Of a DNA stretch of 45,871 bases, positions 1-45,871 are shown piece by piece. This DNA comes from Victivallaceae bacterium. Lineage in GTDB: Bacteria > Verrucomicrobiota > Lentisphaeria > Victivallales > Victivallaceae. How positions within the stretch are numbered: the stretch's first letter is position 1; the number at the start of each line of letters is the position of its first letter. The stretch covers positions 1 through 45,871 of the forward strand of contig JAKSOH010000005.1 in NCBI GenBank assembly GCA_024405675.1. Reading direction: 5' to 3'. Under the pieces are notes generated by a model. That model searched no databases and had not been told where the DNA came from. It saw only the letters and a list, made by a program, of their open reading frames with translations. The translations under genes were made by a program, and so were the position numbers.

Positions 1-1375
1 CGTCGAGGTCGGGGCGGGAGGTGAAGTTCAACGCCTTCGAGATGGACATCGCATTGAACTTGTCAATGGAAATTCCGCCGGCAGTAACCGCCAGACTGAA
101 CGGATTGAGCCGTCCGCCGCGGCAGGACGGACACGGACGCGGGGAAAGATCGGCGCTCACGCGTTCGCGGACCGATTCCGACTCGGTCTCATTCAACCGG
201 CGGCGAAGATTCTCCAGCACGCCCTCGAACGGCTTGCTCCAGTGGTATTTCCTGCCGTGCATGTAGTAATCGAACTCCAGCGGGACATCGCCGCTTCCGT
301 AGAGAATGGTATGGCGGACGTCCTCCGGCAAACGGCAGAACGGAGTAGTCAGCATGTCCGGCATCTTCAGCTGCTCGGCCAACTTGCGCAACAACATGTT
401 GTAGTACATGATGAGATGGCGCGGTCCGCGCCGCCAGTTCGGAATGGCGCCGTTGCGAATCGACTTGGATGTATCCGGCACCACCTTAAGCGGATCCATA
501 TATTGCTCGATACCGAGGCCGTTGCAGACCGGACAAGCGCCGTATGGACTGTTGAATGAAAAACTGCGCGGCTCGAGTTCACCGAATGACAATCCGCAGT
601 CGGGACAGGCGAACTTCTCGCTGAAACGGATGACGGAAGTCTTCTCCGCGCCCTCCCCCAGCAGTTCGACGGTCAGCATGCCGCCGCCGGCGCGCAAGGC
701 GGTTTCGACGGAATCGTTCATGCGGGAACGTTCCACCGAACCGGTGACCAGACGGTCGACAACGGCCTCGATGGTATGGTTTATCTTCTTGTTAAGCTGG
801 GGTATGCCGTCGTCCAAAAGGGTTATCTTGCCGTCGACCCGGACCCGGACGAACCCGTCGTCCAGCAACCCGGACAGGATATCGCGATGCTCTCCCTTCC
901 GTCCCGACACCACCGGAGCGAGCATCACCATCTTCCTGCCGGCCGGAAGCGACAGCAGCCGCTCGGCGATGGCTTCAGCGGACTGGCTGCCGAGTTCGCG
1001 TCCGCATTTCGGACAATGGGGTGTTCCGACCCTGGCGTAAAGCAGTCGCAGGTAGTCATATATCTCGGTCACCGTGGCGACGGTGGACCGCGGCGTGCCG
1101 CCGGCGGTGCGCTGCTCGATGGCAATGGCCGGTGAAAGTCCGCCGATGTATTCCACCTTGGGCTTCTGCATGCGGTCGAGGAACTGCCGCGCATATGCGG
1201 ACAGGCTCTCGACGTAACGTCGCTGTCCCTCGGCATAGAGCGTGTCGAACGCAAGACTGCTCTTGCCGGATCCGGAAAGGCCGGTAATCACGACAAGCTT
1301 GTTGCGCGGAATCACGACGTCAACATTCTTGAGATTGTGCTGCGAGGCGCCGCGTATGACTATGTTTTCCAACAT
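1..1375 (-). CDS. uvrA: UvrA, excinuclease ABC subunit A (N-terminal 458 codons; runs off left edge)
   Basis: Reading the minus strand from an ATG at 1375 gives an open frame to the window edge. The protein is the DNA-damage-binding ATPase of nucleotide excision repair, working with UvrB and UvrC in the cytoplasm. Visible: Walker A GLSGSGKSS at residues 32-40, followed by the UvrA-typical stretch FDTLYAEGQRRYVES, and the first zinc module CPDC...CPVC at about residues 254-283, the same spacing as in E. coli UvrA. The rest, including both signature helices and the second ATPase, lies outside the window. A strong ribosome site (AGGAGAAG, ending 5 bases before the ATG) fixes the start. It is divergent from the plus-strand genes that begin at 1615 and shows no link to the glycan locus. 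Identification is secure; only completeness is unknown. Confidence 0.96.
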   Translation of the reverse strand, partial: MLENIVIRGASQHNLKNVDVVIPRNKLVVITGLSGSGKSSLAFDTLYAEGQRRYVESLSAYARQFLDRMQKPKVEYIGGLSPAIAIEQRTAGGTPRSTVATVTEIYDYLRLLYARVGTPHCPKCGRELGSQSAEAIAERLLSLPAGRKMVMLAPVVSGRKGEHRDILSGLLDDGFVRVRVDGKITLLDDGIPQLNKKINHTIEAVVDRLVTGSVERSRMNDSVETALRAGGGMLTVELLGEGAEKTSVIRFSEKFACPDCGLSFGELEPRSFSFNSPYGACPVCNGLGIEQYMDPLKVVPDTSKSIRNGAIPNWRRGPRHLIMYYNMLLRKLAEQLKMPDMLTTPFCRLPEDVRHTILYGSGDVPLEFDYYMHGRKYHWSKPFEGVLENLRRRLNETESESVRERVSADLSPRPCPSCRGGRLNPFSLAVTAGGISIDKFNAMSISKALNFTSRPDLD

Positions 1376-1550
1376 TGCTTCTTCTCCTATATAAACATGT
1401 AAAAGATACATACGCCGGACCCGTTTTTCAAGCATCGCGGCCGCGCCGGAGGATGCGGACAGCAGCTTCCAGCGCAAGCTTGCCCGCCGTTCCACACGGA
1501 CGATTCCGGCAAATTGCCCGCGTTCGCCGCATCCGGCGCGTTTTCCCGTG

Positions 1551-1579
1551 TTGAAAACTACCGCACAACGAGATAGCTT
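1551..1579 (+). promoter_or_regulatory. Candidate sigma70-type promoter for the WecG-NTase gene
   Basis: TTGAAA (1551-1556), a 17-base spacer, then TAGCTT (1574-1579), which keeps the three most conserved -10 positions. It would start RNA about 30 bases before the ATG at 1615. The -35 box overlaps a small inverted repeat, GTTTTC (1540-1545) / GAAAAC (1553-1558), that could be an operator. The 239-base gap between uvrA and this gene holds nothing else I recognise. Weak support, by eye only. Confidence 0.3.
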
Positions 1580-1614
1580 AACGATGTATGTTCGCATTTT
1601 AATAAACTTTGGGA

Positions 1615-3516
1615 ATGTCTGACATGGAAACCTTGAAAGTCAGGGGCATAAAGATCGAATCGTCCTGTTACGCGGATGCCATCGACGACCTCGCCGAGGC
1701 CATAGCCGCGAAAAAAGGCGGATACGTTTGTTTCGTAGAGGCGAAGCTGTTCAGCAACGCGGTCGGCAACAACACGCTCACCGGCGTGCTGAACAAGAGT
1801 CTGCACACCTATCCCGACGGGATATCAGTGGCGCTCTGCGCGTCATTGCGAGCACGGCACAAGGTCAGGAGAATCCCCGGACCGTCCTACATGCTCATGG
1901 CCATCGAGCGCGGACTGCAGCCGAGATGGCGGCATTTCTTCTGCGGCGGGACGCCGGGGGAAGCGGAGAAGATGGCGGAGAACTTCAAGGAAAGATTTCC
2001 CGAGATCGAGATAGCCGGAACGTTCTGCCCGTCGTTCGGGGTCATTCCCGATGCCGAGGACAAGGCCTTGCAGAAGGCGATCAGCGAAACATCGCCGGAC
2101 ATCGTCTGGGTGGCCCTCGGCGGAGGGCGCCAGGATCTCTTCATGTACAACCGGAGGAAGGATTTCCCGGGAGTCATCATGGCCGGCGTCGGAGCCGCGT
2201 TCGACTTCCACTCCGGAGAGCGTCCGTGGGCCCCGGAATGGTTGCGCAAGATCGGCATGGAATGGGTCTGGCGGACAGTATCCGGCGGGTGGGACATATT
2301 CTTCAAGAACATCAAGTGCGTGTCAGTGGCAGGATGGTATCTTCTGATCGAGCTGGTCAAGTTCCCGTTCAAGAAACAATCCGCGGAGATTCCGGAGGCG
2401 GCGGAAATCAGCGAGGAAGAGAAAAACGCCATCGCGACCATGGGCAACTGGATATCCGACGATGGAACGGCGGCCTGTTCCGACGAGACGTACGACTTCC
2501 TCGAGAAGCATTCACTCGAGCAACTGGCCTACTTCCATGCGAAAGACTCGCTTACTGAAGGAAACAAAGAGAAGGCCGAGGCCAAGCACCGCAATCTCTC
2601 GCAGCAAGATGTCAAGCAGCAGGAAATCGCCGGTCAGGTGGCGAACCTGCTGGAAGACAGGAACATCCGGTTCTGCATGATCAAGGGCTCGGATCTCGCC
2701 GTGTCGGTGTATCCTTCCGGAGCATTGCGCTATCGCTGCGACATCGACATACTTGTACATTCTGAAAACATACGCAGGGCGGACGAAATACTCCGCAGGG
2801 ACGGCTGGACCGTCGCGCGCCAGATCAACACGGAGGACCACTACCCGGTGCTGGTGAAAGACGGCGTCTATCTCGAGCTCCACAAGCGTCTGCCGCTGGG
2901 CGGCAAATGCAAAAACGACACCGTGTGGAAGTTGCTGCGCAACGAGAACGGCAGCCGTTTCTCGATGCCGCTGGAAATCGCGCTGATCACGACTTTCAAT
3001 CACGCAAGGAAACATGCCTGGCAAGACGGTCCCAAGATGCTGGTCGACCTCGCCTACATCGCCAAGAAACTCGAAAAGATAGACTGGAACGAAATCAGAA
3101 AAGCGTCGATGGTATGCGGGGCCATGTCCCCAGAAATCGCATTTCTGGTGTTCCCAGAATTGTTCCCTGAAAACACCATTCCCAAGGACTCCGAGGTTTC
3201 GATCAAGGCGCGAGAGTTGTTCGCGGACGTCGTGCTGCATGCGCCGAAGTTGCTCGAGCACCAGGCGGAACTGGTGATGCTGTCGCATGACAGGTTCTCG
3301 CGCGACTGGTGGATGCGACGCCTGGCCGGATTCGCCCCCGAACACATAAGGCTGATAACGGAAAATCCGCGCGGCAACTACTTGAAGTTGATCAAAGGAT
3401 ATTTCCAGGTCGCAGGATCGAGAATCGCGGCGTTCTTCAAATACATAACCACGGCGTCGACACCGGAAATCGACACATTCCTGAGAAAGAGTTCGGCGCT
3501 GGACAAAGGCATCTAG
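1615..3516 (+). CDS. WecG/TagA/CpsF-family glycosyltransferase fused to a PF14907-type nucleotidyltransferase domain
   Basis: Residues about 6-235 are a GT26 (WecG/TagA/CpsF) domain, which normally adds the second sugar (ManNAc or ManNAcA type) to an undecaprenyl-PP-linked sugar at the inner membrane face. Visible family blocks are YPDGISVA, with the candidate catalytic Asp, the glycine-rich GLGxPxQE-like block VALGGGRQD, and GVGAAFDF followed by AP-WLRKIGMEWVWR. A charged linker (about 255-335) leads to a second domain of about 290 residues with MIKGSDLA, DIDILV (D376, D378) and LELH (E421): the DxD...E pattern of the 'uncharacterised nucleotidyltransferase' family PF14907. This C-terminal part resembles the stand-alone protein at 29210-30358, including the tail. 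The start is uncertain: TTG 1609, ATG 1615 or ATG 1624, all with poor ribosome sites. Ten bases separate it from the next GT4 gene, so they are probably one operon. The glycosyltransferase call is firm; the substrate of the second domain is unknown. Confidence 0.85.
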   Translation: MSDMETLKVRGIKIESSCYADAIDDLAEAIAAKKGGYVCFVEAKLFSNAVGNNTLTGVLNKSLHTYPDGISVALCASLRARHKVRRIPGPSYMLMAIERGLQPRWRHFFCGGTPGEAEKMAENFKERFPEIEIAGTFCPSFGVIPDAEDKALQKAISETSPDIVWVALGGGRQDLFMYNRRKDFPGVIMAGVGAAFDFHSGERPWAPEWLRKIGMEWVWRTVSGGWDIFFKNIKCVSVAGWYLLIELVKFPFKKQSAEIPEAAEISEEEKNAIATMGNWISDDGTAACSDETYDFLEKHSLEQLAYFHAKDSLTEGNKEKAEAKHRNLSQQDVKQQEIAGQVANLLEDRNIRFCMIKGSDLAVSVYPSGALRYRCDIDILVHSENIRRADEILRRDGWTVARQINTEDHYPVLVKDGVYLELHKRLPLGGKCKNDTVWKLLRNENGSRFSMPLEIALITTFNHARKHAWQDGPKMLVDLAYIAKKLEKIDWNEIRKASMVCGAMSPEIAFLVFPELFPENTIPKDSEVSIKARELFADVVLHAPKLLEHQAELVMLSHDRFSRDWWMRRLAGFAPEHIRLITENPRGNYLKLIKGYFQVAGSRIAAFFKYITTASTPEIDTFLRKSSALDKGI

Positions 3517-3526
3517 CCGAACGGCG

Positions 3527-4717
3527 ATGCAAAAGGACGTCTTCGCGATATACCATTTCTACTGGCCCGACCGTTCAGCCGGCGCGCGCGTGTTCTCGGA
3601 ACTCGCGGAAGATCTGGCACGCCGCGGATGGAAAGTCCGCGTTCTCACGGGAAATCGCCGCAGATACGACAAAGCGGGGATTTCCGCTCCGCCATCGGAA
3701 CTTCGCAATGGCGTAGATGTAAGAAGGTTCCGCAGTCCCGGGTTCAACCAGGATTCAAACGTGGGAAGGCTGCTCAACGGACTTCTCCTGGCAGTCCAGT
3801 GGCTTCCATCAATGCTCCTGGCTCCGAAAGACAGCCGGATAATCATCGGAACCGATCCGCAGTTCGCCTATCTCGTCATCCCGCTAACAAGACTTTTGAG
3901 AAGCGACCTGCGAATAATCCACTGGTGCTTCGACCTGTACCCGGACGCCCTGTACTCGGCCGGCTTCGGAATTCCCGAGTTCGCGAAACGCATATTGAAC
4001 TGGATGTCAGGAGCTGCCATCAGGAAATGCCACGCGCTGATCTACATCGGGGAATGCATGAAAAAACGTCTGGCGCGCATCAAGTTCTCCGGAAACGAAA
4101 TCATGGTCGTTCCCTGGGCGATGTTCGACGAGATGACGGACGATGCGATTCCGGATGGAGGACGCCGGCTGAAGCTTCTATACAGCGGAACGGTCGGTCA
4201 TGCGAACGACATACGGCCGTTCATAGACCTGGCGAAAACCTGCAGGAACCGCGGATTGGATTTCTCATTCACAATTGCTGCCGCACCAGGACGGACGCTG
4301 GAAGAGCAAACGAAATCCATCACGAACGAAGATGTCAACGTAAGAGTAACGGACTGGACGGACGACGAAACGGAACTAAGAAGGAGAATGATGGATTCCG
4401 ACATACATCTCGTCTCGTTGCGCGGGAGCTGGACCGGAGTCGGAGTGCCGTCGAAATTCTTCGAGGCGCTGGCGACCGGACATCCCGTATTGTACTGCGG
4501 GGCGAAAGACAGCGAAATCGGAATCATCTGCAATGAAAAAAACGTGGGATTCGTCATCGAAACGGCGGATGACATCGAGAAAGCGGCGAAATGGCTGGAA
4601 TCTCTCTCCGGCGATCCGAAGCTCCTGAAGGAAATGAAACTCAGGGCGTTCAGGGCATACAAGGAAAACTTCTCCAGGAAGTCCGGAGTGGATGCGATAG
4701 AACGAATCATGCTCTGA
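3527..4717 (+). CDS. Glycosyltransferase family 4 (WcaI/WbuB-like)
   Basis: The 396-residue protein opens with IYHFYWPDRSAGARVFSELAEDLA, the long-loop N-terminus of WcaI/WbuB-like GT4 enzymes. It has the Rossmann C-lobe with LYSGTVGHAND and the nucleotide-sugar block containing PSKFFEALATGHPVLYCG. It is expected to act in the cytoplasm on a lipid-linked acceptor. It follows the WecG-type gene by ten bases and so probably adds the sugar next to the one WecG transfers; that order is inference. ATG at 3527 is the first start after the upstream stop. The 163 bases after it, to 4880, hold no gene and no convincing terminator; they carry the candidate promoter of the next operon. Confidence 0.85.
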   Translation: MQKDVFAIYHFYWPDRSAGARVFSELAEDLARRGWKVRVLTGNRRRYDKAGISAPPSELRNGVDVRRFRSPGFNQDSNVGRLLNGLLLAVQWLPSMLLAPKDSRIIIGTDPQFAYLVIPLTRLLRSDLRIIHWCFDLYPDALYSAGFGIPEFAKRILNWMSGAAIRKCHALIYIGECMKKRLARIKFSGNEIMVVPWAMFDEMTDDAIPDGGRRLKLLYSGTVGHANDIRPFIDLAKTCRNRGLDFSFTIAAAPGRTLEEQTKSITNEDVNVRVTDWTDDETELRRRMMDSDIHLVSLRGSWTGVGVPSKFFEALATGHPVLYCGAKDSEIGIICNEKNVGFVIETADDIEKAAKWLESLSGDPKLLKEMKLRAFRAYKENFSRKSGVDAIERIML

Positions 4718-4830
4718 CGCAGGCGATAAACCGGTGCGAAAAGGCTATTTAGAACCCAAAACCCGGACCGAGACGAAAAAGTTGGCGCGCATGCGCTTGA
4801 AATAACCAATAGCCCAATATATTTTACAAG

Positions 4831-4836
4831 TATAAT
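4831..4836 (+). promoter_or_regulatory. Candidate -10 box upstream of the PTS-IIA-like gene
   Basis: A perfect TATAAT at 4831-4836 lies in an AT-rich stretch 45 bases before the ATG at 4881. No good -35 hexamer sits at 16-18 bases upstream; the nearest, TTGAAA at 4797-4802, is too far away. It would drive the 4881-9381 operon. Confidence 0.4.
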
Positions 4837-4880
4837 CTTCTTGATTAGGTCAAAAGTTGAAGGAATGGGAGTGAAAGAAA

Positions 4881-5336
4881 ATGAATAAATTCACCAAGTT
4901 CGTGACTAAAGAATCCATCCTGTATCTTTCCGAGGACTCTAAGCTCAAGGCTCTCGACAGAATGATCGACCGCGCCGCGGAAATCTCCAAGATCGACCGC
5001 GACGAGATCTTCAGGCTGTTGTGGAAGCGCGAACAGATGATGACGACGGCGGTCGGCGATGGATTCGCCCTGCCCCACATCAGAGTCACCGACGACATCC
5101 AGCATCCGTACGTCGTCATCGGTGTATCCGGAGTAGATATAGACGACTACCGCGGCCAAGACGATCGTCCGGTCCGCGTAATTGCATTGCTCATCGCCAA
5201 GGATGACCAGCCGGAGGAATATCTCCAGCTCCTCAGCAGCATTTCCCGCCGTTTCCGCGACGGAAAGCTGATTGGAGCGCTGACCTCGGTCGGAGCCGAC
5301 GCGGCGCGGATGCTCGAACTGGTCAAGGCAGAGTAA
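4881..5336 (+). CDS. PTS EIIA type-2 domain protein (PtsN/fructose-IIA-like)
   Basis: A 151-residue single-domain protein of the mannitol/fructose/nitrogen IIA family. The phosphorylation-site block AVGDGFALPH is intact, with H66 as the expected phosphohistidine, and the preceding block FRLLWKREQMMTT matches the family. Stand-alone members usually act in a regulatory phosphorelay (PtsN-like) and do not transport sugar; no EIIB, EIIC, HPr or EI gene is in the window. The ATG follows GGGAG with a slightly long spacer. The stop TAA shares its last A with the ATG of the next gene, so the two are translationally coupled. Whether it is a true PtsN or another IIA cannot be told from sequence. Confidence 0.88.
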   Translation: MNKFTKFVTKESILYLSEDSKLKALDRMIDRAAEISKIDRDEIFRLLWKREQMMTTAVGDGFALPHIRVTDDIQHPYVVIGVSGVDIDDYRGQDDRPVRVIALLIAKDDQPEEYLQLLSSISRRFRDGKLIGALTSVGADAARMLELVKAE

Positions 5337-5734
5337 TGCCTGCCAAGAAGGAAGCCGGAGCCATCGGAGCGAAGGCGAAGCTTGACTTCGTCTGCGTTGG
5401 TGATGGTTGCGATGGAGTCGTCGAATTCGATCTCTCCGACATCGCATCCGATGACTTCCAGATGGTTTGCCCCAAATGCCACAAGGCATATTGCCTTAGC
5501 GAGGACTTGCATTCCAAACTAAGCAAGATGCTGGACTTGATGGTGGCCATACGCAACGCCGAGGGAATACTCGGAGATTGCTTCGTCTCGGTGAACACGA
5601 AGATGGAAGAAATCAGGATTCCGTATTCGTTGCTTCTCACCAGGCTCAACACCATCATATCGCTGGATCTCGGCGAAAGGAAAGTCAATTTCCACTTGCG
5701 CGTCGAACCGTCCAGCGAAGAAACTTTCCGCTGA
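5336..5734 (+). CDS. Small zinc-ribbon-like protein of unknown function
   Basis: A 132-residue protein. Cysteines at 20, 25, 45, 48 and 53 (C-x4-C ... C-P-K-C ... C) suggest a zinc ribbon in the first 60 residues. The rest is a helical/beta segment with no family I recognise and no membrane helix. It overlaps the IIA-like gene by one base (TAATG), so the two are translated together and may work together. I assign no function. Confidence 0.7.
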   Translation: MPAKKEAGAIGAKAKLDFVCVGDGCDGVVEFDLSDIASDDFQMVCPKCHKAYCLSEDLHSKLSKMLDLMVAIRNAEGILGDCFVSVNTKMEEIRIPYSLLLTRLNTIISLDLGERKVNFHLRVEPSSEETFR

Positions 5735-5821
5735 CATCGCGTACACCGGTTTCCTCTGTGGCTACGCATATACGCGCGGGCGCGATACCGAAAACAACGA
5801 AAACTCAAAGCGAGGTTCACA

Positions 5822-6388
5822 ATGACTGAAAACGAAATCATCGACATACTCAAGAACTCCGGATCCCTTCTCTCCGGACACTTCCAGCTACGCAGCGGAC
5901 TGCATAGCGACCATTTCTTCCAGGCGGCGCTCCTGCTCCAGTATCCCGACAAGGCGGAGATCGTGTGCAAGCACATCGCCGAGCAATACCGCGGCCAGGG
6001 AATCGAAACCGTCATATCGCCCGCCGTCGGCGGACTCATCGTCGGCCAGGAAGTGGCCAGGGCGCTTGGCTGCCGCGCCATCTTCGCCGACAAGGAGGAC
6101 GGGCAACTCATACTCAAGCGCGGATTCACTCTCCGAAAGGGGGAGAAGGTCCTAGTCGCCGAGGACGTCGTAACCAAGGGCGGCCGCGTCCAGCAGACCG
6201 TCGACCTGGTCCGTTCCTTCGGAGCGGAAGTCGTCGGCATCGCGGTGCTGGTGGACAGGTCGGGCGGCGACGCGAAGTTCGACGTGCCATTCAAGAGCGC
6301 GCTCAAGCTGACGCTGCCGACGTTCGATCCAGACAAGTGCCCGCTTTGCGAAAAGCATCTGCCGATAGATCGTCCCGGCTCCAAATAA
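5822..6388 (+). CDS. pyrE: Orotate phosphoribosyltransferase
   Basis: A 188-residue cytoplasmic enzyme that makes orotidine monophosphate from orotate and PRPP in pyrimidine synthesis. The PRPP-binding motif is clear: VLVAEDVVTKGG at about residues 110-121. The N-terminal block SGHFQLRSGLHSDHFFQ and the loop GGLIVGQEVARALG are typical of PyrE. It keeps a C-terminal C-P-L-C pair seen in some bacterial PyrE lineages. The ribosome site GAGG lies 7 bases before the ATG. The 87-base gap before it could carry its own promoter, but I see no clear one. Confidence 0.95.
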   Translation: MTENEIIDILKNSGSLLSGHFQLRSGLHSDHFFQAALLLQYPDKAEIVCKHIAEQYRGQGIETVISPAVGGLIVGQEVARALGCRAIFADKEDGQLILKRGFTLRKGEKVLVAEDVVTKGGRVQQTVDLVRSFGAEVVGIAVLVDRSGGDAKFDVPFKSALKLTLPTFDPDKCPLCEKHLPIDRPGSK

Positions 6389-6423
6389 GCTGCGGCATCC
6401 AAGAACCAGCGGAGTTCCACTAG

Positions 6424-9381
6424 ATGATAGATCAAGTACTCAAGCTCATATTCGGCAGCAAGTCGCAGCGCGACCTGCGCAAGATACTGCCGTTGATAAA
6501 GAAGATAAACGCCATCGAGGAAGGTCTTCAGAAGATTTCGGAAGACGAACTCAAGGCGAAGACCACCGAGTTCAAGGCCCGGCTCGCGGCCGGAGAAACG
6601 ACCGACGACATCATGTGCGAGGCATTCGCAGTTGTGAAGAACGCCTGCCGGCGTCTGGTCGGAACAGAAATCGAGGTCTGCGGCCAGAAGATGGTTTGGG
6701 ACATGGTGCCGTTCGACGTCCAGTTGATCGGCGGAATCGCCCTTCACCGTGGCAACATTGCAGAAATGGCGACAGGAGAGGGAAAGACGCTGGTGGCGAC
6801 GCTCCCGCTCTACCTCAACGCGCTGACCGGCAAGAACTGCCAGCTGGTCACGGTCAACGACTATCTGGCGTTGCGCGACTCCATGTGGATGGGAACGGTG
6901 TTCCGTTACCTGGGGCTTACGGTCGGCTGCCTGCAGAACATGCAGAACCCCGAGGTGCGCAGGGCGCAATATGCCTGCGACATCACCTACGGAACGAACA
7001 GCGAGTTCGGTTTCGACTACTTGCGCGACATGGGCATGGCGACCGAAGCCGAGCAGCTGGTGCAGCGCGGTCATTTCTATGCCATAGTCGATGAAATCGA
7101 CAGCATACTGATCGACGAGGCGAGAACGCCTCTCATCATATCAGGGCCGGTACCCAGCTCGAGCAACCAGTTCGCCGAGCTCCAACCAAAGGTATCGGCG
7201 ATCTACAGCAAGCAAAACATGATGTGCACACGTCTCGCGAACGAGGCGAAGACGGTTCTGGAGAGGACCGACGCCACGCCGGAGGAACGCGACGCCGCGC
7301 TCGTCAAGTTGCTGCAGGTGAAATTCGGCATGCCGACGCACAAGCAGCTGCTCCGCATCCTCGAAGACGGATCCCTTCTCAAGGAGCTTGAGCAAGTCGA
7401 GGCGCGCGTGCGCAGCGACAACAACCGCGGCATGTTGCAGGAAGTCCAGTCCGATCTCTTCTTCGTCATCGAAGAGAAGAGCAACGAGGCCGATCTCACG
7501 GCAAAGGGCCGCAACGAAATATCTCCAGACGATCCGGAAGCGTTCGTCGTCAAGGATCTGCTGCTGGAAATCAACCAGATCGAAACCGATCCGGAACTCA
7601 GCGAAGAACAGAAGCTCGAGAAAAAGAACCAGCTGCAGGAGGAGTTCACCGACCAAAGCGAAAGGCTGCACGATCTTTCGCAGCTGCTCAAGGCCTACTG
7701 CCTGTTCGAGAAGGATGTCAACTACGTCGTGCAGGAAGGCAAGGTTCTCATCGTCGACGAGCACACGGGCCGGCTGATGCCGGGCCGCAGGTTCTCCGAC
7801 GGACTGCACCAGGCGCTGGAGGCCAAGGAACGCGTAGCCATCGAGCAGGAAACGCAGACCATGGCGACCATCACGATACAAAACTACTTCAGGTTGTACG
7901 AGAAGCTGGCCGGCATGACCGGAACGGCCGAGACGGAGGCGGCCGAGTTCCAGCAGATATACAAGCTGGACGTCATCGTGATTCCGACCAACCGTCCGTG
8001 TATCAGGAAGGACGACAACGACTCCATCTTCAAGACGAAGCGGGAGAAATTCAACGCGATAGTCCAGGACGTGATAGAGCGGCATGCAAAAGGCCAGCCG
8101 ATTCTGCTTGGAACGATTTCCGTCGAGGACTCGGAGATACTCTCGCGAATGCTCAAGATAAAGGGAATTCCCCACAACGTGCTGAATGCCAAGAACCACC
8201 AGCGCGAAGCCGAGATCGTCGCCCAAGCGGGTCAGGTCGGAGCAGTAACCGTGGCGACCAACATGGCAGGACGCGGAACCGACATCAAGCTGGGAAGCGG
8301 AGTCGCCGAGCTCGGCGGGCTCCATGTCATCGGATCGAGCCGCCATGACTCGCGGCGAATCGACCGCCAGTTGCGCGGACGCTGCTCGCGTCAGGGAGAC
8401 CCCGGATCCAGCAAGTTCTACGTGTCGCTCGAGGACAATCTCATGCGCCTCTTCGGCAGCGACCGGATCGTCAAGATATTCGACAAGTTCGGCTTGGAAG
8501 AAGGGGACGAACTCCAGCATCCCTGGCTGAACAAGTCCATCGAAACCGCGCAGAAGCGCGTCGAGCAGCAGCACTTCGCAATAAGGAAGCGCACTCTGGA
8601 CTTCGACGACGTCATGAACAAGCAGCGCGAAATCATCTACCGTCTCCGCAAGGACGCGCTCCTTTCGGAGAATCCGCTCGACGTCCTGTTCGGAATAATC
8701 GAACAAGTGGTGGAGAAGGAAATCCTGTCGGACATCGTCATCGAGGACAGGTCCGGAGAAAAGCTGGATGCGGAGAAGCTGCTGGCCTATCTGCACCATA
8801 CGTTCCCCGTGAGATTCACCGCCGACGAGTTCAACGCAGAGGATGGCAAGAAGCTGGACGTGGAAAAGCTGACGATAAGCATATGCGACAAGCTCGAGGC
8901 GGCGTACAGGGAAATCCATTCCGATCTGGAGACAAGGCATTTCGAGTTCCTTTGCCGCCACACGGTGCTCGACGCCATCGACCGCTTGTGGCAGGAACAT
9001 CTCTATGCGATGGACAATTTGCGCAGCAGCATATCGCTCAGAGTATATGCCCAGAAGGATCCGCTTGTGGAATACAAGCACGAGGCGTTCGGAATATTCA
9101 AGACGATGATGGACCAGGTGTACACCGACATCACCGACAGTCTGTTCCGCATAACGCTGAGACGAGTCACCGAGTTCGAGGACTTCATGTCCGGACTGCC
9201 TCAGGAAACGACGCACGAAATTCCCGGCCAGTTCGAACAGCCGCAGGAAGAACCTCAGGGAAGCGGATCCGCCGACGAAGAACCGCCCGTGACATTCCAT
9301 CGCGAGGCGCCCAAGGTGGGACGCAACGATCCATGCCCGTGCGGGAGCGGCAAGAAATACAAGAAGTGCTGCGGAAAATAA
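6424..9381 (+). CDS. secA: SecA, preprotein translocase ATPase
   Basis: The motor of Sec-dependent export, working on SecYEG at the inner membrane. The 985 residues are longer than the usual 830-900. Walker A is MATGEGKT (residues 115-122), the DEAD-type box is VDEIDSILIDEA (about 222-233), and the late helicase motif is NMAGRGTDIKLG. Between about residues 245 and 425 there is a charged helical insertion with an MxxVQSDLFFVIEEK-type block, as in Bacteroidetes and related SecAs. The C-terminus is a complete SEC-C zinc module, CPCGSGKKYKKCCGK. The ribosome site GGAG lies about 10 bases before the ATG. It sits 35 bases after pyrE. Confidence 0.98.
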   Translation: MIDQVLKLIFGSKSQRDLRKILPLIKKINAIEEGLQKISEDELKAKTTEFKARLAAGETTDDIMCEAFAVVKNACRRLVGTEIEVCGQKMVWDMVPFDVQLIGGIALHRGNIAEMATGEGKTLVATLPLYLNALTGKNCQLVTVNDYLALRDSMWMGTVFRYLGLTVGCLQNMQNPEVRRAQYACDITYGTNSEFGFDYLRDMGMATEAEQLVQRGHFYAIVDEIDSILIDEARTPLIISGPVPSSSNQFAELQPKVSAIYSKQNMMCTRLANEAKTVLERTDATPEERDAALVKLLQVKFGMPTHKQLLRILEDGSLLKELEQVEARVRSDNNRGMLQEVQSDLFFVIEEKSNEADLTAKGRNEISPDDPEAFVVKDLLLEINQIETDPELSEEQKLEKKNQLQEEFTDQSERLHDLSQLLKAYCLFEKDVNYVVQEGKVLIVDEHTGRLMPGRRFSDGLHQALEAKERVAIEQETQTMATITIQNYFRLYEKLAGMTGTAETEAAEFQQIYKLDVIVIPTNRPCIRKDDNDSIFKTKREKFNAIVQDVIERHAKGQPILLGTISVEDSEILSRMLKIKGIPHNVLNAKNHQREAEIVAQAGQVGAVTVATNMAGRGTDIKLGSGVAELGGLHVIGSSRHDSRRIDRQLRGRCSRQGDPGSSKFYVSLEDNLMRLFGSDRIVKIFDKFGLEEGDELQHPWLNKSIETAQKRVEQQHFAIRKRTLDFDDVMNKQREIIYRLRKDALLSENPLDVLFGIIEQVVEKEILSDIVIEDRSGEKLDAEKLLAYLHHTFPVRFTADEFNAEDGKKLDVEKLTISICDKLEAAYREIHSDLETRHFEFLCRHTVLDAIDRLWQEHLYAMDNLRSSISLRVYAQKDPLVEYKHEAFGIFKTMMDQVYTDITDSLFRITLRRVTEFEDFMSGLPQETTHEIPGQFEQPQEEPQGSGSADEEPPVTFHREAPKVGRNDPCPCGSGKKYKKCCGK

Positions 9382-9402
9382 CGCGGCACGGACGCAACGA
9401 CA

Positions 9403-10923
9403 CTACGGGCGGAAGGTAAAACTTCCGCCCTTCATTGTAAATACGACCCCGTCGGCCGGAACACAGGGAGAAATGAAATCCGCCTTCGAATCGATTTCAT
9501 CCGGATCGAAACAAGTCAAATCGGCCGGGGCCCCAACGGCGATCCGGCCGGCATCCGCCAATTGAAAGGTCGATGCGGCGAGTCCAGTCACCCGATGCAC
9601 GGCAGAAGCGACATCGCCGGCGGCATCCAGTCTAAGCCGCAGGAATTTAGCGACGGCGCCAAAAGCGCGCGGGTGCGGCTTGCCGAACCTGAAGTCCGGC
9701 GGCAAGGCATTCCCATCGCTTCCAGCCATGCAGAAATCCAGGTCGAGTATCCGCATCATATTGTCACGACTCATGCCGCAGAACGAAGCGGTGGCAACGT
9801 CGCTGCCTGACGACAATATCTCGACGACAACCGCCGCCGGATCATCGCCGATATCGGAAACGAATTTCCCGCAATCCCCGGAATGTGGTCCGGCGCACGA
9901 AACCAGACGCACGGTTTTCCAATAATCCAAAGGCTTTGTATTCAATAACTTGCAATATAATTCGCGGCGCGTTTTCGGATTATCGAGAGCGCGGGTTATC
10001 GAGACATCGTCCATATCCTCCCATTCATCCGGCAGGACCACGCTAAGCTGGGTCATGGATTCCACATACGGATAGCGATCCACAGTGACGAGCATCCCCC
10101 GCGAACGATAGTGCCCAATCAGGGCCAGGGCGTCGTCGAGCTTGTCCCAATTGCGGCGTTTGCTGGTCTTGAAATGGCTGATGTGCACACGGCGCAGTCC
10201 GGCGATGGCGGCCGGTTCCAGTATCTCCTCCATCGATTCAAGCAACCTGTCGCCCTCGCTGCGCAGATGGACGGCGACAATCGAGTCGTGACGCGCCAGC
10301 ACGCGCATCAGCGCCACGATTTCGTCGCGTTCAGCGAACTTGCCCGGCACATACAACAACCCCATCGACATGCCGAGCGCTCCCTGCTCCAACGACCGTT
10401 CAAGCAATCCGCACATCCTGGAAAGTTCCGCGGAATCAGGACGCCTGTCCCCATAACCAAGGACTGCGGCGCGCAAAGTATTGTGACCGCAGAGGCAGGG
10501 CAACCGCAACGCCACCTTGGAATCCTCCAGCGCCTTCTGGCATCCGGCGTAGTCGCTCCAACCGATCATCACGCCGTATTGCGCATATAAATCGTTGAGA
10601 TGACGGTTGTTGCAATCAGTCACAGGAAAAACTGAAAGGCCGCAGTTTCCGGCAACCTCCATCGTCACACCCTGCGAAACCTTCGAAAAGCCAGTCGAAT
10701 CTGCAAGAAGCGACATATCGGAGTGCCCATGGACATCGATGAATCCGGGAGACAAAACCAATCCGCGCGCATCGACTGTGGAATCGGCGCTGCAACTCCC
10801 CGATATGTCACGCTCGACGGCCTGGATGCGACCATTGACAACAAGGACATCGCCGCGGAACAGCGGGGATCCGGAACCGTCGGCGATCCAGGCGTTCCTA
10901 ATTCTCGTGCTTGAGCAGTTCAT
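9403..10923 (-). CDS. N-acyl-D-amino-acid deacylase / D-aminoacylase-type amidohydrolase
   Basis: A 506-residue metal-dependent amidohydrolase of the D-aminoacylase group. The family's key blocks are present in order: FIDVHGHSD (metal-binding HxH), QGVTMEVAGNCG (with the metal-bridging Cys), HLRSEGDRLLESMEE, HISHFKTS, and AGSDGNALP with the catalytic Asp. Members remove N-acyl groups from D-amino acids, and some act on N-acyl-D-glutamate or related compounds; the exact substrate is not visible. A longer frame opens at 11070, but its first 49 codons are only the antisense frame of the neighbour. ATG 10923 has an AGGG ribosome site and starts the protein where the family starts. It overlaps the debranching-enzyme gene by 26 bases, which implies coupled translation. 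No signal peptide is seen. Confidence 0.88.
   Translation of the reverse strand: MNCSSTRIRNAWIADGSGSPLFRGDVLVVNGRIQAVERDISGSCSADSTVDARGLVLSPGFIDVHGHSDMSLLADSTGFSKVSQGVTMEVAGNCGLSVFPVTDCNNRHLNDLYAQYGVMIGWSDYAGCQKALEDSKVALRLPCLCGHNTLRAAVLGYGDRRPDSAELSRMCGLLERSLEQGALGMSMGLLYVPGKFAERDEIVALMRVLARHDSIVAVHLRSEGDRLLESMEEILEPAAIAGLRRVHISHFKTSKRRNWDKLDDALALIGHYRSRGMLVTVDRYPYVESMTQLSVVLPDEWEDMDDVSITRALDNPKTRRELYCKLLNTKPLDYWKTVRLVSCAGPHSGDCGKFVSDIGDDPAAVVVEILSSGSDVATASFCGMSRDNMMRILDLDFCMAGSDGNALPPDFRFGKPHPRAFGAVAKFLRLRLDAAGDVASAVHRVTGLAASTFQLADAGRIAVGAPADLTCFDPDEIDSKADFISPCVPADGVVFTMKGGSFTFRP
9407..9430. terminator. Perfect 9-bp hairpin between convergent secA and the D-aminoacylase gene
   Basis: GGGCGGAAG (9407-9415), loop GTAAAA, CTTCCGCCC (9422-9430). 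It lies 26 bases after the secA stop and overlaps the last codons of the convergent minus-strand gene. Only a poor T-rich tail follows on either strand, so it may be a weak bidirectional terminator. Confidence 0.45.
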
Positions 10924-13900
10924 AGACCCTGAAGAACTCCGACATGCTCCATGCCTGGGCCGGGCAGCCGCCCCACTTGTGCGGGCGGTTTCCGTCGGCC
11001 ACTTCAGGGAGATGTCCGATGACACCGGATTCGAAGTAGCCGCGGGCCGACAGCAGGAGTTCAAGGGCACGCTGGCGCACGCTCTCCCCTCCGATCATGT
11101 ACAAAGCCTCGCAATAAGCGGGGAAAGGCCAGCACCAAACGGTGCCGTTGTGATAGGCCGGCTTCCGCCGCGAATCCTCCGGACCGCGGTATTCGCCCCA
11201 GAACGGCCGGTACGGGTCGTTCAAACGGGTGCCGTTCAGATCGATCGGCAGTCCGTATTCAACCGGACGATCCGCCAGCGTGCGGATTCCTCCTGCCACC
11301 AACAGCTCGGCCGACGACATGAGTATCAGATGGCGGAGCTTGTCGTTTCTAACCGCCCCCAACGTTATTCCGAGAAGCGAGTTTGAACGCAAATGGTCGT
11401 CCGGCACCGCCATGCGAGCCGGGCAACCGGCGTAGGCATGCAGGCAATCCGAGGCGAAATGCCGGTTTTCGGAGAAGAAGTATTTCTCTATCGACGAGCT
11501 GACCTTTGCGGCAAGCTTCTTCTCTCCAAGGAACATCAGGGCGGCATACCACAGACACTGTATCTCGATGGGATACCCTTCGCGCGGAGTACCTGCGGGG
11601 TAGTTGGTGTCCATCCATGTGAAATGCACCGGACTGAAGACAAGGCCCGACTCGGCGTCCATCCTGATGCCGTTTGGCGTTCCGGAAATATAGTGTCTCA
11701 GGATGCTGTGCAGCACATCGGAAACCGTGCGGCCGCCGCAATCGGTGTCCATGAACTTGCGGTCACCGGAGGCCTCCATGTAGTCGCGCACCGCTACTAT
11801 GAGGTACAGCGGGGCGTCGGAAGTATCGCGGTTGGCATCGTCATCGCCGCGAATCATGTTGGGAATCGTCCCGTTGCGTTCGAATCTGGCGAACGCAAGT
11901 ATGATCTGACGAGACTCCTCCACGAACCCGCAGCGGACCAGTCCGCGCAACGCGATGAGCGTATCCCTGCCCCAGTCCAGGAACCACGGGTAGCCGGCAA
12001 TGACCGTACTGAGTTCATTGCGCCGCACCACATACTTGGCCAGGGCCTCGTGTTCCAAGTCGTCGCAGGAGACCGTCTCCGGCAATTCTCCTACGTCCTC
12101 AAACCGCGGGGCCTTATGGGCCGGCATGCCGTACTTAACGGTTATCACGATCTGCGACTTGCCATCGATTTCGCCGGAACAATACCCCGGACTGTAGCAG
12201 TCCGTGGCATGGTCCTGCCCGTAGTTCTCCTCGAACGGCAGCTGGTTCATGTAATGCCATTCCGGACGATCGAAGTACGATGCGCCGGCAACTTCGAAGG
12301 TCAGACCGTAGAAGACGAACCCCGAATCCCCGCGCGCGGCATATGCCCTGGGAAAATCCCGTTCAGGACCGGTGTATGCCTTTGTCAAATGGTGATTTAC
12401 GCGATTTTCAAGATTCGGGCGCACGATAAGGCGCATCGAGACGCACTCCGGTGGCAAATCCCTCGATTCCCGGGCAGGAACCATGGAAAACGTCAACCGG
12501 ACAGCCTGGTCGCGTCTCGAGAAATCGATGCGCAACTTGAGTTCCACGCTCCGTCCGGGACCGGTCGCAATGGAATAGATCCACTCGGCGGAATTGCCGA
12601 CACCGGACGTCATTCGAACCAGTTTCTCCGGTGATATCTCATGCGACATGTCGTCGATGACCAGCCATGCCCGGAACGAGCTAAAGAGCACCTTGCGGTC
12701 CACCGGATACTCGTTATTGTCGTTGACGGCCAGCAGAGCCTCGTATTTGCTCTTCGGACTGGAAAGGTCGGCCGGGACCAGGATGTATCCGCCTAAATCG
12801 TTGGCTGCGAAGAACTTCTTGTCCACGAGATTGTCGCCGTCAAAAGACATGCGTATGGACGTGCCGCCCTTCACCGGCAGCTGCACGATCCTGCCGTTCA
12901 CTCGGCTGCGCTGTCCCGACTCGGAAACGGTGTTTATTTCGACAACTAGAAACTTGGACTCCGAACAAGGAGGCAGGACCTCCATGGCCAGCCATTCGCC
13001 AGATTTCATAGGAACCGAATCGAGAGTAGCCAATGTCAACTTGCCGTCGCGGATCTTGGCACGGAACCGTCTTGGAGACACGATGGCCAGGGCATCCCCG
13101 GACGGGACCATGACGCGTCGGTTCTGATCGTTCACTGAGAGATTCCAGAATGTTATCGGCGGCGGATAAGTTCCCGACACATCCGCCACAAAAGCCGTGG
13201 GATTGCCAACCATGAGCTCCGGATCGGCGGAAGCTGCGCTTTCGAATCCCGACATGCCGGCCGCCACGCGCTGCGCCATGGCGAAAGCGCGCTGGCGCAC
13301 GACAATCGCCGGCTCGCCGCAAATGTCCTCCTCCGGGATAGACAATTTGCCGAAAGCCACGCACATGCCGCAACCAGGCTTCAGTGAACAAACATAGCAG
13401 TCGCCTCTCGATTTGAAGTCTACCTTCGATTCGGATATCAAATCGAAGCCATGATCAGGCAATCCCTTGCCGAAGAAGTGCACATCCTGGTCACGGTCGC
13501 AATCCAAGTTAAGCAACACCATGACCTTGTTCTTGCCGTCCTCCGACGTTCTCAGAGCAGCAATGACGTTTCCGGGGCCGGTCTGCACCAGCTCCACCGA
13601 CGCCCCCTGCCAAAAAGCCGGCACGTCGGCGTACAGACGATTCAGCTTTGAGACAAGCGAAACCAGGTTCGGCTCGGCGCCGAAGTTCAGACCGCCGCAG
13701 CCGTGGACGTCGATCTTCTCGGTGGCGAAGAATTCCGCTCCGTTGGCGAATCCGAATGAACCATTGACGGCGAGGAGGCCGTTGACAAGGAAACGCAGCC
13801 TGGCGTAGGTGGGACCTCCGGTGGCAAGCCGGTTGTTGTCATGGGTCTCGGCGAAATTCACAAGGCCGCCGCAATGCTCGTTGACGTGCATCATGTAGGG

Positions 13901-15061
13901 GAAGTAGGAAGATATCTGGTCGCGGCTGTAGTTCTGGAAAAGCTCCGAATATCCCCAGTCGAGTCCGGATGAACGCAGCAGACGCTCCTGTATGCGCGGG
14001 TCGCCGCCAAGCCCCTCCAGAAGAAACACGGTGTCGGTGTATTCGCTACGCACCCGTGAGACGATATAGTCCCAGGCCTTTTCCGGGACCATATATCCGG
14101 CATCGCACCGGAAACCATCAATGCCCTTGCGACACCAGAACAGGAATACCTTCGCCATGAACGATATAACCGCCGGGTCGTCATAGTCGAGGCGGATCAG
14201 ATCGGCCCAGACCACGCCCCAGGCGCCGGGACTTTCGTAGGTGCCGTCCGGCTTGCGTACGAAGTACGACGGATGCTCGTTCTGCAGCTTGCTGGCCCAG
14301 CCAGTATGGTTGACCGGGATATCGAGGAATATCCTGCCGCCGTACCCGTGAACCGCGTCAATCAGTTCCTCGAGCTGTTCCATGGGAGAGGCCTTCTCGT
14401 CGAAATCGGCGAGCGCCGGATCAACGTTGAAATAGTCGATGGCGGCGAACGGACTGCCGTAGCGCCCCATGCGTCCGTACTGGGTCGGCAACGGATGTAT
14501 CGGCAGCAGCTGCAGTATGCGGCAGCGCATGTCGGAGAAAATGTGGTCCAGCTGCGCGATGACGTTGCGGAATGTTCCCGACGGCGGAATCACAGTGTAG
14601 CCGAGATCGGACAACTTCTTCTCCTCCGGCAGCGGACGTCTGGCCCGGGATGAATGCATGAACTCCCCGAACTGCCGGACAAAAGCGGCGTAGATGCTGT
14701 TGCAGCACACGCTGGCCGGAGACTCGACCTTCACCAGGAAATTGTCACCGTCGGCCCAGGCGATCGAGCTTCCGTCATCAGGAACGAAACAGCACTTCGC
14801 CTCGAACACGCCGATATGCGGGAGTCCGAGCGTCAAATCAGCATAACCGTCATGCCGCTTCATGTCGATGTCGTGCCAAATGGCGCCAGGGCGCGTCATT
14901 TCGAAATCGCTGACATCAAGCGCATGCCACATGCTGCCGCCAAGCGTAGTGCGCAACACTGCGCGCCCCCTCCAGTTCCGGGGGATGCCATCCATCCTTA
15001 TCGTAATCGAATCCCCGGCGAAAAAAATGCTGCGCCACGGCGATATACTCTGTTTCAACAT
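10898..15061 (-). CDS. Bifunctional glycogen debranching enzyme: GH13 alpha-amylase domain plus amylo-1,6-glucosidase (GDE) domain
   Basis: The 1,387-residue protein joins two catalytic units. The N-terminal half is a GH13 barrel with LPIHPLP and GSPFAAIDYFNVDP, nucleophile region GFRCDAGYM (about D316), acid/base LLEGLGG (about E346) and third acid AETHDNNR (about D405). The C-terminal part has FLDWGRDTLIALRG (about residue 1030), NMIRGDDDANRDTSDAPLYL (about 1075-1085) and later NGTVWCWPFPAYCEAL, typical of the GDE_C / GH133 glucosidase. This layout is that of a full indirect debranching enzyme: 4-alpha-glucanotransferase, then alpha-1,6-glucosidase. A middle beta-rich region (about 560-950) is unassigned. 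No signal peptide is seen, so it is probably cytoplasmic and acts on storage glycogen. The frame reaches 15091, but AGAGGA before ATG 15061 decides the start. A fixed link with the surface glycan genes is not shown. Confidence 0.88.
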   Translation of the reverse strand: MLKQSISPWRSIFFAGDSITIRMDGIPRNWRGRAVLRTTLGGSMWHALDVSDFEMTRPGAIWHDIDMKRHDGYADLTLGLPHIGVFEAKCCFVPDDGSSIAWADGDNFLVKVESPASVCCNSIYAAFVRQFGEFMHSSRARRPLPEEKKLSDLGYTVIPPSGTFRNVIAQLDHIFSDMRCRILQLLPIHPLPTQYGRMGRYGSPFAAIDYFNVDPALADFDEKASPMEQLEELIDAVHGYGGRIFLDIPVNHTGWASKLQNEHPSYFVRKPDGTYESPGAWGVVWADLIRLDYDDPAVISFMAKVFLFWCRKGIDGFRCDAGYMVPEKAWDYIVSRVRSEYTDTVFLLEGLGGDPRIQERLLRSSGLDWGYSELFQNYSRDQISSYFPYMMHVNEHCGGLVNFAETHDNNRLATGGPTYARLRFLVNGLLAVNGSFGFANGAEFFATEKIDVHGCGGLNFGAEPNLVSLVSKLNRLYADVPAFWQGASVELVQTGPGNVIAALRTSEDGKNKVMVLLNLDCDRDQDVHFFGKGLPDHGFDLISESKVDFKSRGDCYVCSLKPGCGMCVAFGKLSIPEEDICGEPAIVVRQRAFAMAQRVAAGMSGFESAASADPELMVGNPTAFVADVSGTYPPPITFWNLSVNDQNRRVMVPSGDALAIVSPRRFRAKIRDGKLTLATLDSVPMKSGEWLAMEVLPPCSESKFLVVEINTVSESGQRSRVNGRIVQLPVKGGTSIRMSFDGDNLVDKKFFAANDLGGYILVPADLSSPKSKYEALLAVNDNNEYPVDRKVLFSSFRAWLVIDDMSHEISPEKLVRMTSGVGNSAEWIYSIATGPGRSVELKLRIDFSRRDQAVRLTFSMVPARESRDLPPECVSMRLIVRPNLENRVNHHLTKAYTGPERDFPRAYAARGDSGFVFYGLTFEVAGASYFDRPEWHYMNQLPFEENYGQDHATDCYSPGYCSGEIDGKSQIVITVKYGMPAHKAPRFEDVGELPETVSCDDLEHEALAKYVVRRNELSTVIAGYPWFLDWGRDTLIALRGLVRCGFVEESRQIILAFARFERNGTIPNMIRGDDDANRDTSDAPLYLIVAVRDYMEASGDRKFMDTDCGGRTVSDVLHSILRHYISGTPNGIRMDAESGLVFSPVHFTWMDTNYPAGTPREGYPIEIQCLWYAALMFLGEKKLAAKVSSSIEKYFFSENRHFASDCLHAYAGCPARMAVPDDHLRSNSLLGITLGAVRNDKLRHLILMSSAELLVAGGIRTLADRPVEYGLPIDLNGTRLNDPYRPFWGEYRGPEDSRRKPAYHNGTVWCWPFPAYCEALYMIGGESVRQRALELLLSARGYFESGVIGHLPEVADGNRPHKWGGCPAQAWSMSEFFRVYELLKHEN

Positions 15062-15068
15062 AACGATT

Positions 15069-15074
15069 TCCTCT
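15069..15074 (-). promoter_or_regulatory. Ribosome binding site deciding the debranching-enzyme start
   Basis: AGAGGA on the minus strand, 7 bases before ATG 15061. It rules out the upstream in-frame start at 15091, which would overlap the preceding gene. Confidence 0.7.
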
Positions 15075-15080
15075 TTGTCA

Positions 15081-16241
15081 TCAACAATCAAACGATCCAG
15101 TCAACAGTCTATAGACATCCAGCAACTTGTCGACGTAGACGTCGGAACAGTAGTGCTTCAAGAACATTTTGCGACCCCTTCTCCCCATGCCGGCCATCTC
15201 TTCGGGATTGTGCATCAGCCAATCTATCGTAGCGGCGAGATCGGCGGCGTCGTTTCGCTTGAATCCGATGGCTGAACCATGTGAAATCTCAAGCAACGAC
15301 TTAAAATCGGAGACGACAAGCGCCTTGCCGTTCCTCATCGCCTCGAGGATCACCATGGGGCACCCCTCGTACCACTGGCTGGGGACCACAACGATAGCGG
15401 CGTCCCGCTCCACGCAGGCCTTCGTCTCTCCGTCGACAAAGCCGATGTTCAACACGTTTTTCGGGGCGCCGTCCAGCATTCCGAGATCACCGGTGCCAGC
15501 GATGACAAATCTGTACTGCGGCAAAAGCCTGGCCGCCTCGACGAAGGTCTCGACGCCCTTTCCCATTCCAATCCGGCCCATGTACAAGACGTATCCATTT
15601 TTCGCGCCATCCGCCTGAAATGCCGGAACCGAACTCGGCAGGCAATTGCCGAGAACGCACATCTTTTCAGCGGGGAAGCCGTTTTGCGCCAGCAGATTTC
15701 TCTGAAACTCAGTCAGCACCACAAAACGGTCGACGAAATCGTAAACATGGCGCCAACGCGCCACCAGGCTTCTCAGGCAATAACCCAGACTCTTGAAAAA
15801 CCCATTCTCGCAATTGTGCAGGACGCACTGGAATTCCCGAAAACGCGACGTCGCGCACAAATGGCACACGCCGCCTTCCCGAAAACACTGGGCGTCGGGG
15901 CAAATCATCCGGTAGTTGTGCACGGTCATCACCACCGGAACGTGCGATTCATGGCAAATGCGGAGAATCCCGTGGCCGATCAGCGGATAGAGATTGTGCA
16001 CATGAACGACATCGGGGTTCTCCCGTTCGAGAAACTTCCGGAAATCGCGATTGGAAAACGGATTCCAGATTCCACTGAAAAAGCCGCGGACGTTTCCCCG
16101 GAAACCAATCAAATCCGCGCTGGAACGACAATAGGAGACGACCTCCACGCCGGCGGAGACGAGCAACTTTTCGTTGTCGCGGACGACGGATTCCTCGCCG
16201 CTATGTTTGCCATAACAATTGTGTACCAGAGCTACTTTCAT
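15081..16241 (-). CDS. Glycosyltransferase family 4
   Basis: 386 residues. The N-lobe starts MKVALVHNCYGKHSGEESVV and has the GT4 VVHVHNLYPLIGHG block, followed by VHNYRMICPD and a cysteine cluster (C-P-D-x-Q-C, C-H-L-C, C-V-L-H-N-C) common in one GT4 branch. The C-lobe has YMGRIGMGKGVETFVEAA and the nucleotide-sugar block VVVPSQWYEGCPMVILEAM. It is expected to act in the cytoplasm on a lipid-linked glycan. The first in-frame start is TTG 16247; ATG 16241 is preferred. It is followed 19 bases later by the debranching-enzyme gene. Donor and acceptor are unknown. Confidence 0.87.
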   Translation of the reverse strand: MKVALVHNCYGKHSGEESVVRDNEKLLVSAGVEVVSYCRSSADLIGFRGNVRGFFSGIWNPFSNRDFRKFLERENPDVVHVHNLYPLIGHGILRICHESHVPVVMTVHNYRMICPDAQCFREGGVCHLCATSRFREFQCVLHNCENGFFKSLGYCLRSLVARWRHVYDFVDRFVVLTEFQRNLLAQNGFPAEKMCVLGNCLPSSVPAFQADGAKNGYVLYMGRIGMGKGVETFVEAARLLPQYRFVIAGTGDLGMLDGAPKNVLNIGFVDGETKACVERDAAIVVVPSQWYEGCPMVILEAMRNGKALVVSDFKSLLEISHGSAIGFKRNDAADLAATIDWLMHNPEEMAGMGRRGRKMFLKHYCSDVYVDKLLDVYRLLTGSFDC

Positions 16242-16290
16242 TGTCAATCCGCAGTTGACCTGAATACATATGTGTGTTAAGAATAATACT

Positions 16291-16315
16291 TCGCATGTTG
16301 AATTTCAACATGCGA
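16291..16315. repeat. Perfect 12-bp-arm palindrome in a 111-base intergenic gap
   Basis: TCGCATGTTGAA, one T, then TTCAACATGCGA. It lies between the stop of the GT4 at 16353 and the start of the GT4 at 16241. No T-run follows on either strand, so a simple terminator is unlikely. It could be an operator, a processing hairpin or the remnant of a mobile repeat. Confidence 0.8.
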
Positions 16316-16352
16316 GCCATGATGGAACGGCGACGAAGAGCATTATCCGGCG

Positions 16353-17549
16353 TCATTCCGCCGTTTTTTCCAGATATGGCCGCAAGTCCTCCGCCAGGCG
16401 GCCGATTTCCCAAACACCATATCGCGCGGCATGGCGAAGCATGGCGTCGCGGTCAAGTTCAAGCGCAAGAAACATTCCATTGGCGAACTCGGAAACGCCA
16501 CCTTCGCGGATGACGAAGCCATTGACTCCATCGGAAATCATTTCCCTTGCCCCGCTGAAATCGCGAACCACGCAAGGCACGCAGCAGGCGCACGCCTCCA
16601 GCAACGCGGTCGGCCAGCCTTCGGCGACAGAGCCCATCACAAACACGTCGGCCGCATTCAGCCAGACGGCGACTTCCCGGGGTTCCTGAGTTCCGGCCAG
16701 CGAAACGCATGACTCGATTCCGATGTCCCCGGCATAGCAGGCAATTTCATCACGGTCCTCGCCATCGCCGATGAAAACAAACCGGCTATGCGGATTCGCC
16801 GCATGGAAAATGCGAAAAGCGTCCAGCATAAGACGCCATCCCTTCCACCGGTTGAGGCGTCCGACCGTCACGACAAGCCGCTCGTCCTCACCGACGCCAA
16901 GGCCGGCGCGACACGCAATCCTGTCGAGCACGCGGAATACGCCGGCGTCATATCGCGTCGGAAATTGCGCGACATCGCCATCGTGGAGCAGACCGCCGCT
17001 ACGCCTGACGAAATCGTCGATATCCATTTTCGACGCCGCCGCCAACAAAACGCGAACATGAGAAATCGCCCGGTAGTACAATCTTTCGTACAACGACGAG
17101 AAAATCCTGGCGAACCCATAGCGGGAGATGCTCATGAAATTATTCAGCCCCGGCATGCACAGGCAAGTGCGGCGTTTCGCATTGAGGGAGAGCGCCAGCA
17201 CGACCTCCGGTGCCTGAACCAACACGGCGAGACCGGCATGACCGGCATCGAAAATGCGCTTTCGCCAGAACAGCAAAGCCAGGAAACCGCGCAATCGCAA
17301 CGGGAACAAGCGCCGATTACGTCCGGAAACAGTTCGAAACAATGAAAAATATTCGTATTCGACGCCGGAAACAATCCTACGGCACCAGCGCCCGACCGGA
17401 ACAGAGTCATCGGTGGAAACGCCAACGAGAACCGGTCCCGGCGCGTCGAACGCCTTCATGACGCTCCTGACAAACGAGAGCTGTCCGCCGAGCGGCATGC
17501 GCTCGAAATCGGAGATCTCGACTATCATCATCGGATGCTGTTCATTCAT
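16353..17549 (-). CDS. Glycosyltransferase family 4
   Basis: 398 residues with the C-lobe of GT4: VVTVGRLNRWKGWRLMLDAF, FVFIGDGEDRDEI, and the block GSVAEGWPTALLEACACCVPCVV with the E-x7-E-like pattern. The N-lobe carries MPLGGQLSFVRSVMKAF. It starts with an ATG that overlaps the stop of the upstream phosphoglycerol-transferase-like gene (ATGA, 17546-17549), so the two are coupled. The sugar it transfers is unknown. Confidence 0.86.
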   Translation of the reverse strand: MNEQHPMMIVEISDFERMPLGGQLSFVRSVMKAFDAPGPVLVGVSTDDSVPVGRWCRRIVSGVEYEYFSLFRTVSGRNRRLFPLRLRGFLALLFWRKRIFDAGHAGLAVLVQAPEVVLALSLNAKRRTCLCMPGLNNFMSISRYGFARIFSSLYERLYYRAISHVRVLLAAASKMDIDDFVRRSGGLLHDGDVAQFPTRYDAGVFRVLDRIACRAGLGVGEDERLVVTVGRLNRWKGWRLMLDAFRIFHAANPHSRFVFIGDGEDRDEIACYAGDIGIESCVSLAGTQEPREVAVWLNAADVFVMGSVAEGWPTALLEACACCVPCVVRDFSGAREMISDGVNGFVIREGGVSEFANGMFLALELDRDAMLRHAARYGVWEIGRLAEDLRPYLEKTAE

Positions 17550-18994
17550 TCTGAATACTGCCTTATTGACTTCTTTGTCTCCGTTTCGTATACGTCGACG
17601 CCGAACCGTTCGAGCAAAGTCCCGTCTCCGCTAAACAACGACGTGCCCAACGCCATCCTGGAACCATTCCACCGTCCGCCGGCGAATTGGAGAAGGGTCG
17701 GCATCCAGTCGAACGCGGCGTAACGACGGCCCTTGACATGCTGCGGGACGACGCCGGGACCCAGAAAGCAATTGTACGCCTGGCGCAAGCGCATTCCGTT
17801 GTCGCCGCGCAAGTTGCAATTCGAACTCTCGATCCTACGGTACAGCGAACAACGCATGACGGCATGGTCCCCAAGGATGGCTATCCTTACGTTCGGATCG
17901 CGTTCCCGTACAAAGGAAACGAAATCGCAGACATTGGCGTCCAGCCGATGGAAGGCATTCAGATACCGGTCTCCATAGGGAGTCGGGGTTCCGGAAGCCA
18001 GGAAACCTTCCACCGGATGAGTATTGAGAGTAAGAACCATCGTGCAGAACGGCCTGCCTTTTTCTATCGCCTCGGCCACATGCTCCTTCGCATGTTTGAA
18101 AAGCACCTCGTCGTGGACACCCCATTCGTACTTTTCCGGTTCGCGCAAATATTCCTCGTCCTCGCGGTAGTCGTCGAAACTGCGGACGACGACCTGCGGC
18201 GAATGCTCGAACAACCGGCGCTTGCCGGCGAACTCCATCGTCCCGCCCTGAAGATAGCTGCAGTCGTAGCCGTGCGACGACAGGATGTCGAACAACGAAT
18301 ATCTGCCGGAATGTCCGATTGCGACCGGATCGTTGCGGAAGAAGCAGGATGCCGGAACACCGAACAATATGCAGCGCAGCGCCGCCACGGTCCAGTGAGT
18401 GCCCCCGACATTGAGTCGCGAATCGAACGTCATGCCGTTCTCCCTCAGTTGCGCAAGCCCCGGGCACGGACGTTCGGGAAACACATTCTCATCCAGCAGG
18501 GTGTTCTCCAGCGACTCGCAGACAATCACGACCATGCTGTGCTTTTCGTCGAAACTCACCTGCTCCGGAGTCACGCTGACGTAGTTTTCCGTCATAAACG
18601 TGGAATACTGGCAGCCGTACCGCAGCCATTCGCCCACCTTGAACGAATAGTGGACGAACCATATGGAGGAAACGAAAAACAGCGGAACGGCGATATAGGA
18701 CAGCCTCCACAACCACAATCCGATTTTCCCCGAAACGCAACTCCTTTTCCTGCAAGCGAAATGCCGGACGACGACTAGCAGCGCCGTCGCCGCCGCCCAG
18801 CACAAGATCACGCAGACCAACGCCTTTACGAACGGGAATCTCACCGCCCACGGGACGAACTCCCCCGGTATCATAAGGTGCGCGAAAATCTGGTCGAGCG
18901 TCACCTCGCCGTACATATGCGTTATCTTGATCGTGGCGGCACACATGAACGTGCCGCAGAAAACCAGCATCGAAGCCACAACAACCCACAACAT
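17546..18994 (-). CDS. OpgB/LTA-synthase-like membrane phosphoglycerol transferase (sulfatase-fold)
   Basis: 482 residues. Three membrane helices lie at about 1-22, 55-76 and 95-116, then a periplasmic alkaline-phosphatase/sulfatase-fold domain. Visible residues: IVCESLE (E160, metal ligand), GGTHWTVAALR (T199/T202; by analogy with OpgB the Thr nucleophile lies here), LTLNTHPVEG, and ILGDHAVM with the metal-binding D-H pair. OpgB moves phosphoglycerol from phosphatidylglycerol onto periplasmic glucans, and LTA synthases are related. Here the likely acceptor is the locus glycan, by context only. A plain sulfatase is less likely, because the C/S-x-P-x-R sulfatase signature is absent. GGAG lies about 9 bases before ATG 18994. 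It is coupled to the downstream GT4. Confidence 0.8.
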   Translation of the reverse strand: MLWVVVASMLVFCGTFMCAATIKITHMYGEVTLDQIFAHLMIPGEFVPWAVRFPFVKALVCVILCWAAATALLVVVRHFACRKRSCVSGKIGLWLWRLSYIAVPLFFVSSIWFVHYSFKVGEWLRYGCQYSTFMTENYVSVTPEQVSFDEKHSMVVIVCESLENTLLDENVFPERPCPGLAQLRENGMTFDSRLNVGGTHWTVAALRCILFGVPASCFFRNDPVAIGHSGRYSLFDILSSHGYDCSYLQGGTMEFAGKRRLFEHSPQVVVRSFDDYREDEEYLREPEKYEWGVHDEVLFKHAKEHVAEAIEKGRPFCTMVLTLNTHPVEGFLASGTPTPYGDRYLNAFHRLDANVCDFVSFVRERDPNVRIAILGDHAVMRCSLYRRIESSNCNLRGDNGMRLRQAYNCFLGPGVVPQHVKGRRYAAFDWMPTLLQFAGGRWNGSRMALGTSLFSGDGTLLERFGVDVYETETKKSIRQYSE

Positions 18995-19024
18995 CTCATC
19001 AGTCTCCGTTGCGCGCCGACACGG

Positions 19025-20296
19025 CTATAGCCATCCGGCGCATATCTTCACATTATCCAACATGATTTTCCCGTGCTCTGGAATAATCGCCACCCGCACC
19101 TTGTCGCATCCGCGCAACCATTCCGGGGCCACGCGGTAGACGCAATGAAACGGCTTACCGGGAACGCGGTTCCAGCGCCCCAGGTGCATGTACCGGAATC
19201 CGCCCCTGTCATCATAGTATCCGAACAGCATGACATCCATGCCGGCGCGGCCATCCATGGAAACGGCATCGAACGAAAGCGTCATGTTCCCGTTGGCCAG
19301 AAGCGGCGACATCAGGTACATCCTCGAAAACGCCTCCACCACCAGCGAACCGGCGCCAGCCAGAACGGAACCGGATCCAGAAACCACCTCGATATTGAAG
19401 CTGCTAGATTCTCCCATGACATCGGGGTAATAGCAATAAACGCCACGCGGGTAAACATGCGGCTTCAGGTAAAAACCGTATCCGCGCCTTGCGAATTTCT
19501 CCGCATATTCCGGCAGCCATCCGGATGCCGCGTCCGACTCGAAATCCCAGGACACGAGCGCCTTTCCCCCTTCCCCCCTCCCCGCATTTCCGGCTTCCTC
19601 CATCCGGAACAGATAGAGACTGCGACGGGAGCTGTTCGCTATCTTTCCGCAATACAGGAGCGAAAGCCGGTCGCGAAGAGACGCCGGCAGATCCGCCGGA
19701 CACCGGCCGATGCCATCGCGGCTCTGGAAAAGCAGGTACTTGACACCGGAAGTTCCCTGAAGAAGCCCGGAGAAATACAGCAGCGAATCTCGCACGGAGA
19801 AATCCCTGATGATATTTCCATCATAGCGGACCACTCCGCTCATTGCGATGTCGGGACGGAGAAATCCGATCCGGTAGAATTCCGAGGCGGGAACAACCGG
19901 CACACGACCATCCGATGCAGCGGGGAGCATGCCGATGCAATCTACGAAATTGGCGGATCTACGGTTGACGTGCAGCGATTCGGCCATATTCAAGGCGACA
20001 ATGATGCCGACGATAGCGCAAACCAGTTTCCGATGACCAAGGCGGCGGACAGCCCAATCGGCGCACAACGCGACAACGATTGCGCATGGGATCAATACGG
20101 ATGCCCAGTATCTCGTGGTGACGACGCCGACCATGGCGCGCCAACCGACCATGACGGCGAACACCGTCAAGGCGAACACCATCCAGCGGCCAAGACGCCT
20201 GGCGCCCGCCAGGGCCAGGATTACGCAACTGACGACGACCGCGCAGGCGAACGGCTCGAAGAGGAACGACAGCAATTTCCTGACGAACAAGCTCAT
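19025..20296 (-). CDS. C-terminal half of a split GT-C glycosyltransferase with an extracytoplasmic beta-sandwich-like domain
   Basis: 423 residues. About four membrane helices lie in the first 110 residues, including a loop motif VTTRYWASV, then about 300 extracytoplasmic residues. The last 150 look like a lectin or jelly-roll domain: LVSWDFESDAASGW, alternating beta-type strands, and a closing IMLDNVKIC. The gene begins with ATG 20296 inside the stop of the preceding gene (ATGA). That preceding protein looks like the N-half of a GT-C (PMT/ArnT-like) enzyme and stops where this one begins. The same split occurs at 38115-42112, with a similar helix start and a matching GTRY loop. I therefore read it as a partner subunit and not an independent enzyme. 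A longer frame to 20437 is a shadow of the neighbour. Confidence 0.65.
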   Translation of the reverse strand: MSLFVRKLLSFLFEPFACAVVVSCVILALAGARRLGRWMVFALTVFAVMVGWRAMVGVVTTRYWASVLIPCAIVVALCADWAVRRLGHRKLVCAIVGIIVALNMAESLHVNRRSANFVDCIGMLPAASDGRVPVVPASEFYRIGFLRPDIAMSGVVRYDGNIIRDFSVRDSLLYFSGLLQGTSGVKYLLFQSRDGIGRCPADLPASLRDRLSLLYCGKIANSSRRSLYLFRMEEAGNAGRGEGGKALVSWDFESDAASGWLPEYAEKFARRGYGFYLKPHVYPRGVYCYYPDVMGESSSFNIEVVSGSGSVLAGAGSLVVEAFSRMYLMSPLLANGNMTLSFDAVSMDGRAGMDVMLFGYYDDRGGFRYMHLGRWNRVPGKPFHCVYRVAPEWLRGCDKVRVAIIPEHGKIMLDNVKICAGWL

Positions 20297-21084
20297 CTCG
20301 CACCGCCGGCGAAAACGGAGAAATACGTTGCAAAGGATCCCATCACGGCGGATATTCCGGAAACTCCGAACATGGTGAAAACCATGACGCACCATGTCGC
20401 GACGAAACATCCCGCCAGCGACGTCACGGCCAGGCAAACGCGCGGCAGCGTCCTAAGACGCAACGGCCTCCAGGCCATGGCCAGAACCAGCGCATCCACC
20501 AGAAGCACCTCGGCCATCTCGAACCGGGCGAGACAGGCCAGCGCGCCGAAAATCCCCGCGAGAGCGCCGCATCTCGGGGAATCGTCGTACATCTGGTCGA
20601 CGGCCATCGCCATGGACATGGCGCAAAAAAACAAGGCCACGGGCTCCCGAAGAAACGAGGTTCCGATTTCAACAGCGAAGGGATGGAACTCGACGAGCAC
20701 GGCGGCGACCCACGCAGGAAAGACGCGTCCGGGAACGAGTCGACGGACAATCATGAACACCGGTACGGCAACAACCGCGGAAAAAATCATGTTCACGACG
20801 ATTCCGCACCAATAGACCGGCAACGTTCCGCCGCAGGTCAGCAAATGGACCAGGTATAGAAACAACGGGCTTCGAAACGGAAACGCAGGGAAGAGGTCCT
20901 GGGAAAGACGCATGATTTCATCCGTGCCGCCGGCATTCCACGCATTCACGCAAAACACATAGAACGATCCATCGCGAGACGGCATGGATAGCAGCAGCAG
21001 ACGCAGCACGCGGATGCCGACGCCGCCGAGGACGACTGCCATCCAAGCGCAAATTTCCGACCAATGTTTCCGCAAACCGTTCAC
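20293..21084 (-). CDS. N-terminal half of a split GT-C (PMT/ArnT-like) membrane glycosyltransferase
   Basis: 263 residues, almost wholly hydrophobic, with about six or seven membrane helices. The first loop has SMPSRDGSFYVFCVNAW, where the Asp before G-x-x-Y occupies the place of the GT-C catalytic Asp. FLREPVALFFCAM matches the R-E loop of PMT/GT39-like proteins. Such enzymes use polyprenyl-phosphate sugars on the periplasmic side. The protein ends after helix 6-7 and is coupled to the gene at 19025-20296, which would supply the remaining helices. The start appears to be GTG 21084, with ACAGG just upstream. The 146 bases before it hold no gene; a 6-bp stem (GATGCG/CGCATC, about 21115-21136) lies there and is not convincing as a terminator. 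Confidence 0.7.
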   Translation of the reverse strand: MNGLRKHWSEICAWMAVVLGGVGIRVLRLLLLSMPSRDGSFYVFCVNAWNAGGTDEIMRLSQDLFPAFPFRSPLFLYLVHLLTCGGTLPVYWCGIVVNMIFSAVVAVPVFMIVRRLVPGRVFPAWVAAVLVEFHPFAVEIGTSFLREPVALFFCAMSMAMAVDQMYDDSPRCGALAGIFGALACLARFEMAEVLLVDALVLAMAWRPLRLRTLPRVCLAVTSLAGCFVATWCVMVFTMFGVSGISAVMGSFATYFSVFAGGAR

Positions 21085-21230
21085 AGCCTGTCTCTTTCCA
21101 TGCGCAACAGCAAGATGCGAAAAAGGCCCCGCATCATAAAGCCAATTACATATCGTATACCATAGCGCATTCGGGCGTTTTTTTCATGTTGCGAACAAGG
21201 TACAAGAAATGGCGGAAAGGAAGAAGCGGC

Positions 21231-21962
21231 TCAGATGCCGAGGAAACGCAGTATCGCCTTCTTCAGTCGAAACATGTATTGCAGGCGGTTGCCGAACAAA
21301 CGGCGCAGCAACTTGTTCCTCAGTCTCACGTGCCAGGGGAGCCAACTGCCGTCGAAGTAGTGCACGGAATACGCATCGGCGGCGCGTACCGGACGCAACG
21401 ACGCGTCGACCGGACAGAAATAGCGCGGCGGATAGACGACGAGTCCGTCGAGGCATTGCATCTCGTCGACCGGACGATATCCCATAAGGGAAAGGACGTT
21501 GGTCTGCAGGACGGGACACGGGGTCATGTCAAAGGACCCGTCGGGACGTATCAAACTCCGGTCGAGAGAGTCTTCCCGCAACCTGCCGAGCACCGGATTT
21601 CCGGGCTCGGATCCGACAACAAGCCCGGTACCGACCAGGCGACTGCCCGATTCCTGTCCGCAAAACGCCGCATGCCGCAGAAAACAATCGAACGGCCTGA
21701 GCACCTCGACATCCACATCGAAATAGATTCCGCCGAACCGATACAGAACGTCGAGCCGCACATAGTCCGAGACGAAAGCCCATTTCCCGTTGTCGAAAGC
21801 CTGCCTCGCATATGCGGACTCCGACAAGTCGACATTGGAATCGTTCCATTCGACGAACTCGTAGCCGCTCAGGACATGACGCCAGGAGGAGATGCATCTC
21901 CGGTTCAAGGAGGACTTCCCGCGGTTGCCGAACCAGCAATAATGCACGACTTTCGGAATCAT
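21231..21962 (-). CDS. GT32-like glycosyltransferase (DXD sugar-binding region)
   Basis: 243 residues, starting MIPKVVHYCWFG, the usual beginning of the capsular GT32/Gly_transf_sug family. It contains FVSDYVRLDVLYRFGGIYFD, where the D-x-D (YFDVDVEV) binds the metal and nucleotide sugar. It ends in a basic helix (RLRNKLLRRLFGNRL) that may bind the membrane. The frame opens at 22106, but the first 48 codons are antisense noise. ATG 21962 overlaps the stop of the upstream GT2 gene (ATGA), which decides the start. Donor sugar unknown. Confidence 0.87.
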   Translation of the reverse strand: MIPKVVHYCWFGNRGKSSLNRRCISSWRHVLSGYEFVEWNDSNVDLSESAYARQAFDNGKWAFVSDYVRLDVLYRFGGIYFDVDVEVLRPFDCFLRHAAFCGQESGSRLVGTGLVVGSEPGNPVLGRLREDSLDRSLIRPDGSFDMTPCPVLQTNVLSLMGYRPVDEMQCLDGLVVYPPRYFCPVDASLRPVRAADAYSVHYFDGSWLPWHVRLRNKLLRRLFGNRLQYMFRLKKAILRFLGI

Positions 21963-22921
21963 CGGTACAACAATCTGTTTTTCAAGTAACTGCAAGCGGC
22001 CACCGCCACGGAAAACGGCGCACGCAACCTCGCGGCCTTCACGAACGCGAGCAGCGCACATTTGCGGAATCCATACTTCGCCGCCAGCTTTTCCGCCGTT
22101 TCCCATGCGTCCCGGTCCCCGTCCAGCAGTGATGACAAAAACAGGTTCTCCAGATGCGGAGACACCCCGTCCAATCCGGAAACGGCGAAAACATCATCAC
22201 CACAGGCATTCAGGAAACGCATTTCCTGCATCTTCCTCGCGGTCCACGCCCTCCTCCGGTAGAAACAGGCCTCCCTGGTCACGGAGTCCGCCCTGAACCG
22301 GTCTCTTTCGGCCGCAACGGCGCCACAGAACAACTGGACCTGCGTCTCCTTGTAACATGGAAAGAAATCCTCGTATATCCGCAGCTCCTCGTCAAACGGA
22401 TGCCGCAGGATGACATCCCTCTCAACGACATGGGTAAAATCACCGGCGACCCTGCCTGACAACCAATCCCGGTAGTTCAGTTCAGCCACCCGGCCGTCCG
22501 CAGGCAGTCCGAACTCGCGGTAACGTTCCAGCATGTCGGAAACGGCGAACAAGTAATATCGGAATCCGCCGTTCCGTTCGATAAAACCCGCGATCGTCCC
22601 CAGCGCTCCGTCGGCCAAGCGGTCGTCGCTGTCCAGAATCAGGATGAAACGCCCGCGGGAAACGCATATCGCCCGATTCCGCGCACCGGCCGGGCCGAGA
22701 TTCTCAGGCAGGCGAACCAGCGAAATCCTCCGGTCTCGAGATGCGATTTCCGCCACGACATCCGCCGATCCGTCGGCGGACGCGTCGTCGACGACCACCA
22801 TCTCCCAGTCGGAAAACTCCTGGCGCATGACGCTGAACAGGCAGTTCGAAACGCAATCGCGCCGGTTGTAGCAGGCGACGACAATACTGAAAAAAGGAGG
22901 ATCGAGTTCTTCAACGGCCAT
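21959..22921 (-). CDS. Glycosyltransferase family 2
   Basis: 320 residues. A GT-A fold is shown by FSIVVACYNRRDCVSNCLFS, VVVDDASADGS, GPAGARNRAI and FILILDSDDRL (the DxD-type site). The C-terminal region has an acid-rich loop, LRIYEDFFPCYKE. ATG 22921 has an excellent ribosome site (AAGGGGAAG) and is preferred to the in-frame start at 22945. It overlaps the preceding GT2 gene by 11 bases and the next gene by 4. It acts in the cytoplasm on an unknown acceptor. Confidence 0.88.
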   Translation of the reverse strand: MAVEELDPPFFSIVVACYNRRDCVSNCLFSVMRQEFSDWEMVVVDDASADGSADVVAEIASRDRRISLVRLPENLGPAGARNRAICVSRGRFILILDSDDRLADGALGTIAGFIERNGGFRYYLFAVSDMLERYREFGLPADGRVAELNYRDWLSGRVAGDFTHVVERDVILRHPFDEELRIYEDFFPCYKETQVQLFCGAVAAERDRFRADSVTREACFYRRRAWTARKMQEMRFLNACGDDVFAVSGLDGVSPHLENLFLSSLLDGDRDAWETAEKLAAKYGFRKCALLAFVKAARLRAPFSVAVAACSYLKNRLLYR

Positions 22922-23900
22922 GATCTTCCCCTTCTTCATGAACATCTATCTTCTCGTAAGCCTGACGCCTGAACAGCAACGCCCTGCCGGCAAGCCATCC
23001 GATGTGGTTCTTCACGTAGCGCAACAGGCAATACGGAAACGCGGCAATGCCGACGACAACGGCGAACCTGGAGAAAAACCGCGTCCACGCGCCAATTCCG
23101 CAGCCGGTCACCGGCATCCATCCGCCGTCAAGTTTCATCATTCCGGAACGGAAGCGAAACGATTGGAACAGATACATCAAATCGATCCTGGCCCATTGGG
23201 CATACCTCCGGAACACGCACGTCCGCTCCGCCCCGCTCCGGTCGCGCGACATGCTCAAGCGTCCGCTCCCCATGTCGCCGACATAGAAAACCCCCAGTAT
23301 GCCGGGAGCCTTCTTAATCCGGCAATGCGCAAGGCAGCGCAACTGGAACTCGAAGTCGCCGACGATGCCGAATTGCTCGTCGAAATACCCGACGACATCA
23401 TGCAAGTTCCTGCGCCACATCGGGAAGCACCCTATCACATGCCTTGATTCGGCCGCTCTTTCGTTGCCTTCGTATTCCAGTTCGTGGCAAATGCCGTACG
23501 GGGCGGCGCCATGCACCCGTGAAAGGTAATAATCCCCGTACGCCATCCCGACGCCGGGGTTGTCATCCAGGAAATCCGCCTGCCTGTCGAGCGCATCGGG
23601 GAAACGTATGTCGTCAACGTTCCATATGGTCACGAACCTGCCGCGGGCGAGCCGGATCCCGCGATTCCACGAAGCATATAGCGTTTCGCGTTCAACGACC
23701 GGCACATAGCGATACCGCCGGCCGCCGGAAATCCGGCGCTCCACCACCGACACCTCCTCCGGAAGCGGATCATTCAGCAGAAGCAACAGCTCGACATCGT
23801 CGGAAGTCACCTTGTCCGCCGCATCGAAAAACGCCTCGAGATACCTGGCGCATCGATACATGGAAACAACCACCGTAACCCTGATACCATCACCTTCCAT
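22911..23900 (-). CDS. Glycosyltransferase family 2
   Basis: 329 residues with a GT-A N-domain: VTVVVSMYRCARYLEAFFDAA, then LYASWNRGIRLARGRFVTIWNVDDIRFPDALD, in which NVDD replaces the usual DxD. The C-terminal 60 residues contain a membrane-type stretch, FAVVVGIAAFPYCLLRYV. GTG 23909 overlaps the previous stop, but ATG 23900 has AAGGTGA in place before it and is chosen. The substrate cannot be told. Confidence 0.85.
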   Translation of the reverse strand: MEGDGIRVTVVVSMYRCARYLEAFFDAADKVTSDDVELLLLLNDPLPEEVSVVERRISGGRRYRYVPVVERETLYASWNRGIRLARGRFVTIWNVDDIRFPDALDRQADFLDDNPGVGMAYGDYYLSRVHGAAPYGICHELEYEGNERAAESRHVIGCFPMWRRNLHDVVGYFDEQFGIVGDFEFQLRCLAHCRIKKAPGILGVFYVGDMGSGRLSMSRDRSGAERTCVFRRYAQWARIDLMYLFQSFRFRSGMMKLDGGWMPVTGCGIGAWTRFFSRFAVVVGIAAFPYCLLRYVKNHIGWLAGRALLFRRQAYEKIDVHEEGEDHGR

Positions 23901-23905
23901 CGCAC

Positions 23906-25259
23906 TCACCTTTCCCCATTGGGATCGCCGGTAGCGCCATCCACGCGCCGAATCACGTCACCGCACGTTTCCGCCGATTCACCCGGCGGAACAACGGAAC
24001 ATGCCCCGCCAGGTTTCGGAACGTCATCACCATAGCATCCTATGAAAGCCGCGCTGACAAAAACGTAGAAGAACCCCGTCGCGATATCAGCCGAGCAGAA
24101 CGAAATCACGACAAGCGACGGCAGCAAGAATGAAAAAAGGGCGAGCGCCTGGCGAGATTCGTTTTTCTTCATCCACAAGGCGACAAGAATAATCAACCAC
24201 AAAGCGACGAACAACGCCATCCCGACATATCCGAGACGGAGCACGACGTCGCTCCATGAGATGTCCGCCGTATCAAGTTGCGCGGAATCGCCCTTGAACG
24301 TCGGAGCAAAATCCTCGTCGACAATGTTGCCGATTCCGAAAACAAAATGCTGGGCATTGGAACGGACATACTGCTGACGCGCGATAAAATGCTCCAAACG
24401 CAACGACAACGTTCCGTTCCGCGAATCCAGGTTATGCTCCTCTATCAACTTCATCTCCTGCGCCATATCGGCAAATCGCTGCCTGAGTATGCCATAGTGC
24501 GAAATGGCGAACACAAAGACGATTCCGGTGAACAGGCATGCGACGAGCGACACGAAAAACTTCCTCATTGTCCTGGCGTTCATCAGCAGAAAAATCCACA
24601 AGGACAGCAGCAGTCCGACTATCAAGGAGCGTATGCTCGACATGAACGTGACCGCCATGCCCATCAGGCAGTACGCGGCGGTCACAGCCGAAACACCAGA
24701 GCATGTAGAAAACGAAAAGCGAACTTGGAACAAATCCGCGTGCCTGCCCGTCATACCGCGCCAGCGGTCGATAGAGCTTGCATCCCAAAATGTCCGCCGT
24801 CAACTGCACCAGCAACACGGCGGCCGATATCACCAGGCATTGCTTCAACGAACGCCGCAACACGTCATTGCGTATCCTGGCAAACACGAATACCGAAATC
24901 AGACAGAACCAGTGTCTCGATGTGCGCAACACGTAGATGACGTTCGAATCGTTGAAAACCAGGTCCACGGCAATCGAACAGGCGATGAAACCGATGAACA
25001 CCGCCACCGCGACTTTAACGGCACGAAGCATCGGCTCCACGTGCTCCGCCCGATATTTCGAACTCATCATCGTGGACAACGTCATCAACGCCAGCATAAC
25101 AAGCCCCAGGTCGCTCACGTTGTGGGTGAAAAACGCCTCGGAGACATGAGTGAAGAGACCGAACCCCCACGTAGTCAACGTGATGGTGACCGTCAACGCC
25201 AGATCCAGTCGATTGGCGAGGATGGCAAAGACACCGATGATAAAAACAAATACATCCAT
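23906..25259 (-). pseudogene. Wzy/O-antigen-ligase-like polymerase, broken by a frameshift
   Basis: Two overlapping minus-strand frames together make one polytopic membrane protein of about 450 residues. The first part (ATG 25259 to about 24695) runs MDVFVFIIGVFAILANRLDLAL... through LFVFYMLWCFG. The second part, in another frame (about 24690 to 23906), begins AVTAAYCLMGMAVTFMSSIRSL and contains SIRSLIVGLLLSLW, the loop typical of Wzy/WaaL-type proteins, and further helices. Past the junction the first frame turns into hydrophilic noise. Removing one base near 24680-24700 joins the parts smoothly. Either the gene is dead or the assembly has a one-base error. An intact polymerase-like gene lies at 33082. 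A weak ribosome site precedes ATG 25259. Confidence 0.75.
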
Positions 25260-25266
25260 CGTTTCG

Positions 25267-26877
25267 TCACAACCTTGCAATATGCAGACGCGCTGCCATG
25301 CCGGACAACCATGACCTCAACATCAAGGAGACGCCCCTGCGCTCGGCGGCGTCAATGCCCCAGAACCATCCGCAACAAACGACAGACGCGGACGACAGCG
25401 CAAAAGTCAACAGCAACCTCGACCATCCTTCGTCCAATGCAAGCGACGGCAGCCACGCCGCGCCGAACGTCACCGCGCCGACCGAAAGCATCGATGGAAA
25501 AACTTTCCTCGCGAACGACCATCCAGACGGAAGTATGTCCTTCATTATCAGGAATCTGGATGCAAGACACAGCAGACTGACAAGGCAACTGCCGGACAAT
25601 GCCGCCACGGGGCTACATCCCCGCATCAGAAGCACCCAAACGACCGGCAGCGTCAGAAACCTAACGCCACTGCCGAGGCATTCGTACTTGAAGATGCGTC
25701 CGTGCGCCTGCATACCATAGTCAACCGGATATCCCAGGGAGTCGAAAAGGCCGCATATCAGGGCGACCCTGACGAATCCGACCGCGCAGTCGACGTAAGT
25801 ACCGAGCCATATGCGCAGCAGGAAATCCGCCTCCCAGACGACGGGAACGGCGCACAACAGGAAGAGCATGAAACCTATTCGCATGCTCATGCCTACCGCC
25901 GATTCGAACTCGGACATCGGCCCCGTCTCGTGATACTTGACAATCTGCGGCCGGGAAGCGGTAAGGAAGTTCTGCGTGAACTTGCCGACGTAGTAACAAA
26001 CCTGGTTCGCGATTCCGGTCGCCGCATTAACAGCCGGTCCGAAGAAATAGTTCAACATTATGTTTGTCAGCCAACTGGAAGACATCCAGGCGGTGTTTCC
26101 AATCGCATTGCAGGAGATGAATCCGAAAACGGTTTTCCACTGCATCCCGCGGAAAACAAAACGGAAGCGGCTCTCCGGATAGCGCATCAGATCATAGACG
26201 ACATACCCGACCAACAACAAAATGGAAAACGCCGAATATGCCAATCCATATGCACCTAGCCGTCCGTCAACCGCCAGTCCGGCGCAAATCGCCGCCGCGA
26301 AATGGAAAACCGATTCCGCTATGGCGAACAGCGAGAACACGAACATGTTCTCATGCGACACGATGAGCGCATTGAACGGAACAACCACAAGCTGCACGGC
26401 CGCATTGACAATCATGGCGTGCATGAGCAGCGTCCCCGACGACACGGATTGCTGCGGAATGACAATCCAGCTGCGAAAATACCACATTCCGACGCACTCG
26501 CCAATCGCAACGGCGCAGATTGCGAGAACCGCATGTATCTCCACAAGCATGGAGAACACATTGCGCAATTCATTCGGATTGTTCCGCCCCATCGCACAGT
26601 TGAGGAACCTGGACGTGGCTATGCCGAATGTACCGGCAAAAAACGCGCAGGACGAAACCACGGCGGTAATCACATCGCAGGCGCCGAAATCGGACACACC
26701 GAGATTGCGAAGCAATATGCGCGGGGTCGCCAGACCGATCCCCATTGTGACAAACATGCGAAGGTACAAAAACGCGGTGTTGCGGAAAAGACGACGGCGG
26801 TTCTCGCCGCAATCGCTGAAAAATTTGTCTCCGTTAGCGACGGATACGGAAGTTTCAACATCAACGTCGCTATCCAT
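25267..26877 (-). CDS. Wzx-type polysaccharide flippase
   Basis: 536 residues with about 12-14 membrane helices in the MOP/MATE-like arrangement. The start FRNTAFLYLRMFVTMGIGLATPRILLRNLGVSDFGA is typical of Wzx, with the conserved G-x-x-D-F-G block after helix 1. It moves the lipid-linked repeat unit across the inner membrane. It lies between the epimerase (7-base gap) and the frameshifted polymerase-like gene. It is the only flippase in the window. Confidence 0.9.
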   Translation of the reverse strand: MDSDVDVETSVSVANGDKFFSDCGENRRRLFRNTAFLYLRMFVTMGIGLATPRILLRNLGVSDFGACDVITAVVSSCAFFAGTFGIATSRFLNCAMGRNNPNELRNVFSMLVEIHAVLAICAVAIGECVGMWYFRSWIVIPQQSVSSGTLLMHAMIVNAAVQLVVVPFNALIVSHENMFVFSLFAIAESVFHFAAAICAGLAVDGRLGAYGLAYSAFSILLLVGYVVYDLMRYPESRFRFVFRGMQWKTVFGFISCNAIGNTAWMSSSWLTNIMLNYFFGPAVNAATGIANQVCYYVGKFTQNFLTASRPQIVKYHETGPMSEFESAVGMSMRIGFMLFLLCAVPVVWEADFLLRIWLGTYVDCAVGFVRVALICGLFDSLGYPVDYGMQAHGRIFKYECLGSGVRFLTLPVVWVLLMRGCSPVAALSGSCLVSLLCLASRFLIMKDILPSGWSFARKVFPSMLSVGAVTFGAAWLPSLALDEGWSRLLLTFALSSASVVCCGWFWGIDAAERRGVSLMLRSWLSGMAARLHIARL

Positions 26878-26884
26878 CTGACAC

Positions 26885-27883
26885 CTATTTCAGAGAACGG
26901 ACGAAACAATCCACCGTTCGGTCGATGCCGGACGCCATATCCACAAGCGGGGCATATCCCAGCACCTCCATGGCCAGGGATATGTCCGGCATGCTGCGGC
27001 GAAGATCGCCACGGGCCGCCGGACGCGACGAATATCCGACATCGGCGGCACCGGAACGATATCTGGCGATGGAACGCATCACAAGCTTCAACAAATCCAA
27101 CACCGTCGAACCTCCGCCACATCCAACGTTGAAAATCCGCGGCATGCCATCATGCGACGGACAATCGGCGGCAAGGAGGTTGGCCTCGACAACATTGTCG
27201 ACATAGGTAAAATCCCTGGACTGCAGGCCGTCACCGTATATCACCGGAGATTCGCCGCGCATCAGGGCCCCGATGAATCTCGGCACGACGGCGGCATACG
27301 GTCCATTCGGATTCTGCCGCGGACCGAACACATTGAAATAGCGCAATCCAATAACGTCGATGCCATAGACACGATGGAAATTGTCGGCGAATAGTTCGTC
27401 GGCCCGTTTGGACACGGCGTAAGGCGACAGCTGACGTCCCTCCGCGCCCTCCTTCTGCGGAAAGACGTCCCCATCGCCATAGACGGAACTGCTGGAGGCG
27501 TAGACAAAGCGCTTGACTTTGGCCTGAACGGCGGAATGCAGGACATTGACGAATCCCGACACATTGACCGACACGGACTCCTCCGGCGCGGCGATCGAAC
27601 GCGGCACGCTGCCCAGGGCAGCCTCGTGGAAAACGAAATCGACGCCGTCGACAGCACGTCCGCAGACGTCCACATTCCTGATATCTCCCTCGATCAGGGT
27701 GAAACGCGGACTGGCCATGGCGTCGGCCAGGTTTTCACGGAAACCGGTCGAGAAATTATCCAGCACGACGACTTCGGAGCCACAAGACAGCAGCCGATCG
27801 ACCAGGTGGGAGCCGATGAATCCAGCCCCGCCGGTTACAAGCGCCTTCCTTCCTGAAAAATCGAACTTCCGTTTCATCGGCAT
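26885..27883 (-). CDS. UDP-N-acetylhexosamine(uronate) C4-epimerase, TviC/WbpP-like (SDR family)
   Basis: 332 residues. The NAD site is TGGAGFIGSHLVD, the family block LGSVPRSIAAPEESVSVN is characteristic of the WbpP/TviC/WbgU group, and the catalytic Ser-Tyr-x3-Lys is seen in ASSSSVYGD and SPYAVSKR. These enzymes interconvert UDP-GlcNAc/GalNAc or their uronic acids. It follows a TviB/WbpO-like dehydrogenase (stop 27886, start 27883), as in the Vi-antigen pathway, so UDP-GalNAcA is a reasonable product. This is inference from family and neighbourhood. ATG 27883 is chosen over the in-frame ATG 27877 and the shadow start 27925. Confidence 0.88.
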   Translation of the reverse strand: MPMKRKFDFSGRKALVTGGAGFIGSHLVDRLLSCGSEVVVLDNFSTGFRENLADAMASPRFTLIEGDIRNVDVCGRAVDGVDFVFHEAALGSVPRSIAAPEESVSVNVSGFVNVLHSAVQAKVKRFVYASSSSVYGDGDVFPQKEGAEGRQLSPYAVSKRADELFADNFHRVYGIDVIGLRYFNVFGPRQNPNGPYAAVVPRFIGALMRGESPVIYGDGLQSRDFTYVDNVVEANLLAADCPSHDGMPRIFNVGCGGGSTVLDLLKLVMRSIARYRSGAADVGYSSRPAARGDLRRSMPDISLAMEVLGYAPLVDMASGIDRTVDCFVRSLK

Positions 27884-27885
27884 GC

Positions 27886-29160
27886 TCACAGTCTCGCAGT
27901 CACCTTGTCCGGAGGCAGAACGCACTTCAAATCGTAGATGACCGAATCGCCATCGGTGTAGTCCTCCGTACGAAAATCGACGAACTCCCGGTGGGCGACG
28001 GCCAGCACTATGGCCGCATACTTGCGCCCGGCCAAAGAGGCGATGTCATCGACGGAGGATATCCCGTAACATGAATCGACCGCCTCCGGCGACGCCCATG
28101 GATCGAAAATATCGACATCGCATCCGAAGTCAGCCATGGACTTCGCCAGATCGACGGCGCGGCTGTTCCGGATATCCGGACAGTTCTCCTTGAACGTCAC
28201 GCCAAGTTGAAGCACCTTGGACCCCAATATGCGGTGTCCGCGCTGGATCATAAGCCGGACCACCTCGGAGGCGACGTACCGTCCCATGCCGTCGTTGATT
28301 CTCCTTCCCGCGAGAATCACCTCCGGCAGATATCCAAGGGACTGGGCCTTGTGCGTCAAGTAGTACGGATCAACGCCGATGCAATGTCCGCCGACGAGTC
28401 CGGGGCGAAATTTCAGGAAGTTCCATTTGGTCCCGGCGGCCTCGAGGACCTCGTTCGTATCGATGCCGATCAGGTGGAATATCTTGGCCAGCTCGTTGCC
28501 GAACGCGCTATTTATGTCGCGCTGGCTGTTCTCGATGACCTTGGCGGCCTCCGCCACCTTGATGGAACTAGCCTTGAACGTCCCGTTCTCAAGTACGCTG
28601 CCATAGAGCGCGTCGACGAAATCGGCGGTTTCGGGAGTCGAGCCGGAGGTGATCTTCAATATCTTCGAAAACGAATGCTCCCGGTCTCCCGGATTGATTC
28701 GTTCCGGACTGTATCCGCAGAAGAAGTCCCTGTTGAACTTCAATCCGGACGTCCGTTCGAGAACCGGAACGCATTCGTCCTCGGTGCATCCGGGATAGAC
28801 GGTCGGCTCATAGACGACGACGGCGCCGCGTTTCATCGCGGCCCCGACGGTGCGACTGGCATCGAGCAGCGGGGCCAAATCTGGGCGGTTGTAACAATCC
28901 ACGGGAGTGGGAACGGCGACAATATAGACATCGGCGCCGGAGATATCGGAAGCGGAGCAGGTGAAGCGCAGGCGCGTCGCGGAACGCATCTCCCCTGAAG
29001 TTATCTCCAACGTGACATCCCTGCCCTCGCGCAACGCGGCGACACGATCACTATTGCAATCGTACCCGACAGCATCGTACCTGCGCCCCATCGCAACGGC
29101 GAGGGGCAGCCCGACGTAACCGAGACCGACAACCGCTATCCTTGGATTTTTCAGTTCCAT
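27886..29160 (-). CDS. UDP-N-acetylhexosamine 6-dehydrogenase, TviB/WbpO-like
   Basis: 424 residues of the UDP-sugar 6-dehydrogenase family. The NAD site is VGLGYVGLPLAVAMG. The middle has FFCGYSPERINPGDREHS, the block of the WbpO/TviB/WbpA group, and not the pattern of UDP-glucose dehydrogenases. The catalytic Cys is in GGHCIGVDPYYLTHKAQ. It oxidises C6 of a UDP-HexNAc to the uronic acid with two NAD. It is translated with the epimerase behind it. ATG 29160 has GGTGG 7 bases upstream. A hairpin precedes the gene (29188-29208). UDP-GlcNAc versus UDP-GalNAc specificity cannot be read here. Confidence 0.9.
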   Translation of the reverse strand: MELKNPRIAVVGLGYVGLPLAVAMGRRYDAVGYDCNSDRVAALREGRDVTLEITSGEMRSATRLRFTCSASDISGADVYIVAVPTPVDCYNRPDLAPLLDASRTVGAAMKRGAVVVYEPTVYPGCTEDECVPVLERTSGLKFNRDFFCGYSPERINPGDREHSFSKILKITSGSTPETADFVDALYGSVLENGTFKASSIKVAEAAKVIENSQRDINSAFGNELAKIFHLIGIDTNEVLEAAGTKWNFLKFRPGLVGGHCIGVDPYYLTHKAQSLGYLPEVILAGRRINDGMGRYVASEVVRLMIQRGHRILGSKVLQLGVTFKENCPDIRNSRAVDLAKSMADFGCDVDIFDPWASPEAVDSCYGISSVDDIASLAGRKYAAIVLAVAHREFVDFRTEDYTDGDSVIYDLKCVLPPDKVTARL

Positions 29161-29187
29161 GATACCACCGGCAGCAAAAACAAAGTC

Positions 29188-29208
29188 ATATTATCTTGTA
29201 GATAATAT
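29188..29208 (-). terminator. AT-rich 9-bp hairpin between the NTase gene and the dehydrogenase gene
   Basis: ATATTATCT (29188-29196), loop TGT, AGATAATAT (29200-29208). On the minus strand it is followed by GACTTTGTTTTTG. It could be a weak intrinsic terminator of the UXS-NTase unit, or an operator just upstream of the dehydrogenase gene. Confidence 0.45.
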
Positions 29209-29209
29209 C

Positions 29210-30358
29210 CTACCGCCCGGCATTTTTTTCAATTGCGCGGTCAATCAGCGCGCAACGTTCGAGCAATCTCGCCGACTCGGAGCGCGGAGTCTGGAAGAGA
29301 CGCAGAAACTTCCTGGAGAAAACCGCAACATATCCCCACATCAACCGCAGGTAATGGCCGTTATAGTTGCCGGTCTGACTTCGGATCGACGCCGGACTCA
29401 TGCCGCGAAACCGATCTACCAACCATTTCCGCATGCCACCATCCTTCGACAGTTTCGCAAGTTCCCATGACTCGACATCAACGTGCCGGGTGGACATGGA
29501 CTGCCGGACAAACGCATCGACAACCGATGCGCCGAAACGTTCGCGCATGCCATCCGGCACTCCCGGAAAGAAATCAGGAAACGCGGCAAACAGCAGCGAC
29601 GGATCCGGGGCGCCAATCTCGGAGGCAAGTTCCACGTAGCTTCCATAGTCGAAGGCGCACGAACGCATGGCGAACCCGCAATCAAGCAACGTCCTGGGAG
29701 CGCCACAATACTGGTGACGGCGCATATGGGAGAAGGAAACAAGAGGGATCAATTCCAAAGGCAGTTCATACAGGAATTCGGAAACCCGTCCCGCATGATT
29801 CCATGCATACGATGAACCCCTTTCATCAATTCCAGGGAGCCGAGTGTGTATCTCGACGGAGATGCCGGTGCGATTCAGCCCCGGAATGTGTTCCCTGCCG
29901 CCATTGCCGCCCATATGTCTCCAGCCATGCGCGACCAAGGCATCCGAAAGCACGCCGTCCATGCCGGGATCGACAAGGATATCGACATCCGACATCTGGC
30001 GCAGCGCGGGACTGGGATATGCGCGCCAGGCGACGGCCGCCCCCTTTATCGGCATGAACCGGACACCGACGGATGCGGCGACCTCCGCCACGGCGTCGAG
30101 TTCGCCCCGGATGCGAGTCATCCGGCAAGACGAAATATGATAGCGGGCAGACGCCACCTCGACGCGGTTGAAATAGAAGGCGCATGGCTCCAGATACCAG
30201 GGACGGCACAACTCCAACAGTTCATCATCCCCTACGCCACGGGCAGGATTTCCGGAACACCAATCGCGCAAAACGCGAACCATGGTGTCGGCAGCCCCGC
30301 GGTCGAACGCGTCATCGCCGCATGTTTCTCCCAGGCGGTCCATGGAATTAAAAATCAT
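29210..30358 (-). CDS. Nucleotidyltransferase family protein (PF14907-like)
   Basis: 382 residues with the same pattern as the C-terminal domain of the gene at 1615-3516: [11 protein letters not shown] (about 103-113), SDVDILVD (D124, D126) and SVEIHTRL (E169), i.e. a DxD...E metal site. The tails also match ([14 protein letters not shown] against NPRGNYLKLIKGYF). Known members occur in peptide- and glycan-modification loci, but their reaction is not generally settled. It starts at ATG 30358, overlapping the UXS stop (ATGA); the longer frame from 30370 is set aside. Coupling to UXS suggests that it acts with UDP-pentose or on a pentose-containing glycan, which is inference only. No membrane helix is seen. 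Confidence 0.75.
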
Positions 30359-31317
30359 CTGGCCGCGCAAAATTCGGGATCGTCCACGAGCAGTCGCTCG
30401 AAATACTCTATCGTACGGAGCAAACCATCGCGCAGCGGCGTGGTCGGCTTCCAGCCGAGGACATCCATGGCGACGGTTATATCCGGACGACGCTGCACGG
30501 GATCGTCCTCGGGGAGCGGCATATGGACAATCCTCGACTTCGAACCGGTGAGTTCGGCAATCCGCTCGGCGAGACCAAGCATCGTGAACTCCTCCGGATT
30601 GCCGAGATTGACCGGTCCGCCGAACTCCGGCGGAGTATCCATGAGACGCATCAAGGCGTCCACCATGTCGTCGCGATAGCAGAAGCTGCGCGTCTGCCGG
30701 CCATCGCCATAGATGGTGATGTCGCGATTCTGAAGCGCCTGGAGGATGAAGTTGCTGACCACCCTCCCGTCATTGGGATGCATGCGCGGACCATAGGTAT
30801 TGAAGATGCGGGCGATCTTGGTGTCGACTCCGCACTGGCGCCGATAGCATGAGAAAAGGGTCTCGGCGCAACGCTTTCCCTCGTCGTAGCAGCTGCGGGC
30901 GCCGATGGGATTGACATTGCCCCAGTATTCCTCGACCTGTGGATGGACGGCGGGATCGCCGTATATCTCGCTCGTGCTGGTCTGCAGGATCCGGGCCTTG
31001 GTGCGCTTGGCCAGACCGAGGACGTTGATCGCGCCATGGACGCAGGTCTTGACCGTCTGCACGGAATCGGTCTGGTAATGGATGGGGCTGGCTGGACAGG
31101 CCAGGTTGTAGATCTCGTCGCATTCGACGTAGATGGGCTGGGTGACGTCATGCCGGATGAGCTCGAAGGAGTGGAAGTCCAGGAGATGGTAGATATTCCG
31201 CTTGCTTCCGGTGTAAAAGTTGTCAACGCAAACGACCTCGTCGCCACGATCCAGCAGCTTTTCGCAAAGAAAACTGCCCAGGAACCCGCTGCCTCCAGTG
31301 ACAAGCACCCGTTTCAT
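30355..31317 (-). CDS. UDP-glucuronate decarboxylase (UDP-xylose synthase)
   Basis: 320-residue SDR enzyme. The NAD site is [17 protein letters not shown], followed by [16 protein letters not shown] and [13 protein letters not shown], which mark the UXS family. The catalytic residues lie in TSTSEIYGD and [11 protein letters not shown] (Tyr-x3-Lys). The block [22 protein letters not shown] is also typical. It converts UDP-glucuronate to UDP-xylose in the cytoplasm. No UDP-glucose dehydrogenase is evident nearby. It is coupled to the NTase gene by ATGA. Confidence 0.93.
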
Positions 31318-31339
31318 ATATTCCCCTCTCCGTCAGACA

Positions 31340-31957
31340 TCAAATTTTCCCATCGCCGTCCAATCGGCGGACAACGCAAGCGGGAACCCCCGCCGCGAGA
31401 ACTCCGGGCGGGATGGAATCCGCCACCACGCTGCCGGCGGCGATTACGCTCCCGCGTCCAATCGTCACGCCACGAAGTACAATCGAGTTCATTCCGATGA
31501 ATACATCGTCCCCGATTTCCACCGGCTCGGAAACGCCCGCAGCATGCGGCTCGCGCCGCGCAACGGCGTCCAGCGGGTGGAAATCCGTGTCCACGATGCC
31601 GACACCAGGCCCGACCAAGACATGCTTCCCGATGGAAACGCGGCTTTCGCTCACTACCACCGCGGCGCTCAGCCCGCTATGGTCACCTATTGATATACAC
31701 CCGTTTCGACGCGTACACAAGGAAACCGGACGAAAAACTCCGGCAACATTGGAACACCTTGCCGAACGGAGTGTGACACCATGCCCGATCGAGATATCAC
31801 CGCCTGGAGATTTCTCGACGCGCGGCAAGCCGACGCACTTCACCAGGGGACAACGGACGCCCCACAACTTCAGATACGCGGAGCCGAAGACCGTACCGAG
31901 AACGGTGACGGCTGCCTTCCACAACCAGAATACGGCATAGGCAACGCGACCAAGCAT
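31340..31957 (-). CDS. Hexapeptide-repeat O-acetyltransferase (left-handed beta-helix)
   Basis: 205 residues. A hydrophobic N-terminus (VFWLWKAAVTVLGTVFGSAYL) precedes hexapeptide repeats: ISIGDHSGLSAAVVVSES, VSIGKHVLVGPGVGIVDTDFHPLD, VEIGDDVFIGMNSIVLRGVTIGRGSVIAAGSVV. The H in TDFHPLD fits the catalytic histidine of the maltose/CAT-type acetyltransferases. It probably acetylates a sugar of the glycan. ATG 31957 has GGAG 9 bases upstream; the TTG at 31972, next to the previous stop, is less likely. Confidence 0.87.
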   Translation of the reverse strand: MLGRVAYAVFWLWKAAVTVLGTVFGSAYLKLWGVRCPLVKCVGLPRVEKSPGGDISIGHGVTLRSARCSNVAGVFRPVSLCTRRNGCISIGDHSGLSAAVVVSESRVSIGKHVLVGPGVGIVDTDFHPLDAVARREPHAAGVSEPVEIGDDVFIGMNSIVLRGVTIGRGSVIAAGSVVADSIPPGVLAAGVPACVVRRLDGDGKI

Positions 31958-31972
31958 AACGCAAAGCTCCAA

Positions 31973-33031
31973 TTATTTCACAAAAACGAAATCCGGCCGC
32001 GATGCCGCGCCCGTCATCCAAAGATACATTTTCTCCAGCCTGGCCGACACGAGCTCGACAGAACAATATCCGCGGACAAGCTCCCGACCAATTTCACCCA
32101 TCGACTCCAGACGTTCCCGATCAAGCCCGGACGCGACCGCCAACACATTGGCAATATCCTCCACCGTTCCTCCCCCCCGCCAGCCGCATCCCCGTTCCGC
32201 CACGGCCTCCCATGGCGAACCGGACGAAACCAGCACGGGCACGCCGTGCGCAAGCGATTCAGCGACGCTATTGCCGAAACTCTCGAAATCGCTGCAAAGC
32301 GCAACGACGGAAACATCGTCGAAGAAACGTTCCTTCGCCGTCTCTTCAACATAACCTATGAAACGGACGTTTTTCAAATGCAGCCGCTCCACCATGCGTC
32401 TCAGAAAACGGACATACGTCGGATCGCCCTCCCCCGCGATCAGCAGAGGAACGTCCAGTCCGGACTCGGCGGATGCATAAAGCAGCTTGTCAATTCCCTT
32501 CATCGGGTGGATGCGGCCGAGATAACCGAGCGTGAACTTTGCCGGAAAACGCCTCTTCCCGTCCGAAACCGGTATGGGGTTGGGAATCACGGCGACCGGA
32601 TTGACGAACCCGAAGTTCCGGAAATGCGCCATCTCCTCCTCGCAAGTGGCATGTACGCATGTCGCAGAACGCAAATCATCGAACTGGTACAGTCGCCCGG
32701 CCAAGGCCTTCTTCCAGTGCGACCGATTTCGATATGCCTGCGGATAAAGCATGCCGCGCAGACTCACAACATAGGGAATGCCGGACGCTCCAGCCAGCCG
32801 GCATACGGAATGCCCGGACAAACTCCACAGGCCATTGACGTGACAAACGTCAATTTTGCCAATGTCATCGGAAAAATTCTTGCCGCATAACAATTCAAAC
32901 AGATTTCCCAGGGAAGGATCGAACAATTTGCAGTCATGCCCCATCGCCTCCAAGCCCCGCATGGAATTGCGGACACTGAAAGCGGGACCGCCGCCGGAGG
33001 AACTCAAATTGCCTTGATACAAGATATGCAT
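31973..33031 (-). CDS. Glycosyltransferase family 4
   Basis: 352 residues. The N-lobe starts MHILYQGNLSSSGGGPAFSV, with VCHVNGLWSL and VVSLRGMLYPQAY, as in WfbC/capsular GT4 enzymes. The C-lobe has LGYLGRIHPMKGIDKLLYA, LIAGEGDPTYV and the block SDFESFGNSVAESLAHGVPVLV. It acts in the cytoplasm on an unknown donor. The 50 bases before it hold nothing recognisable. Confidence 0.88.
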   Translation of the reverse strand: MHILYQGNLSSSGGGPAFSVRNSMRGLEAMGHDCKLFDPSLGNLFELLCGKNFSDDIGKIDVCHVNGLWSLSGHSVCRLAGASGIPYVVSLRGMLYPQAYRNRSHWKKALAGRLYQFDDLRSATCVHATCEEEMAHFRNFGFVNPVAVIPNPIPVSDGKRRFPAKFTLGYLGRIHPMKGIDKLLYASAESGLDVPLLIAGEGDPTYVRFLRRMVERLHLKNVRFIGYVEETAKERFFDDVSVVALCSDFESFGNSVAESLAHGVPVLVSSGSPWEAVAERGCGWRGGGTVEDIANVLAVASGLDRERLESMGEIGRELVRGYCSVELVSARLEKMYLWMTGAASRPDFVFVK

Positions 33032-33081
33032 ATCAATCTTTCAACTCAACTTGGCCCCGCTGATACGGGCAAACATCAAAG

Positions 33082-34347
33082 TCATTGTCCATAAATCACT
33101 CCGAAGCCCCTGTTCTGCTTATGTCCGGACGCCGCTTCCCGCTGTTCCAGAAAATATTTCAGCACCGTCATAACCATCGCCAGTTCCCAGCCATACTGAA
33201 TATTTCCACCGAAGCCGCCTCCACCTATTCCCATAATCATAAACAACGCCCCGAGAGACGGAATCTTGTAGGCGCATGAAAACGCAAACACATAGGATAT
33301 GATCAAAAAAATCACTCCGTAGTCGTCAAACATGGTGGCCTTCAGTCGCCTTGAAAGTTCATTGTTACGAGCATAGTCAACGCCATGGCCGAACCAAGTC
33401 TCCTTTTTCGAAAAATCAGCATGCAAAGAGTTTATAACGGGAGCGATTCTAAATGACGCGGATTTATCCGCCCCAATTATCGTATCCTTGTCCAATTCCG
33501 CCGTCGCTTCAATGACGTGCAGACTTCTTTGCAACTGCCGCTCCTCAACATTTTGCAAAAACACATAGGCAGCAACAAACAACGGAATCATATACACCGC
33601 ATTCCTCCTGGTGATAAAATAAAGAGAAAAAGCGAGGAGTGCAATCATCGCCGTGGCGCTGGCCATAGTCAGCATCATCCACAAAAAGCCAATCGTCTGC
33701 CAGCGATGCTCCCTCTCAAACAATTCCCCCAACGCATACCGGCCCTTCCCCCGTTTCATCTCGCTGCATTTCACATAACAGTAGTAACACACCAACATAA
33801 ACCTGGCAAAATGACTCATTTCCAGATAAATGGAAGAACACGCAAGCGGCCCCTTGGTTTCATAGATCATCATCATATTGATTACCGGCAACGAACGCAT
33901 GCCGGCCAAAATAGCCAGCTGCTGCAAGATGCAGAAAACAAAGGCAATCCCCATCATCATCTTCAAAACTTCGATAAAAGACTCCAAAGTAAATACGCGC
34001 CTACAATAAACCAAATTGTAAAAGCCGACATAGGTAAAGACAAGACCGAACGAATACATGATTGTCGTCCAGCGAATGGAATCGTTCAAAGAAAAAGCGA
34101 CGATCAATTGCCATGCGCAATAGACAATTCCAAGCCACAGCGCCTTCGACAGCGCACCGTAAAGCACCACGCCCAGAACAATCATCAACGCCATCAAAAC
34201 AATATGGTGCGGACCGAATCCGGTATTGATTTCTATCGGGCGGTAATAGATGCCAAACAAAATCAGGAAAACGATGGCAAACCTCTGCAGTCCAGTGCTT
34301 GAACGCAGGATTGCTCCAAAACGTTTTAAAAATTCGAATTTCATCAC
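33082..34347 (-). CDS. Wzy-like O-antigen/capsule polymerase, polytopic membrane protein
   Basis: 421 residues with about 11-12 predicted helices and one large periplasmic loop (about 270-345), including SFRIAPVINSLHADFSKKETWFG, a region like the long loop of Wzy proteins. Low overall family similarity is usual for Wzy, so the call rests on topology and on the place in the locus. The start is GTG 34347 or ATG 34344, both with weak ribosome sites. The 155-base gap upstream (34348-34502) holds no gene and no convincing terminator. Unlike the polymerase-like gene at 23906-25259, this frame is intact. Confidence 0.7.
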   Translation of the reverse strand: MMKFEFLKRFGAILRSSTGLQRFAIVFLILFGIYYRPIEINTGFGPHHIVLMALMIVLGVVLYGALSKALWLGIVYCAWQLIVAFSLNDSIRWTTIMYSFGLVFTYVGFYNLVYCRRVFTLESFIEVLKMMMGIAFVFCILQQLAILAGMRSLPVINMMMIYETKGPLACSSIYLEMSHFARFMLVCYYCYVKCSEMKRGKGRYALGELFEREHRWQTIGFLWMMLTMASATAMIALLAFSLYFITRRNAVYMIPLFVAAYVFLQNVEERQLQRSLHVIEATAELDKDTIIGADKSASFRIAPVINSLHADFSKKETWFGHGVDYARNNELSRRLKATMFDDYGVIFLIISYVFAFSCAYKIPSLGALFMIMGIGGGGFGGNIQYGWELAMVMTVLKYFLEQREAASGHKQNRGFGVIYGQ

Positions 34348-34502
34348 AAGTCGGCCATTACCAATGATTTAAAACGTCACCTTCCCACACTCGTCAGACA
34401 ACAACGATCCATTGCAAATGTCATAAATTCCGCATAAAAGTCCCCAACAACATACACAACGCCAATCCGCCACCGGCAGCTCCGCGGCAACGTTTAAACG
34501 CA

Positions 34503-35579
34503 TCAACCGAAAAGTCTGAAATAACAATCGCTGATCCTACGCCATGTATATCTCGATTCGGCTATTGCCTTCATCCGCTTGCCGAGTTCCCTACAATCTC
34601 CAGTACCGATTCCGGCGCAAAGCTCCCTCAATCCTTTGGCATCCTTGAAATACAGGGCCCGATTCTCCGTGGTCATCCGATTGAAATCGACATCGTATGC
34701 AATGACGGGCAGACCGAGGTACATCGCCTCCACGAGCGAAGGATTGGTTCCTCCACAGGAGTGCCCATGCAGATACAATGCACATCTCGACCTGACGGCA
34801 TTCAATTCCCGCTGATCGTAAATCGCCGGCAGCAAATGCAAATTCGGCGAACCATCGTATTTTGCGAAGAGACGACGGGAATATTCGTTATGTTGCCAGT
34901 TACCAACGACGACAAGCGGCATGGGAGAATCCTGCTCAAAAGCGGATAGAAGCATTTCGACATTGTTCTCTGGTTCGATGCGGCACACGGCGAAAGCATA
35001 GTCCTGATCCATGAAAGGATATTCCACGACTTTTTCGTCATGCTCGATCAGGTTCTCCGTATCGGCTCCGTACTCGACAAGTTCGCAACCGTTGCCGTAG
35101 CGTTGCGCGACATAATCGACAATGACCTGGTTGTCGGCGATGACCACATCGGCGTTGCGGACGGCGCAACGTTCGGCGAAACGCAAATACAAGCTCGCCA
35201 AACGCGACCACTTGACCCGCCGCCACTCTAGACCATCGATATTGCAGACAAAACGCTTGCGGCAACGAAAGAAGCGCAGGAAAGGCAGCAACGGGCATCC
35301 ACTGACACCGAGAATCAACAGGGTATCCGCGTAACGGATTGCATCAAGCATGGACCACATGTCGTAGAAGATGCTGGAGATTCCGTTAGCGCCCAAGGGA
35401 ATGTATTTCAGATTCGCACGGCCGATTTTCCTTGGACGCTGTTCAAATGCGGATTTCTGGCAATAGACGGTGAACTCCAGATCATCGCGCTGATAACGGA
35501 CCAACTGTTCAGCCAATGTCTCGAATCCGCCGTAACCGGCCGGGATTCCCCGAGTTCCAATAATCGCAACCTTGTTCAT
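34503..35579 (-). CDS. DUF1972 / GT4 glycosyltransferase (Cps2T/WchF-like)
   Basis: 358 residues. The start NKVAIIGTRGIPAGYGGFETL is the hallmark of the DUF1972 group, followed by NIDGLEWRRVKWS and VVIADNQVIVDY. The C-lobe has LHGHSCGGTNPSLVEAMYLG, with the GT4 nucleotide-sugar site. Characterised relatives are rhamnosyltransferases such as Cps2T; whether rhamnose is used here is not known, as no rml genes are in the window. ATG 35579 overlaps the upstream stop (ATGA). Confidence 0.9.
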   Translation of the reverse strand: MNKVAIIGTRGIPAGYGGFETLAEQLVRYQRDDLEFTVYCQKSAFEQRPRKIGRANLKYIPLGANGISSIFYDMWSMLDAIRYADTLLILGVSGCPLLPFLRFFRCRKRFVCNIDGLEWRRVKWSRLASLYLRFAERCAVRNADVVIADNQVIVDYVAQRYGNGCELVEYGADTENLIEHDEKVVEYPFMDQDYAFAVCRIEPENNVEMLLSAFEQDSPMPLVVVGNWQHNEYSRRLFAKYDGSPNLHLLPAIYDQRELNAVRSRCALYLHGHSCGGTNPSLVEAMYLGLPVIAYDVDFNRMTTENRALYFKDAKGLRELCAGIGTGDCRELGKRMKAIAESRYTWRRISDCYFRLFG

Positions 35580-36889
35580 AGCACTGTCCGATAAAGTTTA
35601 TCTACTTCGCCTACGTGCTCGGCCATTGAAGTAAAAAGACATTTTTCACGTAGGAATTTCTTACGTTGCAAAAGGGCATCAGGATGCGACAGGATGTCAT
35701 CCAACTTATCTTTCAAATCGTCTTTTCCTGAAAACACCCATTCCGGCGGAAGCAAAATCTTGGCGCCGGCCCGGTCGGAACAAAGTACCGGAACACCGCA
35801 ACAAAGCGCCTCGGCCACAACAAAACCGAAGGTTTCATCCCAAATGCTGGGAACAACCAGAACGTCATGCTGCTTCAACACGTCCCACAGGGCATTCAAA
35901 TCATATGCTCCATAGAATACAACCCGCTTCCGGTTTTCGCCAACGTCTCCGTAGACGTCCAAACACCAATTCTCCAACCCCTTATCTTCAAGACACCGCA
36001 GGACGTCCAGCAACATCGGCAGTCCCTTGTAAGGCGTCGCTGCCCCAAGAAACAGCAGGCGCAGCGGAGTCGATACCGTCACTTCACCGTCTCTCCGGTC
36101 AATTATGCCGCCGTGCGCAATCGGAAGCATTACGCCGCGCAAACCGGACACAGCCCCTGTAAAAATCCGTTCGGTCACAGGACTATTGAAGTGGACCACA
36201 TCGCATCGGCGCATCCAATCGATATAATGTTGTCTTAACAAACCGAAAGGCTTCACTTCAAACGGCCGATCTTCGCCATCCAATTGCCTTCTCCTGACCA
36301 GCAAACGTTTCAACGGCAGCAAAAACTTCCTCATTCCGATCAAAAGCCCCCAATTGCGCAATGCAAGCCGACGTTCGTCCGGAGCATGGCGATTGCATCG
36401 CGAACAATCCGCATCGTTACAACCTTCGCATACGGAGCCATCCGGTCTCAGACGGTTGACGCGAGGACACAAACCGAAATAATCATGGGTTGTGTAAATC
36501 ATTTTGGCTTCGGATGTTTCGATAAAATCGAACAACTCATTAGGGAATCCCATCCATGTGTGTACATGCACCACGTCAGGGGCTACCTCACGCCAGAAAG
36601 CACGAATATTCTCATTAGAAAGGCGACGCGGACAATCCAACAGCATCGACGGCGACGCCACCCCCTCCAGGAGCGGCACCGCCGGTCCTCCTACTAAAGA
36701 AAAGCAGCGGATTCCCCCGAACTCCCCTGACGTGCGGATACGCGCCCTACGAGGAACACGCCAACCTCCGTCCGGATAAAGGACGAAGACATCGTTTCCG
36801 GCGGCAAATTGCGCCAATGCGAGATCCATGGCATAGCGGTTCATCCCGCCCTGCCGATGGAATCCGAGAAAATAATGCAATATGCGCAT
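35576..36889 (-). CDS. Glycosyltransferase family 4
   Basis: 437 residues. The N-lobe has ILHYFLGFHRQGGMNRYAMDLA and VVHVHTWMGFP, then YTTHDYFGLCPRVNRL and a cysteine cluster (C-x2-C, C-x2-C) as in one GT4 branch. The C-lobe has LLFLGAATPYKGLPMLLDVL and the block VVPSIWDETFGFVVAEALCCGVPVL. ATG 36889 with AGGT upstream is preferred to TTG 36895. It is coupled with the genes on both sides. Donor unknown. Confidence 0.88.
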   Translation of the reverse strand: MRILHYFLGFHRQGGMNRYAMDLALAQFAAGNDVFVLYPDGGWRVPRRARIRTSGEFGGIRCFSLVGGPAVPLLEGVASPSMLLDCPRRLSNENIRAFWREVAPDVVHVHTWMGFPNELFDFIETSEAKMIYTTHDYFGLCPRVNRLRPDGSVCEGCNDADCSRCNRHAPDERRLALRNWGLLIGMRKFLLPLKRLLVRRRQLDGEDRPFEVKPFGLLRQHYIDWMRRCDVVHFNSPVTERIFTGAVSGLRGVMLPIAHGGIIDRRDGEVTVSTPLRLLFLGAATPYKGLPMLLDVLRCLEDKGLENWCLDVYGDVGENRKRVVFYGAYDLNALWDVLKQHDVLVVPSIWDETFGFVVAEALCCGVPVLCSDRAGAKILLPPEWVFSGKDDLKDKLDDILSHPDALLQRKKFLREKCLFTSMAEHVGEVDKLYRTVL

Positions 36890-36891
36890 AT

Positions 36892-38118
36892 TCAACGACC
36901 TATCATGTATTCAAGCAAATCAGCAAGACGACGGCAGAGGACTGTCCAAGAATACTTTTCAACGACAAGTTCCTTACCCCGGAATCCGATTTCACGGCGC
37001 AACTCCGGACTATCCAACAATCGCAACGTAGATGCGGTCAACCCATCCATCAGTTCTGTCATCGTCGAACCATCGACGACGATGCCACCGGCCTCGGAGA
37101 CACATTGCGCAACGGGATCGCCGGCGATTGTAACAATCGGAAGCCGCGCATACATCGATTGCAAAACCACAGTAGCAAGACCATGATGATACGAAGGATA
37201 AAGCAAGATGTCGGCATCGAAAAGCGCCTGGATCATTTCGGCCTTGTCGACGAATCCTTTCCAAACGACACGGTCCTCCACCCGATATCTGCGGAATATG
37301 CGCCGCATCGCATCTTCCTCCGGACCGCAACCATAAACATAGAGTTCGACATCAAGTCGTTTCGAAGCGATTCTGCCAAACACTTCGGCGGAAAACGTCA
37401 CGCCCTTCCAATGAAGAAGCTCGCTGCAAATCAAGAGACGAATCCTCCCGTCTTCGACGCGATGTCGTTCCGTCCGATATTCCGGTTCGGCGGTATTGAT
37501 ACCGGTCTGTGGATGCCGCAGTATCTTCTTCTGCCAGCGTTTTGGGAAACAGCTCTCTTCTGGCAATGTCCCGCTTTCCAGAATCCAGTCGGCGCATATA
37601 GGTGTCAACAATCGCCCGCTCTCGAATATGCGCAGCAATCCCATGCCACACGAACGCAAGGATTCAAAAAGTTTGACCCTAAACGGCAAGGCACGCCGTA
37701 CCGCCGGATGAATTGCTGTCCGTCCAACGGGGCCCCAGACCGTCATCGGATGACAAAGCATGAAAAGCGATGGCATCGAGAAATTGGCAAACGTAAGATG
37801 CAAGACTAAGTCGAACCCCGACGAATTGACGAACTTGCGGTATTTAAAAAACGCGCAATACTGCCACAAATAGTAGTAAAGACGATAACCGTGCCGCCTC
37901 CTTTTCCAAAAGGACATCCACTTCGGCAAATCGTATCCCAAGAAGACCGGCCTTCTCTCGACGCTGGACAACGCCTGTTCAATGTCCTCGATATTATTGC
38001 TTCTCGTAAGGACATGAACTTCGTGATATCTGGAAAGTTCGTTGACGATATTCCAGCCGATACCGGGTTCGGATCCCTTCTGCGGTTCACAGGCATAGGC
38101 GGAAATGAAAATCTTCAT
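36892..38118 (-). CDS. Glycosyltransferase family 4
   Basis: 408 residues. It starts MKIFISAYACEPQKGSEPGIGWNIVNEL, a GT4 branch with a long donor loop; the middle has WGPVGRTAIHPAVRRALPF. The C-lobe has LLICSELLHWKGVTFSAEVF, YVYGCGPEEDAM and the block LYPSYHHGLATVVLQSMYARLPIV. ATG 38118 overlaps the stop of the preceding gene (ATGA). It is probably co-translated with the split GT-C C-half upstream. Confidence 0.88.
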   Translation of the reverse strand: MKIFISAYACEPQKGSEPGIGWNIVNELSRYHEVHVLTRSNNIEDIEQALSSVERRPVFLGYDLPKWMSFWKRRRHGYRLYYYLWQYCAFFKYRKFVNSSGFDLVLHLTFANFSMPSLFMLCHPMTVWGPVGRTAIHPAVRRALPFRVKLFESLRSCGMGLLRIFESGRLLTPICADWILESGTLPEESCFPKRWQKKILRHPQTGINTAEPEYRTERHRVEDGRIRLLICSELLHWKGVTFSAEVFGRIASKRLDVELYVYGCGPEEDAMRRIFRRYRVEDRVVWKGFVDKAEMIQALFDADILLYPSYHHGLATVVLQSMYARLPIVTIAGDPVAQCVSEAGGIVVDGSTMTELMDGLTASTLRLLDSPELRREIGFRGKELVVEKYSWTVLCRRLADLLEYMIGR

Positions 38119-39332
38119 TGTCTATCCATCCTCACATCGCGCAATTCCACGACACCACGGGTCAACCAAAACAAAACTTCACCTCGCTCGACGCCCGGAC
38201 AATCGGGCAATGCAATATCATATCGCTCGGAGCGTCCGGCTTCCAATGGCAACATTACCACGGGAAAAAGTCCGGGGCCACAAGTCCTAGAAACCTGCAG
38301 AAGAGCATCGGTTTCCGCTTTCACCAAAAAACTCAATCGGCCGCCCTCGGATATCATCAACGATGGCGTGATGGCACACAGATAACCATCAGACTCAAGT
38401 CTAAGCGCATAACCATCCTGACATTTCACTCTGGAAAAATATGCATTGTTCCTGCCGGCCAGGCTGGTATAGAATCTCCATCCTGCCGGCGGGTTGAAAT
38501 TTTCCTTCTGGAGCCGCGGCATGCGTCTGCCGTGGCTATTCAAAATTCGCTGACGCATCTCGGGAGTGGCTTCCTTGGAAAAATCGCCGTTTTCTACAAG
38601 AACACCGCTGGAAAAACATTTTTTATTCTTCGCCGGCAAATAACGGCAGACAACCAAGGCCCGCTTATGGTAACGATTCAACCAGACGAATCCGAGTTGC
38701 GTCACCTGGCCAGGAGCCATCAGTTTCTCAAACTCGGGCAAATGCGCGACTTCGTCGCGGGTTACGACATCAAAAAGGTACACTGCATCATAGTTGCCGT
38801 CATAAACACCAAGATTGCCCTTCAATCCGTACAACAACTCCGCCAGCGGTTGCGAACGATCCGCCATCACCACGGGAATTGTAGAATAATACTGATGACG
38901 CACCCCCTTGCCATCATAAGCAAGCCCCAGCACGCGGGAACGGGACGCAGCATCACGGGCGACCATTTCATAAAGGCGCAACAACTGCCGATCCTCCGGA
39001 TGATAGATCACAGAATGAACTAGGCAGCAAAGCAATCCGGAAAAGAATAGCAAACGTTTCCAAAGGCGTGGCAACGGGAAACTCACAAAGAGATCGATGA
39101 TCCCGAAAAGCGCAATGAACAGAAAGACATTGTGATATCGCGTTCCGCCAATGCCGATGGCCAGCCTCCACACGAAGGCGCCGAGGGCGCCGAGAAAATA
39201 GCACCATCGCACGATGTTGCGCCACTCACCGCAAAATATCATCCGAATCAGCGACCAGACCAAGCTTATGGCGAAGACGACACCGATCGGCTCCCACATT
39301 CCCCGGGATACAAGCAAGATGGATTTCATCAT
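38115..39332 (-). CDS. C-terminal half of the second split GT-C glycosyltransferase, with C-terminal beta-sandwich-like domain
   Basis: 405 residues. It opens MMKSILLVSRGMWEPIGVVF, with helices and the loop IGIGGTRYHNVFLF in the first 100 residues. An extracytoplasmic region follows, with a C-terminal domain (NGDFSKE...PPAGWRFY...AITPSL...GVVELRDVRMDRQ) that has the look of a jelly-roll carbohydrate-binding module. The gene overlaps the end of the fused gene at 39332 as TGATG, with GGGGGA 7 bases before the ATG, an excellent reinitiation site. A GTG at 39356 in the same frame is a possible earlier start. It resembles the 19025-20296 protein in helix order and in its place directly after an N-half gene. 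It is probably a subunit, not a separate transferase. Confidence 0.65.
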   Translation of the reverse strand: MMKSILLVSRGMWEPIGVVFAISLVWSLIRMIFCGEWRNIVRWCYFLGALGAFVWRLAIGIGGTRYHNVFLFIALFGIIDLFVSFPLPRLWKRLLFFSGLLCCLVHSVIYHPEDRQLLRLYEMVARDAASRSRVLGLAYDGKGVRHQYYSTIPVVMADRSQPLAELLYGLKGNLGVYDGNYDAVYLFDVVTRDEVAHLPEFEKLMAPGQVTQLGFVWLNRYHKRALVVCRYLPAKNKKCFSSGVLVENGDFSKEATPEMRQRILNSHGRRMPRLQKENFNPPAGWRFYTSLAGRNNAYFSRVKCQDGYALRLESDGYLCAITPSLMISEGGRLSFLVKAETDALLQVSRTCGPGLFPVVMLPLEAGRSERYDIALPDCPGVERGEVLFWLTRGVVELRDVRMDRQ

Positions 39333-42112
39333 CAGCGCGTCCCCCAAATGCCCCACGACCAGAAATGCGCTTGAAGCCGATCAAGATAGCTATGCCACAC
39401 AGGCGGCATACCCGGCAACAAAGAGAATCCGGCAATACCGAAGACAAAACCCGACAAAGCCGCCACAGGATAGAGTAGCATTCCGCGCCAATCCCTCCTG
39501 GCCAGCAACGCAACAACCGGCAAAGTCAGCGAAACCCATGGCAAAAACTCCAACATCTCGTAACGGCACATGCAACCTGCCGCCATGGCAAATCCGCAAA
39601 GGAACGAAAATGCGGAACCAGTCCAACGTCTTTCCGACCGAACCGCCAACGACCAGAAGGCGATTGTCCATCCAACGAAGAACAGATACAATCCGTCACG
39701 CAACCGGACACAGGAATATTTCACCAGTTTCGGCATCACCGCGCAAAAAAGCGCCGCAGCGAGTCCGGGGAAGTGCCTTCGCCACAAGGCGCGTCCTGCA
39801 AGATAAACGGGAATCACCAGCAGGCTTCCCGCCACCAGGTTGATTGCCAGAGCGGCATTCTCAACGGACATGCCTGCATCGTACAACAGTCTTGTCAGGT
39901 AGAAGTACAGCGACGGACGTCCGATTGCGGAGACGTCAGATCCGGCAGTTAAACTTTGACGCAGCATCTGCATATACGTAATGCCGTCCGTGCTTTCCAC
40001 CGGATTGTGAATGGCGTAGAACCAACGCACCGCTCCCGCCAAAGCAGCAATCATGGTCACGTCAAGGAAACGGCAGATTGTTTTGGCGACAGGTGGCTTC
40101 ATTTGGTAAAGCGCGAGGAACTTTCCAGCCAACTGGGGATTCCCAGCACGATTGAAGTGGTCGTAGCGTTCCAGCAGATACCATTTCCAATAACGCTTGA
40201 CTTCCATTGGGGATATTCCCCAAAGCCGTAGAAGTTCCTTCGCGGAGTTCCATATATCGTGTTCGACGAGAACGCTCCGGCATTCGCGGACGCTTCCAAA
40301 CTGAAGAACCGGATCAACGATGAAATTGAAAAAATCCTCCAGTGGCAATCCCGCCGAAACACCTTCGAAATCGAATATCTGCGGAACTCCGCCTTGCTTC
40401 ACGTTCCATGGCTTGAAATCATGATGGACCGTACCGCGAACAGTCATTCCATCGCGCAAAACTGCAGGAACATCGAATGGCAGCTCGAGGCTGTTCCAGT
40501 AATCGTCCCAGCTTATTTCCGGATACATCTTCGTTTTGAAAAAATCGACGAACACAGTCAAGGGAAGATGATCCCCCCGCCCGTTCGCTTTCAACACATA
40601 CGCCATTTGCAGATGGACGAGATCGTCAGTCGCATCAGCGGACAGCAATTCGGAGAAACGGAAACTTTCCGGCCGCTTCTTCTGCAGCAAACGATAAGAC
40701 TCCAATTCGCGAACTCCACCTGCACGGCTATCTCTGACGAAAAACTTTTCGTAACCGCTTCCATGATGATGGACGACTATCTTGTCGCGCGTTGGGGAAA
40801 TCATCGCGGAATCGTGTATGCAAAGCGTCAATTTCGTTCCCTTTGGCAGAACACGAAGAAGTTCCGCGGCGACTTCGCCATTTCCGACAGCAGCCTTTTG
40901 CCTGAAATATGGGTAGGCAAAAAGCAACAAACACTTCTTAAGTTTGGCAATCCAGGATACTCCCTGATAAAACTCCAAGCTTTTTCTCCAATCTTCGAAG
41001 CTTGCAGCGGAAAAGAAAAACGTCGCGCCGTTAGAGCCGTCAAATTGGAAATAACATCCTTTTTTGCACATAATCTCGTAGCGTTGACCGCACAACACAT
41101 TCAAAACGACAGGAAAAAACAATCGAAGCATATGGTAGGATATCAAAATCAGTATAACGCCAAGAACAACAGTAAACAAGAAGGCGATTATGGAACTCCA
41201 AGCACACTGCGGCATTCCAACGACAATCGTTCTAGCAATCAGAGACAAGACAAGACCATGCGATGCGTAAATATAAAAGGACGGAGTCGTAAACCAGCGG
41301 TACCACAGCCCCTTCGGGGAGAAACAACATTTGTCCAACAAGCAAAGACAGGCCGGAATTGACAACAAATGACATGCCTCCCAAAGGAACATCTGCACCA
41401 ATTCGCCCTGTGGGCATTCGTAATGGATCCACGTTCCGCCAAAGAGCAACAACATGCTGGCCAGACACGTTTTACGATATTGGCAAAAGCAATACAATGA
41501 AATTCGATGAATACGGAAGATCATTCCCAAACAAAATGAAAGAATTATGTAAACGGAAACAGGCAATAACCTGATAAAAAACACACAAATTAGCAATATA
41601 ACCAGAAATCCGGCAGGACGCTTTTTCAAAATCCAATAAAAAACGGGTGAAAGAAGATGAAGGATAAAAATATCACGCAAATACCACAGCGGACCATTGG
41701 CAGGTTGGGGGTAACCGACAATACATCCCAGAATCCCGTGGACACTGTTCAGCTCCAATGTCGTAACACGCTGCCGAACGACAGGCAAGAAAAGAGCACC
41801 TGCCACGAAAAACAAGATGTATATGACATTCCACACAACGTATGGGACGACGATCGATTTGAGTTTTTTCTTAACAAATGCGCAAACATTTTCCTGGGCG
41901 TGGTAGCTAAAATATCCAGAAACAAAGAAAAAACACCCCAGACAATAAGAAAGAGAGGAACACAACCACGATATGCAATCCAGCAAAAGCACCTGACGTA
42001 CATAAATACTTCCACGTACGGCAATCCACGCATGATACACCACTATCGCGAGCAACATCAGCGCCTTGAAATTGGCGATGCAAATATCCTGCTCTTTTCT
42101 CCGTCCCGTCAT
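39332..42112 (-). CDS. Three-domain fusion: acyltransferase-3, APH-like kinase, and N-half of a GT-C glycosyltransferase
   Basis: 926 residues. About 10-355 is an AT3 membrane acyltransferase: FKALMLLAIVVYHAW (family His), then about ten helices. About 375-660 is an APH/choline-kinase-like domain with GTVHHDFKPWNV (residues about 561-571, D565 the catalytic base) followed by IFDFEGVSAG (DFE in place of DxD/DFG). About 675-926 is the start of a GT-C enzyme: ESTDGITYMQML (Asp of the DGxxY motif) and RLRDGLYLFF, then further helices. This last part matches the protein at 20293-21084. The upstream stop overlaps ATG 42112 (ATGA), so the in-frame start at 42193 is a shadow. The joining of these domains in one frame is seen directly. 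Substrates are unknown. The AT3 part would acylate the glycan and the kinase domain would phosphorylate a sugar or sugar-like alcohol (inference). Confidence 0.8.
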   Translation of the reverse strand: MTGRRKEQDICIANFKALMLLAIVVYHAWIAVRGSIYVRQVLLLDCISWLCSSLSYCLGCFFFVSGYFSYHAQENVCAFVKKKLKSIVVPYVVWNVIYILFFVAGALFLPVVRQRVTTLELNSVHGILGCIVGYPQPANGPLWYLRDIFILHLLSPVFYWILKKRPAGFLVILLICVFFIRLLPVSVYIILSFCLGMIFRIHRISLYCFCQYRKTCLASMLLLFGGTWIHYECPQGELVQMFLWEACHLLSIPACLCLLDKCCFSPKGLWYRWFTTPSFYIYASHGLVLSLIARTIVVGMPQCAWSSIIAFLFTVVLGVILILISYHMLRLFFPVVLNVLCGQRYEIMCKKGCYFQFDGSNGATFFFSAASFEDWRKSLEFYQGVSWIAKLKKCLLLFAYPYFRQKAAVGNGEVAAELLRVLPKGTKLTLCIHDSAMISPTRDKIVVHHHGSGYEKFFVRDSRAGGVRELESYRLLQKKRPESFRFSELLSADATDDLVHLQMAYVLKANGRGDHLPLTVFVDFFKTKMYPEISWDDYWNSLELPFDVPAVLRDGMTVRGTVHHDFKPWNVKQGGVPQIFDFEGVSAGLPLEDFFNFIVDPVLQFGSVRECRSVLVEHDIWNSAKELLRLWGISPMEVKRYWKWYLLERYDHFNRAGNPQLAGKFLALYQMKPPVAKTICRFLDVTMIAALAGAVRWFYAIHNPVESTDGITYMQMLRQSLTAGSDVSAIGRPSLYFYLTRLLYDAGMSVENAALAINLVAGSLLVIPVYLAGRALWRRHFPGLAAALFCAVMPKLVKYSCVRLRDGLYLFFVGWTIAFWSLAVRSERRWTGSAFSFLCGFAMAAGCMCRYEMLEFLPWVSLTLPVVALLARRDWRGMLLYPVAALSGFVFGIAGFSLLPGMPPVWHSYLDRLQAHFWSWGIWGTR
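39340..39345 (-). promoter_or_regulatory. Ribosome binding site for the split GT-C C-half
   Basis: GGGGGA on the minus strand, 7 bases before ATG 39332, within the end of the upstream gene. It decides the coupled TGATG start. The G5 run could alternatively be a slippage site. Confidence 0.6.
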
Positions 42113-43389
42113 CTCACAAAACCTTGTTTCTTTGTCAAAATGTCCAATATCTGGTTGACAGCGGATTCCGGCGTACCATTGTTGTCTATCCAATGATAAC
42201 GCCGATCCTTTGAAGAAAGCAATTCCAATCGTGAGTAAATTACGTCGATGTCCTCTTTCGTCAATTCAGTCTTTCGCTTCAAAATCGTTTCCGAATCAAC
42301 GCGAAACAGGAAATTGTATTCACATCGTGGCAAGAAAAATCTCCAGAACGCAAGAAAGCCTGGTTTCAAATAAATGCGACTGCGCTCACCATCGACAATA
42401 ACATCGGTAAAATACCGATCGAAAAAGATGATATGCTTACGCTGGCGCAAAGGCATAACTGCAATCAAATAGCCAAAACTGTAATCAAAGGCATAGTAGG
42501 CCAACCGAATCAACGAGCTTACCAGGCCGGTCCTGTTCCCGCGATGCGGTTGATTGAAATCGCGATCGACTTCATCGATTATCCGCGCCTTATGGGCTAC
42601 CTCGCCAAGATTTGGCAATAGCGACGGACGAAAATGGAACAAAACCGGAGTATTGACGGCAAGGCGTTGGCGCAAAAGTTCGATTACCGTCGTCTTACCA
42701 CATCCATCCGGACCGGAAAACGAAACCATCAACCCACGGCGTCGGAAAAGATCAAGGAAATATCGCCACAAGAACTCGCCCATCCGCCGCATGGCTCTGG
42801 AAAAATCACATTTCAAGGCAGCCGCAAACGCATGACAACGCAACGTCCACTTGCCGGTAGCGTCCCAATACTCCAGTCCGCCGCGTCCGCCGGACATCCG
42901 ATTCAAATAGGCATTGATCTTTTCGCCGTCTTCCGCAATCGCCGATAAGCGAACATCGGCATATTTAGACGGATATTCGGCGCCGAGTATCCGCGAATAC
43001 AGATATTTCGGCAAGAATGTCAAACTCGGGGGGAGATGATATATCCGTCCATTGAAGACGCGCTGATCCAAAACCCGTTCTTCGTCCAGGAGATCAATCC
43101 CCATCCAGGCAAAATTACGTTGAAAATCTAACTGGAACGCCTCATGGTCATCGTCAATTATGACAACAGTAAAAAACTGATTGTCCTCGTTGGTATAGAG
43201 AATCCTACAATGGTCCTGCGCCATGAGCTGCGGCAGCACTCCGCGAAGACGCGACAATTCGCCACGGGACAGCAAAATATCGATATCGCGACTGGGGTTA
43301 TCGTCCGGAAGGCCTTTGAAATTTCGAAGGACCGCATAGCGATATTCCCTATTCAGAACATCAAAAAGATTAGCCAGAAACGTCTTCAT
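42109..43389 (-). CDS. NTase-like domain fused to a thymidylate-kinase-like P-loop kinase
   Basis: 426 residues. Residues about 15-160 form a domain with YAVLRNFKGLPDDNPSRDIDILL (D35, D37) and QLDFQ (D88), the DxD...D layout of nucleotidyltransferases. A linker leads to a P-loop kinase from about residue 218: VSFSGPDGCGKTTVIELLRQ (P-loop about 226-234), a thymidylate-kinase-type core with IIFFDRYFTDVIVDGERSRI (the DR block) and a closing lid. It is too divergent to be taken as a housekeeping Tmk, and the N-terminal fusion and glycan context argue for a sugar- or nucleotide-linked role. It is coupled to the GT2 before it and the fused gene after it (ATGA on both sides). Confidence 0.8.
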   Translation of the reverse strand: MKTFLANLFDVLNREYRYAVLRNFKGLPDDNPSRDIDILLSRGELSRLRGVLPQLMAQDHCRILYTNEDNQFFTVVIIDDDHEAFQLDFQRNFAWMGIDLLDEERVLDQRVFNGRIYHLPPSLTFLPKYLYSRILGAEYPSKYADVRLSAIAEDGEKINAYLNRMSGGRGGLEYWDATGKWTLRCHAFAAALKCDFSRAMRRMGEFLWRYFLDLFRRRGLMVSFSGPDGCGKTTVIELLRQRLAVNTPVLFHFRPSLLPNLGEVAHKARIIDEVDRDFNQPHRGNRTGLVSSLIRLAYYAFDYSFGYLIAVMPLRQRKHIIFFDRYFTDVIVDGERSRIYLKPGFLAFWRFFLPRCEYNFLFRVDSETILKRKTELTKEDIDVIYSRLELLSSKDRRYHWIDNNGTPESAVNQILDILTKKQGFVR

Positions 43390-44405
43390 CTATTCGCTTT
43401 TCTAAAATTTGCCCGATATTTTTCCAAAGGATACAAAGGCGATGCCAAGCAACCGACCAGCAAATCCAGCGCACATACGACAAGCCGATGCTTCACCCAT
43501 GCGAAACATGCCTGTCGATAGAAATAGGCGCCGAGATTCCGACGCTCGAAGTTCCATCTGGCCCACCATCCGAGCGAAGCCCAGTAATCAGCGAACTCCA
43601 ATTCAGACAATCCGGACCGACGGCGTTTGATGTTTGCCTTTATGTACAAAAGTTTCTGCCCCATGACACGAGCCTTGGCAAAACCAGTAGAGAGCGTGTT
43701 GGTGTTTTTCCTATACAAGAAAAGCACTTCCGATATGGTTACGATATATTTGCCATCCTTATAAAAATCAGACATGCGCCCCCATAGATCCACATCCTCA
43801 GACATGTCCTCATAGCGGATACCGTCATTACGCAGGGGGAACCATTCGGCCTGCCTATATCCGCCAGCCTGCAACGCGTACTCGCGACGAAACAGCGTAG
43901 GTGGAGTGATGAACATCATCTTCCCGTTTTTTGCCCTGTCTAAAAACTCTTCCCTGTTTTTCGGCCCGAGGTAAATACCGCCATCCAGCTTATTGCCGCA
44001 AGCGTCCATGTAGTTGCAATAACAACTAACGGCGATCAAATCGGGGTCAGATTTTATTTTCTCATGCAGTCTTTCCACCATTGTCGGTTTCGCGATATCA
44101 TCGGCATCGAAAAACATCAACAATGGCGTCACGCAATGATGCAATGCGTAATCACGCAAATATGCCGTTCCGTGATTTTCACGGAACTCGACGATTTCCG
44201 GAACCACCCACGGATTTTCATCAAAATACGATTGTATTATCTCTTTTGTTGAGTCAGTGGAACAATCGTCCAGAATCAAAAGCCGAAAGTCTTTGAATGT
44301 TTGTCTTCTCAGACTTTCAAGCGTTTCAATGACATATTTCTCAACATTGAAAACGCAGAGACAAAGAGTCAAATCATGACATTTTTTCAACTTTTCTTTC
44401 GACAT
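43386..44405 (-). CDS. Glycosyltransferase family 2
   Basis: 339 residues. GT-A fold: LTLCLCVFNVEKYVIETLES, LLILDDCSTDSTKEI, ENHGTAYLRDYAL and LLMFFDADDIAKP (DxD). The C-terminal part has no recognised extra domain but contains a hydrophobic stretch (LVVCALDLLVGCLASPLYP). AGAAGA lies before ATG 44405. The gap to the GT9 gene is 32 bases; its stop overlaps the next gene by ATGA. Confidence 0.88.
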   Translation of the reverse strand: MSKEKLKKCHDLTLCLCVFNVEKYVIETLESLRRQTFKDFRLLILDDCSTDSTKEIIQSYFDENPWVVPEIVEFRENHGTAYLRDYALHHCVTPLLMFFDADDIAKPTMVERLHEKIKSDPDLIAVSCYCNYMDACGNKLDGGIYLGPKNREEFLDRAKNGKMMFITPPTLFRREYALQAGGYRQAEWFPLRNDGIRYEDMSEDVDLWGRMSDFYKDGKYIVTISEVLFLYRKNTNTLSTGFAKARVMGQKLLYIKANIKRRRSGLSELEFADYWASLGWWARWNFERRNLGAYFYRQACFAWVKHRLVVCALDLLVGCLASPLYPLEKYRANFRKANR

Positions 44406-44437
44406 TTTCTTCTAGCGACTCTCTAACACGTTGATTT

Positions 44438-45508
44438 TCAACTTGTTGTGTCTTTCGCAATTCCCCGATAAAGCAATTGTTCGACAACATCTACCACTTC
44501 ACCTACCGAAATCATGTCTATACAGCGGGCGGGATAGCTAAAACATGTCGTGCGACCGCACCCCTCGCAATCGCAATGGTGACGAAGAAAAACACGCTTG
44601 TTCTTACCAGGAGGATACCATTTCCCCTCCGGATCGCGTGAACTGAAGACCCCTGCACATGGAAGCCCCGCCGCGGCAGCCATGTGCATAGTACCGGTAT
44701 CATGACCTACGTAGAGTCGGCAATGCGCCATCGCCGCGATGGATTCTCTCAACGACAGTCCGTATGGTGCAACACGAATACCACATCCGACTCGCTCGAT
44801 AATCAGCTCTTCTTCTTGTTTAGAAGAGTCATCTCCAAAAAACAATGGAAACAGATGATGTTCGTTTACCAAATATTTCAAGACTTCACAATGTTTTTCC
44901 AATGGCCACTTGCAATTCTGGTTTTTTCCACCTATTCCATACACTATCGGTGTGCTTCCCATGGGGATTGGCAAAGCATAAAAACACAGATTTGCTTTTC
45001 GCTTTTCCGATTCAGACAATCTGAAATCTCCATAAGACTCAACTAAGCATGGAACGCCAACGCCATCGGATGTCAAATTATCTACGATTTGTTGCGAAAC
45101 ACTTTTCGTCATTTTACCATGTTCATCAGCTAAGAATCGATTGATACCGCGAAACACATGGATCCCGGCGAGTGCGAAAAACATTCTATCACGTTTACGT
45201 CGTTTTGCATCATCGTCACGAGCGAAATAAATCAGTTCATCAAAATGTTCCGCTCGGAGCTTACAGACTAGCTTAACCACCATTGCCATATTCTTCCAAC
45301 ATCTTCCCTGCAATGCATAGTTAATGAATGAATCAACGTAACCAGTATTTTTCAGCAAAGCTTCTCCGGTTGATTGGCGTCCGTACAATGCGTTCAGCAA
45401 CGTTATATGTGCATCTGGATACGACTGGCGAACCATTTGAAAAGCGGGAAAGGCAATAATCGTATCACCAATCGTTCCAGTGTAATAAATAAGAATTTTT
45501 TTGGACAT
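44438..45508 (-). CDS. Glycosyltransferase family 9 (heptosyltransferase-like)
   Basis: 356 residues. KILIYYTGTIGDTIIAFPAFQ starts the N-lobe with the G-x-I-G-D motif of heptosyltransferases. The C-lobe has YVGHDTGTMHMAAAAGLPCAGVFSSRDPEGKWYP, the GT9 block for the nucleotide sugar. A C-terminal C-D-C-E-G-C cluster near residues 325-330 is unusual for GT9 and could bind metal. ATG 45508 is preferred to ATG 45532. The 143 AT-rich bases upstream hold no gene; no reliable promoter was seen. Confidence 0.88.
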   Translation of the reverse strand: MSKKILIYYTGTIGDTIIAFPAFQMVRQSYPDAHITLLNALYGRQSTGEALLKNTGYVDSFINYALQGRCWKNMAMVVKLVCKLRAEHFDELIYFARDDDAKRRKRDRMFFALAGIHVFRGINRFLADEHGKMTKSVSQQIVDNLTSDGVGVPCLVESYGDFRLSESEKRKANLCFYALPIPMGSTPIVYGIGGKNQNCKWPLEKHCEVLKYLVNEHHLFPLFFGDDSSKQEEELIIERVGCGIRVAPYGLSLRESIAAMAHCRLYVGHDTGTMHMAAAAGLPCAGVFSSRDPEGKWYPPGKNKRVFLRHHCDCEGCGRTTCFSYPARCIDMISVGEVVDVVEQLLYRGIAKDTTS

Positions 45509-45651
45509 CAGGTTTTCAAGACATTGAAACAAACAATTCTTTTATTCATATCAAGATGAATATATCTTTCATTTTACAGTACTGCCATTTCAATTAGTTT
45601 GTCTCTTCTATGCGGGTTAAATTTACGTTTGTGAAACATCAATCATTGAAA

Positions 45652-45871
45652 TCACTTGCCATCTGGAATTGTTGAAGTCAGCAACATATGCTTTGCCTTA
45701 TTCATCAACGCAATGCAAACGAAACACAGCCCCAAAGTCAGAAAAAGCGACAATACCGCATAAAAAACACTTGTACAGGGAATGACACGCCGTACCCCAT
45801 GAAAAACAAATATATGAAGCAAGTATATCTGCAATGAAAAAAAAAAACAAAAATTCAAAAAACTGCATTTG
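45652..45871 (-). CDS. Acyltransferase-3-like membrane protein, C-terminal fragment (runs off right edge)
   Basis: About 73 codons to the edge, open to the end. IYLLHIFVFHGVRRV resembles the last helix region of AT3-family acyltransferases, and a second hydrophobic helix (VFYAVLSLFLTLGLCFVCIAL) follows. The first ATG/TTG inside the window is not a trusted start, because the frame remains open to 45871. An 11-base A-run at 45837-45847 lies within the coding frame and could be a slippage site or an assembly weak point. The call rests on a short segment. Confidence 0.5.
   Translation of the reverse strand, partial: KCSFLNFCFFFSLQIYLLHIFVFHGVRRVIPCTSVFYAVLSLFLTLGLCFVCIALMNKAKHMLLTSTIPDGK

Follow-up and report, generated by a model that had tools for sequence, protein, structure and literature searches.

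To our knowledge, the known GT-C glycosyltransferases are single chains. The conserved and variable modules of such an enzyme lie side by side in one polypeptide; in Gpi14, TM1-7 form the conserved module and TM8-12 the variable one (PMC12653191). Division into two chains has been described for the GT-B pairs Alg13/Alg14 and EpsE/EpsF, which are cut at the domain border and work as heteromers (PMC4973528). In WbdD, a kinase-methyltransferase of O9a O-antigen synthesis, the kinase acts on the polyprenol-linked glycan (PMC3482155). For AT3 acyltransferases, the fusions listed as most frequent in a review are those with SGNH and alanine racemase; its main text does not contain the word 'kinase' (PMC9558356). 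Among open-licence papers, no description was found of a split or two-gene GT-C enzyme, or of an acyltransferase-kinase-GT-C protein.

The locus examined here lies in a 45,871-nt stretch of DNA (the window) from a Victivallaceae bacterium (GCA_024405675.1, contig JAKSOH010000005.1, positions 1 to 45,871, forward strand; genome G000). The source bacterium is related to gut Lentisphaeria. A frame at 39332-42112 on the minus strand translates without an inner stop into a 926-aa protein (P0001), and module matches place an acyltransferase, an APH-like kinase and a GT-C N-half in this one polypeptide, as the original prediction had it. The label 'N-half' was also apt: the other half is the next gene, at 38115-39332 on the same strand, with product P0002. 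The features are as follows.

42109..43389, minus strand: NTkin, a D-x-D domain plus P-loop kinase, with a 4-base overlap with P0001
41081..42112, minus strand: AT3 acyltransferase module, P0001 residues 1-344 (PF01757 match at 14-326, 76 bits; H27 invariant)
41078..41080, minus strand: codon 345 (TAC), one base from a stop codon, right after the end point of two of five related acyltransferases
40085..41071, minus strand: APH-like kinase, P0001 residues 348-676, its own ATG kept at 348 (Met348 at 41071), from alignments and sequence
40403..40426, minus strand: kinase loop HHDFKPWN, P0001 residues 563-570, from sequence and alignment
39335..40084, minus strand: GT-C N-half (conserved module), P0001 residues 677-926 (PMT_2 32.3 bits; seven predicted helices, C-terminal end predicted outside)
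39330..39334, minus strand: TGATG, in which the P0001 stop and the ATG of the C-half gene overlap by one base
38115..39332, minus strand: GT-C C-half gene (P0002, counted from its ATG), with a soluble domain besides four predicted helices, and no Pfam match
36892..38118, minus strand: GT4a glycosyltransferase, close to the kinase in all 11 named loci
34503..35579, minus strand: DUF1972 GT4 (Cps2T-like), a single ORF here and two genes in most relatives (profile match, genome comparison)

By ORF coordinates, neighbouring genes share four bases at 43386-43389, 42109-42112, 38115-38118, 36892-36895 and 35576-35579, and one base at 39332, where P0001 gives way to the C-half gene. One TTG is found among the starts listed at the four-base overlaps. 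Because the neighbours of P0001 include GT9, GT2, GT4 and DUF1972-GT4 enzymes in a Pfam scan, the operon is taken to be a surface-polysaccharide operon. Third-position GC along P0001 goes from 0.50 in the acyltransferase through 0.54 in the kinase to 0.61 in the GT-C half, and no clear foreign border was seen in it.

P0001 resembles PMT/ArnT-type GT-C enzymes (PF13231, PF02366) in the profile match of its N-half and in a seven-helix first module like that of Gpi14 (PMC12653191), but here the polypeptide breaks off after helix 7, and a second gene encodes the remainder. As in Alg13/Alg14 and EpsE/EpsF, a glycosyltransferase is cut at a domain border; the fold, however, is another one, both parts are membrane-embedded here, and it is gene order that suggests binding of the halves. 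WbdD likewise fuses a kinase to another enzyme of O-polysaccharide assembly (PMC3482155), but its kinase is of the eukaryotic protein-kinase type and the partner is a methyltransferase; no sequence relation to the P0001 kinase was found in solved structures. With other AT3 proteins P0001 shares an AT3 domain in a polysaccharide locus and the conserved His (H27), whereas its fusion partner is a kinase, not SGNH or alanine racemase. The three-part order, already flagged as unusual, occurred in no other protein in the searches, one of which was size-filtered below the length of P0001. The best reading overall, with a probability of about 0.5, is that P0001 is an in-frame fusion containing a split GT-C that needs P0002, and a kinase that acts on a sugar of a lipid-linked glycan at the cytosolic face.

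Of the three modules, the acyltransferase is the one whose attachment is most local. Residues 14-326 match Acyl_transf_3 (PF01757) with an E-value of 3.6e-21, the score being 76 bits against a cut-off of 31. H27, the His that AT3 proteins conserve in helix 1, is invariant in six aligned rows. A helix-1 Arg has been described as essential in characterised OafB-type members; in the alignment used here, from which OafB itself is absent, the matched column holds Lys in P0001; of the five related copies, two also have Lys, two have Arg and one has Ser. AT3 membership stands by profile, and the acyltransferase activity of P0001 is putative.

Among the five related acyltransferases, LTGNR or LTGGR forms the C-terminus of two, and a third continues for about nine more residues. 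At the matching place, P0001 reads CGQR (to residue 344), then YEI, then the kinase Met348. In another genome of the genus (G040), a stretch resembling an acyltransferase runs up to a TGA that lies one codon ahead of the kinase ATG; this stretch seems frame-broken, and no intact acyltransferase ORF was recognised at that kinase locus. The acyltransferase-kinase joint was found in no relative, and the three-part protein has a single database entry, recorded on two contigs, of which this window is one. Given the single entry, the lack of relatives with the joint and a TAC codon one base from a stop, the joint can at best be recent, and it may reflect a variant of the sequence or of the strain.

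The odds are slightly in favour of an incidental origin, either by stop-codon loss or as a single-base variant of the sequence or the strain. Two units would then do the work: an acyltransferase on its own, and the kinase with the GT-C half, starting from Met348. Restriction of the joint to this genome, the end points of the two relatives with TAC as the next codon in P0001 and the kinase ATG three codons on, and the TGA in G040 all fit this explanation; the record of P0001 on two contigs, which may not be independent, and the lack of a clear ribosome-binding site before Met348 (by eye) speak against it. Since the kinase/GT-C fusion is better supported, the explanation is limited to the acyltransferase joint.

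Within the in-frame fusion preferred here, the kinase scores 17.3 bits against Pfam APH, under the cut-off of 23.2; among its relatives, P0003 (29.4) and P0005 (29.6) exceed the cut-off and P0061 is below it. The motif HHDFKPWN...DFE is present, and no substitution is seen at K456, E469, H563, D565, N570 or D581-F582-E583 across an alignment of 40 rows built without the acyltransferase rows, which bears out the predicted intact kinase loop between two membrane modules. The HxD...N and D-F-E residues are presumably the catalytic residues of an APH-fold small-molecule kinase. Their invariance across the 40 rows makes the kinase look active, and it is likely to phosphorylate a sugar. Searching solved structures by sequence turned up no usable relative, either of the kinase or of the GT-C halves.

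Seven of the order's 137 genomes have the kinase. Three of them, all of one genus (G000, G006 and G040), carry it fused to the GT-C half; it is a separate neighbour of that half in G009 and G344, and in G010 has at least the GT4a gene in between. In G318 the contig begins within the kinase, which is followed by GT4a. The contig of G006 likewise breaks off inside the kinase. P0003, a protein of 579 aa, begins with the kinase and has no acyltransferase; by eye, the parts compared have the same sequence as G006, and it is probably the same form, not a fourth fusion case. Among 65 kinase relatives in the database, collected under a size filter that leaves out P0001 itself, only P0003 exceeds 361 residues. 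In a tree, the fused kinases (window, P0003 and L115) form one clade with an SH-aLRT of 100 against 67 others, all stand-alone, and the linker between kinase and GT-C half is short and of nearly constant length in the fused forms. Judging from these comparisons, the fusion of kinase and GT-C half is real but local, being confined to G000 and two other genomes of its genus. The original prediction had raised the case that the fusion is absent from all relatives; this is so for the three-part form, but the fusion of kinase and GT-C half is shared by G006 and G040.

A GT4a relative (identity as low as 22%) and a DUF1972 GT4 accompany the kinase in 11/11 named loci, and NTkin lies upstream in 8/8 of those that reach that far. 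A GT-C half was recognised in five of the 11 and in none of the other six, which include Desulfosediminicola, a Flavobacteriales MAG, Winogradskyella and Polaribacter. Since most known relatives of the kinase are stand-alone and six loci have no recognised GT-C half, the work of the kinase does not need GT-C, which weighs against the preferred reading. The kinase might instead supply the phosphorylated precursor, a sugar or a polyol, from which a nucleotide-activated donor is made, its fusion to GT-C being a convenience of the shared operon. APH-like folds act mostly on small molecules, and the adjoining NTkin, with its D-x-D domain and P-loop kinase, could belong to precursor synthesis; this explanation is nevertheless considered unlikely, as the constant presence of a GT4a relative, and the fixing of the kinase on a membrane chain, which suggests a membrane-linked substrate, both point away from it, if not strongly.

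For the split GT-C, the second element of the preferred reading, the last 250 residues of P0001 scanned alone match PMT_2 with 32.3 bits (cut-off 26.1), and among 14 aligned N-halves, 12 show a match to this profile with an E-value no higher than 1. D709 and Y713 (D33 and Y37 of the N-half) are invariant in the 14 rows; D709 is what we take to be the acidic residue of the first outer loop of GT-C enzymes. The glycosyltransferase here consists of two modules in separate genes, not one chain, and the C-half, P0002 in the window, follows the N-half in relative after relative. Within this phylum, 79 N-half domains were compared, which are part of the places listed: 59 stop soon after the module, 18 continue as a single chain and 2 are cut by contig ends, a share of split forms that is biased upward because the profile that gathered the rows was built from 14 split members. 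In the class-level comparison, an adjoining C-half gene was recognised for 56 of the 59 stopping N-halves, two of these pairs lying in the window itself. None was recognised next to the N-half in L088, L095 and L099, though in L099 four predicted helices and a long remaining stretch are still seen in the following gene. Dozens of related bacteria have this type of transferase in two parts, which would probably need to associate in order to function.

On a quick tree with many long branches and uneven support, the split label changes 3 times, against 16.3 in shuffles, and 0/500 shuffles were as low. The single chains L096 and L097 sit among split rows in that tree. L097 has its N-half match at 112-356 and then its C-half match at 368-589, in order. 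By hydropathy, the window N-half has seven helices and the C-half four, a fifth call inside the soluble domain being taken as false; across 59 N-halves, seven helices were counted in 27, six in 21, eight in 6 and five in 5, and 47 of 54 C-halves have four helices in their first 220 residues. The limited share of N-halves with seven helices, like the lack of solved relatives, weighs against the preferred reading. Set beside the division of Gpi14 into TM1-7 and TM8-12, a break after predicted helix 7 points to a natural cut at the border between conserved and variable modules. As far as sequence can tell, the GT-C half, with its break after predicted helix 7 conserved among relatives, is no accident, and the GT-C part of P0001 is predicted to be incomplete without P0002. 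In G280, a GT4, another cytosolic enzyme, is fused to a GT-C N-half, which fits the preferred reading.

Across the 56 pairs, the frame offset from N-half to C-half is 2 in 40, 1 in 10 and 0 in 6; start and stop overlap as ATGA in 23 and as a stop-plus-ATG in 4, and in L023 and L090, the latter with a weak C-half match (E 0.034), any start codon is more than 60 bases away from the stop. A frameshift artefact as the origin of the GT-C half was rejected, as the break recurs in 56 pairs and in three frame relations. Programmed frameshifting that would join the halves at translation is very improbable: the frame does change at 50/56 junctions, 40 of them in one direction, but 10 shift the other way, 6 are in frame behind a stop, 27 of the 56 starts overlap the stop as is typical of translational coupling, and by eye the window junction is without a standard slippery site and Shine-Dalgarno-like stretches precede several C-half starts.

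A second split enzyme is found in the same operon. DUF1972 GT4, matched at E up to 1e-15 in 12 of the 137 genomes of the order, is split in nine, eight times as two matches and in G010 with a TAA between. It is unsplit in this genome, G038 and G025, where the match begins at the contig end. The break lies, by eye, in an apparent linker between its two domains; a start codon occurs within 7 bases of the N-part stop in six of seven named relatives, and in the seventh (L120) the N-part is shortened by an earlier TAA. That forms kept apart in the genus are joined here suggests that the separate chains work as complexes.

Three modules in one frame, a conserved split, a kinase fusion in three genomes and overlapping genes are the observations from which the split, kinase-bearing reading of P0001 is built. 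GT-C enzymes glycosylate outside the membrane, and ATP is inside. Acylation, too, has been placed outside in the AT3 literature, so that the kinase would act on the opposite membrane face from the acyltransferase and GT-C. The GT-C half of P0001 and P0002 would re-form one enzyme, adding a sugar on the outer face from a polyprenyl-phosphate donor. In the cytosol, the fused kinase would phosphorylate a sugar of the growing lipid-linked glycan, and the fusion would keep it membrane-bound and close to this substrate ahead of export. The acyltransferase, whose joint is seen in this genome alone, would act on the same glycan outside. The proposal that one scaffold carries out three reactions together on one substrate did not find support, given the opposite membrane faces, a joint seen in this genome only and an incomplete GT-C; it is possible that one scaffold makes three modifications to one substrate over time, not at one membrane face.

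The fusions are likely to be covalent versions of complexes kept as separate chains in relatives, and operon neighbours that likely work as complexes, variably split and fused, are the best reading of the locus. Tentatively, and at a little under even odds, this would make the two-gene GT-C a family across this genome's Lentisphaeria order, a counterpart of Alg13/Alg14 cut at the module border, in which the cytosolic end of the catalytic chain docks a kinase, a GT4 and, here, an acyltransferase as well to give membrane assembly lines for surface glycans. A conserved natural break at the module border would show that GT-C modules are separable, and they could then be purified, swapped and assayed apart. 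Joining and splitting within the operon also hints directly at which enzymes of this unassigned surface-polysaccharide pathway touch each other.

NTkin, the window gene directly upstream of the acyltransferase–kinase–GT-C fusion P0001, combines an N-terminal part in which D34 and D36 are invariant with a P-loop kinase. Eight named loci, from several phyla, extend far enough to include it, and in all eight it lies upstream of the APH-like kinase.

Window 42109-43389: NTkin, N-terminal part with D34/D36 and P-loop kinase

In genome G040, an acyltransferase-like stretch that appears frame-broken is flanked by NTkin and the kinase.

L032:4441-5577: acyltransferase-like stretch

Other domains also precede GT-C modules in the same chain. 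In G280, a GT4 glycosyltransferase, a cytosolic enzyme other than the kinase, occupies the same place before the GT-C N-half; in G032, a GtrA-type membrane domain precedes a single-chain GT-C.

L099:1855-3753, minus strand: GT4 and GT-C N-half fusion (G280)
L098:941-2977: GtrA-type domain and single-chain GT-C fusion (G032)

The window holds another split GT-C pair (19025-21084, minus strand), with ATGA as the junction between its halves.

20293-21084, minus strand: N-half
19025-20437, minus strand: C-half (weak match, E about 3e-7)

The DUF1972 GT4 is a single open reading frame in the window, whereas it is split into two genes in 9 of the 12 Victivallales genomes that possess it; seven named relatives (L115, L116, L117, L118, L119, L120 and L123) have the two-gene form.

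Window 34503-35579: DUF1972 GT4, single ORF
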